Source of the DNA: Fimbriimonas ginsengisoli Gsoil 348
Lineage (GTDB): Bacteria; Armatimonadota; Fimbriimonadia; Fimbriimonadales; Fimbriimonadaceae
Direction: 5' to 3'
DNA: 64,000 bases
NCBI GenBank assembly: GCA_945881865.1
Contig: CAMCVK010000001.1
Span: 248,001-312,000 of the forward strand
The notes under the pieces are model-generated. The model ran no database searches. It was not told the origin of the DNA and saw only the letters and a program-made list of their open reading frames with translations. The translations under genes and the position numbers were made by a program. Position 1 is the first letter of the stretch; every line of letters begins with the position of its first letter. Shown here piece after piece: positions 1 to 64,000 of the stretch.

Positions 1-131
1 GCCGGTCTAACGCCGAGCTCAAGCAGAAGGGAGTTCGGGCCTACGAGAAGCTGCTGGCCATGCCGGACATCAGCCAAACGACGCGCAGCCTAGCCGAAGT
101 TCGCCTCAAGGCCCTCCGGGAAGCTGGATAG
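1..131 (+). CDS. C-terminal end of an unidentified protein (partial)
   Basis: An open frame enters from the left edge (first full codon at base 3) and stops at TAG 129-131, giving about 42 residues that end LAEVRLKALREAG. The fragment is charged and probably helical (KQKGVRAYEKLLAMPD), which could be the end of a TPR or other helical domain. Nothing diagnostic is visible and the family cannot be named. It reads toward the tandem hairpin repeats at 150-231. Confidence 0.5.
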   Translation, partial: RSNAELKQKGVRAYEKLLAMPDISQTTRSLAEVRLKALREAG

Positions 132-149
132 CTGGCGGGGCCCGAACAT

Positions 150-231
150 CCGGACATGTATAGAAAAGCGCCATTTTCTATACACGTTGGCCGGACCTGT
201 ATAGAAAACCGCCATTTTTGATACACGTTAT
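150..231. repeat. Two tandem 41-base repeats, each holding a palindrome
   Basis: Both units begin with CCGGAC (150 and 191), exactly 41 bases apart. Unit 1 contains a perfect 11-base inverted repeat, TGTATAGAAAA (157-167) and TTTTCTATACA (174-184), around the hexamer GCGCCA. Unit 2 has the same left arm (198-208), the core CCGCCA and an imperfect right arm (215-225, two changes). Each is followed by CGTT. The 41-base period is close to four helical turns, so two dimeric protein sites on one DNA face is a reasonable inference. They lie 16-90 bases before the acyltransferase start. There is no T-run as expected of an intrinsic terminator. Confidence 0.75.
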
Positions 232-246
232 TCGCCTTCCAACGCC

Positions 247-1113
247 GTGCCGGTTGCCCGGCGCGATTCTTACGTAGTACAGATTGTGGCGGACGAACTT
301 GAAGAGCTTTGCGTTCGCGATCTCCTTGCCGCGTTCAAGCTAACCGATAAGCCGGGCCCGTGGCCACACCTAGCCCGGATTCCCGCCCGGCGGTTCGCCG
401 CGAAGGTTCGACACTTTGACAACCTTGCCGGTCGAGATGGCCTGCGGGCCGCCGGACAATACATTTTGAACCTGTTCACGCGCGAGGTTCAGGCCGAAGG
501 CGTCGCCCATCTTCCCCGCACCGGCCCCCTCATCGTCGCCTCGAACCACCCTGGAATGACCGACGCCATGGCGCTCTGGACCAGCATTCCGCGCAACGAC
601 CTGAAGATCATCGCCGCCGACCGCGACCTGCTTCGTTGCCTGCCAAACATTCGACCCCACCTGATCCTCATGACCGCCGGCTCGATCAGCGCATTCCGCG
701 AGGCAAAGCGCCACCTGCTTGGCGGCGGCTGCCTCCTCACGTTTCCCGCCGGAAAGATCGAGCCTGACCCCACGGTTCGGGCGGGCGCGCAGGAGTCGCT
801 GCGCGATTGGTCATCCGGCACGGTGCTCCTGGCCCAGCGCGTGCCGGGCACGGTGCTGGTTCCGGCCTTCGTCCAGGGAGTCATCTCCCGCGAGGCCACC
901 CAACACCCTTTGCTGCGCTACCTGCAAGATGAAAAAGATCGCGATTGGGCGGCCGCAACGCTACAAATACTCCTCCCGAAGTACCGGAAGCTGAGGGTCT
1001 CGGTCAAGTATGGCCACCCGGTCCAGCCGTGCCATGAGAAGTTGATCGAGGCAACCGCTCGCCTCGTCCACCGCTCGGCGGGAGCGAATCGAAAGCGACC
1101 AAAAACACTTTGA
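247..1113 (+). CDS. PlsC-like glycerolipid acyltransferase
   Basis: 288 aa from a GTG start. The 1-acyl-glycerol-3-phosphate acyltransferase signature is present: NHPGMTD (an HX4D motif, catalytic His/Asp, about residue 98) and the substrate-binding block FPAGKIEPDP (about 168), which replaces the common FPEG. Family members transfer fatty acyl groups to lysophospholipid or related acceptors at the inner membrane. The first 75 residues are not obviously catalytic. No membrane span is evident, so peripheral association is likely. The start is uncertain because there is no good ribosome site. The tandem palindromes at 150-231 lie directly upstream. The acceptor lipid cannot be told from sequence. 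Confidence 0.85.
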   Translation: MPVARRDSYVVQIVADELEELCVRDLLAAFKLTDKPGPWPHLARIPARRFAAKVRHFDNLAGRDGLRAAGQYILNLFTREVQAEGVAHLPRTGPLIVASNHPGMTDAMALWTSIPRNDLKIIAADRDLLRCLPNIRPHLILMTAGSISAFREAKRHLLGGGCLLTFPAGKIEPDPTVRAGAQESLRDWSSGTVLLAQRVPGTVLVPAFVQGVISREATQHPLLRYLQDEKDRDWAAATLQILLPKYRKLRVSVKYGHPVQPCHEKLIEATARLVHRSAGANRKRPKTL

Positions 1114-1138
1114 CAATCTTGGTCGAGAGTGTTATCGT
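1110..1138 (+). promoter_or_regulatory. Sigma-70-type promoter, apparently leaderless
   Basis: TTGACA (1110-1115), 17-base spacer, TATCGT (1133-1138), then 6 bases to the GTG at 1145. The -35 overlaps the stop codon of the acyltransferase gene. Transcription would start at or beside the GTG, leaving no leader. Confidence 0.7.
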
Positions 1139-1144
1139 GGGGGT

Positions 1145-3649
1145 GTGAAACTTCGAGGCCCCAGTCTTCTTGCCAGTTTGTGCTTGCTACCGGGCATTTC
1201 GTTTGGGGCGTCGATCACCTACCTGACGCCAGGCGCTTCGCAGCCCACCGGACTCGGCGTTCCCAACGGGCCGCCACTCGGAACCACACCTTCTGGAGAG
1301 GCTTTCTACGCCGAAGCCAGCGGTTTGAGAGAGCTCTTCATTGCTCCCGGCATCTCCGTCGTACCGATCATCAGCCGGACGCACTCGAGCCTAAACTCGG
1401 CCAGAACAACGCTAGAGAAGGTCCGCTCGTTCTATGTTTCCGGAACCGGCGCTGACCGAGCCGTCCGGCCGTACCTCCTCCGTCCAGGTTCGGACGCGGT
1501 CAAACTTGCCACTCCCGGCAACGCTCCGGCGGTGCCAACTGGGGTCGCCCTCGACGCCGAAGTGGCTACTGGAACCTCGACTTCCGACCTTATTCGGGCG
1601 TTCTTCTGGGAGCGCGGCAGTCTTCGCACCGTCGCCCCGCCATCTGGAACGCTTGGCGCCCGATTCCTGGGAATCAACCCGCAAGGAACGAGATTCGTCG
1701 GGTCCGTTCGGGCCGAATCCGCCACCGAAGCCGCAATCTACGAGCGCGGTGAATGGACGCGAGTGAAGCCGCTGGTCGGCCTAAGCGCGATGGCGTTTAA
1801 CCTGGCGGCACCCGACGGGTCCGTTGCGGGATTTGCGTACCGACCCGGACCGAATGGGATTCCCCTAAACCCGGTGGCGGTTCGTTACCTTCGGGGCGAG
1901 CTGAAGTCGCTCGGACGGGTTTCCGTTGAGCGGTCCTTCACGATTCCGCGCGGAGTTTCGGCGGACGGCGAGGTCATCGTGGGTCAGTACTTTGGCGGTT
2001 CACCGTCCGATGGGCGCGCTTTCATTTGGCAAGCTGGAATCGGCATCCGCGATCTTCGAGAAGTTGCGAGAGAGCAGGGCCTTGCCAGCGAGCTAGAAGG
2101 CGTGCAACTGGTAGACGCGGTCGGCATTAGCGATAACCGAAAATGGATCTACGTTGCCGCCCGAAAGGCAGATGGATCGGTCCGCCCCGCGCTTCTTGAA
2201 CTGAAGCTTGGCCGACAGCCACAACTTGAATCGGTCGAAATTGAACCCAAGGAAACTCCGAGCGGTAGCGCGGTTGAGGTGACCGTGCGACTGGATCGGG
2301 AGCCAGAAAAACCGTTCGAGCTTCCGGTTAGGGTTACTCCGGGCAGCCAAAACTTGGAGGTTCTTCGAATCGTCGCCGGACAACGGACTCAGCGATTTGA
2401 ATGGCGAACCGGCGGACCGGCCGAGACGTTTGCCGGCCTCACGGCGACTCATCGCGGCGTCGCGCGCTCCGCATACGTACGGCTCACCCGGCCGGTCCCG
2501 GCCCAGGTTACTTTCTCGGCAAATCCGATCGCGGGCGGGGTGCCGCTAACCGGCGAGGTCCGGCTGCGTGGAACCGCGCCAACCGGCGGTCTGGTGGTGA
2601 AGCTGGAATCGAACAACGATTTGGCGACCGTTCCCGCCACCGTGAGGATTGCGGCCGGTCTAAGCCATACCACGTTTCGCATCCAGACCCGGCAGCCACT
2701 CGAAGACACCGAGGCGGAGATTTCTGCCCGGGCGAACGAGATTGTAGCAAAGGGCTCGCTGCGGATCATGCATAACCGGATCAAGACGCTCTTCTTGACC
2801 AGCGGCCTGAAGCAAGACGGCACTCCAATGGATACGTGGGACCAAGTCACGGCCGGGTTCGGGGGCTATGTCTACGTCAAATTAATGGAGCCAGCCCGCG
2901 TCACCGAGACCGTCAAGCTCGGCGGCGAGAACTTCGAGCTCCTCGGCGCTTCGCCAACCATCACAATTGACAAAGGACAGACTTACGGAATCACTCCGTT
3001 CACCGCGAAAGAGGTCTTCGTCGAGCCGAAACTGATCGACCTCCGGGCAACGCGATTTGGCGAAGTCCACCGGAAGGTGATCACGAATTTTCCGATAAAG
3101 ATCAACTACATCACCGTATCTAACACGATCAGTGATGCGGGCTGGGTGGACTACGCAATCGTGTACCTAAATGCGAGGGCTACCCGGGACACGAAGGTCA
3201 CGATCAGTTCGGACTCTCCCCTCATTACCGGTCCGAAGACGGTGACCATTCCTAAGGGCGAGTTCTCGCATCGATTCAACCTCAGCGTCCTACCGGTCAA
3301 CGAAAACACATACATTTCTCTCTTCGCCACGTTTGGCGGGGCGACGGTCGGGGCAAATGTTCTTCTGGAACCGCCGATTCCATTCAAGTTGAAAGGGCCG
3401 GAAAACATTGTCGGCGGGAGGAGTTTTGAGCTGACCATTACACTCACCGGGCCGGCACCGGTAGACGGCTTTAAGGCAATGCTGGATGTGGAAGGCGCGA
3501 CCGAGGCACTTGAACCCCTACCAGACTTTGTTTTCAACAAAGGTGAGAGAGCGCGTAAGTTCACGGTTCGAACCCGGACCGTTAGCGAGGCCAAATTGGT
3601 GACTTTTCTCACGATTCTCCAATCGCTGAAATTACGGATCACGCCTTGA
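1145..3649 (+). CDS. Large secreted protein with HAF-like repeats and Ig-like segments
   Basis: 834 aa from GTG. Residues 1-22 form a signal peptide (hydrophobic LLASLCLLPGISFGA). Roughly residues 60-350 contain motifs typical of extracellular HAF-type repeats (GVSADGEVIVGQYF, then RAFIWQAGIGIRDLRE). The remainder is beta-rich, with repeated segments that look like Ig/Calx-beta-type modules (VEIEPKETPSGSAVEVTVRL, ANPIAGGVPLTGEVRLRG, ENIVGGRSFELTITLTG). There is no C-terminal sorting tag or transmembrane helix. It is probably exported, and its role is unknown (surface or adhesive structure is a guess). A canonical promoter sits 6 bases before the start. Confidence 0.7.
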   Translation: MKLRGPSLLASLCLLPGISFGASITYLTPGASQPTGLGVPNGPPLGTTPSGEAFYAEASGLRELFIAPGISVVPIISRTHSSLNSARTTLEKVRSFYVSGTGADRAVRPYLLRPGSDAVKLATPGNAPAVPTGVALDAEVATGTSTSDLIRAFFWERGSLRTVAPPSGTLGARFLGINPQGTRFVGSVRAESATEAAIYERGEWTRVKPLVGLSAMAFNLAAPDGSVAGFAYRPGPNGIPLNPVAVRYLRGELKSLGRVSVERSFTIPRGVSADGEVIVGQYFGGSPSDGRAFIWQAGIGIRDLREVAREQGLASELEGVQLVDAVGISDNRKWIYVAARKADGSVRPALLELKLGRQPQLESVEIEPKETPSGSAVEVTVRLDREPEKPFELPVRVTPGSQNLEVLRIVAGQRTQRFEWRTGGPAETFAGLTATHRGVARSAYVRLTRPVPAQVTFSANPIAGGVPLTGEVRLRGTAPTGGLVVKLESNNDLATVPATVRIAAGLSHTTFRIQTRQPLEDTEAEISARANEIVAKGSLRIMHNRIKTLFLTSGLKQDGTPMDTWDQVTAGFGGYVYVKLMEPARVTETVKLGGENFELLGASPTITIDKGQTYGITPFTAKEVFVEPKLIDLRATRFGEVHRKVITNFPIKINYITVSNTISDAGWVDYAIVYLNARATRDTKVTISSDSPLITGPKTVTIPKGEFSHRFNLSVLPVNENTYISLFATFGGATVGANVLLEPPIPFKLKGPENIVGGRSFELTITLTGPAPVDGFKAMLDVEGATEALEPLPDFVFNKGERARKFTVRTRTVSEAKLVTFLTILQSLKLRITP

Positions 3650-3687
3650 CGGCAGACACTCAGCTTCGCTAGGACCGTCGGAATTCT

Positions 3688-4338
3688 ATGCTGCTGGGAA
3701 TCGCATTCGTCGTGCTGACCGGGGTCGGGCAGGAGAACAAAGCAAGCCAGGCTAGTCGGCCGGAGGCGACCTATCGCGAATATTGGATGATGCTGACCCA
3801 GCCCAACGGCGAGATGCAAACCAGCTATCGCCGAATGGAGCTGACCAAAGGCAAGGATCAGGTCATCCGCTACGAGCATTTCGGTCGCTCGGTCGTGATG
3901 GAACGATCTGGTCCGAACCTGCGGTTTTGGTTTCCGGCAACGAAGGAGCTCTTGGTAGCACCGAAAACCTTCGACGCCGAGGTCAGCCGAATGCCGAAAC
4001 AGGCTTGGTTTGATGCCGAAGCGAAGTTCGAGCAGAACGTCCGCGGGCCGATCATCGTCGAGCACACCGCGTTCGCCGACGGCGCAACCCTGCAGGTCGA
4101 TTATGTTTTGCCGCAATTGGGGACGTCGGTCCTCGTTCAGCGGGCGAGCTGGAAGCGGCCGGACGGCTCGGGCGGTTGGTTCCAAAACGTTGCTTCTGGC
4201 GCGGCGAGTGAGCTTGCGCCGTTCGAGATTCCCCGTTCGGCGAAAGCCAAGCGGGCAACCACCGGCGAGATCGTGGCGCGGCTCAGATACTTTTGGCCGA
4301 TTATCTTCCCGCCCGGCCCAAAACCCGGTAGAGGATGA
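3688..4338 (+). CDS. Secreted protein of unknown function
   Basis: 216 aa with a short hydrophobic N-terminus (MLLGIAFVVLTGVG) that may be a signal peptide. It then carries Trp/Tyr-rich segments such as YREYWMMLTQPNGEMQTSYR and ends in Pro-rich FPPGPKPGRG. No family is recognised. It lies 38 bases after the large secreted protein, on the same strand, and may be cotranscribed with it. Codon use matches the neighbours. Confidence 0.6.
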   Translation: MLLGIAFVVLTGVGQENKASQASRPEATYREYWMMLTQPNGEMQTSYRRMELTKGKDQVIRYEHFGRSVVMERSGPNLRFWFPATKELLVAPKTFDAEVSRMPKQAWFDAEAKFEQNVRGPIIVEHTAFADGATLQVDYVLPQLGTSVLVQRASWKRPDGSGGWFQNVASGAASELAPFEIPRSAKAKRATTGEIVARLRYFWPIIFPPGPKPGRG

Positions 4339-4372
4339 GGAAGGCTCCCGCCATGAGCGAAAGGGAATAAAG

Positions 4373-4448
4373 TGGCTGCCGCAATAGGACTCGAACCTAT
4401 GACCCGCTGATTAACAGTCAGCTGCTCTGCCAACTGAGCTATGCGGCA
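4373..4448 (-). tRNA. tRNA-Asn (GTT), CCA encoded
   Basis: Read on the minus strand, a 7-pair acceptor stem (TGCCGCA with TGCGGCA) closes a full cloverleaf. The anticodon loop is CTGTTAA (anticodon GTT), the T arm contains GGTTCGAGTCC, and the discriminator base is G, as expected for Asn. The 3' CCA is encoded (4373-4375). The body is 4376-4448. It lies 45 bases downstream of the cobalamin-binding regulator on the same strand. Confidence 0.96.
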
Positions 4449-4492
4449 CCGACCCTTAAAAGTTACCCGATGCCGCAGCGAAAATTGTAGCC

Positions 4493-5458
4493 CTAGTTCC
4501 CCGTCACAAAATCTGCCCGGTCTGTCTCTGGTACCGAACTCGTCGATTCCAACATCGGCAGGATCTCATGGGCGAACGACCGGAGGTCGAGCGCGATGAA
4601 ATCGGCCCCCGCTTCCAGGAACGGATGCGGAAAGTGCGCGGCCTGCGAGCCCCCGACGCCAATCTTGAACGCGGCCTTTTTCGATCGCAGCTCGGAAAGC
4701 CGATGAAGCAGCTGCACGGTCGTCTCCATGCCTTCTTCAGCGCCGCAACTCACCAAAACGACATCCGGTTGGTTCGATTGCACGGTGGAAACAAAGCTTC
4801 GGATAGGGACGTTCGGCCCCAGAAACAGCGTTTTCCAGCCCTGCAATCTCAGAAAGTCGGAGATCATGCGCAAGCCAATGACGTGGTAGCTGTTCGGCGC
4901 GCAACCCAGAAGGGCGGTTCGGCCGTGTCGCCGGCGAGGACCGGTGATCTGCGCGGTGCGCGCCATCATGCGTTCGGTAATGGCGGTCGCCATGTGCTCC
5001 TGCGCTTCATCGATGGCGTCGACTTTCCACCAAGCGCCGATCATCGCCATGGCGGGCGCCAAAATCTCTTGGTAGATGTCGATGAGCGGCGCGTTGGCGC
5101 GAAAGGCCCGATCCATCAAGTCGCTACAGGCCTGCTCGTCGCCGGTGATGGCGGCTTTCGCATATTCCCGGCTCATTTCTTCAAAGTCGATGCTGGCTTC
5201 TCGGTAAACCGCGACGTTGAACACGGAGTTCACCACGGCTTCCACCTCCGGCGAGGCGAGGGAATAAAACATTTGCCGCCCCACCCGCGACGCTTTGACG
5301 ATGCCGCGCGCACGCATTCGTGCCAAGTGATTGCTCACGTTGGGTTGCTTTAGTTTCGTGGAGTCGCAGATTTGGCTGACGTTCTTGTGGCCAGAGCGCA
5401 ATTCGGCGAGAATCTGTCGGCGAGAAGTGTCGCCCAGTTCTTCATAGATATTCATCAT
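4493..5458 (-). CDS. ArsR-type regulator fused to a cobalamin-binding (CarH-like) sensory domain
   Basis: 321 aa. Residues 1-85 form an ArsR-type winged helix (GDTSRRQILAELR, then LKQPNVSNHLARMRARGIV). Residues about 95-175 form the helical cap domain with the W-x9-EH motif (W144, E154, H155) that in CarH/LitR photoreceptors contacts adenosylcobalamin. Residues 178-315 are the Rossmann B12 domain with SYHVIG; H192 is the expected lower Co ligand, at nearly the same spacing from EH as in CarH. The Asp of the usual DxHxxG is Ser here. CarH proteins use a MerR DNA-binding head, so the ArsR head is unusual. Start ATG 5458 has GGGGAG upstream and a TATTAT box. It is divergent from an acyl-CoA dehydrogenase, a likely target. 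Light or B12 sensing is inference. Confidence 0.85.
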   Translation of the reverse strand: MMNIYEELGDTSRRQILAELRSGHKNVSQICDSTKLKQPNVSNHLARMRARGIVKASRVGRQMFYSLASPEVEAVVNSVFNVAVYREASIDFEEMSREYAKAAITGDEQACSDLMDRAFRANAPLIDIYQEILAPAMAMIGAWWKVDAIDEAQEHMATAITERMMARTAQITGPRRRHGRTALLGCAPNSYHVIGLRMISDFLRLQGWKTLFLGPNVPIRSFVSTVQSNQPDVVLVSCGAEEGMETTVQLLHRLSELRSKKAAFKIGVGGSQAAHFPHPFLEAGADFIALDLRSFAHEILPMLESTSSVPETDRADFVTGN

Positions 5459-5467
5459 TCGTTGGCT

Positions 5468-5481
5468 CTCCCCATATAATA
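5468..5481 (-). promoter_or_regulatory. Ribosome site and -10 box of the ArsR-B12 regulator
   Basis: On the minus strand TATTAT (5481-5476) is followed directly by GGGGAGAG (5473-5468) and then the ATG at 5458. This gene therefore has a short leader with a real Shine-Dalgarno, unlike the many leaderless genes nearby. Confidence 0.45.
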
Positions 5482-5589
5482 CGCGACAGTGATGTGTTAG
5501 TTGTCAGACCTGTCCGCCGTGGACGAAATAACCCGACAAAGAGGGATGCGAGACGGACGAGTAAAATTGGCAGTATCCAACGGAGAACC

Positions 5590-6717
5590 ATGCCACACGA
5601 TTTGTTTGCGATCCCGCAGCCCGAACTCGAATTCCTCGCCGCCGTTCAAAACTTTTCGGACACCGAGGTTTTGCCCCAGACCCGTGCGTGGGAGGAGGCG
5701 ACGGCCTTTCCTGACGAAATTTGGCCCCGAATGGGCGAGCTTGGCCTACTCTCGATGACGTTGCCCCCGGCCGGTGGCGGCACCGGACTTTCCTGCCGCA
5801 CGTACTGCGAGGCGGTTCGAATTCTCGCCCACGGTGACCCAGCATTGGCCATGAACATTGCTGCGGTGAACGCGCTCGTCGTCGCCCATATCGCCGCATT
5901 TGGAACGCCAGAGCAGAAGGAGAAGTACCTTGCCGGAGCCGCTGCCGGAACCATCAAGCTGGCCTGGGGACTTACCGAGCCGGACGCTGGTTCCGACGCT
6001 CGACGCGTGAAAACAGTGGCTGAGCCGATCGAAGATCGGCCGGGCTACTACCAACTCAACGGCCGCAAGATGTTCATTACGAACGGAGGCAAGGCCGACC
6101 TCATCATCATCATCGCCCGAACCGGTGAAAAGGAGCTCAGCGCGTTCCTGCTAGAGACTGACCAGCCGGGCTTCACGCTGGAGAAGCGAATCCACACCGT
6201 CGGCGTAAGCGCGTCAAACACGGTTCAGTTCGCGCTGAACAATGCCATCGGCTGGCACACGCCGTGCACCTTCGAGCAAGCAACTGGCTTGCTCTATCGG
6301 GGCCGACTCGGTATCGCGGCGATGGCTTTGGGAATCGCCGAGAAGGCGCATGCCCTTGCCATCGAGTACAGCAAGCAGCGCGAGCAGTTCAATCGCCGAC
6401 TTTGCGACATGCAGAGCGTGCAGAACATGCTGGCCGATAGCGAGATGGAGATTGCCGCCGGACGGCTCCTCCTGGCCCAGGGCGCGGCGCTGTTCGACGC
6501 CGGAGAATCCATCGTCCTCGCTTCGTCGATGGCGAAACTCTACACCAGCGAAACGGCAAACCGGGTCACGAACCGGGCATTGCAGATTCACGGTGGTCGC
6601 GGAATGACGCGCGAATTCCTGGTTGAGAAGCTGTGGCGCGACGCCAAGCTAACTGAGATTGGCGAAGGCTGTAGCGAGATCCAAAGAATGGTCATCGCCA
6701 AGCAAATTACGCGCTAA
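5590..6717 (+). CDS. Acyl-CoA dehydrogenase
   Basis: 375 aa, the usual length. It is a flavoenzyme for alpha-beta oxidation of acyl-CoA thioesters. Visible family features are the FAD/substrate block AWGLTEPDAGSD (about 118-129), the central beta domain with YQLNGRKMFITNGGKAD, and the C-terminal helical domain with YSKQREQFNRRL and ALQIHGGRGMTREFLVEKLWRDAKL. The likely general base is E in the C-terminal EIGEGCSEIQ segment. ATG 5590 is preferred over upstream in-frame codons because GGAG lies 5 bases before it and MPHDLF fits family starts. It faces the ArsR-B12 regulator across 131 bases, so control by that regulator is plausible. Chain-length specificity is unknown. Confidence 0.9.
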   Translation: MPHDLFAIPQPELEFLAAVQNFSDTEVLPQTRAWEEATAFPDEIWPRMGELGLLSMTLPPAGGGTGLSCRTYCEAVRILAHGDPALAMNIAAVNALVVAHIAAFGTPEQKEKYLAGAAAGTIKLAWGLTEPDAGSDARRVKTVAEPIEDRPGYYQLNGRKMFITNGGKADLIIIIARTGEKELSAFLLETDQPGFTLEKRIHTVGVSASNTVQFALNNAIGWHTPCTFEQATGLLYRGRLGIAAMALGIAEKAHALAIEYSKQREQFNRRLCDMQSVQNMLADSEMEIAAGRLLLAQGAALFDAGESIVLASSMAKLYTSETANRVTNRALQIHGGRGMTREFLVEKLWRDAKLTEIGEGCSEIQRMVIAKQITR

Positions 6718-6758
6718 TTCGGTGATTTAGAGGGGAGTCGCGGCGTAACATATGGCGT

Positions 6759-7757
6759 ATGCTGACTTCCCTCCTCTTGGCCGGGACTTTGTTCCCTGGT
6801 TTCGTTAACGCTGCCGAGGGCGTCACGCTCACCCGGGTTTTTGCGGCGGGCGAAAAATCCGCATACGCCGTTCGCGCCAGCATGACGTTCGAGCGTCGCG
6901 AAGGTTTGCTGCAAACGTTCCTGCCAGAAGACCTCAATCTCAGCTATGACTTCACGACCGAAGTGAAGACGATGAAGCCCGACGGCGTGGTGGATCTGAT
7001 CTACCGGCGACCGACGATGACCGAAGTTGTTGGCGACGGCGACGAACCGCAGCGCTCGGTGATCAAGGTCGACAATGCCTTCCTGCTCACGATTTCCCCC
7101 ATCAACGAAATTCTTGCCCTGAAGGAGATCCCGAAGCCGGCCAAAAAGAAGCCGCCCGTAAAGAAGGGCAGGCCGGGCACGCTGAAACTTCTGCGCCTCC
7201 AGGAAGAGGGACAAGACGGTCTGCTCGGCCCATTCGGACCGTTCATTGGCGAGGTTCACCGGCTTGCGGTTTTCATCGGGCCGGTCGACAGCGCGCTCGA
7301 TTTCAACCCGAAGTTTCCGTTTGAAGCGGTGAAGCCCGGCGACACTTGGAAGCGCACGGTGAGCTTCCAGCCGCAGAGCCTGAAGGGCAAGAGCAAGCAA
7401 GCCGTGCAGCGCCTCGACTACGTTTATGAGTTTCAGGGCGACAAGACCGTGAATGGCAAGGTTTTCCGCCGAATTCAGGCGCGCTTGAAGCTGGATACCG
7501 ACCTCGCGACCTACTACCACCAGATGACGGAGTCCAGTTCGGATGAATCGGGGCTGAAGTCGTTCCCGCTTACTTTGACGGCCACGATCGACTTCGACCT
7601 GGACCCGAAAACCGGCAAAACCGTCTGGGCGAACGCGACGAGCGAAGGCGGATTCAAGATTTTCACCACACGGGACGACGAGAATCCACTCGCCGAGGAG
7701 CGGTTTAAGGGCACGACCGTGATGAAGCCGATCGCCTTCCCGGCGAAGCCGAAGTAG
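6759..7757 (+). CDS. Secreted protein of unknown function
   Basis: 332 aa with a signal peptide (MLTSLLLAGTLFPGFVNA, cleavage likely after residue 18). The mature part is beta-rich, has a Lys/Pro-rich linker (KPAKKKPPVKKGRPG, about 130-145) and a conserved-looking VKPGDTWKRTVSF. No catalytic motif is recognised; it recalls bacterial surface or periplasmic proteins of the DUF6263 type, but that is only a resemblance. TAACAT lies 7 bases before the ATG. The gene is followed 24 bases later by the glycosyltransferase gene and may be cotranscribed. Confidence 0.65.
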   Translation: MLTSLLLAGTLFPGFVNAAEGVTLTRVFAAGEKSAYAVRASMTFERREGLLQTFLPEDLNLSYDFTTEVKTMKPDGVVDLIYRRPTMTEVVGDGDEPQRSVIKVDNAFLLTISPINEILALKEIPKPAKKKPPVKKGRPGTLKLLRLQEEGQDGLLGPFGPFIGEVHRLAVFIGPVDSALDFNPKFPFEAVKPGDTWKRTVSFQPQSLKGKSKQAVQRLDYVYEFQGDKTVNGKVFRRIQARLKLDTDLATYYHQMTESSSDESGLKSFPLTLTATIDFDLDPKTGKTVWANATSEGGFKIFTTRDDENPLAEERFKGTTVMKPIAFPAKPK

Positions 7758-7781
7758 CCGCGAATGTAAACTCCAGATTGC

Positions 7782-9485
7782 ATGGCCGAAGCCAAACCCA
7801 ACCTCGGAAGATTCGTCGCGCAGATTGCGGCGGTCCTTTTCGTTCTCAGCTTCGGCCTGCGGCTGGTTGGCATAGGTTGGGGTCTGCAAAACGACCTGCA
7901 TAACCAGAGCTACCACCCCGATGAGCTGCCGGTCTTTGCGGCGAGCCAGGCCATCAAGCCGACCGAAGGCAAGTTCGCGCCGGGCTTCTATAACTACGGA
8001 ACCGCCTACCTGACGATGCTGAAGGTTTCGTCGGACGTCGTGAGCGCCTACACCGGCGGCGAGGACCCAAAGAATGAAGATGCCACCTGGGCGTGGGTGT
8101 CGCGAGTTCACTTCGCCGGGCGATTGCTCAGTGCGCTCGCCGGGGCGGGCGTCGTCGTCGCGGTGTTTCTAAGCTTTTGGCGTACTTTGGGGATCACCGG
8201 CGCGGCGATTGCGGCCGCGGTTCCAGCGCTGGCACCCGCCTTGGTGGTGCATTCCCGGTTCCAGACCGTGGACATGGTGGCGACATTCTTCCTCGCGATG
8301 GCCAGCATGTTCATCCTGCGGATGATTCCCGCCGGCGAGGACGATAAACCAAACCTGACGCGCCTTGCCGCCTTGGCGGGCGTTTTTGCGGGCCTCAGCG
8401 CAGGTACGAAATACACGGGAATTCTTATCTTGCTTTCCCTCATCCCGGTCGTGATCATGCATCACCGGTCGGCGGCGCTGAAGCTGCTCGCGGTGGCGTT
8501 CGGATCCGCGTTTCTGGTTTTCCTGATCACCACACCCGGACTCGTCACGGATACGGCCAAGTTCATGGAGGACTTCCGGTACGAAATGACGCACACCTCC
8601 ACCGGCCACGGGCTGGTCTTCGAGGGAACCACGTCCGGGTTCATCTATCACTTAGCGAATCTGGCTGAGGCCATCGGGCCGCTGGTATTTCTGCTTGGGG
8701 CGATCGGCCTCGCTTGGGCGGCGTTCGAGAAGAAGCCGTGGGTCGCGTCCGTGCTCGTGTTCGCCCTAGCGTACTACTTGCTCATTGGCCGGGCCGAGGT
8801 CAAGTTCCTTCGCTACACCTTCCCGCTGGTCATTGGCCTCGCGGCCGGCTTCGGTTTTCTCGTTTCGGAGGCGAACCGGCGCGGCGGAAACTGGCGATTG
8901 CTGGTCGGCTTCGCGATCTTTGCCATCTTTGGGGTCGTCCCGCGCGGCGGCATCACTCGGACGGCGGAGATGACGGCCTGGATGACGACCGATGACCCGC
9001 GCGACCAAGCGGCCAAGTTCATCCGCGCCTCCGATGCGAAGACGGTCGGGCTGGCGAGCGACCCTTGGTTCTACACGCCGCCGCTTTACAAAAATGCTGG
9101 CGTCACGCGCGCCGTGCCGTTCGATGAGCGGCTGGACCGCATGCGGTCGGAATCGCAGCCGCAATTTGTTTATCACCAAACCGCCGGCGAAGATCCGTTT
9201 CCGTTCGACAAGCGGCTGATCACCGAAGACAAGCCGGACTACATCGTGGTTTCCTCGTTTGAGTACGCCGACCCCGAGCGGCTGTGGGACAAGAAGACGG
9301 AGGCACCGCTTGCCAGCCTCAACGAAGTCGGCAAACTTCAGGTTCAGCGGGCGCATGACTTCTACCAGGAACTAGATAAAAGCTACGAACGGGCCGCCGT
9401 CTTTGGGCCGCCGCTCGCGACCCTTCCCCACGACATGGAGTACATCCAGCCAACCGTACTCGTTTGGAAGAAGAAGCAGAAATGA
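7782..9485 (+). CDS. GT39-like polytopic membrane glycosyltransferase
   Basis: 567 aa. About ten hydrophobic segments span residues 12-395, then a soluble C-terminal domain follows. The first periplasmic loop carries the HPDELPVF motif (about residue 46), with the acidic pair used by ArnT/PMT-type (GT39) enzymes that transfer sugars from polyprenyl-phosphate carriers. The acceptor is unknown. Start ATG 7782 has TAAACT 9 bases upstream. The stop overlaps the Xer recombinase start as ATGA, so the two are translationally coupled, an unusual pairing with no obvious functional reason. Confidence 0.8.
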   Translation: MAEAKPNLGRFVAQIAAVLFVLSFGLRLVGIGWGLQNDLHNQSYHPDELPVFAASQAIKPTEGKFAPGFYNYGTAYLTMLKVSSDVVSAYTGGEDPKNEDATWAWVSRVHFAGRLLSALAGAGVVVAVFLSFWRTLGITGAAIAAAVPALAPALVVHSRFQTVDMVATFFLAMASMFILRMIPAGEDDKPNLTRLAALAGVFAGLSAGTKYTGILILLSLIPVVIMHHRSAALKLLAVAFGSAFLVFLITTPGLVTDTAKFMEDFRYEMTHTSTGHGLVFEGTTSGFIYHLANLAEAIGPLVFLLGAIGLAWAAFEKKPWVASVLVFALAYYLLIGRAEVKFLRYTFPLVIGLAAGFGFLVSEANRRGGNWRLLVGFAIFAIFGVVPRGGITRTAEMTAWMTTDDPRDQAAKFIRASDAKTVGLASDPWFYTPPLYKNAGVTRAVPFDERLDRMRSESQPQFVYHQTAGEDPFPFDKRLITEDKPDYIVVSSFEYADPERLWDKKTEAPLASLNEVGKLQVQRAHDFYQELDKSYERAAVFGPPLATLPHDMEYIQPTVLVWKKKQK

Positions 9486-10360
9486 CCCGCGGAATCGAAG
9501 CTTTTCTGGACCACCTGCGCATGGATCGCGGTGCCAGCGAACACACGATCGCCGCCTATGCGGGCGACCTGGAAAAAGCGCGGGTTCTCATGGCCAGCCT
9601 TGGCGTTGACCGATGGCAAGATGTGACGGTGGCGGAGCAACTGCGCTACGAGACGATGATTGCCGATGGCGTCGCCCCGACGACAGCGCAACGCCGCATC
9701 TCCGCGTTTCGATCCTTTCTGAAGTACTTGAAGCGGCGTAGCGCCGGCCCAACCACCGAGTTGCCTAGCACCGGCGGGTTCAAACGGAAGCGCAGTCTCC
9801 CGAAAGCTCTCGACATTTCGGACTTGGAGAAGCTGTTCTCGGTGCCGAATCTTGGTACCCCCGAGGGAATTCGGGATCGCGTGTTGATGGAGTTGATCTA
9901 CGGCGCGGGGTTGAGAGTTTCGGAGGCGGTCGGGTTGGAGATGGCCGACCTCTCGCTCGAAGCCGCTACGGTGCGAGTTCTGGGCAAGCGTGAAAAAGTA
10001 CGCCTCGTCCCACTTCCCGCGCAGACCATCGAGTGGGTCGAAAAGTACCTGCGGGATGCCCGCCCAAAGCTGGCCCGCCGGGCCCTTTCGCGCGTGATTC
10101 TCAGCAATCGTGGCTTGCCCATGTTGCGCCAGACCGCGTTCAAGCGGCTAACCGAGTTCTCTCGCCTGGCCGACCTTCCCGAGCACGTCTCTCCGCACAC
10201 GCTTCGCCATACCTACGCGGTGCATTTGCTGAAAGGCGGAGCCGATCTGCGGGCCGTGCAAGAGCTATTGGGCCATGAAAGCATCGCCACGACGCAGGTT
10301 TACACGCAGCTCGATCTAGAGGCAGTTCGAAAGGCGTATGCCGCACATCCAAGGCGCTAG
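9482..10360 (+). CDS. Tyrosine recombinase, XerC/XerD family
   Basis: 292 aa, typical for Xer. An N-terminal SAM-like core-binding domain (EAFLDHLRMDRGASEHTIAAY) precedes the catalytic domain. It shows catalytic Arg in YGAGLRVSEAVGL, HTLRHTYAVHLL (His-x-x-Arg), LLGHES (His) and nucleophile Tyr in TTQVYTQ. Xer proteins resolve chromosome dimers at dif. The start at 9482 overlaps the preceding stop (ATGA). No dif-like site or phage genes were found nearby, so this is probably the housekeeping enzyme. XerC and XerD cannot be told apart by eye. Confidence 0.92.
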   Translation: MTRGIEAFLDHLRMDRGASEHTIAAYAGDLEKARVLMASLGVDRWQDVTVAEQLRYETMIADGVAPTTAQRRISAFRSFLKYLKRRSAGPTTELPSTGGFKRKRSLPKALDISDLEKLFSVPNLGTPEGIRDRVLMELIYGAGLRVSEAVGLEMADLSLEAATVRVLGKREKVRLVPLPAQTIEWVEKYLRDARPKLARRALSRVILSNRGLPMLRQTAFKRLTEFSRLADLPEHVSPHTLRHTYAVHLLKGGADLRAVQELLGHESIATTQVYTQLDLEAVRKAYAAHPRR

Positions 10361-10566
10361 TCGAATTCTCCAGTGTCCCAGATGATGGCGAACGCGGTTT
10401 CGCCGGTCCGCAGGCATGCCGCAAGGTACGGGCGGCAAGAGCCACACTTCGTTCCCGCTCCCGTAAGCTCGCCAGCCTCCTCTACGGATTCCGCGCCAGA
10501 TTCCAAGACCTCATCAAAGCGGACGTTCATGCAAACGCACCGCCGTACCGGAGTCGGATCCATCAT
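10357..10566 (-). CDS. BFD-like [2Fe-2S]-binding protein
   Basis: 69 aa. Four cysteines are arranged as CVC (about 10-12) and CGSC (about 41-44), the pattern of the bacterioferritin-associated ferredoxin (BFD)-like [2Fe-2S] domain, here as a stand-alone small protein. BFD helps release iron from bacterioferritin, and similar domains sit in nitrite reductases and oxidases. ATG 10566 overlaps the tsaD stop as ATGA. The 3' end overlaps the xer stop by 4 bases on the opposite strand. A partner ferritin is not in the window. Confidence 0.75.
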   Translation of the reverse strand: MMDPTPVRRCVCMNVRFDEVLESGAESVEEAGELTGAGTKCGSCRPYLAACLRTGETAFAIIWDTGEFD

Positions 10567-11579
10567 TCGTCTACGCCGAAGAGCGCGTCGTTAGCTTGCG
10601 CTTCCAAGGAAAAATCGTCGCGGTCTCCGCGTGCCAGCCGAAAAGAACCGGCCAGCCCGATCATCCCCGCATTGTCGGTACAGAGCACGATCGGCGGTGT
10701 GAGGAAGCGACGCCCGGATTGAGTGCACCCCGCCTGAAGTCGCTCCCTCAACGCCACATTTGCGGCAACGCCGCCGACAAGGGTGACAGTTTCAAAGCCG
10801 AGTTCATCGGCGGCTCGAAGCACACGCTCGGCGAGCACGCTGACAATTGCTTCCTGGAGCGATGCCGCCGCATCCGGAACCGATAGTGCCGCGCCTTCGG
10901 TGTCGACCAGCCGCATAACCGCCGTTTTCAGTCCGCTAAAGCTAAAGTCACGAGTTGGGCCACGGAGGCCACGTGGCAACGGATACCGTTTTGGGTTTCC
11001 GCCCAGCGCCGCCTGCTGGATCGCCCGACCACCCGGGTAACCCAGTCCCATGAGCCGAGCGCCCTTATCGAACGCCTCGCCCGCCGCGTCGTCGATCGTG
11101 TGCCCGATCAGTTCGTAGTCGCCCGGGGCCCAAACGGCCACCAACTCGGTGTGTCCGCCCGAAGCGATGAGCGAGAGATGCGGCACCGGAATCTCTTCGG
11201 GCAAACCGTAAACGCTCATCAGGTGGCCCTCCAAATGGTGGACGCCCACCAGAGGAATGCCCAGAGAAAACGCGAGCGCCTTCGCAGCCGTGACGCCGAC
11301 GCTGAGGGCACCCACCAGCCCCGGCCGGTTCGTCACCGCAATCCCGCGGAGATCGCCAAGTTGCAAACCCGCCGCCGAAAGTGCTTCCCGAATCACCGGA
11401 AGGATGGCTTCAACGTGCGCGCGGGCGGCGGCTTCGGGCACAACACCTCCCCACTTTTGGTGCATCTCAATCTGGCTGGCGATGATGTTTGACCGAACCT
11501 CTCGGCCCTGGACCACGGCCGCGCTGGTCTCGTCGCAGCTTGATTCGATCGCAAGAATCGGTTCCGTAAAGAACGTCAA
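10563..11579 (-). CDS. tsaD: tRNA threonylcarbamoyladenosine transferase TsaD
   Basis: 338 aa. It transfers the threonylcarbamoyl group to A37 of ANN-decoding tRNAs. Family marks are ILAIESSCDETSAAVV at the start, metal-binding HHLEGH (H115, H119), SGGHTELV, and DDAAGEAFDKGARLMGLGYPGG. I choose TTG 11579 because it overlaps the rimI stop as TTGA, the same coupling used elsewhere here, and the protein then starts close to the family norm. A TTG at 11594 is the alternative. Partner TsaB is not in this operon, although rimI is. Confidence 0.93.
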   Translation of the reverse strand: MTFFTEPILAIESSCDETSAAVVQGREVRSNIIASQIEMHQKWGGVVPEAAARAHVEAILPVIREALSAAGLQLGDLRGIAVTNRPGLVGALSVGVTAAKALAFSLGIPLVGVHHLEGHLMSVYGLPEEIPVPHLSLIASGGHTELVAVWAPGDYELIGHTIDDAAGEAFDKGARLMGLGYPGGRAIQQAALGGNPKRYPLPRGLRGPTRDFSFSGLKTAVMRLVDTEGAALSVPDAAASLQEAIVSVLAERVLRAADELGFETVTLVGGVAANVALRERLQAGCTQSGRRFLTPPIVLCTDNAGMIGLAGSFRLARGDRDDFSLEAQANDALFGVDE

Positions 11580-12043
11580 GGAGTGGGCACCCAAGTCTCA
11601 AGCTCGTAAAGCCACATCACCACGGCGTCCTCGCGGTTGTCTGGGTAGTAGCCTTTTCGCACGGAGACGCGTTGGTAACCCAGCTTTTCGTAAAGCAAAA
11701 TGGCGGCGGTGTTCCCGGCGCGAACCTCAAGCGTGCTGCAGGTAGCCCCCCGCTCGCGGGCGTCGGTCAACAATCGGTTCATCAGCTTCCGACCGATGCC
11801 TTCACGCCGGTGGGATTCTTTCACCGCAATCGTCGTGATGTGGGCTTCGTCGATGGCAACCCAAACGGAACCGTAGCCGACCAATTCATGATCGAGCATC
11901 ACCGTTAGAAACACGCCATGCTTCGAGTCGATTTCATTTCGAAAGGCGCGCTCAGACCACGGCAAACCATGGGTTGCGTTCTCGATTTCGAGAATCGCGG
12001 GCAAGTGCCGTTCGGTGATAGGCTCGAAGCGAAGAATCGCCAT
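11576..12043 (-). CDS. rimI: Ribosomal-protein-alanine N-acetyltransferase RimI (GNAT)
   Basis: 155 aa GNAT fold. The acetyl-CoA loop is seen as ESHRREGIGRKLM (Q/RxxGxG/A type), followed by LEVRAGNTAAILLYEKLGYQ and the RimI-style RKGYYPDNREDAVVMW. RimI acetylates the N-terminus of ribosomal protein S18 in E. coli. The rimI-tsaD pairing is common in bacteria. It starts 3 bases after the livF stop and overlaps tsaD by 4 bases. Confidence 0.9.
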   Translation of the reverse strand: MAILRFEPITERHLPAILEIENATHGLPWSERAFRNEIDSKHGVFLTVMLDHELVGYGSVWVAIDEAHITTIAVKESHRREGIGRKLMNRLLTDARERGATCSTLEVRAGNTAAILLYEKLGYQRVSVRKGYYPDNREDAVVMWLYELETWVPTP

Positions 12044-12046
12044 GGG

Positions 12047-12748
12047 CTACCCGCCGAGGTAGGCCTCTTTCACCTTTGGATCGGTCAGCAGGTCCTGGCC
12101 GGTACCGCTCAGCACGACGTTGCCGGTCTCCAGAACGTAGGCGCGGTGCGCCACGGCGAGCGCCCGATTGGCGTTTTGCTCGACGATGAGAATCGTCCGC
12201 CCATCCTTGTTCAGGTCCAGCACAATGTTGAAAATCTCGTCCACGAACAGCGGCGCCAAGCCCAAGCTCGGCTCATCGAGCAGCAACAGTTGCGGCCGGG
12301 ACATCAACGCGCGTCCGATCGCGAGCATCTGCTGCTCGCCACCGCTCATCGTTCCGGCACTCTGCTTGAACCGCTCCTTCAGGCGCGGGAATCGCTGCAA
12401 CACGAGGTCCTGGTCCGCCTCGATTTCATTGTCTTTCCGGATGAAAGCGCCAAGTTGCAGGTTCTCCTGCACCGTCATGTTGGTGAAAATGCGTCGGCCT
12501 TCGGGCGACTGGCTGATGCCAAGTTTCACGATTTCGTGCGCCGGCATCGTAGTGAGATCCTTGCCTTCAAAGCTGATCGTGCCGCCACGGGGCCGCAGCA
12601 GGCCGCTGATGGTTCGCAGGAGGGTGCTCTTGCCCGCTCCGTTGCTCCCGATAATCGCGACGATTTCGCCGCGGTTCACCTCGGCGGAGACATTATTGAG
12701 CGCCTGGATCGCCCCGTAGAAGACGTTGATGCCTTTGATTTGCAGCAT
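12047..12748 (-). CDS. ABC transporter ATPase, LivF-like (branched-chain amino acid type)
   Basis: 233 aa. Walker A is GSNGAGKST (about 34-42), the signature is TMSGGEQQMLAIGRAL, Walker B is LLLLDEPSLGLAP, and the switch region has VEQNANRAL. The opening MLQIKGINVFYGAIQAL and C-terminal YVLETGNVVLSGTG fit LivF, the second ATPase of high-affinity branched-chain amino acid importers. ATG 12748 is chosen by homology; a TTG at 12784 would add 12 residues. No livG, livH, livM or livJ is adjacent, so the rest of the system must lie elsewhere. It heads the livF-rimI-tsaD-bfd run. Confidence 0.88.
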   Translation of the reverse strand: MLQIKGINVFYGAIQALNNVSAEVNRGEIVAIIGSNGAGKSTLLRTISGLLRPRGGTISFEGKDLTTMPAHEIVKLGISQSPEGRRIFTNMTVQENLQLGAFIRKDNEIEADQDLVLQRFPRLKERFKQSAGTMSGGEQQMLAIGRALMSRPQLLLLDEPSLGLAPLFVDEIFNIVLDLNKDGRTILIVEQNANRALAVAHRAYVLETGNVVLSGTGQDLLTDPKVKEAYLGG

Positions 12749-12778
12749 GAAAGAAAGGAGAACGACCGGCGGTCTTTT

Positions 12779-12810
12779 CCCCAAGGAGTGTTTACCCCAA
12801 GGAGTGTCTA
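12779..12810. repeat. Two 16-base tandem repeats
   Basis: CCCCAAGGAGTGTTTA (12779-12794) is followed directly by CCCCAAGGAGTGTCTA (12795-12810), 15 of 16 bases identical. They fill the gap between the epimerase stop and livF. On the minus strand each copy carries TARACACTCC. This may be a regulatory duplication or a slippage product. Confidence 0.7.
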
Positions 12811-12811
12811 C

Positions 12812-13681
12812 CTAGGCGATCAACCCGCGCAGCCCATCTTCGAGGTGAATGCTCGCCCGAAAGCCGAGAATCTCTTCTGCGCGGCGGGTGTCGGCGAACA
12901 AATAGCGGGCCTCTTCGCCTTTTGCTGGAATCATCTCGATTGGCACGCGCTGTCCACTCAGGTCCATGATCAGGTTCACCAGATCTAACATCGAGGTTCC
13001 GCGACCGGTGCCGACGTTGATCGGCTCGCCGGTGAGCGGGGCGTCGAGGGCAAGCAGAAACGCGCGCGCGACGTCGGACACATGGATGAAATCGCGTTGC
13101 TGGCCGCCGTCACCGGTCAAGCGAATCGGAATTCCGTTGGCCAGACTGGCCCGGATTCGCGGAATGATCTGGGTGTCCCTTCCGCCCGGCCCGTAGACGT
13201 TGAAGATGCGAAGGCTTGCCGCCTTGAGGCCAAACATCTGCGCGTAGGCTCGCACATTGCTCTCGATGTACGACTTCTGGATCGTGTAGATCGCGCGTTC
13301 GTTGCGCGGCATCTCTTCCTGCGAAGCCTCCGGGTGCGTGCCGGCATAGGTAGCCGTGCTGGCGAAGAGGAACGGGATCTCGCGGGCGCGACAATGATCC
13401 ATCAACGAGATCGTTGGACCAAGATTGCGCTCATGCCGTTTGAGTGGGTCGGCGGTGGCTTCGGCGACGCTGCCGCTCCATTCCAGGTGAACGACGTGGG
13501 TGCAGTCCTGGATCGCCTGGGCGACGACTTCCCCATCGACCGTCCGGCCATACACGTGCTCTGCAAACCCAATCTGCCGCTCGTCGAGCGGAACCGGAAT
13601 GTCGCCATTTGTCGCCAACTGACGGCACAATTCTTGTCCAACGGCTCCGCCACCGGCGGTAACCAAAACGCGCCTCTGCAT
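12812..13681 (-). CDS. NAD-dependent epimerase/dehydratase (extended SDR)
   Basis: 289 aa. The N-terminal Rossmann motif is TAGGGAVGQ, the catalytic Ser/Thr region is FASTATY, the YxxxK pair is YTIQK, and RIFNVYGPGG and DFIHVSDVARAFLLAL follow. These mark extended SDRs acting on nucleotide sugars (UDP-glucose 4-epimerase relatives). It starts 1 base after the stop of the FAD oxidoreductase gene, so it shares that operon. Its substrate, and any link to phosphonate chemistry, are unknown. Confidence 0.85.
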   Translation of the reverse strand: MQRRVLVTAGGGAVGQELCRQLATNGDIPVPLDERQIGFAEHVYGRTVDGEVVAQAIQDCTHVVHLEWSGSVAEATADPLKRHERNLGPTISLMDHCRAREIPFLFASTATYAGTHPEASQEEMPRNERAIYTIQKSYIESNVRAYAQMFGLKAASLRIFNVYGPGGRDTQIIPRIRASLANGIPIRLTGDGGQQRDFIHVSDVARAFLLALDAPLTGEPINVGTGRGTSMLDLVNLIMDLSGQRVPIEMIPAKGEEARYLFADTRRAEEILGFRASIHLEDGLRGLIA

Positions 13682-13682
13682 C

Positions 13683-14798
13683 CTAGCCTCGGTTTACCAC
13701 GCGCTCGGCAACGCCGAACGAAAGGGTCATGCCCGCGCCGCCGAGCGCGCCGATGATCGTGACACCGGGCTCGGTATCGAGCACCAAGAACGGCTCGATT
13801 GGGTGCTTTCCGTAAACACCGTCCCATCGCTGGGCGATCGAGAACGATTCCGTCGGGAGGAACCGGTCGAGGTATTCCAGGATGAGGTCGTCGACCGCCT
13901 CGCTGGAGTACGGGGCGAAGTGCGGCCCGTAGTGGTGCGAGTCGCCGAGGGTCAGCGAACCGTCGCCGTGCTGCGAAACAAGGACGTGGATGCCGTGCTC
14001 CATGTAGTCCGGCATTTCGTCCACCAACCGGGCGCGCAGCGGACCCAGGCTTGCGCAGTCGCGGAAGTTTCGGTAATGCAGCAGGGTGAGTCCGGCGCAG
14101 AGGTGCGCGCCGATCTGGTAGCTGGCGTCGTTTGGCACCGCGCGCAGCATCTGGAGCCGAACTTTTTCCATTCCGGCATCGGCCAATTCTTTTCCGCCGA
14201 CGCCATCGCTGTCGGCTCCGGGACAGACGTAGATGCGCTCCGCGGTGAAATCGGCGTCAACGGTCGCAACTCGCCCTTCTCCAACATGCGTTGCGGAGCG
14301 GCCAAAACGGAACTCGACGCCGGAACTTTCGAGGGCACCAGCGAGCTTGCTTGCCGTAATCCGCGGGTCAACACAGAGTTCGTACGGGCTCCACATGGCG
14401 CCCAGTAGGCCGTCTTGGCGCAACGGTCGAGATTTCTGCATGGTCTCCTCAGGCGTTAGCATCCGAATCTCGGGATCGGCCGCGATGCGAACGTACTCCT
14501 CGAGCACCGCGTATTCGTCCGCGGCATAAGCAAGGTGCAACGACCCGCACTCGTTGAACCAGATGCCATGGCCGCTCAAGTTTTCCAGCCAAAGTTCTCG
14601 GCTTCGCATGGCGATGTCGCGCATTTCGCCCAGGGTTTGGCCGATCGGCCACAGCATGCCGAAGTTCCGCACCGTCGCGCCAGTTGCAAAGGCGTTTTTC
14701 TCAATGACCAGCGTTTTTGCGCCTTGCTTATGGAGCGCGGCGGCGGTCGCCAGACCGACGATTCCGCCGCCCACCACGATTGCGTCGAACTTGTTCAT
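13683..14798 (-). CDS. FAD-dependent oxidoreductase, TIGR03364-like (phosphonate-associated)
   Basis: 371 aa of the DAO family. It opens with the dinucleotide-binding VVGGGIVGLATAAAL and ends with the FAD motif IIGALGGAGMTLSFGVAE. The block RNFGMLWPIGQT, then RSRELWLENL and GSLHLAYAADEYAVLEEYV, fits the TIGR03364 clade, known from gene context with TIGR03351 phosphonatase-like hydrolases and proposed to oxidatively deaminate aminophosphonates. The HAD partner is divergently encoded 46 bases away. TAAACT lies 9 bases before the ATG. Exact substrate (for example a 2-aminoethylphosphonate derivative) is inference. Confidence 0.82.
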   Translation of the reverse strand: MNKFDAIVVGGGIVGLATAAALHKQGAKTLVIEKNAFATGATVRNFGMLWPIGQTLGEMRDIAMRSRELWLENLSGHGIWFNECGSLHLAYAADEYAVLEEYVRIAADPEIRMLTPEETMQKSRPLRQDGLLGAMWSPYELCVDPRITASKLAGALESSGVEFRFGRSATHVGEGRVATVDADFTAERIYVCPGADSDGVGGKELADAGMEKVRLQMLRAVPNDASYQIGAHLCAGLTLLHYRNFRDCASLGPLRARLVDEMPDYMEHGIHVLVSQHGDGSLTLGDSHHYGPHFAPYSSEAVDDLILEYLDRFLPTESFSIAQRWDGVYGKHPIEPFLVLDTEPGVTIIGALGGAGMTLSFGVAERVVNRG

Positions 14799-14844
14799 GC
14801 CGGGCGGAGTTTATCCGCATGGCGTTCCGGCCAAAATGGAGGCG

Positions 14845-15504
14845 ATGCTGAAGTTGGTGATTTTCGACCTTGCCGGGACCACGGTGAAAGACAACGACGA
14901 GGTTCTGGCGTGCTTTTTGGACGCCATGAAGGCCGCCGGGCTGGACGCCGATCCGGCCGAAGTCAACCAACGCATGGGAATCCCCAAGCGAGAAGCGATC
15001 CGGCAGGTCTTTCCATCGTTGTTGCCCGAAGAGGTCGAAGCGGTGCATCAGGATTTTCGAAATCGCATGATCGACTACTACCGGCACTCGCCGCAGGTCG
15101 CCGAGATCGAAGGCGCGGAGGCCTTGGTGCGGGCTCTGCAGGCGAAAGGCGTGAAAGTTGGGTTCGATACCGGCTTCGACCGCGAGACCGCCGACGTGTT
15201 GTTTGCGCGCCTCGGCTGGCAGGACCTTGCCGATGCGACGGCCACCAGCGACGAGGTGGCCAACGGACGGCCCTTCCCCGACTTGGCTTTGCGCATCATG
15301 TCCCTGACCGGCGTCACTGATCCTTTGACGGTTGCTAAGATTGGGGACACGCCGAGCGACCTCGGCGAGGGCACGAGCGCCGGCTGCGCGTGGGTGGTAG
15401 GCGTTACCTACGGCACACACACCCGCGAGGCTCTCTTGCCGCACAAGCACACCCATTTGGTGGATTCGCTTGGCGAGCTGTCGGAATTGCTACTTGGCGT
15501 CTAG
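14845..15504 (+). CDS. Phosphonatase-like HAD hydrolase (TIGR03351 type)
   Basis: 219 aa. Phosphonatase marks rather than ordinary HAD marks are present: DLAGTTV (DxAGT instead of DxD) at residues 7-13, a cap-domain Lys in MGIPKREAIR where PhnX has its Schiff-base Lys, Arg in NGRPFPD where most HADs have Lys, and GDTPSDLGEG for Mg binding. The expected chemistry is C-P bond cleavage of a phosphonoacetaldehyde-like aldehyde. I start at ATG 14845, so the protein begins MLKLVIFDLAGT; ATG 14836 would add three residues. It is divergent from the TIGR03364 oxidase. The 3' end overlaps arsC by 15 bases, convergently. Confidence 0.85.
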   Translation: MLKLVIFDLAGTTVKDNDEVLACFLDAMKAAGLDADPAEVNQRMGIPKREAIRQVFPSLLPEEVEAVHQDFRNRMIDYYRHSPQVAEIEGAEALVRALQAKGVKVGFDTGFDRETADVLFARLGWQDLADATATSDEVANGRPFPDLALRIMSLTGVTDPLTVAKIGDTPSDLGEGTSAGCAWVVGVTYGTHTREALLPHKHTHLVDSLGELSELLLGV

Positions 15505-15894
15505 GCCCATCATCTGACGAACGCGCGCGTCGATTTGGTCTCGAATCACGCGCACCGAATCCGGCCCTTGTCCGGCGGGGTCCTCAAGTTCCCAGTCCTC
15601 GGTGAGAATGAACTTGGCCGGGCACGCCTCGGCGTCAACGCCGCAACCCATCGAGATGATAGTGTCGGCCCGATCAACCATTTCTTGGGTCAGGAGCTTC
15701 GGCGCGTGGCCCTCCATCGAGATTCCGAGTTCGGCCATCACCACCACGGCATTGGGGTTGAGCGTTTTTCCGCCGACGGTTCCGGCGGATTCCGCCTTCC
15801 ACCCGGTCTGCGACGCCGCGTAATGGTTCACGAACGCCTCGGCCATCTGCGACCGGCCGGCGTTGTGCACACACACGAAAAGAACCGTTTTCAT
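15490..15894 (-). CDS. arsC: Arsenate reductase, thioredoxin-coupled ArsC
   Basis: 134 aa of the low-molecular-weight phosphatase fold. The CX5R loop is CVHNAGR (C8-R14), and two more Cys (C84 in SMGCGV, C91 in ACPAKF) match the three-Cys relay of thioredoxin-linked ArsC, which reduces arsenate to arsenite for export. ATG 15894 has TAAACT exactly 6 bases upstream, so it is probably leaderless. No arsB, acr3 or arsR repressor gene is adjacent. A 12-base inverted repeat lies just upstream. Confidence 0.93.
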   Translation of the reverse strand: MKTVLFVCVHNAGRSQMAEAFVNHYAASQTGWKAESAGTVGGKTLNPNAVVVMAELGISMEGHAPKLLTQEMVDRADTIISMGCGVDAEACPAKFILTEDWELEDPAGQGPDSVRVIRDQIDARVRQMMGLDAK

Positions 15895-15900
15895 GCGCCC

Positions 15901-15937
15901 AGTTTAACCCACATTTCGATTTTGGTCGAAATGTGGG
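15901..15937 (-). promoter_or_regulatory. -10 box and 12-base palindrome before arsC
   Basis: TAAACT occupies 15906-15901 on the minus strand. Immediately upstream, CCCACATTTCGA (15908-15919) and TCGAAATGTGGG (15926-15937) form a perfect 12-base inverted repeat with loop TTTTGG. It could be the terminator of the upstream dehydrogenase gene (stop 15952) or an operator covering the arsC promoter. There is no clear T-run. Confidence 0.65.
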
Positions 15938-15951
15938 CTTCGCGCGGAAAT

Positions 15952-17112
15952 CTACAGGGAAATCCAGCCGCGCGATTCGCTCGACCGCTCGACCGCGTCG
16001 AGCACTCGCTGGTTCTCGTAGCCGTCCACGAAGTTCGGCGAGATCGGCGCGCCCTCGGCATACGCCGCAAACGCATCCGCCAGAAGGTTGATGAACGTGT
16101 GCTCGTAGCCGATGATGTGACCAACCGGCCAGTAGTGGCCCGCCCAGGGATGAGCCGAGTCGGTCGCCTGGATGACGGTGAAGCCCTTTCGGCCGTCGGC
16201 CGCGCCTTCGTTGTAATACTCCAGCTCGTTCAATCGCTCCAGGTTGAACACGATGGAGCCCTTGGAGCCGTTGATTTCCCACCGGTGATAGTTCTTGCGA
16301 CCAACCGCAAACCGGCTCGCCTCGAAAGTACCCAGCGCGCCATTCTTGAACTTCGCGAGGAACATCGCCGCGTCGTCCACGGTGACTTCGCCCATCTCGG
16401 TCGAGGCCTTTGCGCCCAAAGACGCGTCGATCTCGCCCGCCAGCGGGCGGTGCTTCACGAAGGTGTGCAGCAGTCCGCAAACCTCGTCGAACTCTCCGAT
16501 GAGGTGGCGCGCCATGTCGATGATGTGCGCGTTGATGTCGCCGTGGGTTCCGCTACCGGCGATCTCCTTCTGGAGCCGCCATACGAGCGGGAAGTTTGGG
16601 TCGGCGATCCAGTCCTGAAGGTAGGTCGCGCGCCAGTGGTAAATCGTGCCGAGCTCGCCGTTCTCGATCATCTGCTTGGCAAGACCGACGGCCGGTGCCT
16701 TTCGGTAGTTATGGAAAACCGCGTGGGGAACCGTGTGCGTTTGCACCGCTTGCAGCATATCGTGCGCTTCTTGCAGCGTGTTGCCAATCGGCTTTTCGCA
16801 GAAAACGGCTTTCCCAGCAGCCGCAGCAGCGATGGCGATCTCGGCGTGCAGGTTGCCCGGCGTCGAGATGTCGATGACGTCGATTTCCGGATTCTCGATC
16901 ACCTTGCGCCAATCGGTTTCAACGTGGTTCCAGCCGAATTGGTGCGCGGCCTCCTTCACCTTGGCCTCGTTGCGGCCGCAGATGGTGTGCATATTCACTG
17001 TCACCGGCAGGTCGGGGAAAAACCGGTTGAGCTGGCGGTACGCGTTGCTGTGGGCTTTGCCCATGAACTGATAGCCGATGAGGCCGACGTTGACGGTTTT
17101 TTTGTGACTCAT
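15952..17112 (-). CDS. Gfo/Idh/MocA-family dehydrogenase
   Basis: 386 aa. The N-terminal Rossmann fold has VNVGLIGYQFMGKAHSNAY. Then come DVIDISTPGNLHAEIAIAAAAA and the family Lys in VFCEKPIGNT. The C-terminal domain includes GTHGDINAHIIDMARHLIGE. Such enzymes oxidise or epimerise sugars and cyclitols with NAD(P). ATG 17112 is chosen because the family start aligns there; the in-frame extension to 17190 lacks coding character. It is divergent from uvrC. Substrate unknown. Confidence 0.88.
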   Translation of the reverse strand: MSHKKTVNVGLIGYQFMGKAHSNAYRQLNRFFPDLPVTVNMHTICGRNEAKVKEAAHQFGWNHVETDWRKVIENPEIDVIDISTPGNLHAEIAIAAAAAGKAVFCEKPIGNTLQEAHDMLQAVQTHTVPHAVFHNYRKAPAVGLAKQMIENGELGTIYHWRATYLQDWIADPNFPLVWRLQKEIAGSGTHGDINAHIIDMARHLIGEFDEVCGLLHTFVKHRPLAGEIDASLGAKASTEMGEVTVDDAAMFLAKFKNGALGTFEASRFAVGRKNYHRWEINGSKGSIVFNLERLNELEYYNEGAADGRKGFTVIQATDSAHPWAGHYWPVGHIIGYEHTFINLLADAFAAYAEGAPISPNFVDGYENQRVLDAVERSSESRGWISL

Positions 17113-17210
17113 GATTGCGCTCTTCTGCGAGGGTTGAAGGCTAGTTTGGGCACTGCGGGCCCTCCGTGTCAATCCATTACCGTGCCGCATCGTAGACTGT
17201 GAGGAGCCGC

Positions 17211-19082
17211 ATGGCCAAGCGATCTTTTCCCCAAGCCGTATCCGATAAGTTAGAACTGCTCCCGGTGACTCCCGGGTGCTACATATATCGGGACGAGCGC
17301 GCGCAGGTGCTGTACGTCGGCAAGGCCATCAGCCTCCGTAGCCGCGTGCGGAGCTACTTCCAGGCCAGCGCAAAGCACTCCCCGCGCATCGCGCGGCTGG
17401 TTTCGAAGGTCGTCGATATCGAGTGGTTGGTCGTGGACAGCGAGCTAGAAGCGCTCGTGCTCGAGTGCAACCTGATCAAGCAGTATCGGCCGCCCTATAA
17501 CGTTCGCCTGCGCGACGACAAGTCGTACCCGTACATCATCATCACCAACGAGAAGTTCCCGCGGGTTCTGTTTACGCGGAAGCTCCGCAAAGACGGCGCG
17601 CAGTATTTTGGGCCGTACACCAGCGCGTTCGCGGTGCGCGACACGTTGCAACTCCTGCATAAAATCTTCCCGCTGATTCCCTGCGGAAAGAGCTGGAGTG
17701 GGGCCGAGGTCCAGCGTCCGTGCCTCTACTACCATCTAGGCCGGTGCCTGGCGCCCTGCGCCGGCCTCAGCGACGGGGCCGAGTACAAGGAGATCCTTGG
17801 CAAGGTCCAACGGTTCCTAAACGGGAAGGAGGACGTGATTCTGAAGGACTTGCAGTCCGAGATGGCAAGCGCGGCCGAGAAGCTCGACTTCGAGCGGGCG
17901 GCGGCGATTCGCGACCAGATCTCGGCGATCGAGAAGATTCAGGAACGGCAAAAGGTGTTGTCGGCCGACCAGATCGACCAAGACGTCATCGCGGTCGTAA
18001 AAGATGACCGCGGAGCGGCCATCCAGATGCTCTACATTCGCGGCGGAAAGCTGATCGGTCAGCGGCAGTACCTGCTGGACGGTGCGAGCGAGGTGGGGTC
18101 GGCCGAGGCGGTGCAGGAGTTCGTGAAGCAGTACTACGCCGACGCGCCGGACATCCCGCGCGAGGTCTTGCTGCCGGTCGAGATCGAGGAGCGCAACATC
18201 GTGCAAAGCTGGCTGCGGCAAAGGCGCGGTTCGGCGGTTGCCGTCGAGGTCCCGCAGACCGGCGAAAAGGCGCGCTTGGTAGACCTTGCGGCGGCCAACG
18301 CCGAGCAGGCGCTGAACCAATTCGCCCTGGAACTCGAACAGAAGGAAGTCTGGGCGGAGGAAGCGATGCAGCAATTGCAGGACTCCCTGGGACTTCCCAC
18401 TCTGCCGATGCGCATCGAGGGTTTCGACATTTCGAACATCTCCGGCACCGCTCCCACCGCGAGCATGGTGGTTACCGAGAACGGCGACTCGGCGAAGGCG
18501 GAATATCGTCGGTTCAAGATCAAGTGGAACCCCGAGAGCCCGAACGACTTCGCGATGATGAACGAGGCCATCATGCGGCGGTTGAAAGCCTACGTCGACG
18601 GCGACGAGAAGTTCCAAAAGCTGCCTGACCTAATCCTGATCGACGGCGGAAAAGGACAACTGAGTGCGGCGCTGAAAGCGCGCGATACGCTTGGCTTGAC
18701 GATGCCGATGGTCGGGCTGGCGAAGCGGTTTGAACTGCTGTATCTCCCCATCGAATCGGTGACGCCCGAAGGCAAAGTGATCGCCGCGTTCCGCGAGGTC
18801 GAGCTTCCGCTGAACTCGCCCGGCCTGATGCTGCTGCGAAAACTGCGCGACGAAGCCCACCGCTTTGCGCTCAGCTATCACCGGAAGCTGCGCGACAAGC
18901 GCATGCAAGGTTCGGCGCTGGAGGAGGTTCCGGGCGTCGGGCCGCGGCGACGGCGGTTGCTGCTACGCACGTTTGGTTCGGTGGACGGCATCCGCAAGGC
19001 AAGCGTCGATGAGCTGGCCGCGGTGCCGACCATGACGAAGGCGATCGCGGCCAAAGTGAAGGACTACCTCCAGGAGGCGTAA
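17211..19082 (+). CDS. uvrC: Excinuclease ABC subunit C (UvrC)
   Basis: 623 aa, normal length. It makes the dual incisions in nucleotide excision repair with UvrA and UvrB. Domains in order: GIY-YIG nuclease (GCYIYRDERAQVLYVGKA, residues about 21-38), Cys-containing linker (RPCLYYHLGRCLAPCAG), UVR/UvrB-binding helix (EKLDFERAAAIRDQI), RNase H-like C-terminal nuclease (IEGFDISNISGTAPTASMVV; LILIDGGKGQLSAAL), and a helix-hairpin-helix pair (LEEVPGVGPRRRRLLL). ATG 17211 is preferred because AGGAG lies 6 bases upstream. Confidence 0.97.
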   Translation: MAKRSFPQAVSDKLELLPVTPGCYIYRDERAQVLYVGKAISLRSRVRSYFQASAKHSPRIARLVSKVVDIEWLVVDSELEALVLECNLIKQYRPPYNVRLRDDKSYPYIIITNEKFPRVLFTRKLRKDGAQYFGPYTSAFAVRDTLQLLHKIFPLIPCGKSWSGAEVQRPCLYYHLGRCLAPCAGLSDGAEYKEILGKVQRFLNGKEDVILKDLQSEMASAAEKLDFERAAAIRDQISAIEKIQERQKVLSADQIDQDVIAVVKDDRGAAIQMLYIRGGKLIGQRQYLLDGASEVGSAEAVQEFVKQYYADAPDIPREVLLPVEIEERNIVQSWLRQRRGSAVAVEVPQTGEKARLVDLAAANAEQALNQFALELEQKEVWAEEAMQQLQDSLGLPTLPMRIEGFDISNISGTAPTASMVVTENGDSAKAEYRRFKIKWNPESPNDFAMMNEAIMRRLKAYVDGDEKFQKLPDLILIDGGKGQLSAALKARDTLGLTMPMVGLAKRFELLYLPIESVTPEGKVIAAFREVELPLNSPGLMLLRKLRDEAHRFALSYHRKLRDKRMQGSALEEVPGVGPRRRRLLLRTFGSVDGIRKASVDELAAVPTMTKAIAAKVKDYLQEA

Positions 19083-19099
19083 CCGGGTTCAATGCAGTC

Positions 19100-20305
19100 A
19101 TGTTCGCCGTCGCTCTCGCCGCCCTGGTGCAAGCCCAAGCCGCACCGCTTTTCGTCCCGGCAAACACGGGTTACCTCACGCCGAAGGCGGAGTCGTTAGA
19201 GTTCGATATCGCGGGCCCGGTTAAGGGAACGCTCGGCCTAGCCGACCGATTGACCTGGTACGGCGACTTTGCGAAGGCCGGTTCCTTGAGCGTTGTCGTC
19301 CAGGGCACCTTGACCGCCGGTGATCGGTATGAACTTTCGGTCGGCGGCGTTCGACGCCAAGCAACGGCCGAAGCCACGAAAATCACGTTTGGCGACTTTC
19401 GATTCAAGCAAACCGGTTATGTGCCCGTGCAACTCAGACTGCTCAAGGGCTCCGGAGTCGCGACCTTAACGGGCTTGAATCTCACCGGAACGGCGACCGA
19501 AGGAGTGCACCTCAACCTGAAGGAGCGGCGGAACGCGGCAAGCGTGCACTTCCGGTACCCGCAAGCCGACGGAAAGAACGTGACCGCGTTCTACAACGCG
19601 ATTCGTGTGAGCGCGGTGCCCACGGCCAGCTACTACATGGCGTGTGGGTTTGCGCGGGGCTACTTCGGCATCCAAGTCAATGACGAGAAAGAGCGCCGCG
19701 TCATCTTCTCGATCTGGGATAGCGGGGACGAAGCCGTCAGCCGCGATAAAGTTGCGGACGTGGACCGCGTCACCCTCATCGCAAAAGGCAACGAGGTTTT
19801 CTCGGGCGACTTCGGCAACGAGGGCACGGGTGGACACAGTCACCTCAAGTTCAACTGGCGAGAGAAAGACGTCCACCGGTTCTTGGTCACGGCAAAACCG
19901 GAAGGAACCCACACCAGCTATGCCGGCTACTACTACTTTAACAACCTGCGAAGATGGGGTCTGATCAGTGCTTGGAAAGCACCCAAGGACGGACAGTATC
20001 TACGCGGGCTGTACTCGTTCAACGAGAACTTCTGGGGCTCGAACGGGCAAAAGATGCGGAAGGCAAAATTCGGGCCGGGCTGGATTCGCACCGAGGATGG
20101 CACCTGGGAGGAACTCACCGAAGCACGGTTCTCGCACGATGCGACCGGAAAGGAAGACCGCAAAGATTACGGCGCTTCGGTCGCGGGGAGCGGGTTCGAG
20201 CTTTGGAACGGCGGGTTCCGGCGGGGCACGGCGGTCTACGGCCAGGCCTTCACGCGTCGACCGACGCGTCGATTACCGGCTGAGCTCAAGAATTTTCGGT
20301 ACTAA
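19100..20305 (+). CDS. Secreted DUF3472 (with DUF5077-like N-terminus) protein
   Basis: 401 aa with a signal peptide (FAVALAALVQAQAA). The N-terminal third looks like the DUF5077 beta-sandwich (carbohydrate-binding-like), and the rest like DUF3472 (YYMACGFARGYFGIQVND, VIFSIWDSGDE, GTGGHSHLKFNWREKD, YYYFNNLRRWGLISAWKAPK). DUF3472 proteins are extracellular and often in polysaccharide-use loci; activity is not established. TTCAAT lies 6 bases before ATG, 17 bases after uvrC. The hairpin at 20297-20315 ends the gene. Confidence 0.8.
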   Translation: MFAVALAALVQAQAAPLFVPANTGYLTPKAESLEFDIAGPVKGTLGLADRLTWYGDFAKAGSLSVVVQGTLTAGDRYELSVGGVRRQATAEATKITFGDFRFKQTGYVPVQLRLLKGSGVATLTGLNLTGTATEGVHLNLKERRNAASVHFRYPQADGKNVTAFYNAIRVSAVPTASYYMACGFARGYFGIQVNDEKERRVIFSIWDSGDEAVSRDKVADVDRVTLIAKGNEVFSGDFGNEGTGGHSHLKFNWREKDVHRFLVTAKPEGTHTSYAGYYYFNNLRRWGLISAWKAPKDGQYLRGLYSFNENFWGSNGQKMRKAKFGPGWIRTEDGTWEELTEARFSHDATGKEDRKDYGASVAGSGFELWNGGFRRGTAVYGQAFTRRPTRRLPAELKNFRY

Positions 20306-20315
20306 GTCAGTACCG
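20297..20315. terminator. Hairpin shared by two convergent genes
   Basis: CGGTACT (20297-20303), loop AAGTC and AGTACCG (20309-20315) form a 7-pair stem with AATTTT to the left and a T-rich stretch (CTTACTTCTTTTC) to the right. It spans the stop of the DUF3472 gene and faces the lipoprotein stop at 20317, so it is a likely bidirectional terminator. Confidence 0.55.
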
Positions 20316-20316
20316 C

Positions 20317-20718
20317 TTACTTCTTTTCAAGTCGGGTTTCGTTTTTCATCGACCCGGTGAGGGCCAAAACGAGGGACTTCCCAGACAGCTTTGCGGCGTA
20401 CGGCACAACGTTTCCGGATTGATCCTTGAAGAGCATCCGGTCGTCCTTCACCAGCCAATTGCCTTCGAGTTTGCTGTCGATGACTCCGTTTGGCGTGCCA
20501 ACTTTGGAAGCTTGGGTGTAGCGACCGTCGGCCAAGAATTCGTATTTGGACTTACCGTCCGAGGTCTGCCATTTACCAACGTAGGCCGGATCAACGGCTC
20601 CTTCGAAAACGGCCGTATTCGGCTTAACCTCCGTGATCTCCTCCTCTTGTTGGCAACCGGTGACAAGCACCATCGCGACCAGCGCAAGCAAGGGACTAAG
20701 TTTCTGGATCGGTTTCAT
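20317..20718 (-). CDS. Lipoprotein with lipocalin-like domain
   Basis: 133 aa from ATG 20718. The signal has a lipobox VTGC (Cys about 22), followed by an acidic linker QQEEEITEV. The rest, with YVGKWQTSDGKSKYEFLADG and LEGNWLVKDDRMLFKD, resembles small beta-barrel lipoproteins of the lipocalin-like/DUF5640 type. It is probably anchored to a membrane facing the periplasm. Role unknown. It is separated from the next operon by the 20748-20780 hairpin, so it is likely transcribed alone. Confidence 0.7.
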   Translation of the reverse strand: MKPIQKLSPLLALVAMVLVTGCQQEEEITEVKPNTAVFEGAVDPAYVGKWQTSDGKSKYEFLADGRYTQASKVGTPNGVIDSKLEGNWLVKDDRMLFKDQSGNVVPYAAKLSGKSLVLALTGSMKNETRLEKK

Positions 20719-20747
20719 ACGAATATCTGCGGGTTTATACAGGAGAA

Positions 20748-20780
20748 ATTGCCGTTGATCCACTAGGGATCAACGGCAAT
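20748..20780 (-). terminator. 14-pair hairpin, terminator of the first pseudopilin operon
   Basis: ATTGCCGTTGATCC (20748-20761) and GGATCAACGGCAAT (20767-20780) pair perfectly around ACTAG. It lies 8 bases after the stop of the 83-aa lipoprotein gene on the minus strand. The transcript continues TTTCTCC, a weak U-tract. Confidence 0.7.
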
Positions 20781-20787
20781 GCTTAGG

Positions 20788-21039
20788 TTACTGCCCTCGG
20801 GCCTTTTTCATGGCCTCAGCTTGAGCATCCATCTGGGCCTTCATTGCGTTCTGTTGCGCGATCGCAGCTTCGGCGCTGCGTCTTGCTTCAGGCGGCATAT
20901 CTTTCGGCAGCTCTTCGGCGGACTTGGGGGCGAGTCGGGATGCCTCAGCGGCACCCTTCACGTCCCCATTATCCTGGCCGGAACAGCCAACAAGCATCAG
21001 CGTGGCTACCAGCCCGCCGCAAAGAATGAGTCTTCTCAT
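20788..21039 (-). CDS. Small lipoprotein, pseudopilin partner (copy 1)
   Basis: 83 aa. Lipobox LVGC with Cys19; the mature part is charged and Ala/Met/Gln-rich (RSAEAAIAQQNAMKAQMDAQ), probably one helix. It begins 1 base after the stop of the pseudopilin at 21041-21919 (TAAGATG), so the two are one operon. The 91-aa lipoprotein at 22196-22471 has the same layout (lipobox, Asp/Glu stretch, PPEA, Met/Lys/Gln helix) and follows the second pseudopilin. The pair may act together in pseudopilus assembly or export; that is inference. Confidence 0.7.
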   Translation of the reverse strand: MRRLILCGGLVATLMLVGCSGQDNGDVKGAAEASRLAPKSAEELPKDMPPEARRSAEAAIAQQNAMKAQMDAQAEAMKKARGQ

Positions 21040-21040
21040 C

Positions 21041-21919
21041 TTAGCGAGCGTAGGCCGCGCAGAAGCTACCCGGATCGAAGAGCCAATCCCAGTTGTCGCC
21101 CCGATCGGTCACGTAACCCTTCACGGCGACGAACTTGCACCAATTGAACGCGCCCTTCTTGATGAACTTGGCGTGGCCATCGGCGAAGGCGTTGTTCAAA
21201 CCACCGCTGTAGCGGTAGCGCGGCATCGACCAGTTCGGCGACTGGTTGCTGTCGGCGTCCCACTTCTGGCCAGAGGTCGGACCGTCAAATACGGGCGGAT
21301 ACTGAGCGCCGCCGAACCACCACCAGGAGCTCTCGGCGAAGTCGCCGGAAGCGTTCCAATCTGGATTGATACCGACCGTCCAGGTCGTCACGATTTGCGC
21401 AGGAGCATCCAGCGCGGTTTGCGAAACAGACGGCATGACCGGAGTTCCGTTAGGAGCGCCGGCGTCGGTGGAGTCGCAGTCCCAATTACGGCCAGTTGCG
21501 TTCCAGTAGCAGTAGCCTGGCATAACGATTCGGTTGCCCTGATAAACGCCGCGACTGCCGGTCTTTGCCGGGGTGTCGAAGATTCCGCCCTCGGCAAGCT
21601 TCACGGAAGTGGTTCCGTCGCTATAAACGCGCTCACCGTTCTTGATGTACGGCATGATGGCTTCTCGCCAAGTGAACGGCGTGTTCCAGCCGTAGACCGA
21701 AGCGTTCGGTCGCTTGTAAACCTGTCGCGGGAACATGTCGTCGGCGTCGGCCGAGTACATGATAATGCCGGTGGCGTGGTTCTTAGAGTTGGAGAGGTCC
21801 TGCGTCTTCTTTGCGGCTTCTTTAGCCTGGGCGAAGACCGGGAAGAGGATTGCCGCCAGAATCGCGATGATCGCGATAACGACGAGGAGCTCGATGAGAG
21901 TAAATGCGCGTGATTTCAT
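21041..21919 (-). CDS. Type II-like pseudopilin with H-X9-DG-type tail (copy 1)
   Basis: 292 aa. The prepilin start [18 protein letters not shown] has the Phe+1 and Glu+5 of class III prepilin-peptidase substrates, followed by [16 protein letters not shown]. The C-terminal NAFADGHAKFIKKG is the DG-H motif found in DUF1559-type proteins of Planctomycetes and Armatimonadota. The middle is Trp/Tyr-rich. These families are expanded many-fold in such genomes, and their role (surface filaments or secretion) is unproven. It has a long structured leader rather than a leaderless start. Confidence 0.9.
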   Translation of the reverse strand: MKSRAFTLIELLVVIAIIAILAAILFPVFAQAKEAAKKTQDLSNSKNHATGIIMYSADADDMFPRQVYKRPNASVYGWNTPFTWREAIMPYIKNGERVYSDGTTSVKLAEGGIFDTPAKTGSRGVYQGNRIVMPGYCYWNATGRNWDCDSTDAGAPNGTPVMPSVSQTALDAPAQIVTTWTVGINPDWNASGDFAESSWWWFGGAQYPPVFDGPTSGQKWDADSNQSPNWSMPRYRYSGGLNNAFADGHAKFIKKGAFNWCKFVAVKGYVTDRGDNWDWLFDPGSFCAAYAR

Positions 21920-22063
21920 ATTGATTCAGCACTGAATCAGCCAAACAAAGAGGTTTGACCGGATGGCATATGGATAGCGGCAGGCATGGCAAAAAGCCGA
22001 AGCGATGCCGAATCCAGAGGGACGAGGCGAGTTGATCCAAAGGACCTACCCAACGTGAGTATA
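21920..22063 (-). promoter_or_regulatory. Structured leader of pseudopilin copy 1
   Basis: TATACT (22063-22058) is the best -10 candidate and would give a leader of about 130 bases. Next to the ATG are two hairpins: TGATTCA/TGAATCA (21922-21928 with 21933-21939, loop GCAC) and CAAAC/GTTTG (21942-21946 with 21953-21957, six-base loop). The same two-hairpin layout with different stem bases precedes pseudopilin copy 2. The rest of this region up to the terminator at 22137 shows no gene. Confidence 0.55.
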
Positions 22064-22136
22064 CAACGAAAGATTGCGATGATTATCGCCTAAATTGCGA
22101 ATTTTTCGGTATATCAAGCCAACTCGTTCCGGGAAC

Positions 22137-22169
22137 AAAAAAGTCTGCCCCGAACTTGTCGGGGCAGAC
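22137..22169 (-). terminator. Intrinsic terminator of the second lipoprotein gene
   Basis: GTCTGCCCCGA (22143-22153) pairs perfectly with TCGGGGCAGAC (22159-22169). On the minus-strand transcript the 11-pair GC-rich stem is followed by a run of six U (A-run 22137-22142). It lies 27 bases after the lipoprotein stop. Confidence 0.9.
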
Positions 22170-22195
22170 CGGGTTAGAACATCGAGAGGAAGAGC

Positions 22196-22471
22196 CTACT
22201 TCGGACCCGTAGGTGCCGGAGCTTGATCTCCACCAGATTTCTCGATGGGAATACCGCGCGAGTCGACGTTGGCCGCTTTGTTCGCTTCCATCTGCTTCTT
22301 CATCATTTCCCCTTGCTTCGCCATTCCTTCCAGAGCTTCCGGCGGAATGGTCTTCGAAGGGTTCTTCAGTCGTTCGGCTTCTTCTTTCGAGAGATCGCCT
22401 TCCGAGGAGTTGCAACCGGCGGCGCAGAGAACCACCAGTGCACTAAGGCCGAGAATGAATTTCTTGCTCAT
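22196..22471 (-). CDS. Small lipoprotein, pseudopilin partner (copy 2)
   Basis: 91 aa. Signal peptide with lipobox CAAGC (Cys20), then NSSEGDLSKEEAERL, PPEALEGMAKQGEMMKKQME and a Pro/Gly-rich tail. It resembles the 83-aa lipoprotein at 20788-21039 in layout and position after a pseudopilin. The sequence just before its ATG (GGTTGAATCAAAAATG) shares TGAATCA with both pseudopilin leaders. A hairpin separates it from the pseudopilin upstream, so some independent expression is possible. Confidence 0.7.
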   Translation of the reverse strand: MSKKFILGLSALVVLCAAGCNSSEGDLSKEEAERLKNPSKTIPPEALEGMAKQGEMMKKQMEANKAANVDSRGIPIEKSGGDQAPAPTGPK

Positions 22472-22497
22472 TTTTGATTCAACCGGAAAGATACATT

Positions 22498-22525
22498 ATT
22501 TGGCCCGACAGAAGTCGGGCCAAAT
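22498..22525 (-). terminator. 12-pair hairpin after pseudopilin copy 2
   Basis: ATTTGGCCCGAC (22498-22509) and GTCGGGCCAAAT (22514-22525) pair perfectly around AGAA. It lies 24 bases after the pseudopilin stop on the minus strand. The U-tract is poor, so partial read-through into the lipoprotein gene is likely. Confidence 0.65.
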
Positions 22526-22548
22526 CGTTTAGAACCGAAACAGAATCC

Positions 22549-23379
22549 TTAGCGGCTTGCGTCCCAGAAGTTCGTGGCGTTGTCGGTAGGATTCGCGTTC
22601 GTGGACTGCGGAGTCTTCGCCGAAGCGTGACCGTCAACCCATACGAAGTTGCTTCGTCCGGACCAGTCGGCGTTAACGCCGCCGTTCTTGTTGTTCTTCG
22701 TCTGGACGACGCCGTTGACCGTGTACGGCGAACCGTCACGTCGCGAGTCCGGAGTCAAGCCGCCAAAGCCAACGTAGTCCCACCAGTTGATACCGGAGAA
22801 GAAGTTGCTCGGGCCCCAGACCGGGTACGGGTTGTAGGCTTCTGCGAACATGATCGTCTCGGCCGGGTTGGTAACCGAGGTGCCAACCGTGATGCCCTTG
22901 GTCATCCAAGCGCCGCAGGTGGTGCCGTCGGCTCGAACCTGAACCGATGCCTGGTTCATGCCGATGACGCCGTAGACGCCCCAGCCGGTTCCGTCGTACT
23001 TCATGTAGCCGTTAGCGGCGTACGAGATGTTGATCGCATCCGGGTTAGTTCGCATCCAGTCCGGCATAGCGGCCTTGCTCTTTGGGTCTCCCGGGGAAAC
23101 GAGCATCGGAACGCTCTTGATGTACGGAAGGATGTTGTAGGTCCAGCCTCCGTCGGTCGGCTGCCACCAGCACGAGTTCGTGCCCATGGTGAACGTGTCG
23201 TCGTTGTCGCCGTTGTAGAGCAGGGTGCCGAGACCGAGCTGCTTGACGTTGCTGAGGGACTGGGTCTTCTTTGCCGCGGCTTTAGCCTGGGCGAAGACAG
23301 GGAAGAGGATGGCAGCCAGAATCGCGATGATGGCGATGACGACCAGGAGTTCAATGAGGGTAAATGCTCTTGATTTCAT
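22549..23379 (-). CDS. Type II-like pseudopilin (copy 2)
   Basis: 276 aa. The N-terminus is nearly identical to copy 1 ([18 protein letters not shown], then [16 protein letters not shown]), followed by [20 protein letters not shown], the classical DUF1559-family block, and [16 protein letters not shown] near the C-terminus (DGH motif). The body differs strongly from copy 1, so only the export signal and the DG-H tail are conserved. It is processed by a prepilin peptidase (not in window). The start lies 9 bases after the end of the regulator frame on the same strand. Confidence 0.9.
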
Positions 23380-23382
23380 GAG

Positions 23383-23421
23383 ATGATTCAGCCTTGAATC
23401 GGCCGGACGCCTTGGTCCGGC
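23383..23421 (-). promoter_or_regulatory. Leader hairpins of pseudopilin copy 2
   Basis: GATTC-N6-GAATC (23385-23400) lies next to the ATG at 23379, and GCCGGAC/GTCCGGC (23402-23408 with 23415-23421, six-base loop) lies 1 base further upstream. Order and spacing match the leader of copy 1, with compensating changes in the second stem. The leader lies at the end of the regulator reading frame. Confidence 0.6.
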
Positions 23422-24674
23422 GATATGGGAGATGTCTTGGAACCGATTGAAGTGACCGTGGAAGGAAACCCCTGCCCGATTCGGGTGATGAGCGGACGGC
23501 CACCGGTACGCAAGGTACCGGTGGAGACACCGATCCCCGGACGGTCGGAACCGGGCCGGAGGCGAGTGCTTACGATAACGGAGGAAACTTCATAGGGGTC
23601 GGACTGCCAGTCGGAGACCGGCGAACCGCACGACCCTCGGACGATGAGACGCGTTGGAACCAGCTTCCGCCGGAACGGGAGTTCCGGTTTGGCCAGTCGC
23701 TCGGCAAGGGTAGAAAAAAGCGTTTGGGCAAAGAGATCCCAGTTCATGCCTACGGTCGATAGGCCGGCTTGCTCCACGGCAAACGGCAGGTCATTTCCGA
23801 AGCCGACGATCGCGACGTCTTCGGGGATGCGCAGCCCGGCCGCCATTACTTCCTCAACGATGGCCGGAACCGACATATCGTAGGTCACAAAGATGGCGTC
23901 GGGTCGGTCGGCTTCGCGAAGGCGCATCCGAAGCAACCGCGGGTCTTCGTAGTCGCCCCAGTCCGGCGAGCTGAATACATAATCGCTTGAATACGCTCGG
24001 CGATTGCAGCAGTGATGCGCCTGAACGTATCCCTTGAACCTCAGAAGGCTGTCGTGGTGATGCGTGAAGTAGCCGCTGATGGCTACGCGCTTTCGGCCAA
24101 GCTTTAGGAGATGCGATACGGCATCGCAGGCGCCCTGCTGGTGGTCGCTCATCACCAGGTCGGTCGTATCGTCGCCAAGCTCGTGGTCCACCGCGATGAC
24201 CGGCATGGAAGCCTGAAGCCGCTTCATGAGCTCCGCATCCACGAAACCGACTTTGGGCCAGACCAGCGCGGCGGCAAACCCCTCTTGGCAGGCTTGCTCC
24301 AACGCGCAGATCGTTCCCTCCGGGAGGGAATCTACATGGACCAGCTCGTAGCCGTTCTGGGAAAGGATGGTGTGCAGCCGAAAGAAAAGCGACTTGTGAA
24401 CGGAATCGTAATGGTCGATGTACGCAATTCGAGACGACTTTGGCGTCGCCCGGCGGGTTTTGGCGACGACGCCGCGGCTGGGGATCGACTCGGCCCACTC
24501 GTCGTTGACAAGCTTAGCAAGGGCGCGGCGGATCGTGGTTCGGCTGGCCGAGAACCGCTCTTGCAGTTCGCGCTCGGTGGGGAGGAGTTCTCCATCGACG
24601 GTACGACCCAGGCGGATTTCGGTGCTAAGTGCATCCGCAATCTCCTCGAATCGATGTTGTCGCTCCATTGCCAC
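23388..24674 (-). CDS. GntR-headed, LacI-type ligand-binding transcription regulator
   Basis: 428 aa. Residues 1-75 form a GntR winged helix ([31 protein letters not shown]). Residues about 80-355 form a LacI/periplasmic-binding-type effector domain ([69 protein letters not shown]), as in AraR. About 70 extra residues rich in Ser/Thr/Gly/Pro follow the normal family end ([11 protein letters not shown]), reaching into the pseudopilin leader. GTG 24674 has TATCAT 6 bases upstream, so it may be leaderless. It faces the CE2-like esterase and probably senses a sugar; GATTC-N6-GAATC sites nearby are candidate operators. Confidence 0.85.
23500..23524. repeat. 10-base inverted repeat in the regulator C-terminal extension
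   Basis: CCACCGGTAC (23500-23509), loop GCAAG, GTACCGGTGG (23515-23524). It lies in the atypical tail of the regulator frame, about 120 bases before the pseudopilin start, and may be part of that gene's promoter region rather than coding sequence. Confidence 0.6.
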
Positions 24675-24680
24675 GAGGAC

Positions 24681-24714
24681 ATGATATCACACTCTTTCCG
24701 AGATGGGAATACAA
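24681..24714 (-). promoter_or_regulatory. Promoter of the GntR/LacI-type regulator
   Basis: On the minus strand TTGTAT (24714-24709), 17 bases, TGTGAT (24691-24686); overlapping TATCAT (24686-24681) is exactly 6 bases before GTG 24674. Either box gives a leader of about 0-5 bases before the GTG. Confidence 0.45.
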
Positions 24715-24843
24715 AATGTTCCTTGGCTCTCATATTTGATTTACCGGTCACACATCCAGTAATTTTGCGGGTTTCTAGGCTATATCGTCCAAATCTTCCT
24801 CTAAAAGTACAAATTGTATCGGCAAATACACCAAGCCGGCGGA

Positions 24844-24872
24844 TTGATTCCATCGTGAATCCTCGCTATGAT
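24844..24872 (+). promoter_or_regulatory. Promoter of the CE2-like esterase with overlapping palindrome
   Basis: TTGATT (24844-24849), 17-base spacer, TATGAT (24867-24872), then 6 bases to ATG 24879: a good sigma-70 promoter giving a leaderless mRNA. GATTC-N6-GAATC (24846-24861) overlaps the -35 and spacer, where a repressor would block polymerase. Confidence 0.75.
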
Positions 24873-24878
24873 AGACCT

Positions 24879-25916
24879 ATGGTTCTCGCAGGCATCGTCG
24901 CCTTTCTCGCCGCTCCGGTTGCCATCACGCCGGCCGACCCTCGGGTTCATTTGGTCGGCCGTTTCGACCGGCGCGACCCGAAAGCGGTGCGCAGCAGTTG
25001 GCCCGGCACGGGTGTGGAGCTTCGGGTTCAAGGAGCCGAACTCGAGTTCACCGCCGAGGACACCGGCCAGAACTACTACCAAATCGAGCAAAACGGTAAG
25101 CCTACGCAGGTCATCAAGCTGAGCACCGGGCCAAACACGGTCAAGATTCCGATAGCGGATCCCAAGAAACCCACTTTGCTGCGCATTCTCAAGCGCACCG
25201 AAGCGTTCATCGGGGCCGTCACGTTCACCGGCTTCAAGCTTGCCTCCGGCAAGTTCCTCCGCGCGGAGCCACCGAAGCGCCGGCTCGAAGTCATCGGCGA
25301 TTCCATTACTTGCGGCTACGGAAACGAGGGCAAGAATCAGAACGAGAAGTTCAACGCGGAAACCGAAAACGCGTACATGAGCTACGCGAGCATCGCGGCC
25401 CGCCATGTTGGTGCAGAGGTCACCTTGAACGCATGGTCGGGCCGAAAAATGTATCCCGACAATACATTGCCTTCCATTTACGACCTCACGAATCCGCTGG
25501 ACGCAACGAGCGTGTTCGACTTTAAGGCTCCCGCCCCCGACGCCGTTGTGATCAACCTAGCAACGAACGATTTTGGAGCGGGGAATCCCGAAGAAACGGC
25601 CTGGGTCGGCGCATACGAAGCCTTCATTGCCCAACTTCGGAAGCACTATCCAAAAGCGGCGATCTATCCCGCCATCGGAAGCATGATGAGCGACGCCTAT
25701 CCGCCAAACGTGAAAGCCCTGTCTACATTGCGCGGCTACCTCACCCGAATGGTGGCAAGGCTCAACGCAAAAGGCGACGCGAACGTGCGTCTTATCGAGT
25801 TCGAAGGGCAGAAATTTGAGGACGGCATCGGCAGCGACTTCCACCCGAATATCGTGACTCACCAGAAGATGGCGGAGGTGCTCGTGAAAGCTCTCCGCCG
25901 CGATCTCAAGTGGTAA
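24879..25916 (+). CDS. Secreted CE2-like SGNH esterase
   Basis: 345 aa. A short hydrophobic N-terminus (VLAGIVAFLAAPVA) suggests export. Residues about 20-130 form a jelly-roll domain (VHLVGRFDRRDPKAVRSSWPG), as in carbohydrate esterase family 2. The SGNH domain shows GDSITCGYGNEG (nucleophile Ser about 142), LATNDFG and DFHPN (catalytic His). CE2 enzymes remove acetyl groups from xylan or glucomannan-type polysaccharides. ATG 24879 is set by the promoter and by MVLAG at the signal peptide. It is divergent from the GntR/LacI-type regulator, its likely controller. Confidence 0.85.
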   Translation: MVLAGIVAFLAAPVAITPADPRVHLVGRFDRRDPKAVRSSWPGTGVELRVQGAELEFTAEDTGQNYYQIEQNGKPTQVIKLSTGPNTVKIPIADPKKPTLLRILKRTEAFIGAVTFTGFKLASGKFLRAEPPKRRLEVIGDSITCGYGNEGKNQNEKFNAETENAYMSYASIAARHVGAEVTLNAWSGRKMYPDNTLPSIYDLTNPLDATSVFDFKAPAPDAVVINLATNDFGAGNPEETAWVGAYEAFIAQLRKHYPKAAIYPAIGSMMSDAYPPNVKALSTLRGYLTRMVARLNAKGDANVRLIEFEGQKFEDGIGSDFHPNIVTHQKMAEVLVKALRRDLKW

Positions 25917-26468
25917 TCACTGCGCCAAGATGTCGGCTGCCGTGAACCGCTCGCTTTCGGCCCGCTGGAACAGCCAAACCAGCGGGTCGCGCGACTTCCC
26001 AATCGTGCAGCCATCGATGATGTTGAACGCAAGAAACAGGTCCCAGTCCTGAATCGTCTTGCGCATTACGCTCCATCGATTCTCGTTGAACCGACCCTGG
26101 CGGGAGTCTTGCTGGTACAGCGCGAACGGCTCGTCGTGCAACTGCACCATCTCCAGCAGGTCGAGATCGTCCAAAAACTCGGCCAAAAAAGCCCTTGCCA
26201 GGCTGGCGTGGCTCTCGGGGTGCGCGATCGCGACTCCCGGTTTCGACTCCGCCTTGAACGTATCGTGAACATGAATCAGAAGGCGAAGCTTCCAAAACTC
26301 TTCTTCGGATAGTCGAGACCGCAATTGAGTTAAGTTGGACTCTAGCTCTTGAATGTGTTGGGCGACGCTACCTTCCGGGTGCCCTTCTCGCGGTTCGCCC
26401 CACTCGATATTTGCTTGGTATCGCGGGTCGGCACAGATGGCATCAAAGGCGGTTCGGTATTTTTCCAT
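25917..26468 (-). CDS. HD-domain-like protein
   Basis: 183 aa. HPEGSVAQHIQE, then LIHVHDTFKAE, gives the His...His-Asp pattern of HD-type metal-dependent phosphohydrolases. A third His is in QLHDEPFAL. Substrate unknown; the motif set is incomplete enough that loss of activity is possible. ATG 26468 has TAACTT 6 bases upstream. Its stop abuts the esterase stop (TAA then TCA on the plus strand), with no spacer. Confidence 0.65.
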   Translation of the reverse strand: MEKYRTAFDAICADPRYQANIEWGEPREGHPEGSVAQHIQELESNLTQLRSRLSEEEFWKLRLLIHVHDTFKAESKPGVAIAHPESHASLARAFLAEFLDDLDLLEMVQLHDEPFALYQQDSRQGRFNENRWSVMRKTIQDWDLFLAFNIIDGCTIGKSRDPLVWLFQRAESERFTAADILAQ

Positions 26469-26519
26469 GACCGAAAGTTACCGATCCCGGTGCTCCGGGA
26501 CCGGTGACTTTCCTCACGG

Positions 26520-27902
26520 CTACTTCGTGATCGTGATGGCGTCGACTTCTTTCCCGTCCATGTCGATCTGAACCAGGCTTAGCTTCCGGCCGTTGATCTT
26601 AACGAAGCTGAAGCCGTAGTCGGCGATGTAGTTCGCCTGGTAAGGCTTCCACAGTTCCGGCTTGTTGTTCAGGTCGTTATTGTAGAGGGGAGCCCCACCG
26701 GCACCATCCACGATGTAAATCACGCCTTTGGCGCGAGTGATCTTTTTGCCGTCGTACTTCTTGTCGACCGGCCAGTCGTCCTTAGCAAGCTCGACAGTGG
26801 ACTTCCCTGCTTTGTCTCCGGTCTGCATCGGGAAGGTTCGCTGATAGTTGTGGACGTGACCGTTAAATACGATGTCCACCTTGCCGGCTTCGAAAAGGTC
26901 GGCGACCTGTCGCATTTGTTTTTCTTGCTGGTGCGTCGCACTGGAATGGAAGCCCGGTTGGTGGAACGTGACGAAACGCCACGTCTTCTTTGCCGCCTTG
27001 GCGAGGTCTTCTTTCAGCCAGTTTCGAAGTTCAGGATCGCTCCAATCGACGTACCGGTTCGCGTCCAGCACCGTCCAATGCGAATTTCCGTACTCAAACG
27101 AGAAGTTCGACATGCGCGGGTATCGGCCCCCGGCGGCCTTCAGGATGGCGTTTTGTCGTTCAAACGGGCCGCTCAGCGTCGGCGTGCTCTTTCCTCCGAC
27201 CGTGGTCAGCGGGCCATTCAGCGGCTGCGTCCAGTAGTAGTAGTAAGCGAGAAGGTCAGGATTCCTGGCCAGTTCACGATCCAGGATGTCGTGATTACCG
27301 GGAACGCCGACGGTCAGGGTCGAACTAATCAAGGGCGAACCCGTCTCGGGCGAAGCCGTCTTGCCGGTGTAGAACGGGAAAAAGTTCTTCTGGTACTCGG
27401 AGATTCGGCCGCTGTTGTAGACGATGTCACCGGTCAGGACGAGAAAGTCGGGTCGCTTCAGGTAGGTCTGGTAAGAGATTTTTGCTTGCTGCGGAGTGTT
27501 CCGGCCGCAGTCGCCAAAAACGGCGAACGTGTACGCCTGCTTCTCCGTTTTCGGCGCGGCGACCTCGCCTTCGTACACCACATTGCCGTCGTGGCTAAGC
27601 GTGTAGCTCAATTTTTCGCCGGGCCGGTAGCCGGTGAGGATGGCCGTGTAGACGCGGTGCGGCTCGGCGGTTTCGATGTTGACGTTTCGGTACGAAACGC
27701 GGGCTTGCTTGGTCTCTTTGCCCTGCGTAAAGCTGAGCCTGTAGGTTGCCACCGCGTTCGTGGTGTGCCAGGTGATGGCAAAGGAATCGGCACCGTTGGC
27801 GATGCGGTCGCCAAGCTGAACGAACGGCAGTTGCGTGACTCTTGCTTCGGTCTGGCCGAACGCGAGGGCAACGGGAATCAATCCGAGGAGCAGGAAACTC
27901 AT
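26520..27902 (-). CDS. Secreted purple-acid-phosphatase-like metallophosphoesterase
   Basis: 460 aa with a signal peptide. Residues about 20-115 form an Fn3-type N-terminal domain (FAITWHTTNAVATYRLSF). The catalytic domain has all metal motifs in order: GDCG, GDIVYNS, GNHD, FHQPG and NGHVHNYQR. The C-terminal VDGAGGAPLY fits purple acid phosphatases. It would release phosphate from esters outside the cytoplasm. It is divergent from another phosphoesterase (28031), and both may respond to phosphate; that is inference. AAGAAG precedes the ATG. Confidence 0.88.
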   Translation of the reverse strand: MSFLLLGLIPVALAFGQTEARVTQLPFVQLGDRIANGADSFAITWHTTNAVATYRLSFTQGKETKQARVSYRNVNIETAEPHRVYTAILTGYRPGEKLSYTLSHDGNVVYEGEVAAPKTEKQAYTFAVFGDCGRNTPQQAKISYQTYLKRPDFLVLTGDIVYNSGRISEYQKNFFPFYTGKTASPETGSPLISSTLTVGVPGNHDILDRELARNPDLLAYYYYWTQPLNGPLTTVGGKSTPTLSGPFERQNAILKAAGGRYPRMSNFSFEYGNSHWTVLDANRYVDWSDPELRNWLKEDLAKAAKKTWRFVTFHQPGFHSSATHQQEKQMRQVADLFEAGKVDIVFNGHVHNYQRTFPMQTGDKAGKSTVELAKDDWPVDKKYDGKKITRAKGVIYIVDGAGGAPLYNNDLNNKPELWKPYQANYIADYGFSFVKINGRKLSLVQIDMDGKEVDAITITK

Positions 27903-27926
27903 TCTTCTTAAACGATATCCCGTGAT

Positions 27927-28022
27927 TGTTAAGGAATGCCCTGGCGCCCGCCAGGCTTGTAGGCGATCATCCTGGGTGAAACCTTAACACTTTCTGCCGC
28001 CGGGCGGTGGCAGAATCAAACC
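27927..28022. promoter_or_regulatory. Divergent control region with nested inverted repeats
   Basis: The 128-base gap holds an outer pair TGTTAAGG (27927-27934) / CCTTAACA (27982-27989), an inner hairpin CCTGGCG-CC-CGCCAGG (27940-27955), and a near-perfect hairpin TTCTGCCGCCG / CGGTGGCAGAA (about 27991-28015). They lie between two divergent extracytoplasmic phosphoesterase genes. Confidence 0.45.
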
Positions 28023-28030
28023 GGATACCG

Positions 28031-30562
28031 ATGATTACTGCCGCTCTCGCCCTCGTGCTTTTGAACCCAACATCGACGGGTCGGCACATCACGCCGATCG
28101 GCCGAAGCGTGGAGGTCGGCGGCTTCCCCGTGAACGCGGAGCTTTCCCCGGACGGGAAGTTCATCGCCGTCGTGAACGGCGGAACGACGCAGAACCTATC
28201 AATCCTGAGCGCGGCTACCGGCAAAATCGTCAGTCAGAAGAACTACGACGGCAAGGGGCCCAACGGCGAAGGCAAAGACGGCCTCTACTTCGGCGTCCGG
28301 TTCGTGCGGGACGCTGCCGGAAAGACCTTGCTGTTCACGAGCCACGGCGCGGGCGACCGGGCCGACGCGCAAGAACTCTCGCCGGAAGGCAAACTCGTTG
28401 GACCGGTGACGAGCTACCGCTCACAACGGCCGCTGTTCGGAACCATCATGCCGACGTTCTTCGCCGGGCTGGCCATCAGCTCGGATGCATCCAGCATCTA
28501 TGCCATCGGCAACCAGTCGTTTGCGCTTTCCGACTACGAGGGTTCGATTCATCGCTTTGCCGCCGGGAACTCGAAGCCGACTAAGTCCGCCAAGCTGCCG
28601 GGCTTTCCGCTCGATGCCGTGATCCTGACGAAGGGACCCTCGAAGGACAAGAAGCTGTACGTTTCCTGCGAGCGCGACGGCATCGTAGCTGTCGTCGATG
28701 CGGAAACGCTGGCCGTCATCAAAACGATTCCGGTCGGCGAGCAACCTACTCACCTGCTCCTCGACGCCAAGCAAGAGAGCCTGTACGTCGCGGCATCAAA
28801 CAGTGACCAAATCGCCGTTATCGACACGCGGCGTGACGTCCGAACGGACACGATTCTGGTTCGCCCCGCCGAGCAGCGCGGCTTGCCTGGTGCGGCCGGT
28901 CTCGGCATGTCGCTTTCGCCGGGCGGCGAGACGCTCTACATCGCGCTGGCCGATCTGAACGCCGTCGGCGTCGTCGACCTCAAGGCCCGACGCCTCATCG
29001 GCTTGATTCCGACCGCGTGGTATCCGACCGACGTCATTGCGGCGGGCAAGAATCTCTTTGCTGTGGTGGCAAAAGGAAGCCGAACGCGCGTGCCAAACCT
29101 GCCGCCTCAAAACTCCAGCCGGGACGAGCAAATCAACGGCGACTCCGGCCCGAACATCCGGATGAACCAGCGTGGAATCGTGACCCGAATTGGCTTGCCG
29201 ACGGTCGCCAGCCTGGCAAAACACACCCAGCAGGTCCTCAAGAACAACTTCCTCAGCCGCATCTCGCGCGCGCTTCCCAAGCCCCCGGCGGGCATCAAGC
29301 ACGTGGTCTACATCGTGAAGGAGAACCGAACCTACGACCAGTTCTTTGGCGGCTTGAAGCAAGGCAACGGTCGGCCCGATCTGGTGCTCTACGATCGAAG
29401 CGTCATTCCGAACCAGACCGCACTTGCCGAGCGGTTCGTGCTCTTGGACAACTTCTACGCCTGCGCCGAGATGAGCGCCGACGGCTGGTCGTGGGCGACC
29501 GCTGGAATCACCAGCGAGTACGTCCAGCGCAACGCGCAGTACGAATACTCCGGCCACAAGCGCGAATACGACTACGAGGGGCAGAACAACGGAACGCCCG
29601 CCGATGCCCGCGGGATGCGAAACGTGAACACGCCGCCGGGAGGCTACATCTGGGACAACGCACTTCGGCACGGAAAAGAGTTCCGAAACTACGGCATGTA
29701 CATCGCGGCCGGCGTTCCGGTGCGCGACAAAGAAGGCCGACCGATTGCCGACGACAACTCGATCACGATGCGGGCTTTCGAGGGCCGATATGACCCGAAC
29801 TTTCGGATGTACGACATGGACTACGCCGAGAGCGACGCATGGGAGCTTCACGGCAAAACCTATCCAAAGCATCGCCGGACGTTTGGGGCCAACGGCGCAA
29901 AGAGCCGCGTCGAAGCGTGGCGCACTGACTACGCTCGGCTGATCAAGGAAGACAAGGTTCCGCCGTTGATGCTGGTTCGCTTCGGCAACAACCACACCGC
30001 CGGCACGACCCCTGGATCACCCACGCCGACGGCGATGATCGCCGACAACGACTTTGCCCTGGGCCAGTTGGTCGAGACGATTAGCAAAGGTCCTAAGTGG
30101 AAGGAAACGTGCATTGTCGTCGTCGAGGACGACGCGCAGGGTGGCTACGACCATGTGGACGGCCACCGCTCGATCTGCTTTGTCATTTCGCCGTACGTAA
30201 AGAAGGCGACGGTGAGCAGTCACTTTTACAATACGGACAGCGCGCTTCGAACCGTGGAGTGGCTGCTTGGGATGAAGCCGGCAAACCAGTTCATGGCTAC
30301 CGCCGAGCCGATCGCGTGTTTTGGTGCGAGACCGCTGAACGACGCGCCGTACGAGGCGATTCTGCAAAAGCCCGAGATTTACCGCGAGAACTTGGCCACG
30401 GCCTATCGCGCCGCCGATTCGGCCCGGCTGTTCCACACCTACCGCGAGGAGTCTGCTCCGGACCGCGAACTGGCCGACATCCTATGGGGCGATGCCAAGG
30501 GTGCGAAGTCGCCGCGCCCGAAGGTGATCGGCCAGAAGGTGATTTCGCCCTATCGAGGGTAA
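28031..30562 (+). CDS. YVTN beta-propeller / phosphoesterase (phospholipase C-like) fusion
   Basis: 843 aa from ATG 28031, which gives a signal-like start (MITAALALVLLNP). Residues about 20-400 are YVTN-type propeller blades (VEVGGFPVNAELSPDGKFIAVV, GEQPTHLLLDAKQESLYVA, LSPGGETLYIALADLNAVGVV). Residues about 425-800 are a phosphoesterase of the PF04185/alkaline phosphatase superfamily (HVVYIVKENRTYDQFFG, WATAGI, VRFGNNHTAGTTPG, VVEDDAQGGYDHVDGHRS). Members hydrolyse phospho-diester or monoester bonds outside the cytoplasm. The propeller may dock it to a surface. The last 13 bases overlap the convergent membrane-protein gene. Confidence 0.88.
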   Translation: MITAALALVLLNPTSTGRHITPIGRSVEVGGFPVNAELSPDGKFIAVVNGGTTQNLSILSAATGKIVSQKNYDGKGPNGEGKDGLYFGVRFVRDAAGKTLLFTSHGAGDRADAQELSPEGKLVGPVTSYRSQRPLFGTIMPTFFAGLAISSDASSIYAIGNQSFALSDYEGSIHRFAAGNSKPTKSAKLPGFPLDAVILTKGPSKDKKLYVSCERDGIVAVVDAETLAVIKTIPVGEQPTHLLLDAKQESLYVAASNSDQIAVIDTRRDVRTDTILVRPAEQRGLPGAAGLGMSLSPGGETLYIALADLNAVGVVDLKARRLIGLIPTAWYPTDVIAAGKNLFAVVAKGSRTRVPNLPPQNSSRDEQINGDSGPNIRMNQRGIVTRIGLPTVASLAKHTQQVLKNNFLSRISRALPKPPAGIKHVVYIVKENRTYDQFFGGLKQGNGRPDLVLYDRSVIPNQTALAERFVLLDNFYACAEMSADGWSWATAGITSEYVQRNAQYEYSGHKREYDYEGQNNGTPADARGMRNVNTPPGGYIWDNALRHGKEFRNYGMYIAAGVPVRDKEGRPIADDNSITMRAFEGRYDPNFRMYDMDYAESDAWELHGKTYPKHRRTFGANGAKSRVEAWRTDYARLIKEDKVPPLMLVRFGNNHTAGTTPGSPTPTAMIADNDFALGQLVETISKGPKWKETCIVVVEDDAQGGYDHVDGHRSICFVISPYVKKATVSSHFYNTDSALRTVEWLLGMKPANQFMATAEPIACFGARPLNDAPYEAILQKPEIYRENLATAYRAADSARLFHTYREESAPDRELADILWGDAKGAKSPRPKVIGQKVISPYRG

Positions 30563-30918
30563 CGGTTGTTGCGACCGGACGTGAGGTCATCGAGGGCGTC
30601 GTCAACGGGGTCATCGAATCGCCGCTTCACTTCGCGGTGATCGGCGTCCCAGTTACCCAGGATGAAGATCAGGACGATGGCACCGATCGCGCTGAGGACC
30701 GCCAGGAACGGAATGCCGGTTCGGTCGGGAATGATGCCCGCAACCACGACGGCGGGGAACGCGATCAGCCCCCAGGTCATCAGCCACAGAAACGTCACGA
30801 TGGGCCGGTCGTCCGGATCGACCCGGAACGGGGCGATAAGAAACCGCCCTATCGTCCGCAGGATTCCATATCCGCACCCGGTGCCACAACCGTCGGTATC
30901 GACATTTATGTCATCCAT
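30550..30918 (-). CDS. Small membrane protein with Cys/Gly N-terminus
   Basis: 122 aa. An N-terminal CGTGCGYG cluster is followed by two transmembrane segments (about 41-63 and 70-88) and an acidic/Arg-rich soluble tail. No family is recognised. It starts 3 bases after the PhyH stop, so it is in that transcript. The 3' end overlaps the phosphoesterase gene by 13 bases. Confidence 0.6.
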   Translation of the reverse strand: MDDINVDTDGCGTGCGYGILRTIGRFLIAPFRVDPDDRPIVTFLWLMTWGLIAFPAVVVAGIIPDRTGIPFLAVLSAIGAIVLIFILGNWDADHREVKRRFDDPVDDALDDLTSGRNNRYPR

Positions 30919-30921
30919 CTG

Positions 30922-31701
30922 TCAGTCCGTAGAAGCCGACTTTGCGCGTTCGTCGCGCGCCGTCTGCTTCACTTCGTTCCAGGGGAAGCTGCGGTTGCCG
31001 GGGTAGGGCTTAGAGCCTAGTCCGGTGCCCAGTATGAGCGCCCGGCGCGGGATCGTCGACGTGTTCGGGCCGGCGTAGTGCGCGGTTCGGTTGCGGTGGA
31101 TGGTGATTCCACCCGCCGGAAGCGGGCACGCGACGGCGTCTTTCACCAGGTCCAGGTTCACCATTTCGAGTCCGTGTACCCGCACGTCGCCGCCAATCGG
31201 TCGGTGCTCGGTGATCTCCCACTCGTGGCTTCCCGGCATAAACCAAAGGCAGCCGTTCTCCAGCGAGGCTTCCTGCAGCGGCATCCAGATGCTGGCGTTT
31301 TGGTACTGCCACGACGGGTCCCAGTAGGCTTCGTCTTGGTGCCAAGGCGTCGGAGCGCCCATGCTGGCCGGTTTGAAGATGGCGTGGGCGAGGTGCGCCT
31401 GCGCCGGAGGACCGAAAAGCTGCTCGGCAATCTGAGAGATCACCGCCAGGTACTTCCCTTGCGTCAGCTCGGGAGCGTATTTGGCCGGGTTCAAAATCTG
31501 GGGCAGCGAAGCTTCTTTGCCGTCCTCGTCGGCTCCCGCGAGGTCGAACTGGTCGCCGCTGTCACGTCCGGCGCGGGTTTCGAACATCCGGTCGTAGACC
31601 TCTCGCATCCAGGCGAGCTCAGTGTCGTCCGTCACCGGGGTTTCAATGGATAAAAAGCCGTTTAGATGAAAGAAGCGAATCTGCTCTACGCTGAGTTGCA
31701 T
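30922..31701 (-). CDS. Phytanoyl-CoA dioxygenase (PhyH) family protein
   Basis: 259 aa. Fe(II)/2-oxoglutarate oxygenase: TPWHQDEAYWD gives HxD (H121, D123), the distal His is in the HRNRTAHYAGPN segment (about 200-206), and a following Arg would bind 2-oxoglutarate. GCLWFMPGSHEWE is typical of the family. Substrates vary widely, so none is assigned. ATG 31701 is chosen because GATAAT lies 6 bases upstream and the preceding in-frame 27 residues are low-complexity. Confidence 0.85.
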   Translation of the reverse strand: MQLSVEQIRFFHLNGFLSIETPVTDDTELAWMREVYDRMFETRAGRDSGDQFDLAGADEDGKEASLPQILNPAKYAPELTQGKYLAVISQIAEQLFGPPAQAHLAHAIFKPASMGAPTPWHQDEAYWDPSWQYQNASIWMPLQEASLENGCLWFMPGSHEWEITEHRPIGGDVRVHGLEMVNLDLVKDAVACPLPAGGITIHRNRTAHYAGPNTSTIPRRALILGTGLGSKPYPGNRSFPWNEVKQTARDERAKSASTD

Positions 31702-31837
31702 TCCCTTATTATCTCCAAACGGCTTCCCGTTTCGGTTTCCTACGGCTGCGGGCGCCGGGTTTTGGGTCTGCGTCCTTTGCATCTACCCCCAGGATTCGCG
31801 TTCGGCAGCCCAAATTCATCGGGCAAGTTTCGAAATC

Positions 31838-32044
31838 TTAAACGCCGAGTTCGGCTTTCAGCTCAGCAATGGATTCGAGGAGTCGAGGATTCTCGGGTTC
31901 GCCGCGCCGGATGGCAGAGTCCCGGTGCGATTCATAGATTTCGAGCGCGCGCGTTTTGAGAGCAATCACCGAATCTTCGGTCATCGCTTCGCTCCATCGC
32001 ATCGCGGATGACGCGGATTCGGAATCTGATTCTGGCAAGTTCAT
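31838..32044 (-). CDS. Small hypothetical helical protein
   Basis: 68 aa from ATG 32044, or 48 aa from ATG 31984 (MTEDSVIALKTRALEIYESH). The C-terminal part is charged and likely helical (NPRLLESIAELKAELG). It is the only plausible gene in the 573-base stretch 31702-32273; the rest of that stretch shows a hairpin near 32216 and no other coding signal. Existence is uncertain. Confidence 0.45.
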   Translation of the reverse strand: MNLPESDSESASSAMRWSEAMTEDSVIALKTRALEIYESHRDSAIRRGEPENPRLLESIAELKAELGV

Positions 32045-32215
32045 TGGAATTCAACCACCGGAGCGCACGCGCCGCAAAGGGCCAACACTTAAAGCTTGGC
32101 ACGGCGGCCCCGGACTTGTTTCAAGAGACGTCGGGTAGACGAAGTTTGAATCGATTTGAGAACGTTTCTGCCGTAGATGTCGTCCCAAAACTAGCAGTCG
32201 GCATAAATGCATTTT

Positions 32216-32237
32216 CTCGCCAACCTTGTTTGGCGAG
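32216..32237. promoter_or_regulatory. 8-pair hairpin before the 661-aa secreted protein gene
   Basis: CTCGCCAA (32216-32223), loop CCTTGT, TTGGCGAG (32230-32237). It lies 37-58 bases before ATG 32274 and could be an operator or leader hairpin. Confidence 0.4.
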
Positions 32238-32273
32238 TTGCACCCAGAGCCGCACTCGATCAATACGGCTACT

Positions 32274-34259
32274 ATGTTCAATCCAAAATTTGCTTTCCTC
32301 GCTCTCGGGTTAGCCGTTTCAACGGCCAGCTTCGCAGGAGATAAGACTCTGCCTCCCTCCGGAACGATCTCCGTGGATGCAGCGAAAATCATCAACACCC
32401 GGGAGCTTGTTCCGGCGGTCGATACGACGGTTCGAATGATGCCGCGGCGTCCCGAGAACGAATTGATCTTTAAGATCAAAGCCGGAGACCCGAACAACCG
32501 AACCAAGCCGGGCGGCATGTTGACCGTTCCCCGCGTCTCGGCGGCCGCGTCGAAGTTCCCCAGCATCGGCGCAACCGGCTGGACGCCGCCGGACCCAGAT
32601 ATGGGAATCGGTCCCGACTACGTTGTCTGCGTCGTTAACAGCAGCATCGGATTCTTCCGAAAGAGCGATGGGCAGCGAACCTTCCAGCGAACCTTTAGCG
32701 ACTTCTTTGCCGGCCTCGGCGCGGGTTCCTTCCTTTTCGACCCGAAGGCGACCTACGATCCGATTAGCAGGAGATTCTTCGTTTTTTGCCCCGAGCAGGA
32801 CGGTGCCACGAGGACCAGCAAGATGCTGATCGCCGTCTCGGATGACAGCGATCCAAACGGTAACTGGTTCCGGTACCGCGTGGACAGCAAGTTCACCGAC
32901 TCCGCCAACAATGAGTACTGGCTAGACTATCCCGGCATCGGCGTCAGCCGAGATCTCGTTGGCTATTGCGGCAACATGTTCGGCTTTACCGACGGCTGGG
33001 CCGGCAACGTCTACTGGGTGCTTCCCAAGGCGAGCCTTTTGACGGGTGCTGCCACAACGGCAACCCTGATCCCGGACAGCAACAACGCCTCGGTGAAGAT
33101 GGCGAACATCACCGACACGCCGAATCTTTTCTCGCTTTCGGTCGAGAGTGGCACGTCCCTTCGCGTTCAGAGCATCACGGCCACTGGCGTTACCGAAACT
33201 TCCGTGGCGATCCCACCGCTCGCCGGGCCGGCTCAAAATGCTCAGGGGCCAAATGGCCACAACCTGTCCTCCTTGGACGGACGACTTTTCAACACGCTGT
33301 ACCGTGCTGGAAACCTGGTGGCCGCCCATTGTGTGTCTCCCGTTGGGGAGAATGCGCTCGTTGCGCGATGGTACGACGTAGCGCTTAACGGCTGGCCACG
33401 TTCGGGCCGACAACCGGCAACGGCTCAGTCAGGACAGGTTCGCGGTCCAAGCGGACAGGCCTACCACATGCCGGCGGTGGCCAAGAACCGACGCGGCGAC
33501 ATGGGCATGGTGTTCACCCGAACGAGCACGTCCATTCAGGCCGACCTGATGGTCACCGGCCGAAAGGCAACGGACCTTCCGGGAACCATGGGAATTCCCA
33601 CGGCTATGGTCGAAACCAGAAGGAACTACGGCGGCGCTACGACAAACCGCTGGGGCGACTACTTCGGCATCGGCGTTGATCCGGTGGACGACTTGACCTT
33701 CTGGGCGTACGGCATGACCGGACGAGATGACGGTGCTTGGATCACGCACGTCGTCAGCTTCAAAATTTCGAGCTACACCGATACGGCCCGATTGATCGCG
33801 GTGAACACCACCGGCACTCTTCCTGGCCAAGGAATCCTCGGTTCCGGTCCGGATTCGAACCTGAACCTTGCCGACTCGAAGACGTTGGACGTCACCTCGC
33901 AAGTCGTTAAGGGCACCGGCGACGTCGCTTCGCTTCGCACTACCTACAACACCGGCATTCTGCCGGCGAACTTTGGCTACATGAAGCTCGACGTGAAGGT
34001 AGGCGCCGTTTCGGGCGCAACCGCATTCGTCTATCTGTGGAACACGCGAACCGGTAAGTACGATGCCGTCACCACGGCACCGGCGACGGGCGGCGTGATC
34101 TCGGTCGAGCGCACGGAAGCTCAGACAAGGGACTACGTTACGCCGAGCGCCTCGGTCGCTGCGTTAGTCCGGATCGTTCGCCCGGTTCGTGGATCTGCTT
34201 CGCAGAAGTTCACGGCCAAGTTCGACCAGATGTCGCTCCGAGTTTCGGAAAAGCTCTGA
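32274..34259 (+). CDS. Large secreted protein of unknown function
   Basis: 661 aa from ATG 32274, with a clear signal peptide (FAFLALGLAVSTASFAG). The mature protein is beta-rich, with segments suggesting a propeller-like body (PPDPDMGIGPDYVVCVVNSS, FDPKATYDPISRRFFVFC, WGDYFGIGVDPVDDLTFWAY), and about 130 C-terminal residues look like a separate beta domain. No catalytic signature is seen. It is followed by a strong bidirectional terminator. Confidence 0.7.
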   Translation: MFNPKFAFLALGLAVSTASFAGDKTLPPSGTISVDAAKIINTRELVPAVDTTVRMMPRRPENELIFKIKAGDPNNRTKPGGMLTVPRVSAAASKFPSIGATGWTPPDPDMGIGPDYVVCVVNSSIGFFRKSDGQRTFQRTFSDFFAGLGAGSFLFDPKATYDPISRRFFVFCPEQDGATRTSKMLIAVSDDSDPNGNWFRYRVDSKFTDSANNEYWLDYPGIGVSRDLVGYCGNMFGFTDGWAGNVYWVLPKASLLTGAATTATLIPDSNNASVKMANITDTPNLFSLSVESGTSLRVQSITATGVTETSVAIPPLAGPAQNAQGPNGHNLSSLDGRLFNTLYRAGNLVAAHCVSPVGENALVARWYDVALNGWPRSGRQPATAQSGQVRGPSGQAYHMPAVAKNRRGDMGMVFTRTSTSIQADLMVTGRKATDLPGTMGIPTAMVETRRNYGGATTNRWGDYFGIGVDPVDDLTFWAYGMTGRDDGAWITHVVSFKISSYTDTARLIAVNTTGTLPGQGILGSGPDSNLNLADSKTLDVTSQVVKGTGDVASLRTTYNTGILPANFGYMKLDVKVGAVSGATAFVYLWNTRTGKYDAVTTAPATGGVISVERTEAQTRDYVTPSASVAALVRIVRPVRGSASQKFTAKFDQMSLRVSEKL

Positions 34260-34271
34260 TCTGAAGACACG

Positions 34272-34308
34272 AAAAAGGCTTCCTCCCAAATTGGGAGGAA
34301 GCCTTTTT
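34272..34308. terminator. Strong bidirectional terminator
   Basis: The 18-base arm at 34272-34289 (AAAAAGGCTTCCTCCCAA) pairs with 34291-34308. A-run on the left and T-run on the right make it work on both strands, between the convergent genes ending at 34259 and 34320. Confidence 0.95.
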
Positions 34309-34319
34309 TGTCGGTGCGC

Positions 34320-34823
34320 TTAGAAGCGGTAGCCGATGTAGAAGCCAAGGCCGTTGGCGCGGAGGCCGCCGGTCTTGTCGCTAAGCGTGAGAACGGCTTC
34401 GGTGAAAGCCTGCTCGCTCAGCTCCATGCCAACTCCAGCTCGACCGCCGATGGTCGTCGACGAACCGGCGTAGTCCACCACCACGGCACCAAGTCCGAGG
34501 ATCGTGTAGGTTCGGGTTCCGTTGAGCTTTCCTGCGCCCCAGAACTTCTGGTTCAGCATGATCGGGAAAACCGATCCCTTGTCTCGGCCGAGGGTCTTCG
34601 ATTGGTAGTCGACGCTGATGAACGTCTCTCCACCCTTGAACAGCGACTTGTTGAGAGCGATGTCCACGCCCAGCCCAAAGAAGGTGCTGCTGATGTTCGA
34701 ATACGATTTGTCGACGGGGAAGACGACTCCGCCGCGTACGCTGATGTTGTACGGGTAGGTGTCTGCCATTGCCGCGCCCGAAATGGCGAGGGTGGCAAAT
34801 GCTGCGATTGCGAGTTTATTCAT
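34320..34823 (-). CDS. Outer-membrane beta-barrel-like protein
   Basis: 167 aa. A signal peptide (NKLAIAAFATLAISGAAMA) is followed by alternating beta strands (YNISVRGGVVFPVD, TFISVDYQSKTLG, RTYTILGLGAVVVDYAG, GGRAGVGMELSE). The C-terminus GFYIGYRF ends in Phe with alternating aromatics, the BAM recognition pattern. Eight strands would fit a small barrel. It supports a Gram-negative-type envelope. No function can be given. Confidence 0.7.
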   Translation of the reverse strand: MNKLAIAAFATLAISGAAMADTYPYNISVRGGVVFPVDKSYSNISSTFFGLGVDIALNKSLFKGGETFISVDYQSKTLGRDKGSVFPIMLNQKFWGAGKLNGTRTYTILGLGAVVVDYAGSSTTIGGRAGVGMELSEQAFTEAVLTLSDKTGGLRANGLGFYIGYRF

Positions 34824-34913
34824 GCCTGTTCAGCCTCCTGTCTGGGTTTCGAGCGGGGCTCGCTCCATGAGCAGATTATTGTAGCCACTTCTAAGACGTT
34901 TGTCTAACCGGCG

Positions 34914-34919
34914 TAGACT
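34914..34919 (+). promoter_or_regulatory. -10 box (TAGACT), leaderless start
   Basis: TAGACT is exactly 6 bases before ATG 34926; no Shine-Dalgarno is present. Confidence 0.5.
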
Positions 34920-34925
34920 CGCATA

Positions 34926-35459
34926 ATGTTTGAACGTTTTCGGTCGGAGAATTCTGTCGTTGTCGTCGTCGATATCCAGGCAAAAATGATGCCCGTGATT
35001 CTGGACGGAGATCGCGTTGTTGCTCGGACACGCTTCCTTTTGCGTGCCGCCCAGATTCTTGGGGTTGCCGTCATGGCGACGGAGCAGAATCCGGGCCGTC
35101 TCGGTCCGACCGATACTTCTCTGGAGGACTGGATTGGCCAGCCGCGCTCCAAGATGAGCTTCTCGGCGGCAGAATTCGTGCCAACGGACGTTCAAAATGT
35201 GGTTTTGGTCGGCGTGGAAACGCATATCTGCGTGGCGCAAACCATGCTGGACTTGCGAAGTCGTGGGCAGAGCGTGGCCGTTGTTTCCGATGCGGTTGGG
35301 GCGAGAACGCAGGACCGACACACTGCCGGTTTGGAGGCCATCGTGGCCGCTGGAGCGAGGCTGATTCACTCCGAAGCCCTCGTCTATGAGTGGATTGCCA
35401 CCGCCGAGCATCCGCGTTTTCGAGATATCCTGGGTCTCGTGAAGGAGCTGGACTCGTGA
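34926..35459 (+). CDS. Isochorismatase-like cysteine hydrolase
   Basis: 177 aa. The catalytic triad is visible: Asp in VVVVDIQAKM (about 16), Lys in RSKMSFSA (about 76) and Cys in GVETHICVAQTM (about 101). The family splits C-N or ether bonds in small metabolites such as nicotinamide or N-carbamoyl compounds; the substrate here is not clear. It overlaps the ankyrin gene as GTGA. Confidence 0.88.
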   Translation: MFERFRSENSVVVVVDIQAKMMPVILDGDRVVARTRFLLRAAQILGVAVMATEQNPGRLGPTDTSLEDWIGQPRSKMSFSAAEFVPTDVQNVVLVGVETHICVAQTMLDLRSRGQSVAVVSDAVGARTQDRHTAGLEAIVAAGARLIHSEALVYEWIATAEHPRFRDILGLVKELDS

Positions 35460-36043
35460 ACCTCTCGGTTTTGATCGCGCGCGGAAACGCCGAGGACCTG
35501 GCGGTAGTTTTGGAGAAAGAGCCGTCGCTTGCGTTGGCACCGGTTCCGGGTGCGCCCTCCGCCATTCTCCTGGCGCTTTATCACGGGCGTCGAGACTTAG
35601 CAGAACTGATCGAGGCGAAAGTTCCGGAGCTCTCCATGTTTGAAGCGGCGGCACTGGGGAGGCCGTTGCCCAGGGGCGATGTCGATGCCTTTGCCTCGGA
35701 TGGGTTCAGCCCCCTTGGCTTGGCCGCGTTTCTGGGGCAGCTAGACTCGGTTGAGGCTCTCCTTGCGATGGGGGCAAACGTAGATCTGCGAAGCGAGAAC
35801 GGACTGAAGGTGCGACCGCTTCAGTCGGCACTGGCAAATCAGCACTCGGAAGTTATCGATCGGCTACTTACGGCGGGCGCGGCGGTGAACGACCCGGACG
35901 ACGACTGGACCCCGCTCCACTACGCTGCCTATCACGGAGATTCAGACCTTGCGACTCGATTGGAAAAGCTGGGAGCGTTGGCCAGACCGAACCATCGAGG
36001 GCAGACTCCCGCCGACGTCGCGAAGCCAAAAGCCGAGCTCTAG
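35456..36043 (+). CDS. Ankyrin-repeat protein
   Basis: 195 aa from GTG 35456, which overlaps the preceding stop and has GGAG 9 bases upstream. Ankyrin units are seen in GFSPLGLAAFLGQLDSVEALLAMGA, the following LQSALANQHSEVIDRLLTAGA, and DDDWTPLHYAAYHGDSDLA. About four repeats make a protein-binding solenoid. There is no signal peptide, so it is cytoplasmic. It is coupled to the isochorismatase-like enzyme and may bind it; that is a guess. Confidence 0.85.
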   Translation: MNLSVLIARGNAEDLAVVLEKEPSLALAPVPGAPSAILLALYHGRRDLAELIEAKVPELSMFEAAALGRPLPRGDVDAFASDGFSPLGLAAFLGQLDSVEALLAMGANVDLRSENGLKVRPLQSALANQHSEVIDRLLTAGAAVNDPDDDWTPLHYAAYHGDSDLATRLEKLGALARPNHRGQTPADVAKPKAEL

Positions 36044-36064
36044 GTAGCCGGGTACAACGGGAGC

Positions 36065-38089
36065 ATGTCGCTCCGGCCCGTTACCCCAGAAGATCTACTC
36101 CGGCTCACCTTCGTCGGGGACCCGCAACCGCATCCGCACGGCGGGCCGATTCTCTTTCAGAAAAAGCACTACGGCGAAAAGAACAAGACGGTCACGGCGC
36201 TGTTCACCGTGGACGCGGCCGGAACGACCACCCAGCTGACCCGCGGAACCGGCGGAGCCGGAAGCGGCAGGTGGTCGCCGGACGGTCATCTGATCTCGTT
36301 CGAATCGACCCGAGAAGAGCTCACCCAGCTATTCTTGTTGCCCTTCGACGGCGGCGAGGCGTTCCCGATAACGGCTTTCCCCGAAGGAAGTTTTGGCGAG
36401 CATAAGTGGTCACCCGATGGTCACTACATCGCGCTAACCGTCCGCGAAGCCATCCCGGCGTTCACGAAAGAGGCAACGAAAAAGCGAGAATCGGAAGGTG
36501 GCTCGATTCCGCCCGTCGAGATCGATGACATCTGGTACCGGCTAGACGGCGATGGCTACTTCGCGGGCCAGCGCTATGCCGTGTACGTTTTCGAAGTCGC
36601 AGCCGCGCTTGGGGCGCCGGCAAAGCTCGAACAGGCGAAGCTCAAATACACCGGCTGCCCTATCGGGATGTACTCCTTCGATTGGTTACCAGACTCCAGC
36701 GGGCTGATTGTCGCGCACACCGCCAATGCCTTCCCAATGCGAGAAACCCCGAACGACCAGCTTTACCGGGTTTCGCTTGATGGCGAAGTGACGCAACTTC
36801 CGGGCCTGCCAAAAGGAGAAAAGTCTGAGCCAAGAGTCTCACCGGACGGTAAGTGGATTGCCTATGCCGGTGACGTGGACGAGAACGACCCTTGGGGAAC
36901 CCGGAATACGAGGATCTACCGGGTCTCGGTGGACGGCGGGGCACCGATTGACCTGACCGGAGCCGAAGACTACGACATGGCGGTCGGAACCCTGAGCGAC
37001 ACCGCCGAAGCCTCCTTTGGGACGAAGCTCATTTGGGCAAGCGATGGATCGGGCCTCTACGTTCAACTCGCGACGCGGGGCGAAATCCAGGTTGGTTTTG
37101 TGGCGTTCGACGGCGGGGTTTCACTTCTGACCGAAGGCGCGCATGCCATCTCCCTTGGCGGCATTTCCGCCGATGGCCGGATTACGGCGACGCTTTCAAC
37201 TCCGGTTCACCCGCCAGAAATCGCGGTCGTGGTTGCGGAACTGGGAACGGGCCGGCTGGTACCAAAGATTCTCACCGGATTCAACCAGCCGGTGCAGGAC
37301 GAGATCAAGTTCTTGGCTCCTTCTGAGATCGAAGTCGCCTCGACCGACGGAACTTTGGTTCACGGCTGGGTGATTTTGCCGGAAGGCGACGGGCCGCACC
37401 CGGTCTGTTTGAACATTCACGGCGGACCCCATGCCCAGTACGGCTGGACGTTTTTCCACGAGTTTCAGGTTCAAGCGGCCGCCGGGTATGCCGTGGTCTA
37501 CACGAATCCGCGCGGAAGCAAAGGATACGGCGAGGCACATTGCGCCGCGATTCGAGGCGATTGGGGCAACAAGGACTGGGACGATGTTCAGGCGGTGACG
37601 GCCTGGATTCAGTCGAATCCAGCGTTGGACTCCAACCGCATGGCGGTGATGGGTGGCTCTTACGGCGGGTACATGACGAACTGGGCAATCGGGCATACCG
37701 ACGTCTTCCGGTGCGCGATCACGGACCGGTGCGTTTCAAACATGGTGTCGATGGCCGGCAATAGTGACTTCGCGTTTAACAAGGACGGCTACTTCAAGGG
37801 CGTCGCCTGGGGGTCGCTGGAGGATATTCGCGAGCTGTGGCGGGTGTCTCCGCTCGCCTACTTTGAGGGCGTGAAAACACCAACCCTGGTGATCCACAGC
37901 GTGGGGGACCTACGTTGCAACGTCGAGCAGAGCGATCAAGTTTTCCATGCCCTGCAACAGCAAGGAGTGCCGTCGCGGTACGTCCGCTACCCGGTCACGA
38001 CCTCGCATGGACTGTCCAGGTCGGGTCCTGCAGACCTCCGCCTGCATCGCCTGCACGAGTATCTCAACTGGATTCGCCGCTGGATGTGA
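36065..38089 (+). CDS. S9-family prolyl oligopeptidase / acylaminoacyl peptidase
   Basis: 674 aa. An N-terminal WD/PD40-type propeller (RWSPDGHLISFEST, KWSPDGHYIALTV, RVSPDGKWIAYAGD) covers residues about 1-420. The alpha/beta-hydrolase domain follows, with GGSYGGYMT (Ser about 530), Asp near 614 (HSVGDLRC) and His near 647 (TSHGLSR). It cleaves short or N-blocked peptides. There is no signal peptide. TACAAC lies 6 bases before ATG. Confidence 0.92.
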   Translation: MSLRPVTPEDLLRLTFVGDPQPHPHGGPILFQKKHYGEKNKTVTALFTVDAAGTTTQLTRGTGGAGSGRWSPDGHLISFESTREELTQLFLLPFDGGEAFPITAFPEGSFGEHKWSPDGHYIALTVREAIPAFTKEATKKRESEGGSIPPVEIDDIWYRLDGDGYFAGQRYAVYVFEVAAALGAPAKLEQAKLKYTGCPIGMYSFDWLPDSSGLIVAHTANAFPMRETPNDQLYRVSLDGEVTQLPGLPKGEKSEPRVSPDGKWIAYAGDVDENDPWGTRNTRIYRVSVDGGAPIDLTGAEDYDMAVGTLSDTAEASFGTKLIWASDGSGLYVQLATRGEIQVGFVAFDGGVSLLTEGAHAISLGGISADGRITATLSTPVHPPEIAVVVAELGTGRLVPKILTGFNQPVQDEIKFLAPSEIEVASTDGTLVHGWVILPEGDGPHPVCLNIHGGPHAQYGWTFFHEFQVQAAAGYAVVYTNPRGSKGYGEAHCAAIRGDWGNKDWDDVQAVTAWIQSNPALDSNRMAVMGGSYGGYMTNWAIGHTDVFRCAITDRCVSNMVSMAGNSDFAFNKDGYFKGVAWGSLEDIRELWRVSPLAYFEGVKTPTLVIHSVGDLRCNVEQSDQVFHALQQQGVPSRYVRYPVTTSHGLSRSGPADLRLHRLHEYLNWIRRWM

Positions 38090-38093
38090 TTTC

Positions 38094-38134
38094 AAACCGT
38101 AAAATCGAGTTTAGTAAACTCGATTTTACGGTTT
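38094..38134. promoter_or_regulatory. 41-base perfect palindrome before the DUF4143 ATPase
   Basis: Two 20-base arms (38094-38113 and 38115-38134) pair without mismatch around a single G. The core reads CGAGTTTAGTAAACTCG. It begins 5 bases after the S9 peptidase stop and ends 20 bases before the TATGAT box (38154-38159) of the ATPase gene. It could be an operator, a terminator or a remnant of an element end. There is no U-tract. Confidence 0.85.
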
Positions 38135-38153
38135 AGAAAACCCGAAAAACGAG

Positions 38154-38159
38154 TATGAT
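38154..38159 (+). promoter_or_regulatory. -10 box (TATGAT) of the DUF4143 ATPase gene
   Basis: TATGAT is exactly 6 bases before GTG 38166. TTTAGA (38132-38137) at a 16-base spacing is a possible -35 and touches the right arm of the palindrome. Confidence 0.55.
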
Positions 38160-38165
38160 TGAGGT

Positions 38166-39371
38166 GTGTGGATTGATCGTGAGCTAAGGGAGCGTGTGAT
38201 CGAATCGTCGGAGAAGTTTCCGGCGGTGTTGCTCACGGGCGCCCGGCAGACAGGAAAGACTTCCCTGCTGCGCCACACCTTCTCCGACTCGGAGTATTTC
38301 AGCTTCGAGCTGCCCTCAAATCGTGCGAGGGTGATGGAAAATCCGCTGGAGTTCTTGCGGCAGTATCGCGGGCGAGTCATCTTCGACGAGGTGCAGAACT
38401 TGCCCGAGATCACTCGATTCCTAAAAGTTGTTATCGACGAGCGTCGCGACTTGCGGGGCCAGTTTCTTCTCACGGGATCGGAAAAGTTTCAGCTCATGCA
38501 GGGTGTCTCCGAAAGCCTTGCGGGCCGGATCGCCGTGATGGACCTCGAAACCCTCGGCTTCTTTGAGATCTCGGAACTCACGTCGCTGGAGGAGTATCTG
38601 GTGCGCGGTGGATTTCCCGAGTTGCAGGCAAACCCGGATGTGCCGGCGGACACCTTCTTTTCGAGCTACTTTGCGACCTATTTGGAGCGCGACGTACGCC
38701 GGCTTGGCCGGATCACAAACTTGGTACCGTTCGAGTCGCTCGTGCTCGCGCTGGCGCATCGCTCGTCGCAGTTTTTGAACTATGCCGACGTTGCCCGCGA
38801 TGTCGGGGTGTCGCCCACTACCGTCTCTGACTGGATCAAAATCTTGGAGGCTTCGAACCAGCTCAGCCTGGTGCCTCAGTTTTTTCTGAGCTTTGGCAAG
38901 CGTCTCGCGAAGGCACCGAAGATCATGTTTCGCGATCCGGGGATGCTGGCGTTTTTACTTGGTCTGCGGCATTCGGCCGACCTGTTTTCGTCTGGATTGC
39001 GCGGGCAGGTTTTTGAGAATGCCGTGTTCAACGAGTTGCTGCGCGCCGTGGGTGATGTGACGGTCGCCGGCCGGATCTATTGTTGGCGTGAGTCCAATGG
39101 AGTTGAGGTCGACTTCGTCATCCCGGATGGCGACGGAGCCACCCTCGTCGAAGCCAAGTTTGCCGAGGAACCGACGGCAAAGGACGCCGCTAACATCGTG
39201 AAGGTCCACGAAACTATGCGCCTGCCTGCGGACGCGGTCCATTATGTGGTGTGCCGGTCGGATGTGCGCTTCGCCATCTGGAAAGAGCCAACGGTGGTGG
39301 CACTACCATTTGGCGAGATTGCGGCCACGTTCCGAAGCCGAAGAGCCGTGGAACCTAGGCCGGTAAACTGA
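38166..39371 (+). CDS. AAA+ ATPase with DUF4143 domain
   Basis: 401 aa from GTG. Walker A is LTGARQTGKTSLL (about 21-33), Walker B is VIFDEVQNL, the sensor is FLLTGSEKF. A winged-helix-like middle follows (FLNYADVARDVGVSPTTVSDWIKIL), and the C-terminal DUF4143 nuclease-like fold has EVDFVIP and LVEAKF (D...ExK pattern). Cellular role of this widespread family is poorly known; it is often found in accessory DNA. The very large palindrome upstream is unusual for the neighbourhood. Confidence 0.88.
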   Translation: MWIDRELRERVIESSEKFPAVLLTGARQTGKTSLLRHTFSDSEYFSFELPSNRARVMENPLEFLRQYRGRVIFDEVQNLPEITRFLKVVIDERRDLRGQFLLTGSEKFQLMQGVSESLAGRIAVMDLETLGFFEISELTSLEEYLVRGGFPELQANPDVPADTFFSSYFATYLERDVRRLGRITNLVPFESLVLALAHRSSQFLNYADVARDVGVSPTTVSDWIKILEASNQLSLVPQFFLSFGKRLAKAPKIMFRDPGMLAFLLGLRHSADLFSSGLRGQVFENAVFNELLRAVGDVTVAGRIYCWRESNGVEVDFVIPDGDGATLVEAKFAEEPTAKDAANIVKVHETMRLPADAVHYVVCRSDVRFAIWKEPTVVALPFGEIAATFRSRRAVEPRPVN

Positions 39372-39380
39372 CAGGTTCGA

Positions 39381-41303
39381 ATGGGTCAAAAAACCACCGT
39401 CTGTACCGCCATCCCGTACGTGAATAGCGTCCCGCACATCGGAAACATCCTCACGGATCTTTGCGGCGACATAACGGCACGGTACCGACGGATGCGTGGC
39501 GACGACGTCTTGTTTCAGGTTGGAACGGACGAAAATGGCCTCAAGATCAAGGAAGCAGCCGAGCAATTGGGCCGCGATCCCCACGAGTTCGTTGGCGAAA
39601 TCGCCGATCGATTCCGCAGCATTTTTGACGCCACAAAGATTTCGTACGACGTTTTCGTTCGCACCACCAGTCCAGAGCACGTCCGAGCGGCGCAAGAGCT
39701 GTTCCGAGTTCTGGAGGCGAACGGATTCGTCTACAAGGACAACTACGAGGGCTGGTATGACGTTTCGACCGAAACTTTCTTTCGAGAGGAAGACTTGGTC
39801 GACGGGAAAAGCCCAGACGGCAACCCGGTCCGGTGGGTCAGCGAAGAGAACTTTTTCTTTCGGCTGTCGGCATTTCAAGATCGGTTACTAACGCACTTCG
39901 ACGAGAACCCGGACTTCATCCAACCGGCAAACCGACGGAACGAGGTTCTCAGCTTTATTCGCCAGGGTTTGCGCGATGTTTGTATCACCCGCAAGAATCC
40001 TGGCTGGGGAATTCCGGTGCCAGACCGCGAAGATCTCGTCATCTACGTCTGGTTCGATGCGGTCATCAACTACATCACTGCAACCGGCTGGCCTGATGCG
40101 CCGGATTGGGCCGAGCGGTGGCCCGCAGCGGTGCAGTGGGTGGGTAAAGACATCCTCACCCGATTCCACGCCACGCTTTGGCCCGCGATGTTGATGGGCG
40201 CCGGGCTTCCGGTGTTCAAAACGGTGGCCGCCCACGGCTGGGTTTTGCTTCAGGGCGACAAAATGTCAAAGTCGCGCGGAAACGTGGTTCGACCGATGGA
40301 GCTCGCGAACGAGCTGAGCGAGCGCGCCGGCATTTCGGTCGACATCGCGGTCGATGCGCTGCGCCACTACCTCTCCGCGACGATGTCCATGGAAACGGAC
40401 TCGGGCTATTCGGACGAAGACTTCGAGATTCGGTTCAACGCCGACCTTGCCAACGATCTTGGCAACGCGCTGAACCGCACCCTGTCGATGGCGCACAAGT
40501 TCGTCGGCGGTTTGGTGCCGGCGGCTGCAATTGAGGCGGATGCAGCCGAAGCCATCTCGCGCGCCAAAGAAAGCTACGCTGCGGCGATGGCGGAGTATCA
40601 GATTCCGCGGGCCAGCGAAGCCGCCTTCGGCTTAGTCCGGTTCTTAAACAAATACATCGATACCCGGGCTCCGTGGGCACTCGCAAAGAAGGAAGATCCG
40701 GACCTTGCCAACGTCTTAGCCAGCATGCTGCACGTGCTTCGGGCAACCGAAGGGCTTGTGCGACCGTTCATCCCAACTGCCGCCGACGAAATCGCTCGTC
40801 AGCTCGGAGTCTCGCCGCAGCTCGATTGGGATGCCATCGGCCAAGAAAGCTCGCTTCCGGCGGGCACCCAGCTCGAGTCCCCGACCCCGATTTTCCCGCG
40901 CTTAGATCGCACCAAAAAGACCATGGAAACGCCCCCTAAAGAAGTCGCCAGGCCAAAACCTGCGCCGGAGCCTGCGGCCGAAATCACCATTGAGGACTTC
41001 GTCAAAGTTCAGCTTCGCGTCGCCCGAATCGTGGAAGCGGAGCCGGTCGAAGGCGCGGATAAGCTTTACAAGCTGCAGATCATGATCGGCGATGAGAAGC
41101 GACAGATCGTAAGCGGGATTCGAAAAGCATACGCAGTTGAAGACCTCATCGGTCGTCAGATCGTAGTGGTCTACAACCTCAAATCGGCCAAGCTTCGCGG
41201 CGTAGACAGCCAAGGCATGCTGTTGGCTGCCACCGATGCCGAGGGCAACGCGGTCTTGCTTCAGCCAGATCGCGAAACGCCGGAAGGCGCGTTCGTTAAG
41301 TAA
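39381..41303 (+). CDS. metG: Methionyl-tRNA synthetase
   Basis: 640 aa. The HIGH-type motif is HIGN (residues about 19-22), KMSKS is present (about 295), and the class Ia catalytic core is intact. The zinc knuckle cysteines of many MetG are absent (GWYDVSTETFF), so it is the zinc-free type. The C-terminal 110 residues are the EMAP/Trbp111 tRNA-binding domain (DFVKVQLRVARIVEAEPVEGADKLY written in parts). A Lys/Pro linker joins the two. It starts 9 bases after the ATPase gene. Confidence 0.97.
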   Translation: MGQKTTVCTAIPYVNSVPHIGNILTDLCGDITARYRRMRGDDVLFQVGTDENGLKIKEAAEQLGRDPHEFVGEIADRFRSIFDATKISYDVFVRTTSPEHVRAAQELFRVLEANGFVYKDNYEGWYDVSTETFFREEDLVDGKSPDGNPVRWVSEENFFFRLSAFQDRLLTHFDENPDFIQPANRRNEVLSFIRQGLRDVCITRKNPGWGIPVPDREDLVIYVWFDAVINYITATGWPDAPDWAERWPAAVQWVGKDILTRFHATLWPAMLMGAGLPVFKTVAAHGWVLLQGDKMSKSRGNVVRPMELANELSERAGISVDIAVDALRHYLSATMSMETDSGYSDEDFEIRFNADLANDLGNALNRTLSMAHKFVGGLVPAAAIEADAAEAISRAKESYAAAMAEYQIPRASEAAFGLVRFLNKYIDTRAPWALAKKEDPDLANVLASMLHVLRATEGLVRPFIPTAADEIARQLGVSPQLDWDAIGQESSLPAGTQLESPTPIFPRLDRTKKTMETPPKEVARPKPAPEPAAEITIEDFVKVQLRVARIVEAEPVEGADKLYKLQIMIGDEKRQIVSGIRKAYAVEDLIGRQIVVVYNLKSAKLRGVDSQGMLLAATDAEGNAVLLQPDRETPEGAFVK

Positions 41304-41346
41304 CTCTGGGCTTCCGGAAAACAGCGAAATGCGGCAAACTTCACCC

Positions 41347-42711
41347 ATGGTTTCGAACGTGCTTAAGGGGCTCGGCCTCGCCCTCACGCTTTCCGTTATG
41401 GCGGGCTGCAATTCTGGTGGCAGTGCCGCCAAGGTTGCGGCCGAAGATGCTGACGGCCAGCCGATTGTGGTCGACACTCCCGTAAAACCCGGTGCCATCG
41501 AGGTTCAAGCGTTTCAGGGCGGCTACGGCATCGATGCCTACAAGCAGGCCGCAACCGAGTACAAGGAATCCCACCCCGGCACGAAAGTCAAGGTCGACGG
41601 CAGCCCACGCATTTGGGAGCAGCTTCGACCCAGATTCATCGGCGGAACCCCACCAGACCTGGCGTTCCCGGGCTGGGGGATGGACCACTGGGCACTGGCC
41701 GAAGAAGGCCAACTGCGGGACCTCACCGCCGATCTCAAGACGAAATCGAACGAAGGCGACCGGACGTGGGGCGAATCCTTCGACGCCAACATCCTCAAGC
41801 TCGGCCAACTTGACGGAAAGCAGTACGTGCTTCCCTACTACGTTATGCTCTACGGCTGGTGGTACGACCCCGGCGTCTTTGCCAAAAACGGCTGGACGCC
41901 GCCGAAAACCTACGCCGAACTGCTGACCCTGTGCGAGAAAATCAAGGCGAAGGGCATCGCCCCAATTACGTTTCAGGGCAAGTATCCGTATTACATGATC
42001 GACGGCATGTTGCTGCCTTGGGCCATGAGCCTTGGCGGCGAGCAAGCCATCAAAGATGCGCAATCCCTCAAGCCCGGCGCGTGGAAGGCTCCGGCGTTCC
42101 TAAAAGCGGCCGAGATGATCGACGAGTTGCGAAAGAAGGGCTACCTGCAGAACGGTGCCGTTGCGATGACGCATACCGAGAGCCAAGCGGAGTTTGTGAA
42201 CGGACGCGCTGCCATGATTCCTTGCGGAACTTGGCTGGACAGCGAGATGAAGAAGGTGATGCCGGCAACGGCAAAGATGGAGTTCTTCATGCCGCCGGTC
42301 GTGACCGATGGACAAGGTGACCCGAGTGCCCTCCTCATTGGCGTCGAGCCTTGGATGATCCCTGCCGACGCCAAGAATCCTCTCGGCGCGATCGACCTCT
42401 TTAAGTACATGACCTCGAAGAAGGTGGCGAAGCGGTTCGTCGAAGAGAAGGGAACGCTGATGGCGATCACCGGAATCGACGATGCCAAGATTCCCGAAGT
42501 CCTGAAGGTTCCGGCGAAGGCAATGGCTGACAGCAAGGTGAAGTATGCGGTGCAGTACCGGCAGTGGTACCCGGCGTTCGACAAAGAATTGCAGAACTCG
42601 CTCACGGCATTAATCAGTGGAGAACTCACTCCCGCCGCCTTTTGCGACCGGGTTGAGGCCGCCGCCGAAAAAACACGGAACGACGACTCGATCAAGAAGC
42701 ATTCTCTTTAG
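41347..42711 (+). CDS. Sugar ABC transporter substrate-binding lipoprotein
   Basis: 454 aa. The signal (VSNVLKGLGLALTLSVMAGC) ends in lipobox MAGC. The rest is a family-1 extracellular solute-binding protein (YKQAATEYKESHPGTKVKVDG, PPDLAFPGWGMDHWALAEEG, YYVMLYGWWYDPGVFAKNGW, ITFQGKYPYYMIDGMLLPW), resembling binders for N-acetylglucosamine or oligosaccharides (NgcE-type), though that ligand is uncertain. No permease or ATPase gene is adjacent. ATG 41347 fits the signal best; ATG 41329 is possible. Confidence 0.85.
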   Translation: MVSNVLKGLGLALTLSVMAGCNSGGSAAKVAAEDADGQPIVVDTPVKPGAIEVQAFQGGYGIDAYKQAATEYKESHPGTKVKVDGSPRIWEQLRPRFIGGTPPDLAFPGWGMDHWALAEEGQLRDLTADLKTKSNEGDRTWGESFDANILKLGQLDGKQYVLPYYVMLYGWWYDPGVFAKNGWTPPKTYAELLTLCEKIKAKGIAPITFQGKYPYYMIDGMLLPWAMSLGGEQAIKDAQSLKPGAWKAPAFLKAAEMIDELRKKGYLQNGAVAMTHTESQAEFVNGRAAMIPCGTWLDSEMKKVMPATAKMEFFMPPVVTDGQGDPSALLIGVEPWMIPADAKNPLGAIDLFKYMTSKKVAKRFVEEKGTLMAITGIDDAKIPEVLKVPAKAMADSKVKYAVQYRQWYPAFDKELQNSLTALISGELTPAAFCDRVEAAAEKTRNDDSIKKHSL

Positions 42712-42766
42712 TGGAAACGGGTGGGACCCTGCCGAGGGCAGGGCTTCTTCCTCGTAAGAATAAACC

Positions 42767-43264
42767 ATGAACGAAAATTCGACCTCGCCAAATCTAGAAT
42801 TCGCCACATTTGCCGCCGGATGCTTCTGGGGCGTCGAGGAAGCGTTTCGCATCATGCCCGGAGTGATCTCAACCGAGGTCGGCTACACGGGCGGACAAAC
42901 CGAAAATCCGACCTACCGGGACGTCTGCAGCAAATCGACGGGTCATGCCGAGGTCGTGCGAGTTGAGTTCGACCCAACGGTGACGTCGTTCGACGTGCTG
43001 CTTGCCGCGTTCTTCGAACTTCACGATCCGACCCAGGTGAACCGACAGGGCCCGGACGTTGGCGACCAGTATCGAACGGCGGTTTTCTATCACAGCGATG
43101 CACAGCGAGAAGCGACCCTTCGGCGCATCGACCTACTGAATCACGCCGGCGTGTTTCCGAAGCCGATCGCAACGCAAGTCGTTCCGGCGGTCACGTTCTA
43201 TACGGCGGAAGAGTATCACCAGAAGTACCTCCACAAGCGCGGCCTCGGCTCCTGCCACATCTAA
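42767..43264 (+). CDS. msrA: Peptide-methionine (S)-S-oxide reductase MsrA
   Basis: 165 aa. The catalytic motif AAGCFWGVEEAF (Cys about 18) is present, followed by VGYTGGQTENPTY, HAEVVRVEFDP, FFELHDPTQVNRQGPDVG and AVFYHSD, all typical of MsrA. The C-terminus has a second Cys (LGSCHI) for disulfide recycling. It repairs oxidised Met residues and takes electrons from thioredoxin. A weak hairpin CCCTGCC-GAG-GGCAGGG (42727-42743) precedes it. Confidence 0.96.
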   Translation: MNENSTSPNLEFATFAAGCFWGVEEAFRIMPGVISTEVGYTGGQTENPTYRDVCSKSTGHAEVVRVEFDPTVTSFDVLLAAFFELHDPTQVNRQGPDVGDQYRTAVFYHSDAQREATLRRIDLLNHAGVFPKPIATQVVPAVTFYTAEEYHQKYLHKRGLGSCHI

Positions 43265-43276
43265 AGCAGGAACGAC

Positions 43277-43406
43277 GCCACGGAGGCGTCGGCTACAGCC
43301 CTTCGGGCTCACGTTAACCCAACGCGAAGCGTGTAGCCCCAGCCTCTGTGGCTGGGCAAAGCCGTTTGTGACGCAAAGCGTGTAGACCCAGCCTCTGTGG
43401 CTGGGC
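43277..43406. repeat. REP-like repeats upstream of the RAYT gene
   Basis: Three units: A1 43277-43309, B1 43323-43357, B2 43372-43406. Type A contains GGCTACAGCCCTTCGGGCT with a small hairpin AGCCC-TTC-GGGCT. Type B contains GTGTAGCCCCAGCCTC, whose CCCAGCC pairs with GGCTGGG across a five-base loop. B is largely the reverse complement of A, so A-B pairs face each other like BIME units. They occupy most of the gap between msrA and the transposase. Confidence 0.9.
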
Positions 43407-43425
43407 AATTCCTTCGGGCTAGACC

Positions 43426-43953
43426 ATGATGTGGCGGTATCCTCGCACCCAAATGGAGCCGGTACGAGCGCGGAAGCATCGTCTGCCGGAATCTGCATAT
43501 CGCGGGAAGAAGTGCGTCGCGATCACAGCGGTTGAAATTCAGCGGCGACCGATCCTCTCAAATGACCAGATTCACAACGCGGTACGAGACTGCCTCTCTT
43601 CCGCATGCTCCAGATTCAACTGCCTTGTGCCGATTTACTGCATTATGCCGGACCATTTGCACGTTCTCATCTTAGGTGAAGCGGAAGCCTCGGAACCGAA
43701 GAAAGCAATCGAGCGCTTCAAGTGGGAAATTGGAAGTTGGTTTGTAAACCATCAGAATCCAGCTAGATTTCAAAAGGATTTTTACGACCATATTGTGAGG
43801 CGGTCCGAGGGTTGGGAGAGTCAGGCGCGCTACATCGCCCTCAATCCGGTCCGCCGCCAACTTGTGATGGACATCGTCAGTTGGCCATATACGGGTTCGA
43901 TTGGATTCGATTTAGAGGAGTTTTTGCTGGAATCGTGGTGGGACGGCAGGTGA
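43426..43953 (+). CDS. REP-associated tyrosine transposase (RAYT, Y1/HUH family)
   Basis: 175 aa. HUH motif: MPDHLHVLIL (His-Leu-His, about 66-75). Nucleophile Tyr in ARYIALNPVRR (the YIxxNPVR block of RAYTs). RAYTs are domesticated IS200/IS605-like single-strand nucleases that recognise flanking REP hairpins. The frame is intact, lies between A-B repeat clusters on both sides, and has no left/right IS ends, as expected for a RAYT rather than a mobile IS200. Confidence 0.92.
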   Translation: MMWRYPRTQMEPVRARKHRLPESAYRGKKCVAITAVEIQRRPILSNDQIHNAVRDCLSSACSRFNCLVPIYCIMPDHLHVLILGEAEASEPKKAIERFKWEIGSWFVNHQNPARFQKDFYDHIVRRSEGWESQARYIALNPVRRQLVMDIVSWPYTGSIGFDLEEFLLESWWDGR

Positions 43954-43982
43954 AATCTGCCGGTTCGAAGCACCGGAGCGAA

Positions 43983-44153
43983 GCCACAGAGGCGTCGGCT
44001 ACAGCCCTTCGGGCTAGATTTCACGCGAAGCGTGTAGCCCCAGCCTCCGTGGCTGGGCTCTCTGGTTGGGTTTTCCCGAACGACGACAAAGAGGCGGCGG
44101 CTACAGCCCTTCGGGCTACGCGAAGCGTGTAGCCCCAGCCTCAGTGGCTGGGC
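43983..44153. repeat. REP-like repeats downstream of the RAYT gene
   Basis: Four units: A2 43983-44015, B3 44024-44058, A3 44086-44117, B4 44119-44153, so two A-B pairs. The B hairpin loop varies (TCTGT upstream, TCCGT and TCAGT here), while the stem CCCAGCC/GGCTGGG is unchanged. They fill the gap up to the convergent TPR gene. Confidence 0.9.
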
Positions 44154-44179
44154 TCTCCCTCTGGGCTACCGGGGCGGCT

Positions 44180-45274
44180 TCAATCGTTTTCGTGGTTGAT
44201 GAGATACACCATGAATCCGGAAACAAAGAGCATCACCGCGTTCACCACTATTCCAAGCACGTATCCGGCGGCCAAAGAAAATGCCGTTCCACAGCTCGAA
44301 GACAGCAGCAAGAGGTAGCACATAATTTTGCCGATGTAGCTAATCCACTCGTCTCGGCGGATGAGCCCGATGCCAACGCCGAGCCTCACAACGCCGTTGA
44401 TAACCGTCCAAGCCTGTGAGGGCCCGCTATCGGCGAGGCCAAGTCCAATCTGCAGAACGGCGATGGCACACCAGATGTACGCCATGATGTTGTAGGCAAT
44501 TTCTTGCCACGTATGAGTGTCTTTCCGGTTGTTCTGAATCGCCGCACGGAACGAAAAGCGGCAGTACGGACAAACCGGAGCCGTCGCCAAAACTGACTGC
44601 TTACAGTTCGGGCAGACCACCATCTGGCTCGTGCTCGTCGGCGTTGGTCTCACCTTTTGGCCGGGCGCCGTCACCTTCCAAGACCGGATGATGCCCGCGG
44701 CGCCTTGGTCGTTCAGAAATCCTTGCAAAACCGGAACCAATACCGGATCGAATCGCAGGTTGGGATCCAGCCCCTCAAGCGCGCGTTGTAACTTGCCTCG
44801 CTGGCCGGTGGTGTTCAGAAACTCCAGCCAAGGGGCGATCGTCGCGGCGTTGTGCGCGTCGATTTTCGCCGCTCGGCCCAGGTGCTCCTCAGCTTTTGCC
44901 GGGTCGCGGGTGATCTCAGCCTTTCCTGCCGTGATCAGGTTTGCAACTAAATAGGTGCGCGCGTACGGATGGTTCGGCTGGAAACCAAGCGCGGAGTCGA
45001 GGAATCGAATCGCCTCGACCGGACGTTTCGCGATTCCAAGAACATAGCCGTGGGCAACAAGCGTGTCCGCGTCGGCGGGCATCGCCGTCGCCGCCCGCTC
45101 GGTTAGGGCGACTCCCTCCGAGAATTCGCCGGCCATGGCCAAAGCAAGCCCCGCCGACCGCAACAGGCCTGGCTCATTGGACCCAAGGCCCATCAGCTGC
45201 TTGTAGGCGGCGGCCGCTTCCGGGTACCGACCTTGATCAAAGAGTTGTTCCGCTTGCTGAATAGTCATCGGCAC
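44180..45274 (-). CDS. TPR protein with zinc ribbon and C-terminal membrane domain
   Basis: 364 aa from GTG 45274 (or 362 from ATG 45268). Residues about 1-165 are TPR-like (QAEQLFDQGRYPEAAAAYKQL, FSEGVALTERAATAMPADADT). Residues about 215-235 are a zinc ribbon (CPNCKQSVLATAPVCPYC). Then about four transmembrane segments (from about 255 to the end). It is the last of three consecutive TPR-containing membrane-associated genes on this strand. TACACT lies 9 bases before GTG. Function unknown; an assembly or scaffolding role is a guess. Confidence 0.72.
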   Translation of the reverse strand: MPMTIQQAEQLFDQGRYPEAAAAYKQLMGLGSNEPGLLRSAGLALAMAGEFSEGVALTERAATAMPADADTLVAHGYVLGIAKRPVEAIRFLDSALGFQPNHPYARTYLVANLITAGKAEITRDPAKAEEHLGRAAKIDAHNAATIAPWLEFLNTTGQRGKLQRALEGLDPNLRFDPVLVPVLQGFLNDQGAAGIIRSWKVTAPGQKVRPTPTSTSQMVVCPNCKQSVLATAPVCPYCRFSFRAAIQNNRKDTHTWQEIAYNIMAYIWCAIAVLQIGLGLADSGPSQAWTVINGVVRLGVGIGLIRRDEWISYIGKIMCYLLLLSSSCGTAFSLAAGYVLGIVVNAVMLFVSGFMVYLINHEND

Positions 45275-45306
45275 ACCATGTCAAGTGTAACCGAAACCAA
45301 CATGCG

Positions 45307-46221
45307 TTAGAGTTCAAAGGACTTATCAACCGGCGGTGCCGGGCGAGAAGCGGTTCTTTTTTCACGTCCCTTAATCTTTGTCGCGACCGTGAAGATGGAA
45401 GTCACGTGGATCAGCATGGCGGCAAAGACCGGAACGAGGATTATCAGGTGGTCCGGACGGGTGATGTTTTGCTTGTTGGGAACGCCGATCATGGCCAAAA
45501 CCCCTATCATGTCGTGCTGTTGGGTCACCATCCAGCCGACCATGACCAGCCAGGTACCTAGAAACCAAAATCCCGCCGACGTGTACCCGAGCACGAACTG
45601 CCCCGCTCCTGGGACCATCACCGACATTGCCAGCGCCACCTTGGCGTTTGCCAGACTCTCGCTTGGTGTCGAGAAAAGCGAATCGGCAGAGCCCGCCCGA
45701 AGTTGGTCCTCAATCGACATCGTAGACGGCGTCGCCCGCAACACTAACTCGCCGAATTTGCGCTCCAAGCTCACGTTTTTCGGGTCCAGTTTCAGTGCAT
45801 GGCCGTAGGCGATCTTCGCCTCCTTGTACTGCTTTCGGTCCATCAGATCGTCGCCGAGACCTTCCAAAACGGTCGCCGAACCCGGCGCGACTTCGGTCGC
45901 TCGGCGGAGGAGGTCGGTCGCCGCCGCCGCATTGCCTCGCATTTTTTCCACCCGACTGAGGCGAATGAGGTTTTCGGCTTCGGCGATTTGCGCCGGACTC
46001 AGAGGCTCCGCGCGAAGTTCCTGCGCGGCCTCTTCTTGCTCCGACGGCAGCTGAGCGCGAAGAACCTTCAGGTTGATTTCCAGCGCACCCAGCACGTCCG
46101 GGTCCGTCACGGCGAGGATCTGCAACTCAACCTTTCGAATCTCAGCCCGAAGTTGTTCGAGAGACCGCTCTTGGCCGCCGGTCGATTTTGGCCCCGGAAT
46201 CGGCGGCAAAGATTCGCTCAC
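45307..46221 (-). CDS. TPR protein with membrane segments
   Basis: 304 aa from GTG. The N-terminal part is helical with a likely coiled coil (EQLRAEIRKVELQILAV), then TPR-like units (LSRVEKMRGNAAAATDLLRR, MDRKQYKEAKIAYGHALKLD), then three transmembrane segments (about 193-285) and a Lys/Arg-rich tail. Unknown function; it shares TPR and membrane character with both neighbours. Confidence 0.7.
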   Translation of the reverse strand: MSESLPPIPGPKSTGGQERSLEQLRAEIRKVELQILAVTDPDVLGALEINLKVLRAQLPSEQEEAAQELRAEPLSPAQIAEAENLIRLSRVEKMRGNAAAATDLLRRATEVAPGSATVLEGLGDDLMDRKQYKEAKIAYGHALKLDPKNVSLERKFGELVLRATPSTMSIEDQLRAGSADSLFSTPSESLANAKVALAMSVMVPGAGQFVLGYTSAGFWFLGTWLVMVGWMVTQQHDMIGVLAMIGVPNKQNITRPDHLIILVPVFAAMLIHVTSIFTVATKIKGREKRTASRPAPPVDKSFEL

Positions 46222-46270
46222 AAAACTAAGACGCGGACCAGCGCGAAAAATGCACGAGCCACGCGAGAAA

Positions 46271-46984
46271 CTAACCGCCGGCGGCGCTAATGAGGGCGAT
46301 GAGGTTGATCACCTTCTTGTTCTTGGGGTCCAGCTGGATGGCAATGCCAAGGTCGGCCTTTGCCTCGGACAGCTTCTTCAACTGAATGTAGGCCGACGCC
46401 CGAGCCGCAAGGTAGTCCGCGCTGTTAGGCACGGTTTTCACCGCTTCGTCCGCCTGGTTCAGGGCCTCCGTAAACTCGCCGGTTTGCACAAGCAGTTCAC
46501 TGTATTCGGCTCTGGCTTCGGCGAGGGTCAGGCGAATCACGTCCACCCGGTTGGCGTTCCCCGTCGTTTGCGCCTGGCGGATGCCGGATTCCGCGTTGAC
46601 GATCGCTTGTTCGAACCGCTCCCGCGCAACGTCGTTTCGCTCCAAAATCCGATAGATCTTTCCGCACATAAAGTACGGCTCGATGGCAACCGGATTGAAC
46701 TGGTTCATCGCCTCGTAATAGTCAGCCGATTGTTGCAGGTCCTTCTTCTGCTTGTCCGTCAGGGTTTCGTTTTCCTTGACGGCGGCAATCGGCTCTTTGG
46801 ACAGCTTCAGAGCCTCGGCGCTGTACGACTCGTATTGCCCCTGGGAGCTCACCGTAACCAGCCCACCTTCCGTGTAAGTCGGCCGGTTGGACAGCAGAAG
46901 CAAGATGCCGACGACTACGAAAATCGCGACCGGCGTCAGCCAACTGGGCAAAGCAGGCTTTGGGGACGGCTCAGTTTGCGACAA
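46271..46984 (-). CDS. Membrane-anchored TPR protein
   Basis: 237 aa. A Pro-rich N-terminus is followed by one transmembrane helix (about 15-33, TPVAIFVVVGILLLLSN), then TPR repeats (YFMCGKIYRILERNDVARER, LLVQTGEFTEALNQADEAV, SAYIQLKKLSEAKADLGIAI). TTG 46984 lies inside the end of leuS (14-base overlap), with AGGTGG about 7 bases upstream, so it is coupled to leuS translation. Likely faces the periplasm; partners unknown. Confidence 0.75.
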   Translation of the reverse strand: MSQTEPSPKPALPSWLTPVAIFVVVGILLLLSNRPTYTEGGLVTVSSQGQYESYSAEALKLSKEPIAAVKENETLTDKQKKDLQQSADYYEAMNQFNPVAIEPYFMCGKIYRILERNDVARERFEQAIVNAESGIRQAQTTGNANRVDVIRLTLAEARAEYSELLVQTGEFTEALNQADEAVKTVPNSADYLAARASAYIQLKKLSEAKADLGIAIQLDPKNKKVINLIALISAAGG

Positions 46985-49565
46985 GATTCACCACCTTTCC
47001 GGCCACAACGATCACCTTGCGCAACGTCTTGCCCTCCAAGTGCGGGGCGACTTTGGGACAGGCCAGCGCGGCCGTCTCGTGCTCTTCGTCGCTGGCACCC
47101 ACCGCCAATTGGAACGTGTCGCGTAGCTTTCCGTTCACCGAAACCGCAATCGTCACCAAATCTTCAACCGCCAGTTCGGGGTCAAAGTTCGGCCACTCGG
47201 CGTTCATGGTGAAGCCGGGCATGTTGAGGGACTCCCACAGTTCGTCGGCCGAGTGCGGCGCGCCCGGTGCCAAGAGCAAGACCAACGCCTCAATCGCCTC
47301 TGAAACCGCGAGCGTCTGCGCCACCGTGAGCTCGCCGGTCGGGATCTCGTCGTTGAGTGCGTTGACGAACTTCATCATCCACGAGGCGTAGGTGTTGAAG
47401 CTGAACCGCTCGATATCCTCGGTGCAAACCCGCACCGTTTGGTGGGTCACGCGGCGAATTTTCCGGCTGACGTCATCCGGCTCTTCAAACGGAATCAGGT
47501 TCTTCCATGCCGGCTCAAACCGCGGCTTCTGGGTGTCGACCAACTTGAAAATGCGCGATAGGAACCGGCTCATCGCCGAGATGCCTTCCGTCTTCCATTC
47601 GACATCCGCGCTGAACGGCGCGACGAACAGCAGGTAGAGCCGAAGCGCGTCCGCGCCGTGCTCGCCCACGGCTTCTTCGGGCGAAACGACGTTGCCCTTC
47701 GACTTGGACATCCGCGACCATCGCCAGGTGATGTCCTCGGGCGGGTGCTCGGCGGCCTCGGCGTAGCTCATGAGGATGCCGTCCTCGCCGACGCCCAGTC
47801 GCTCGTTCTCGCGAGGCGAGCGGTAGGGCGTGCGGCCCAAAATCTGGCCCTGGTTTTGCAGCCGCTGGAACGGCTCTTGAATCGAGATCAGCCCGGCATC
47901 GTAGAGCACCTTCGTCCAGAAGCGCGCGTAGAGCAGGTGCATCACGGCGTGCTCCGCGCCGCCGACATAGCAATCGACCGGCATCCACTCGGCGACCTTG
48001 GCCGGGTTGAACGCCTGCTCGTGATTCTCCGGGTCGCAGAAGCGCAGGAAGTACCACGAGGAGCACGCGAAGCCGCTCATGGTATCGGTTTCGCGCCGTC
48101 CCAGGCGGCCGTCGGAGTCCGTCACGTTTACAAAATCGGGGATGGCGGCCAGCGGCGAGGTGCCGTCTCCGCTGGGTTCATACCGTTCCACTGCCGGGAG
48201 TTCCACCGGCAACTGATCAACCGGCACCAGTTCCATGTCGCCTTCTTTGGTGTGGACGATCGGGATCGGGCAGCCCCAGTACCGCTGCCGCGAGACCAGC
48301 CAATCGCGCAGTTTGTACTGGATCTTGCGCGTTCCGATGTCCAGCCCCTCGATCCATTCGCCCAGGCTGACCTGCGCGACCGCGACCGGCAGGCCGCTGT
48401 ATTCCCCGCTATTGATGAGGAATCCGTCCTTTGAAACAAACGGAAGCTCCGGTGTTTCCAGTTCGGCCGTTTCGGCGATGACCGCAATAACCGGGATGCC
48501 GAACTTCTCGGCGAACTCAAAGTCGCGCTCATCGTGGCCGGGAACCGCCATGATCGCGCCGGTGCCGTAGGTCGCCAAAACGTAGTCGGCAAGCCAGATA
48601 GGCACGCGCTCGCCGTTCGCCGGGTTAATCGCCCGCGCGCCGGTGAACACGCCGGTCTTTTGCCGCGTGGTCGAGGTTCGGTCGATGTCGCTGAGAAGCT
48701 TCGCTTCGGCTTGATATTCGGCGATTCGAGCACGGTCTTCTTCGCTGACCGGCAGCGAGGCCACCGCCGGATGCTCGGGCGAAAGGACGCAAAACGTCAT
48801 CCCGAAGATGGTGTCGATGCGCGTCGTAAAGACGTCGAACTCTGCCTTCGAGTCGTCCACCTTCATCGTGAACTGAACGCCCTCGCTTCGGCCGATCCAG
48901 TTCCGCTGCTGGTTCTTGATCCCTTCTGGCCAGTCGACCAGATCCAGGTCATCGATCAGCCGCTGGGCGTATTCCGTGATTTTGAACATCCATTGCGGGA
49001 TGAATCGCTTTTCGACCAACGCTCCGCTTCTTTCGGCCCGGCCGCCAACGACCTCCTCGTCCGCCAAAACCGTGTTATCGACCGGATCCCAGTTGACCGC
49101 GACCTGCTTTCGGTAGGCCAGACCTCGGTTGTAGAGCAGACCGAAGATCCACTGCGTCCACTTGTAGTAGCTGGGATCGGAGGACTTGAACGACCGCGAC
49201 CAGTCGTAGCTGACGCCTATCAGTTCCATTTGCTCTCGGTACCGCGCCGCGTACCGCTCGATCATCTCAGCGGGATGAGTGCCCCGCTTGATCGCCTCGT
49301 TCTCGGCGGGCAGACCAAACGCGTCGAACCCCATCGGGTGCAACACGTTGAACCCCTGCATCGCCTTCATACGGCAAATCACGTCCGTCGGAACATAGTT
49401 GCGGCAATGGCCAATGCTGAGTCCGGCACCGCTCGGATACGGGAAGAAATCGAGACCGTAAAACTTTGGGGCGCCGGGGACCTCGCGGGTGCGAAAAAGG
49501 TCGGCTTCTTGCCAGCGATTACGCCATTTTGCTTCGAAGTTTCCGGGCTCGTATCGGTCTGCCAT
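46971..49565 (-). CDS. leuS: Leucyl-tRNA synthetase
   Basis: 864 aa, normal length. HIGH-type motif in SGAGLSIGHCRNY (about 48-56), KMSKS-type RMSKSKGNVV (about 620), and the CP1 editing domain with TTRIDTIFGMTFCVLSPEHP and TGAMAVPGHDERD-type block (VPGHDERDFEFA). C-terminal anticodon domain present. ATG 49565 has TACTAT exactly 6 bases upstream on the minus strand, so it is probably leaderless. Followed by an overlapping TPR gene. Confidence 0.97.
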   Translation of the reverse strand: MADRYEPGNFEAKWRNRWQEADLFRTREVPGAPKFYGLDFFPYPSGAGLSIGHCRNYVPTDVICRMKAMQGFNVLHPMGFDAFGLPAENEAIKRGTHPAEMIERYAARYREQMELIGVSYDWSRSFKSSDPSYYKWTQWIFGLLYNRGLAYRKQVAVNWDPVDNTVLADEEVVGGRAERSGALVEKRFIPQWMFKITEYAQRLIDDLDLVDWPEGIKNQQRNWIGRSEGVQFTMKVDDSKAEFDVFTTRIDTIFGMTFCVLSPEHPAVASLPVSEEDRARIAEYQAEAKLLSDIDRTSTTRQKTGVFTGARAINPANGERVPIWLADYVLATYGTGAIMAVPGHDERDFEFAEKFGIPVIAVIAETAELETPELPFVSKDGFLINSGEYSGLPVAVAQVSLGEWIEGLDIGTRKIQYKLRDWLVSRQRYWGCPIPIVHTKEGDMELVPVDQLPVELPAVERYEPSGDGTSPLAAIPDFVNVTDSDGRLGRRETDTMSGFACSSWYFLRFCDPENHEQAFNPAKVAEWMPVDCYVGGAEHAVMHLLYARFWTKVLYDAGLISIQEPFQRLQNQGQILGRTPYRSPRENERLGVGEDGILMSYAEAAEHPPEDITWRWSRMSKSKGNVVSPEEAVGEHGADALRLYLLFVAPFSADVEWKTEGISAMSRFLSRIFKLVDTQKPRFEPAWKNLIPFEEPDDVSRKIRRVTHQTVRVCTEDIERFSFNTYASWMMKFVNALNDEIPTGELTVAQTLAVSEAIEALVLLLAPGAPHSADELWESLNMPGFTMNAEWPNFDPELAVEDLVTIAVSVNGKLRDTFQLAVGASDEEHETAALACPKVAPHLEGKTLRKVIVVAGKVVNLVAN

Positions 49566-49571
49566 GAAGCT

Positions 49572-49577
49572 ATAGTA
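49572..49577 (-). promoter_or_regulatory. -10 box (TACTAT) of leuS
   Basis: TACTAT (49577-49572) is 6 bases before the leuS ATG, without a Shine-Dalgarno. Confidence 0.45.
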
Positions 49578-49659
49578 TGTACCGGGCGGTTTGGCGGGGT
49601 CTGGCCCGCGAAAGCATGCACAATGAAAGGGTTGGGTCGCGCCGACCTAAAACCCACAT

Positions 49660-50550
49660 ATGCTTTTTGTTGCCGACCAGCCTGAACGGCTGGATAAATT
49701 TTTGGCCCGGATGTTGCCGGAACACAGCCGCAGCAAACTCGTTCGCGAGATTGAATCCGGAAACGTTTTGGTAAACGGAGTGATGGGCAAGCCGAGCCTC
49801 ATGCTGGCCAGTGGCACCGAAGTGACCCTGGAACAACCAAGCGAGGCCACCGCCCACGACCTGACCCCCGCCGCGATTCCGCTCGACATCGTCTACGAAG
49901 ACGATTGGATGCTGGTCGTGAACAAACCGCGTGGCTTGGCGACACACCCCGCGCTCTCGTTGAAGGAGCCGTCGTTGGTGAACGCTTTGCTCGCCCGTAA
50001 CACGCCGCTGAGCGAGGCGGGCGGAGCATTTCGGCCGGGCATCGTGCATCGGCTGGATAAGGAAACGACGGGTTTACTTGTGGTGGCGAAAACCGATGCC
50101 GCCCACGTTGTCCTTGCCCGCCAGATTGAGGCGCGCACCGCTGGGCGTCGCTACGTGGCCGTGGTCGAGGGCTGGTTCCCGCAAGCCGCGGCCCGCATCG
50201 AAGCGCCTCTGGCGCGATCTCCAAAGAACCGATTGTTGATGACCGTCGAACCAGCCGGCAAGCCGGCCGTTACCCACATTCGGCGGGTTGGGCGAGTTGA
50301 CGCCGGTTGTCTTCTCGAGTGCCGTTTGGAAACCGGCCGTACCCACCAGATTCGCGTTCACCTTCAGGCAGTCGGGCACCCGGTGGTTGGGGACGTGCTC
50401 TATGGGCGAGGCATCGGCCCGATGCAGTTGCATGCGTGGTCGCTCGCTCTGGAGCACCCCAGCACCGGCGAACGCATGACGTTCACCCGTTCGGTTCCGG
50501 ACGACTTCGTCAACCTCGAATCCCTTTGGGACGAAGTCGCCGCTTTCTGA
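49660..50550 (+). CDS. RluA-family 23S rRNA pseudouridine synthase
   Basis: 296 aa. N-terminal S4 RNA-binding domain (ERLDKFLARMLPEHSRSKLV), then the catalytic motif HRLDKETTGLLVVAKT (Asp about 131), and ECRLETGRTHQIRVHLQAVGHPVVGD, a signature of RluA/RluD. It isomerises uridines in 23S rRNA. The S4 domain suggests RluD type. TAAAAC lies 6 bases before ATG. The stop lies in the left inverted repeat of the DUF559 element. Confidence 0.92.
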   Translation: MLFVADQPERLDKFLARMLPEHSRSKLVREIESGNVLVNGVMGKPSLMLASGTEVTLEQPSEATAHDLTPAAIPLDIVYEDDWMLVVNKPRGLATHPALSLKEPSLVNALLARNTPLSEAGGAFRPGIVHRLDKETTGLLVVAKTDAAHVVLARQIEARTAGRRYVAVVEGWFPQAAARIEAPLARSPKNRLLMTVEPAGKPAVTHIRRVGRVDAGCLLECRLETGRTHQIRVHLQAVGHPVVGDVLYGRGIGPMQLHAWSLALEHPSTGERMTFTRSVPDDFVNLESLWDEVAAF

Positions 50551-50603
50551 ACCCCTCTCCCTTCTGAGGGAGAGGGGCAGGGGTGAGTGTTTAGACTTTT
50601 AAT

Positions 50604-50630
50604 GGTTAGTATTATTATATAATACTAACC
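50604..50630 (+). promoter_or_regulatory. TATAAT promoter inside a 12-base palindrome
   Basis: GGTTAGTATTAT (50604-50615) and ATAATACTAACC (50619-50630) pair perfectly around TAT. TATAAT (50618-50623) is inside, and ATG follows directly at 50631, so the mRNA would have at most a base or so before ATG. The arrangement suits autorepression. Confidence 0.65.
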
Positions 50631-51008
50631 ATGCCAAGAAACTCTGACCCTCACGCGCGCGAAGCAGCCCGCGAGGCACGAAAGAATCCATCGGTCGCAG
50701 AGAAGATAATGTGGTCGTGCCTTCGCGGCGAACGTACCGGGTTCAAGTTTCGCCGCGAGCATCCAATAGAAACGTTTCGGGTCGATTTCTACTGCGCGGA
50801 GGCCTTGCTGGCGATCGAGTTTGATGGCGAGCAGCATGTGCCGGAAGAGGACGCTAGGCGGGATGCCCGCCTAGCCGGGTTTGGAATTCTGGTCCTCCGT
50901 TTTCCCAACCGCGAATTCTTTGGCCTGGAACCGGCGGCGGAGTTCCGGGACGAGATTGCGGAAATCATTAGACTTTGTGAGGAACGCTCCGGACGTAAAG
51001 CGTTCTGA
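50631..51008 (+). CDS. DUF559 nuclease-like protein
   Basis: 125 aa. The Vsr-like/PD-(D/E)xK core is visible: FKFRREHPIETFRVDFYC, then LLAIEFDGEQHV (D...E-F-D). The N-terminus (NPSVAEKIMWSCLRGERTG) is typical of DUF559. The family is related to very-short-patch repair nucleases, but its role is not established. The gene stands alone between inverted repeats and is strongly divergent in context from its housekeeping neighbours. Confidence 0.85.
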   Translation: MPRNSDPHAREAAREARKNPSVAEKIMWSCLRGERTGFKFRREHPIETFRVDFYCAEALLAIEFDGEQHVPEEDARRDARLAGFGILVLRFPNREFFGLEPAAEFRDEIAEIIRLCEERSGRKAF

Positions 51009-51071
51009 ACGACGAGCTTCCCGGAGCCCTCACCCCTGCGCCTCTCCCTCAGAAGGGTGAGGGGTTCAGAA

Positions 51072-51791
51072 TTAGTAACCTGCTGCGACAGCGATAGCTT
51101 CAATCGGCTCCAGGCCCATCGACTCGCGAGCGGCGTTCAGCATGTCCGCCGTGCGAGAGGCGCCAACCCGCGTCACGCCGATCTCTCGCACGCGCATCAC
51201 CGAACCAAAATCTCGGATGCCGCCGGCCGCCTTCACCTGTACATGCACTGGGCTGTGCGCTCGCATCAACCGCAGGTCGTCATCCGTTGCTCCGCCTGGC
51301 GCGTAACCGGTGGAAGTTTTCACCCAATCCACGCCGATCTCCCCGCAGATCTGGCAAAGGCGAATCTTGTGCTCATCCTTTAGATACGCATTCTCAAATA
51401 TGATCTTCACCTTCTGGCCGTGGTCGTGCGTGATGGCCGTAATCTGCGCGATTTCCTGGGCGACCGCTTCGTATTCGCCGCTGAGCACGCGGCTGATGTT
51501 CACCACCATGTCGAGTTCCTCGCCGCCGTCGGCCAACGCCTGACGCGTCTCCAGAATCTTCACGGAAGTCGTATGCCCGCCGTGAGGAAAGCCGATGGTC
51601 GTGCTCGCGCGAACGTCTGATCCCCGTAGCCGCTCCGCACAGTCTTTCAGGGCGTACGGCAAAATGCACACACTCGCGACATCGAATCGGAGCGCAAGAT
51701 CAATGCCGGCGTGCAGATCGGCCTGCGTCAGCGTTGGGTTCAGCAACGAATGGTCGATCATTTTGGCGATATCGTGATAGGTGATGCTCAT
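51072..51791 (-). CDS. deoC: Deoxyribose-phosphate aldolase DeoC
   Basis: 239 aa. Class I aldolase with Schiff-base Lys in VKTSTGYAPGGAT (about 172), catalytic Asp region SVCILPYAL, and VKAAGGIRDFG (second Lys). It splits 2-deoxyribose 5-phosphate to acetaldehyde and glyceraldehyde 3-phosphate. Last gene of the gntR-led operon: its ATG follows the TAA of the isomerase gene with no spacer. The operon context suggests a related aldol step on another sugar is also possible. Confidence 0.93.
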   Translation of the reverse strand: MSITYHDIAKMIDHSLLNPTLTQADLHAGIDLALRFDVASVCILPYALKDCAERLRGSDVRASTTIGFPHGGHTTSVKILETRQALADGGEELDMVVNISRVLSGEYEAVAQEIAQITAITHDHGQKVKIIFENAYLKDEHKIRLCQICGEIGVDWVKTSTGYAPGGATDDDLRLMRAHSPVHVQVKAAGGIRDFGSVMRVREIGVTRVGASRTADMLNAARESMGLEPIEAIAVAAGY

Positions 51792-52709
51792 TTAGAAACC
51801 CCGTCGGGAGAGAAACTGGCGCAGGTAGCGGGCGCTTTGGCGGAGAGCGTCTTTTCGCCCCTCAAGAGACGACTCGTACGGGCGGTCTTCCACCTCGATG
51901 CACACCGCACCGGTGTAACCGACATCGCTCAGCACCGAGAAGAACTGGCCCCAGTTGACTTCGCCAAGGCCCGGAAGCTTCGGCTGGTGGTACTGAAGCG
52001 GATTTGCCATGATTCCCACGTCGTTGAGCTTGTGCCGATCGATGCGAGCGTCCTTCGCGTGGGCGTGGTGCAGGCGGTCCTTGAACTCCCATAGCGGAGC
52101 CACCGGGTCCATCATTTGCCACACGAGGTGCGACGGGTCATAGTTCAGCCCGAAGTTGGCGGAAGGAATCGCTTCGAACATGCGTCGCCAAACCGCCGGC
52201 GAGTGCGCCAGGTTCTTGCCGCCCGGCCACTCGTCGCTCGAAAAGAACATCGGGCAGTTCTCGATTCCAATATTGACGTTCGCGGTCGCGGCTTCCTCGA
52301 CGATGCTGGGCCAAGTTTCCAGGAAAAGCGGCCAGTTGTCGTCGACCGACTTCGCCGGATCGCGGCCAATAAACGTGTTCATCTGGCCGATGCCAAGCTC
52401 GGCAGCCGCGCCAATCACACGCCGGATTTGATCCACCGCAACCGTCCGCTCGTCGACAGATGCCGATAGTGCGTTGGGATAGTAGCCTAAGCCGCTGATA
52501 GCCACACCGGTATCTTGAACCACCTTCTGAACCGCGGCAACATCCAGGTTCTGCACATCGATGTGCATGACGCCGGCGTACCGTCGCTCGGCCTTGCCCA
52601 CCGGCCAGCACATCACTTCGACGCAGTCGAAGCCTTCTGCCGCCGCGAACTCCATCACTTCGGCGAAGCTGAGGTCCGCCAAAATCGCGCTTACAAATCC
52701 AAGTTTCAT
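51792..52709 (-). CDS. Sugar phosphate isomerase/epimerase (TIM barrel)
   Basis: 305 aa from ATG 52709, overlapping the preceding stop as ATGA. The xylose-isomerase-like barrel opens with [20 protein letters not shown], and shows metal-ligand regions [35 protein letters not shown] and [12 protein letters not shown]. Members act on inositols, tagatose, 2-keto-sugars and similar. Substrate unknown, but an operon with Gfo/Idh and deoC supports carbohydrate breakdown. Confidence 0.85.
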
Positions 52710-53851
52710 CGTTGAATCTCCGTCCATTGGCCGCTCTTGTGGCTGGCCAAAATCGCTTCGCAGAGCAAAATCTCGCGGTGCCCGTCGGCAAAGGTCGGGA
52801 AGCCGGGTTTCGCGCTAAAGTCACCCTTGGCGATGTAGCCGTAGAAGTCTCGGTACAACTGCTTGAAGGTATCGGGGAAGCCTTCGTTGTGTCCGCCTGG
52901 GTAGCTGCTGAGGGCCGCCGCCGCCGGAGACAAGAGGCCCGGATCGCGGATCAGCGACTCGTTCGCGCGGTCTCGGTGGCCAAGCCAAAGTTCGTTCGGA
53001 GTTTCGCTGTTCCAGGCAAGGGCACCTTCTGAGCCGCTCAGCTCGTAGCGAAGGCAGTTCTTTCGGCCGGCCGTTACCTGCGAAACGAACAGCGTGAGGC
53101 GCGCACCGCCCTCGCACCGAATCAGGATTGTGCCGAAGTCCTCTGTGGTGATCTTCACCGCGACCCGCTCGACGTCGCCGCCGTCGGTAAAGGTCTGAAC
53201 CTCGCCGGTCGGTCGCAGTCGCTCTTCGTAAACCGTGCGCAAGTCGGCAAAAACGCTGACCGGCTTGAGGCCGGTGATGTGCAAGACCAGGTCCATCCAG
53301 TGGGTGCCGATATCCGCGACAGCCCGGAGGTCGCCACCTTCTTCGGCCAAAACTCGCCAGTTATAGTCGGTTTGCTTCAGCAACCAATCCTGAACGTATC
53401 CGCCTTGGACGGCGAAGACCTCGCCCAGCGATCCGCTTTGAACTCTCTCCCGGGCCTCGATGGCGAGCGGATAGTAGCGAATGTTGTAGTTCACGCCGGC
53501 GGCGCGTCCGCTCTCAGCGGCGATCCGCACCAGCTCGGCGCTCTCGGTCGAGTTCATCGCGAGCGGCTTCTCGCACATCACGTGCTTTCCGGCGGCGAGG
53601 ACGGCTTTCGCCTGGTCGAAGTGAACGCGGTTTGGCGTGGCCAGATGAACCACGTCGATCTGCGGGTCATCCAGAATCTCCTCGAAAGAGGCGTACCCTG
53701 TTGGGATGCCCAAGGCCTTTGCGGCGGCGAGGGACTTCGCTTCGCTGGAGCCCAGGATTCCGTCGACGGTGACTCCGGCCCGGCGGAGGGCTTCGACGTG
53801 GACCGGTCCAATGAACCCGGTTCCGGCGACGGCGGCGTGAAGGTTGTTCAA
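52706..53851 (-). CDS. Gfo/Idh/MocA-family dehydrogenase
   Basis: 381 aa. N-terminal Rossmann motif ([17 protein letters not shown]), [22 protein letters not shown], and the Lys motif [14 protein letters not shown]-terminal domain has [15 protein letters not shown]. Starts at TTG 53851, overlapping the gntR stop as TTGA, and ends overlapping the isomerase start as ATGA. Probable NAD-dependent oxidation or epimerisation of the operon's sugar. Confidence 0.88.
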
Positions 53852-54639
53852 GATTCGTTTTCCTCAACCGATTGATCGGCCGAAATCATTCTGCCAATTC
53901 CGCGCTCCCCGGGTCCAGTCACGGCGATCTGGTTTCGAAAAATGTAGCGGTCCCCGCGGTAAATCGTGCGCTCGTACCAGAGGGCTTCCCCATCCATGCT
54001 CCCGATGGCGGTGATTTCCAGGGCGGGAGACCCCGACTTGACGCGAAGCTGGCGCGCTTCGCTGCTATTCAGACGGATCGCGCGAAGCTCTTCGTCTGCC
54101 CCGGTGATCTGGAGTTCGTAGTCCTCGGTGAGTAGCGCGTACAGCGAGCCTTCCAGTTTCGCCACCGTGAGGTTAGGGCAATGCGCGGCGGGCAGGGCGC
54201 GCCATTCCAAAATCATCGGCTCGCCGTCTACCAACCGAAGTCGCGAAAAGCAGTAGAAGCTTTCGTCGGGGCTGGCATTGAGCAACCTGGCCACGTTCGG
54301 TTCCAAGGCCTCCGTATGCACGCTTTGAAAGGTGAGAACGATGGTCTCGGGGCGCAGGTCGGCCTGCCGCGCCCGTTCCGTAAAGCTCACCAGCCGGTGC
54401 AGGTCGCCGTCCAGCGTTGCCGCCCGGACAAATGTGCCCAGGCCCTTTCGGAATTGCAATAGCCCTTCCGAAACCAGGCTTGCCAGGGCCTTGTTCGCGG
54501 TGGCGCGGCTTACTCCGTACTCGCTGGCGATCTCACGCTCCGAAAGAAACCGCTCGCCCGGGCGGAACTGCGTGCCGATGCGCGCGCGCAACCGCTCGTT
54601 CACCTGGACGTAAATCGGATCTCGGACGATGCTCTGCAT
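53848..54639 (-). CDS. GntR-family regulator with UTRA domain (HutC type)
   Basis: 263 aa from ATG 54639. N-terminal winged helix ([31 protein letters not shown], written by parts, residues about 30-65), then a UTRA ligand-binding domain ([56 protein letters not shown]). First gene of the four-gene operon with Gfo/Idh, isomerase and deoC. A palindrome right after its -10 box fits autorepression released by a sugar effector. Confidence 0.9.
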
Positions 54640-54651
54640 GGTTGGGGACCG

Positions 54652-54664
54652 CTGGCTAAGCCAG
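54652..54664. promoter_or_regulatory. 13-base palindrome, candidate GntR operator
   Basis: CTGGCT-A-AGCCAG (54652-54664) overlaps the last bases of the TATACT box and the expected transcription start. Confidence 0.6.
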
Positions 54665-54691
54665 TATAGCACCGGGCCTTTCGGCCGTCAA
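54663..54691 (-). promoter_or_regulatory. Sigma-70 promoter of the gntR sugar operon
   Basis: On the minus strand TTGACG (54691-54686), 17-base spacer, TATACT (54668-54663). The expected start near 54656 leaves a leader of about 17 bases without a clear Shine-Dalgarno. Confidence 0.8.
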
Positions 54692-54725
54692 GAACGAATC
54701 GAAATCTTGTCATCGTCAAAAGTGC

Positions 54726-55757
54726 GTGAGACTTGCGTGCTTATGGCTAGCGTTGATTCCGGGCATTGCCTCCGCATGCCTAAACGACCGGGACACGCTG
54801 GAGCATGAGGCGCGAAACCGACCGGCCGTAACCGATGCGATCTCGGGATGGTTCGACCGGAACCCGCCGCTCTACTACCAAATGCGCATCGATCGGCTGG
54901 AAAAGGAGGCCAGCCTCACCACCGCCGAAGTCGACGACCTTAGCGTTGCCTACGACCGGATCGGCGAGTCGGCCAAGGCGAAGGCAGTGATTGGCCCCGA
55001 TTTAGCGCGCCGAAAGTCGAGCGACGAGCGGTATCGTTGGTACGCCAACCACGGCACGTTCTTGGCTCACGGATGGTTCAAAGCCGGCGCAAAGCCAGAG
55101 AATCTTGCCGACCTGAGGCAAAGCGTTTTCGCGATTGAGAAGGCGATCAAGATCAACCCGCAGGCGCACTTTGGCCGCGAAGGAACCCAGCTCGCGGTGC
55201 TCCGCTATTTCTTGGCCATGAAGGAGGGCAAGACGAAGGAGAGCCTGGGCGAGTGGCTGAATCGATCGCTCCATTCATCCGAATGGGAACGCGGCGTGCC
55301 CGGGCTGATCATGCTGGGCAACGCGTGGGAATCCCCGGACATGTTTGCCGCCTACGCCTATTTGCTACAGAAAAACGAAAAGCCGTCTCATGCCGAGTTT
55401 GCGATTTTCCGCTATGAGGAGCTGGTGAAAGCAGGAAAAGTTCCGGTCACGATCGACCCAAAGCGGGGACTTGCTGAAGTCAAGACGAGCACGGGCCACC
55501 CGGTGCTCACCGAGGCCGCAACGAAGCGGCACGAGGCGCGAACAAAGTACATGTTGGATCGGTTGCAGATCGGCGAGCACCCGGACACCGATCCGAGATT
55601 CTGGTCGGGCTACAAGTCACCCAAGCGTCCGCCGCCAGACAGCAAAATCCCGTGGCAGACCATTCAGGTTGGGGCGCTTTTGCTCGCCGGGCTGGGACTT
55701 GCTTTCACCTTCGTCTTGGGATTCGGACTCCGCCAGTTTCGCGGGAAAACCATATAA
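54726..55757 (+). CDS. Secreted or membrane-anchored helical-repeat protein
   Basis: 343 aa from GTG. Signal peptide (MRLACLWLALIPGIASA), helical repeat-like region (VDDLSVAYDRIGESAKAKAV, LADLRQSVFAIEKAIKIN), and one C-terminal transmembrane helix (about 313-335) with an Arg/Lys end. No family recognised beyond TPR-like character. Divergent from gntR. Confidence 0.65.
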   Translation: MRLACLWLALIPGIASACLNDRDTLEHEARNRPAVTDAISGWFDRNPPLYYQMRIDRLEKEASLTTAEVDDLSVAYDRIGESAKAKAVIGPDLARRKSSDERYRWYANHGTFLAHGWFKAGAKPENLADLRQSVFAIEKAIKINPQAHFGREGTQLAVLRYFLAMKEGKTKESLGEWLNRSLHSSEWERGVPGLIMLGNAWESPDMFAAYAYLLQKNEKPSHAEFAIFRYEELVKAGKVPVTIDPKRGLAEVKTSTGHPVLTEAATKRHEARTKYMLDRLQIGEHPDTDPRFWSGYKSPKRPPPDSKIPWQTIQVGALLLAGLGLAFTFVLGFGLRQFRGKTI

Positions 55758-55758
55758 T
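55753..55758 (+). promoter_or_regulatory. TATAAT box before the CoA-transferase gene
   Basis: A perfect TATAAT overlaps the stop codon of the preceding gene and is 5 bases before ATG 55764. Confidence 0.55.
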
Positions 55759-55763
55759 CAAGC

Positions 55764-56390
55764 ATGCCCTGGAATCGAGACCAACTTGCCGCCCGCGCCG
55801 CCCAAGAACTTCGCGATGGCTACTACGTCAACCTCGGAATCGGAATCCCGACGCTGGTGGCGAACCACATCCCGGACGGAATCCACGTGGTTCTGCAAAG
55901 CGAGAACGGGATGCTCGGCCTCGGGCCTTTCCCGCTTGAATCCGAAGTCGACCCGGACCTGATCAATGCCGGAAAGCAGACGGTGAGCGAGATTCCCGGC
56001 ACGTCCTACTTCTCGTCCGCCGACTCGTTTGCCATGATTCGCGGCGGCCACATCGATCTCTCAATCCTTGGCGCGATGGAAGTTTCCCAAGAGGGTGATC
56101 TAGCAAATTGGATGATTCCCGGCAAGATGGTGAAGGGCATGGGTGGCGCCATGGACCTAGTGGCGGGCGTCCGTCGCGTAGTCGTCGTGATGGAACACAC
56201 CAACAAGGCAGGCGAAAGTAAGGTGCTCCGCGAGTGCCGATTGCCGCTCACCGGCAAGGGCGTGGTGAACCTGATCATCACCGACCTGGGCGTTTTGGAG
56301 GTTACGGCGGACGGTCTGAGGATCGTTGAGCTGGCTCCCGACGTCTCCGAGTCGGAAATTAGAACGAAAACGGAAGGCAAACTGCTCTGA
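55764..56390 (+). CDS. CoA-transferase subunit B (3-oxoacid CoA-transferase type), unpaired
   Basis: 208 aa, the full length of a B subunit. [15 protein letters not shown], the catalytic Glu in QSENGMLG (about 49), [20 protein letters not shown] and [22 protein letters not shown] are all typical of AtoA/ScoB. The enzyme moves CoA between acetoacetate or another acid and succinyl- or acetyl-CoA and needs an A subunit, normally encoded just upstream; here the neighbour upstream is unrelated. Confidence 0.9.
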
Positions 56391-56414
56391 GAACGATCCC
56401 GGTTAAAAAGCTGG

Positions 56415-56427
56415 GTTAGAATCTAAC
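56415..56427. promoter_or_regulatory. 13-base palindrome over a -10 box
   Basis: GTTAGA-A-TCTAAC (56415-56427) covers TAGAAT (56417-56422), which is 7 bases before GTG 56430. An operator overlapping a leaderless promoter is likely. Confidence 0.5.
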
Positions 56428-56429
56428 GT

Positions 56430-57194
56430 GTGACCGTCCCTCCCGAACGTATGTTCTTCGTCCTCGATGCCGCCGGCAACCAGTTTGGCCCCGCATCTGT
56501 CGCGATGCTCCGAGATTGGGCTTCGCAGGACCGCCTCGGACCCGATAGCGAATTGCTGGAGCAAGGCTCCGGCAAAAAATTCGTCGCTAAGGACATACCC
56601 GGTATCTTCGGACCCGCTGCCCCTTCCTATTCGGTACCCCCAACCAGCGGTAGCCCGACCTATTCCGCGGCGCCGACAGCGCAACCTGGCAAGAAGGGGA
56701 TGAACGTTTGGACCATTGTAGCGATCTGCTTAGGTGTCCTCTGCTGCTGCGGCGGTGTCATCCTTTCCGCGATTCTGCTTCCGGTGTTCGCTTCGGCACG
56801 CGACGCGGCGAAGGAGACCCGGGGCCTTAGCAACATGAAGCAACTCGCAACCGGGACGCTTCTCTACACCACCGACTTCGACGATAAGTTTCCGCCCGAT
56901 ATGTCGAGCGCAACGACCGTTCAAGAGGGGCTGACGCCATACGTGAAAGACGCCACCGTATTCGTTTCGGTCAACACACCTGGGGGGGAGATCGTCGGGA
57001 ACAAGGCGCTTTCAGGCAAAAACAGCGTGTTGCTGGAAGACCCGACGGTCGTCGCGATGTACTGGGATAACAGACCTTGGCCGGGCGGAAAGAAGCGAGG
57101 CATTCTTGCGTACGCCGACGGCTCGGCCCGCAGAATGCCGTTCGAGGAACTCGAAGCCGTCGTCGCGGCCCCGGTCGTCTTCCTGAAGGAGTAG
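56430..57194 (+). CDS. GYF_2-domain / pilin-like C-terminal hybrid membrane protein
   Basis: 254 aa from GTG. Residues about 8-55 form a GYF_2-type domain (FFVLDAAGNQFGPASVAMLRDWASQDRLGPDS). A Pro/Ser/Thr linker follows (about 60-88), then one transmembrane helix (about 93-116, with a CCC run). The rest matches the body of DUF1559-type pseudopilins (LLPVFASARDAAKETRGLSN, MKQLATGTLLYTTDFDDKFPP, ILAYADGSARRM), but the prepilin-peptidase start is replaced by the GYF_2 domain. It would expose the pilin-like part outside and GYF_2 in the cytoplasm. Confidence 0.8.
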   Translation: MTVPPERMFFVLDAAGNQFGPASVAMLRDWASQDRLGPDSELLEQGSGKKFVAKDIPGIFGPAAPSYSVPPTSGSPTYSAAPTAQPGKKGMNVWTIVAICLGVLCCCGGVILSAILLPVFASARDAAKETRGLSNMKQLATGTLLYTTDFDDKFPPDMSSATTVQEGLTPYVKDATVFVSVNTPGGEIVGNKALSGKNSVLLEDPTVVAMYWDNRPWPGGKKRGILAYADGSARRMPFEELEAVVAAPVVFLKE

Positions 57195-57198
57195 GCCG

Positions 57199-58413
57199 CT
57201 ACGCCGGGAGCGGCTTACCTTTCGTTTCCGGAGCGAAGACCAGCGCGATCAGACCAAACGCGTAGATCGCGCTGGCAATCAAAACGCCAGGAATCACGTC
57301 GCCGCCACGTTGGGCAATGATCATACCGACCATGGCGGGGATCGGCGCGCTGACTATCCGACCGGCGTTGTAGGCAACGCCGGAACCCGTCGCCCGGAAC
57401 CAACTTGGGAACAGCTCGGGGAAGTACAGCACGAATCCGGAGGAAACTCCGACCGAGAAGAACGACGCGAGCGGCAACAAATACAGCAGTCGATCGAGGT
57501 TTGGCCCCTGGGCAAGGGCCAACGCGGTCATCGTTGGGGCCATTACGAAGAAGATGGCAAACAACGGCCGACGACCAAACCGCTGGGCGAGCCAGGGAAA
57601 CACGAACACCCCAGCCAGAGTGCCGATGTGCAACGTGAACGTGTTCAGGCTAAGGAAGTCGCGTTTTGCCTCTTCACCCAGCATTTTTCCGGCCTGCTCG
57701 ACAAGATTTGGCAGCCAGAAAGGCAGGATTCCTGCGCCGGTAACGCCTACGATTCCCAATCCGCAGGCCACGGCAAGGTTCCTCATTAACGCTTTGTCTT
57801 GAAACACAAGCCGAAGGTTTGGCGGAACCCGGGCGGGGGCCGGACCTTCGGGCACGCGCATGCGGATGAAGACGCAGAGCAGCGCGGGCGCGGCACCCAG
57901 AATGAAAAGCGCCCGCCAGTTGCCGGCGGGCACGCTGATGTTCGCCAGGGCGGCAAGCCATGGCCCAAATGCCGCCGCACTCTGAAGGTAGCTACTCGCC
58001 CGGGCGCGCCAATCGGCCGGAACCGTCTCGGCGACGAGGGCGGCCCCGGCCGCCCACTCGCCGCCGATGCCGAAAGCGGTGAAGAAACGAAGCCACATCA
58101 CCTGATCCGGCGTTTGGCATAGGGCGGTAAGGCCAGTCAGTGCGCTATACAGCAAAATAGTGACGACGAGGGTCTTTCCCCGCCCCCAGCGGTCGGCAAG
58201 AATCCCAAAGACGAGGCCGCCAATCGACCAGCCAACCAGGAAAAGCATCTGGATTCGACCTTCGACGGCCGCGCCCGAGACCCGGTAGGCCGCCTCGCCC
58301 ATCATCTCCTTCAGCATCGGCCCTTTTGCAAAGTTAAAGAGCGCGGTGTCCATGATGTCGAACACCCAGCCCAGCCAAGCGACAATCAGGATCGTCCACT
58401 GGCGTCGATTCAA
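57199..58413 (-). CDS. MFS transporter (metabolite:H+ symporter type)
   Basis: 404 aa with about 12 transmembrane segments. The A-motif region is GGLVFGILADRWGRGKTLVV between helices 2 and 3, and FGIGGEWAAGAALVAETVP is typical of the AAHS/sialic- or aromatic-acid porter group. Substrate unknown. ATG 58413 overlaps the SelB-like gene stop as ATGA, placing it last in a three-gene operon behind the glycosylasparaginase. Confidence 0.88.
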   Translation of the reverse strand: MNRRQWTILIVAWLGWVFDIMDTALFNFAKGPMLKEMMGEAAYRVSGAAVEGRIQMLFLVGWSIGGLVFGILADRWGRGKTLVVTILLYSALTGLTALCQTPDQVMWLRFFTAFGIGGEWAAGAALVAETVPADWRARASSYLQSAAAFGPWLAALANISVPAGNWRALFILGAAPALLCVFIRMRVPEGPAPARVPPNLRLVFQDKALMRNLAVACGLGIVGVTGAGILPFWLPNLVEQAGKMLGEEAKRDFLSLNTFTLHIGTLAGVFVFPWLAQRFGRRPLFAIFFVMAPTMTALALAQGPNLDRLLYLLPLASFFSVGVSSGFVLYFPELFPSWFRATGSGVAYNAGRIVSAPIPAMVGMIIAQRGGDVIPGVLIASAIYAFGLIALVFAPETKGKPLPA

Positions 58414-59174
58414 GCGCGGAACCTCCGGACGTCCTCGCTGTCGCGATCAGTTAGCTTCTCGCGGTCGAACTGCTCCAGGATCGGACAGATGTACTTGCGC
58501 GAGGTGCCCAACGCGTCCTTCGCCTCGGACGTCGTGAACGGCTGATCTTCGAATTGGGATCTTAGCTTGGCCGCGATCGCGGCGAGCTGCGACGGTAGAT
58601 ATGCCATTCCGGGCGCCACGTGCACCAGCTTGCCGGCCTCGTGCCCAAGCTTGACCATCTCATCGACCGCCTGAAACGGCACGACGATGGCGCGGGCAAT
58701 CTCCGCCGTGCCTGGCACTTCCACCGGCTCTCGCTCAATCTCCGGGACGATCCGGTCGAGCAACGCCCGCTGGCGCGGCGTCAGCTCTAACCGAAAGGAA
58801 GCGAGCTTAAGCCCCGCTTCGCCGACGACCACCAGCCCCTCGTCTTGCAGGAGCGACAACGCCCGATCGAGCGGTTTTCCGCTCCAAGGGAGCCGCGCGG
58901 CGGCCATGACGTCCGCAATGGGATGGTAGGAAACCTTTGGAAGGCGAAGGTGGAGCCGCCCCAGCGCGTCAACCATCTTCGAGGCGGCCACCATAAAATG
59001 ATCCGGAAGGATCCAAACGCCCGCAAACCCAAGGACCGCGCCGGTCGTTCGAAGCTCCTCGAACGCCTCCCCGAGCTCCTGCGGGGAGCGGTGGAGCGAT
59101 TCGCAAATGCCTTCCGTCGTCTTGCCGTCGCGCGCATCGCGAAGCAACGAGACGATCTCGGTCGTAAGTTCCAT
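58410..59174 (-). CDS. SelB C-terminal winged-helix protein lacking the GTPase
   Basis: 254 aa, entirely winged-helix repeats as at the C-terminus of SelB. LELTPRQRALLDRIVPE, then LVHVAPGMAYLP, and FTTSEAKDALGTSRKYICP with ILEQFDREKLTDRDSEDVRRF match the SelB winged helices 3-4, which bind the SECIS RNA hairpin. No G1-G4 GTPase motifs occur in it or upstream, and its start overlaps the upstream stop by one base, so it is not a frameshifted SelB. A stand-alone nucleic-acid-binding role is inferred. No sel genes are in the window. Confidence 0.75.
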   Translation of the reverse strand: MELTTEIVSLLRDARDGKTTEGICESLHRSPQELGEAFEELRTTGAVLGFAGVWILPDHFMVAASKMVDALGRLHLRLPKVSYHPIADVMAAARLPWSGKPLDRALSLLQDEGLVVVGEAGLKLASFRLELTPRQRALLDRIVPEIEREPVEVPGTAEIARAIVVPFQAVDEMVKLGHEAGKLVHVAPGMAYLPSQLAAIAAKLRSQFEDQPFTTSEAKDALGTSRKYICPILEQFDREKLTDRDSEDVRRFRA

Positions 59175-60067
59175 CAGGTTCGGTCAAGCCCGGTGTAACG
59201 GTGCATTGTTTCGGTTTCGCCCTTGCGAACCCACAGTTCAAACTCGCCCGTCGTCAACGCCGCGCCGAAGTCTCCATCGTTTCGCAGCGCCAACACCACG
59301 CAGGGCATGTCGGTCGAGTGTGGCTGGCGGCGCAGCATTTGCCGTACCGTCTCTTCGCAGGCTTCCTGAGCGGTCCGGCCCCGTCGCATTGCCTCGGTGG
59401 CTCGGAACGAGGCGCATGCCTTCCACAGCTCCTCGCCGAGGCCCGTAGCACCCGCGCAACCCACCTCGTCGTCGGCATAGATCCCTGCGCCCACAATCGG
59501 AGAATCACCGACACGACCCGGCATTTTCCAGGCCCAGCCGCTGGTGCTACTTGCGGCGACGCAGTTTGGCTTTCCGTCGGGAGCGTGGAGACCCAACATC
59601 GTCACCGTGTCGCCGTGGTCATCGGATGTCGAGTGGACGTAGGCTTCCGGCACGTTCCCGGCTCGCCAATCTTCTATGCGCCGGGCGATCTCCTCAGTGA
59701 TGAGGTTTCGCGGCCCAAAACCGTTCTCAATCGCAAACCGCCGCGCGGCGTCTCCGGCCAGCATGTTGTGGCGCGTGTCTTCCATTACGCGGCGGGCGAC
59801 CGAGATCACGGGCACGATTCCGCGCACGGCACATACCGCCCCGCAGGAAAGATCGGCACCATCCATCATCGCGGCGTCGAGTTCGATTTCTCCGTCGGAG
59901 TTCGGCAATGAGCCTAGGCCGATCGCGAGGAAGGTGGGGTCCAGCTCGCAGGCCTCGAGACCGGCTTCCAGTGCGTTCCGCAGGTTGAGCGTCTCAACGT
60001 AGTTCTCCCACGCTCGCGCCACCGCCGTCTTGCCGGGGGCTTCCCAAGTCGCCAAAATCGTTGCCAT
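59174..60067 (-). CDS. Glycosylasparaginase-like Ntn hydrolase
   Basis: 297 aa. Autoproteolytic site and nucleophile Thr in DDHGDTVTMLGLH (about 150), then STSGWAWKMPGRVGDSPIVG and GAGIYADDEVGCAGATGLGE, characteristic of N4-(beta-N-acetylglucosaminyl)-L-asparaginase and isoaspartyl peptidases. The enzyme self-cleaves into alpha and beta chains. TAGCAT lies 6 bases before ATG. First gene of the operon with the SelB-like protein and the MFS carrier, so import or export of an amide or amino-sugar product is plausible. Confidence 0.9.
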   Translation of the reverse strand: MATILATWEAPGKTAVARAWENYVETLNLRNALEAGLEACELDPTFLAIGLGSLPNSDGEIELDAAMMDGADLSCGAVCAVRGIVPVISVARRVMEDTRHNMLAGDAARRFAIENGFGPRNLITEEIARRIEDWRAGNVPEAYVHSTSDDHGDTVTMLGLHAPDGKPNCVAASSTSGWAWKMPGRVGDSPIVGAGIYADDEVGCAGATGLGEELWKACASFRATEAMRRGRTAQEACEETVRQMLRRQPHSTDMPCVVLALRNDGDFGAALTTGEFELWVRKGETETMHRYTGLDRT

Positions 60068-60073
60068 CCAACG

Positions 60074-60079
60074 ATGCTA
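60074..60079 (-). promoter_or_regulatory. -10 box (TAGCAT) of the glycosylasparaginase operon
   Basis: TAGCAT (60079-60074) is exactly 6 bases before ATG 60067 on the minus strand. Confidence 0.45.
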
Positions 60080-60089
60080 CACCAACGGA

Positions 60090-61184
60090 TTACGCGGCTG
60101 TTTCTTCCTCGGCGTCCTTCTGGGCCGACATTCGTTCCCGAATCTCCTCGGCGAAAACCACCAGAAGGGTTAAAACCATCGGGCCGACCATCACGCCGAC
60201 CGTGCCAAATACGACGGCGCCGCCGATAATGCTGAACAGGATTCCCACGGCGTGGAGGCTAGCGCGATCCCGGATGAGCAACGGCTTCAGCACGTTGTCG
60301 ATGTTGCTCACGACCAGCATTCCAACGCCGAGCACGATCGCCGCCGAAGAATAGTTGCCCTGAGCAATCAGAATCAGCCCGATCGGGATGTAGAGCACCG
60401 GAGCGCCCAAAACCGGAATGAGGCTAAGAAACGCCGAGACAACGCCCAATAACATGGCACCGGGAACCTTCGCCCAAGCGTAGGCCACACCGATGAGCGC
60501 ACCCTGAATCATGGCCACCAGGACGCTTCCGTGGAACACCGCCCACGTCGTTTCTTTCAGCCGGACAAGCAACGCATCCGTCTTCTCGCGGGAAATCGGC
60601 GACAGGTCCAACACCGGCGCGCGAAGCTTGTGGCCATCCACCAGCATGTAGTACTGGGTTAGCAGCGCAAGCAGAAACGTGATGATATTAACGCCTGCTT
60701 GCTGGGCCCCCTTCGCGGCGAGAGGACGAATTTGCGCGATGATCTCAGTCTTATTCGTCATCACGTAGTCGGCCAGGCTGAATTTCTCCGCGCCAAGCAT
60801 CGCGCGCAGGGGAGCAAAGCTCTTCTCGGCTTCACGCAGCATTTGCTCTAAGCCAGCCGCACCGCCGTTGGAGAAGTGCGTGTCCACCAAATCCTGCAGC
60901 TGGACCGCGATCGCAAATCCAATCAAAAGAAACGGCACCACAACCACGATGGTCGTCAGCGCGAGAGTGGTTAGCGATGCCACCGTTTCCGCGATTCCCG
61001 GGCGAAAACGATTCAGCCCCTGGAAGCGGGCCAACAAGCGGACGTACCAAGGGTACGTGAGCACGCTAAACACGAGGGCCCATAGCAACGCCGAAATGAA
61101 CGGTGCCAAGCCGATGCCGGCGATGACCAGTAACCCAAAGATTAGGGCGTAGAGCACGACCGGGGTTGGAAAAAGCTTACTCAT
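60090..61184 (-). CDS. AI-2E-family transporter-like membrane protein
   Basis: 364 aa with about 7-8 transmembrane segments and a central helical, amphipathic domain (QLQDLVDTHFSNGGAAGLEQ, MLREAEKSFAPLRAM). The C-terminal half has GALIGVAYAWAKVPGAMLLG and SLIPVLGAPVLYIPIGLILI, the conserved block of PF01594 (AI-2E/TqsA/PerM) proteins. The family exports autoinducer-2 in some cases or acts as antiporter; the role here is unknown. ATG 61184 is chosen since hydrophobic LFPTPVVLYALIFGLLV begins there. Confidence 0.88.
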   Translation of the reverse strand: MSKLFPTPVVLYALIFGLLVIAGIGLAPFISALLWALVFSVLTYPWYVRLLARFQGLNRFRPGIAETVASLTTLALTTIVVVVPFLLIGFAIAVQLQDLVDTHFSNGGAAGLEQMLREAEKSFAPLRAMLGAEKFSLADYVMTNKTEIIAQIRPLAAKGAQQAGVNIITFLLALLTQYYMLVDGHKLRAPVLDLSPISREKTDALLVRLKETTWAVFHGSVLVAMIQGALIGVAYAWAKVPGAMLLGVVSAFLSLIPVLGAPVLYIPIGLILIAQGNYSSAAIVLGVGMLVVSNIDNVLKPLLIRDRASLHAVGILFSIIGGAVVFGTVGVMVGPMVLTLLVVFAEEIRERMSAQKDAEEETAA

Positions 61185-61265
61185 GGTAATCGTCCCTATT
61201 GACGCTGAACCGCATCGGAGCGATGCATGGTCCCGGTCGCATATCTGCAAGACTCGTCCGTTCCA

Positions 61266-63047
61266 CTAGTCTAGGATTCCACCGCTAAACGCACGAAACA
61301 GGCCCGCGTAGGCTCCGCCGGAAGCCATGAGTTCGGCGTGGGTGCCGCTCTCGGCGACTTCGCCGCGCCTCAGGACGAGAATTCGCGACGCCCGCGCGGC
61401 CGTGGTGAGACGGTGGGCGATGAACAGTGTGGTGCGACCCTGCATCATCTCGTTGAGGGCTTCGGTGATGAGCTTTTCGCTCGTTGCGTCCAGCGCGCTG
61501 GTTGCTTCGTCCAGCAGAAGCATCGGCGGCCGCCGAAGAAGCGCCCTCGCAATGGCGATTCGCTGGCGCTGTCCCCCGCTCAGGCGCATACCGGCTTCGC
61601 CGAGTTCTTCGGTTGGTCGGGTGCTCATCTCAGCGGTGAACTCCTCCGCGTGGGCGGTCTTCAGTGCCCAGCGAAGCTCGTCGTCGGTGGCATCCGGCGC
61701 ACAAAGACGAAGATTATCGGCAATCGAACCGGAGAAAAGAAACGTGTGCTGCGGCACAACGCCAATCTGCCGCCGGTACCACTGCAAATCCAGCTCGCGG
61801 ATGTCGGTTCCGTCCAGGGTAATCCTTCCTTCGGTCGGGTCGTAAAAGCGAAGCACGAGGTCGGCAATGGTGCTCTTTCCTGCCCCGCTCGGCCCCACCA
61901 AGGCGAGCGATGTACCGGGCTCGATCACGAACGAGACGTTCTTGAGCGCCTGGGTTCCGTCTGGGTAGGCAAACGAAACATCGTGGAATTCCAGTCGGCT
62001 CTGGAGGCCCGCAAGCTGGATTCCGCCGACGTTCTCGTGGGCTTCCGGTGCGTCAAGCACCTCCTCGTAGATTCGCGATGAGGCCGCCTGCACCGACGCC
62101 AGCGTATTCGAAACTCCGGCAAGTCCACGGAATCCTTGGTTCACCGCGTCCATCGCAAGGGCCATGGCCGCGACGTCGGCCACCACCAAGCGACCGTCGG
62201 CGGCGAGCAATCCGCTGGCGAAAAAGAACGCCGCAAGCGCCACGGCGCCGATGAGTTCGACGAGCGGTCGAAGCTTCGCCACCTGGTTCGCCGCATACAT
62301 CTGGCTGTCCAACGACCGACCTACGAGCCGGGAATATTCCTTGCTAACGCTGGCTTCCGCGCCGAACGCCTTGACGACCCGGGCGCCGAGTAAAGCTTCG
62401 CTGGTCACGGCACCCACCGTCGCAAGATCGCTCTGAACCTGCGTTTGCGCCCGCCGCATTTTCTGGGCGTTCTTGTTCAGCACAAACGCCATGATCGGGA
62501 TAAGCACCGCCGCCAGAAGTCCGAGCGGCCACTGAATAACAAAAATGGTGACAAGCGCGACAACGACTTTTACCGGCCCATCGAGGCTATCGCGAATGAT
62601 GGCGACCGCGCCCTGGTAGACGGAGACGTCGTTCGTTAGCACGCTCTGAATCGCACCGGTCCGCTTCTCCGAGAAATAGCTCACCGGCAAGCGCATCAGC
62701 TTTTCGAACATCCGTACCCGCAGGTCCGAGGAAAGTCGATTCGCGGCTTCGCTAAGGTAGAAGGACTGCCCGCGCGTGAACCAATACTTGGTGATAAAGA
62801 TGATCACCACGATGCCGCAGTAGCCGGCGAGGGCCTGAACCAAACCGTCGCGCTCGGCGAGATCCTTCGACGCTTCCCGGCTGAAGGCGACCAAGTGCTC
62901 GATGCTGCCGATCGCGCCTTTAACGATCCAGGCCGTGGAGCCCGTAAGAATGCTCGTCACGAGCACGCAGAGCAGACCTTTGATGATGGAGCTACGCTGC
63001 TTCGCGAGGTCTGCGCTGAGTCTGGGATCCAGACGCCAAAGTTTCAA
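61266..63047 (-). CDS. ABC exporter half-transporter (MsbA/MDR type)
   Basis: 593 aa. Six transmembrane helices in residues about 20-310, then the ATPase: Walker A GPSGAGKSTI, Q-loop GVVPQHTFLFSG, signature LSGGQRQRIAIARAL, Walker B MLLLDEATSALD, H-loop FIAHRLTT. It works as a homodimer and exports lipids, drugs or peptides; the exact substrate is unclear. It starts 2 bases after the asnS stop, so they are one transcript. Confidence 0.93.
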   Translation of the reverse strand: MKLWRLDPRLSADLAKQRSSIIKGLLCVLVTSILTGSTAWIVKGAIGSIEHLVAFSREASKDLAERDGLVQALAGYCGIVVIIFITKYWFTRGQSFYLSEAANRLSSDLRVRMFEKLMRLPVSYFSEKRTGAIQSVLTNDVSVYQGAVAIIRDSLDGPVKVVVALVTIFVIQWPLGLLAAVLIPIMAFVLNKNAQKMRRAQTQVQSDLATVGAVTSEALLGARVVKAFGAEASVSKEYSRLVGRSLDSQMYAANQVAKLRPLVELIGAVALAAFFFASGLLAADGRLVVADVAAMALAMDAVNQGFRGLAGVSNTLASVQAASSRIYEEVLDAPEAHENVGGIQLAGLQSRLEFHDVSFAYPDGTQALKNVSFVIEPGTSLALVGPSGAGKSTIADLVLRFYDPTEGRITLDGTDIRELDLQWYRRQIGVVPQHTFLFSGSIADNLRLCAPDATDDELRWALKTAHAEEFTAEMSTRPTEELGEAGMRLSGGQRQRIAIARALLRRPPMLLLDEATSALDATSEKLITEALNEMMQGRTTLFIAHRLTTAARASRILVLRRGEVAESGTHAELMASGGAYAGLFRAFSGGILD

Positions 63048-63049
63048 CG

Positions 63050-64000
63050 TCAGAACTCGGCGTTACCGGACGTCCGGTGGTACGGAATCACGTCGCGGAT
63101 GTTCTTCATTCCGGTGATGTACATAAGCAACCGCTCGAACCCGAGTCCGAAACCGGCGTGCGGAGCCGAGCCGTACCGCCGAAGGTCCAGGTACCACGAA
63201 TAGGCCGCTCTGGGGAGTCCGGCTTCGTCGATGCGGGCCTCCAGGTGGCCCAGCCGCTCTTCGCGCTGAGAACCGCCGATGATCTCGCCGATGCGCGGCG
63301 CGAGCACGTCCATCGCCCGAACCGTGCGGCCATCGTCGTTCGCCCGCATGTAAAACGCCTTGATCTCCTTCGGGTAGTCCGTCAAAATGACCGGTCGGCC
63401 GACCTTGACGTCCGTGAGCCAGCGCTCGTGCTCGCTCTGCAAATCGATTCCCCACGCCACCGGAAACTCAAAGTTCTCGCCGCTGGCTTCCAGCATAGCC
63501 ACGGCCTCGGTGTAGGTCAGCCGCTCGAACGGCGAGTTCACGACGTGGTCGAGGGTGGTCAGCAGTTGCGGTTCGATGCGCTGGTTAAAGAACGCAAGGT
63601 CGTCGCCGCAGTGGTCGAGGACATTGCCGATGACCTCCTTTAGAAATTCTTCGGCGAGGTTCATGTCGCCTTCTAGGTCGCAGAACGCCATCTCCGGCTC
63701 CACCATCCAAAACTCGGCGAGGTGGCGACTGGTCGAGCTGTTCTCCGCGCGGAAGGTCGGGCCGAACGTGTACACGTTCGTCATTCCCATCGCGAGCGTC
63801 TCGGCGTTCAGCTGTCCGCTCACCGTCAGGTAGGCCGGGCGGCCGAAGAAGTCGTCGGACGGGTTCACCGTCTTGAGTCGGTAGCTAAAGTGTCCGTCCG
63901 GTGCCTCTAGCGGCGCGTTCGCCTCTAGCGCGGTTGTCACTTGGAACATTGCGCCCGCGCCTTCCGCATCGCTTGCCGTGATGATTGGCGTGTGGATGTA
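63050..64000 (-). CDS. asnS: Asparaginyl-tRNA synthetase (N-terminus beyond window)
   Basis: 316 residues visible; the frame continues past base 64000, where it reads [21 protein letters not shown]. Class IIb motifs: motif 2 [25 protein letters not shown] and motif 3 [15 protein letters not shown] (written by parts). [13 protein letters not shown] and [17 protein letters not shown] are typical of AsnRS. The C-terminus [11 protein letters not shown] is intact. It charges tRNA-Asn, one gene of which is at 4373-4448. Confidence 0.96.

Follow-up and report, generated by a model that had tools for sequence, protein, structure and literature searches.

A solo DUF559 nuclease gene between inverted BoxC/PIT-type repeats in Fimbriimonas ginsengisoli: a probable compact repeat-nuclease element

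Background

What is a free-standing nuclease gene doing between two inverted copies of a hairpin-forming repeat? The question is raised by a locus of Fimbriimonas ginsengisoli Gsoil 348 (GenBank assembly GCA_945881865.1, a draft of 26 contigs), in a stretch of 64,000 nucleotides (contig CAMCVK010000001.1, positions 248,001 to 312,000) that we refer to as the window. Here a solo DUF559 gene, framed by such repeats, is located between the genes of an RluD-type pseudouridine synthase and a DeoC/LacD-type aldolase.

E. coli has been known since the 1990s to contain BoxC/PIT/TM repeats. They consist of three blocks (CCCTCNCCC..GGGNGAGGG..GGGNGAGGG), are intergenic and often occur as inverted pairs. 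They have been identified in more than 260 genomes, with neither a function nor a mobility gene found; members of the class from E. coli form a triplex in vitro, and neither terminator nor promoter activity was found for them (PMC4666352). Among DUF559 proteins, E. coli YcjD had been placed among the PD-(D/E)XK nucleases by 2005 (PMC1189080), and VsrA of Caulobacter has been found responsible for an SOS response that occurs when a cytosine methylase is missing (PMC12907096), which indicates that members of the family can act on DNA. In the open-licence literature we found no report linking DUF559 to repeats or inverted repeats.

Results and Discussion

The DUF559 unit in the window

The unit comprises the following features (positions are those of the window):

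50545 to 50587, + strand: left terminal repeat, 43 nt, with a TTCTGAA end, 95% complementary to the right copy
50546: start of the common element end TCTGAA; other genomic copies begin at the same TCTGAA
50552 to 50561: C/T arm of the left repeat
50562 to 50567: loop of the left repeat
50568 to 50577: G/A arm of the left repeat
50580 to 50587: mirror third block of the left repeat, GGGGTGAG
50602 to 50632, + strand: perfect palindrome (14+3+14) between the left repeat and the start codon, with promoter-like hexamers, private to the window copy
50631 to 51008, + strand: solo nuclease gene of the DUF559 family (PF04480), 125 aa, predicted Vsr-like fold
51028 to 51036: third block of the right repeat
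51029 to 51071, - strand: right terminal repeat, inverted, with a TTCAGAA end
51040 to 51048: G/A arm of the right repeat (as complement)
51049 to 51054: loop of the right repeat
51055 to 51064: C/T arm of the right repeat (as complement)

The window protein matches the Pfam profile of DUF559 with E=1.2e-22 and 80.3 bits (curated cut-off 20.6); its only other domain match is a weak one to MTES_1575, and the profile search detected no transposase domain in it. The ORF stands free between rluD and deoC, the stop codon of rluD (TGA, 50548-50550) falls within the left repeat, and in the relatives examined the two neighbours are not adjacent, i.e. the gene order is not conserved. The inverted-flank score across the DUF559 gene is 38; when the same geometry was applied to 1453 random positions of the window, the score never exceeded 21, a value reached at the RAYT gene. 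No target-site duplication is discernible by eye at the window unit or at the gene-less inverted mini-pairs of the same genome. As a DNA hairpin, the left repeat is predicted to have a folding energy of -14 kcal/mol (z -3.4), while the right one by itself is weaker (z -1.6).

The initial annotation, made from the letters alone, had described a DUF559 nuclease-like gene between inverted repeats matching at 37 of 39 bases, and both statements are correct, the match being slightly longer than claimed. It had also placed the promoter in a 12-base palindrome. The palindrome is real and longer, with perfect arms of 14 nt, a loop of 3 nt and a z-score of -6.9; it reaches into the ATG by two bases and includes the hexamers TTTAGA-17-TATTAT, which are consensus matches only. 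It is not conserved, however: its counterpart is absent from the related DUF559 loci, and the autorepression that had been proposed on its account is not supported. A long AT-rich palindrome, CACCTCATTCTGACAAAAGATTAAATCTTGTCAGAATGAGGTG, also directly precedes E. coli ycjD (in locus L163, where the ycjD match is at 1501); its placement is similar to that of the window palindrome, and its sequence is unrelated.

Architecture of the terminal repeats

The blocks of the window repeat follow each other in the order CCCCTCTCCC - loop TTCTGA - GGGAGAGGGG - CA - GGGGTGAG, i.e. a C/T arm, the complementary G/A arm, and a G-rich tail mirroring the latter, with a T opposite an A. Both copies have the C/T arm turned outward and the mirror third block toward the gene. 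This is the three-block organization of the BoxC/PIT/TM repeats, and judging from the sequence together with the class-wide mirror and covariation tests given below, the window repeats are of the BoxC/PIT 'intrastrand triplex' type. They do not match the strict E. coli consensus CCCTCNCCCN3-6GGGNGAGGGN3GGGNGAGGG, as they have a second linker of 4 nt instead of 3 and one deviating block each, which places them in the BoxC class and outside its E. coli subfamily.

The third block was analyzed over the repeats of DUF559 loci. Among repeats with an asymmetric G/A arm, a full mirror image of that arm is present on the gene side in 71 of 103 cases, compared to 2 of 97 on the outer side, and the mirror prevails over the direct repeat by 62:15 (p 6e-8). 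Where the stem has a C-G pair the third block has G (106:7), and where it has a T-A pair the third block has A (71:3); these counts are pooled over related copies that are not independent events, so that p values are not to be taken at face value. Both concordant types are present within 16 loci, and in L141 and L276 the two ends of the same locus differ from each other in the concerted manner. The sequence of the stem constrains that of the third block. The covariation fits G.GC and A.AT triplets, and a triplex in the cell is possible, although covariation does not prove it.

A further form of the end repeat, GCCACCTTCCC..GGGAAGG or CTCACCGACCTCT..AGAGGT with longer arms, has been identified in genomes G003 and G010, which have 8-11 DUF559 genes (loci L232, L235, L241, L243 and L245-L247).

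Copies in the same genome

The covariance model of the window repeat identifies 44 copies in its own genome (E <= 0.01). Most of them share the TCTGAA end, and several form gene-less inverted pairs of roughly 110-180 nt. The genome encodes five solo DUF559 loci, all five with inverted pairs of a hairpin plus tail, and the repeats fall into three types: that of the window, that of L001 and L005, and that of L002 and L003, the type following the lineage of the DUF559 gene. L001 and L005 are the best paralogous pair, with units 75% identical at two sites and similarity that fades past the repeats; the gene in L005 is decayed and its repeats are intact. In a set of 16 genomes chosen for the presence of a DUF559 locus the alphaproteobacterial repeat pattern occurs in up to 132 copies per genome, and the reversed pattern used as a control in none. 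Gene-less copies, single or as inverted pairs, are dispersed in genomes that hold a DUF559 unit. The initial annotation had likened the unit to a REP-type element carrying its own nuclease, analogous to a RAYT locus, and had allowed that the repeat might be absent elsewhere or lie next to no other DUF559 gene. The gene-less copies, the related repeats that flank other DUF559 genes and the recurrence of the pairing in other phyla bear out the analogy, with the distinctions discussed below.

Pairing of gene and repeats across genomes

Three quarters (75%) of 75 DUF559 loci from named genomes have an inverted-flank score of at least 20, compared to 0.9% of 431 control ORFs taken from the same loci. 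Most of these loci are alphaproteobacterial, others coming from Fimbriimonadia, Planctomycetes, Acidobacteria, Prevotellaceae, Peregrinibacteria and Lentisphaerae. Since the 75 loci were the best matches to the query, 115 evenly drawn genomes of Alphaproteobacteria were also tested, in which 23 of 30 DUF559 loci and none of 68 control ORFs score at least 16 (both thresholds, 16 and 20, were set by eye and then applied equally to genes and controls). In the same sample the three-block repeat is present at 48 of 60 DUF559 flanks, versus 1 of 57 places located 700 nt further out. Among 41 order-level relatives of the window genome, with up to 11 DUF559 genes per genome, 38 of 66 loci score at least 20. 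Many of the surveyed loci come from draft genomes, and in L131 the pairing is present in a complete one.

The three-block repeat was found at 0 of 58 flanks of GIY-YIG genes in the same 115 genomes, at 0 of 42 flanks of Y1 genes in the order, and on both sides of 0 of 27 deoC loci. Among Alphaproteobacteria of at least 2.2 Mb, DUF559 is present in 13 of 15 genomes with the repeat pattern and in 9 of 47 without it (Fisher p 4e-6, for genomes that are related by descent and with the centre genome and two others left out). Within genomes, more closely related DUF559 proteins have more closely related repeats (48 pairs, Spearman 0.68, permutation p 0.0015). Some loci recur among the pairs, and the within-genome permutation corrects only partly for this lack of independence. 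The pairing of gene and repeat is real, widespread and specific to solo DUF559 among the families compared, which suggests that the widespread BoxC repeats have in the DUF559 family the partner that had long been missing.

Solo DUF559 genes without recognizable repeats also exist, e.g. in L030 and L037, and in two genomes of the same order, G029 and G035, neither of which has a DUF559 gene, the model of the window repeat finds 47 and 22 matches. There the repeats may have persisted after loss of the gene, or something else may act on them. A DUF559 locus from the window's own genus (L257, genome G016) carries the alphaproteobacterial form of the repeat (GGGGGACC..GGTGGAGGGG), by horizontal transfer or contamination.

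Full and empty sites

In 13 of the Sphingomonas genomes read, an element of ~450 nt is located between pntAa and pntAb. The same site is empty, with 19-21 nt, in L216, L221 and L223, and is occupied by a lone hairpin, TCCTCCCCGTTCCGGGGAGGA, in L215, with a similar one in L225. From its sequence the lone hairpin looks like a junction of the outer arms of the left and right repeats and resembles a deletion scar. Besides, the element of about 0.75 kb in L002 is missing at the corresponding site in two relatives. Full and empty sites of the DUF559 element thus exist, gain and loss being indistinguishable without a tree.

Pairwise comparisons in two sets of loci revealed no case in which near-identical DUF559 copies occupy different sites and both ends can be defined. 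L031 and L051, considered as a recent transposition, are 98% identical, but one of them runs off its contig, and the pairs L040/L041 and L045/L046 are most simply explained as orthologous loci. In two Sphingomonas genomes a DUF559 element occupies the same site (L299 and L303); the outer flanks are conserved, and the genes can no longer be aligned as DNA, a pattern of either fast divergence or replacement.

The enzyme and its relatives

The AlphaFold2 model of the window protein (mean pLDDT 87) predicts a Vsr-like fold of the PD-(D/E)XK superfamily. Its nearest solved folds are NGO0050 of Neisseria gonorrhoeae (PDB 3hrl, Z 12.6), which is also the closest solved structure with E 1.4e-30, the catalytic domain of I-Bth0305I, a homing endonuclease (Z 10.8), and Vsr (Z 9.1). 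The residues invariant in an alignment of 18 sequences include E24, D52, E63, D65, H69 and D74. With Vsr and I-Bth0305I the protein shares the fold and a set of invariant acidic and His residues, but its gene is a solo ORF with hairpin repeats on its flanks. NGO0050 has been annotated only as putative and endonuclease-like; its gene, in L171, is likewise flanked left and right by BoxC-like repeats (score 16). A role as a defence system and a phage origin were both rejected, the former on no more than a weak partial PADLOC hit and the latter on only two weak tblastn hits among 50,697 phage records.

In E. coli, ycjD sits between sapF and fabI beside BoxC copies, on one side only; by sequence comparison, copy no. 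9 of K-12 listed in PMC4666352 is the repeat beside this DUF559 gene. The sapF-ycjD-fabI query is held at >=80% by 3362 of 5426 E. coli genomes. The sampled strains without ycjD have an efflux operon at that place, which indicates that one allele has been exchanged for another and that the site is not cleanly empty (PMC12817139), so that the locus was ruled out as an empty-site test.

A break-and-repair model and its alternatives

We regard it as probable that the unit, 0.53 kb in length, represents a compact repeat-nuclease element, in which a solo DUF559 gene lies between inverted BoxC/PIT-type repeats and would spread by break and repair. The nuclease would recognize and nick or cut the cognate hairpin or triplex in single-stranded or extruded DNA, e.g. 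at a replication fork. Repair of the break could then copy the repeats, or the repeat, gene and repeat together, to new places, and could also delete the repeats or the whole unit, leaving a hairpin scar. The repair is assumed to be carried out by the host, because we know of no strand-transfer chemistry for the Vsr-like fold alone.

DUF559 would be to BoxC-type repeats what RAYT is to GTAG-REPs, but by homing-like break and repair and not by Y1 chemistry. With the RAYT/REPtron the unit shares one small enzyme gene within inverted hairpin repeats, many gene-less copies, repeat types specific to the enzyme lineage, and the absence of any visible target-site duplication. On the other hand, the RAYT enzyme is a Y1/HUH transposase and not a Vsr-fold nuclease, and its repeats are GTAG-tagged, whereas those of the window have the three-block C/T-G/A-G/A organization, with ends TCTGAA/TTCAGA and no GTAG tag. 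BoxC/PIT/TM repeats differ in that they have been known so far as gene-less, while the window copies bound a unit that contains a nuclease gene. Unlike a classical insertion sequence, the unit has no DDE, serine or tyrosine transposase and no visible target-site duplication.

An enzyme that serves the host is an unlikely alternative. DUF559 would then serve in repair or quality control, as a nuclease by which BoxC-type hairpins or triplexes are removed or resolved; its place beside them would reflect action in cis or regulation by them, and the unit would not be selfish. This would be in line with the fold of Vsr, a repair nickase, with the SOS induction by Caulobacter VsrA upon loss of the cytosine methylase, and with the presence of ycjD in most genomes of E. 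coli phylogroups A/B1/C (PMC12817139), as also seen by us. Nevertheless, the inverted terminal placement, up to 11 paralogues per genome, the decayed gene of L005 between intact repeats and the insertion within the pnt operon look like a mobile element.

Less probable still is that the repeats are mobilized by another enzyme, a Y1 transposase of the RAYT/TIRYT type or an IS, with DUF559 as a passenger caught between two copies. Y1 genes are present in 34 of the 41 relatives, the window RAYT (43426-43953) lies only 7 kb from the DUF559 gene, and GGGGTGAG fits the GGGGWSAS motif shared by the terminal repeats of some Y1 genes (Di Nocera 2013, PMC3733652). However, the window RAYT has a classical GTAG-REP of its own (GTGTAGCCCCAGCCTCTGTGGCTGGGC), which bears no relation to the repeats of DUF559. 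Y1/RAYT genes, which served as a positive control of the method, have inverted repeats of a different sequence in 19 of 30 cases, and in the 41 genomes the three-block repeat is found at 0 of 60 of their flanks. Nor would one expect a passenger to belong to the same family in one phylum after another or to covary with the repeat type.

That the repeats enclose a short gene as insulators or as terminators of transcription in both directions, as their intergenic position and hairpin-forming capacity might suggest and as the initial annotation had considered for ordinary terminators, is very improbable: neither window repeat has a T-run or a terminator-like site, the E. coli members of the class showed neither terminator nor promoter activity (PMC4666352), and the repeats are absent from control genes. 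Chance pairing or an artefact of the draft assembly can practically be dismissed, given the recurrence in independent genomes, the complete one of L131 included, and a window score far above the random maximum.

If the break-and-repair reading is true, nuclease-driven break and repair would be a distinct mode of bacterial DNA mobility, and DUF559, a large family 'of unknown function', would gain a likely role. A specific nuclease partner would make the origin and spread of BoxC repeats directly testable, E. coli K-12 with its ycjD included. The pairing of enzyme and repeat might also be a general rule that extends beyond RAYTs. We propose, tentatively and with less confidence than for the unit itself, that classes of hairpin repeats each have their own nuclease (Y1 RAYT for GTAG-REPs, as known, DUF559 for BoxC and solo GIY-YIG for CGTC-REPs) and may spread by break and repair without a transposase.

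Repeats at solo GIY-YIG genes

CGTC-REPs have been reported to be without a dedicated transposase (PMC3733652), and in the open-licence literature we found no paper that pairs GIY-YIG with extragenic palindromic repeats. Inverted repeats frame 18 of 29 loci of solo GIY-YIG genes in Alphaproteobacteria (L360-L389). A REP type tagged with CGTC is present at 17 of 58 of their flanks, versus 0 of 54 places further out, an example being CGTCATCCCGACGCAGGTCGGGATCCA in L374.
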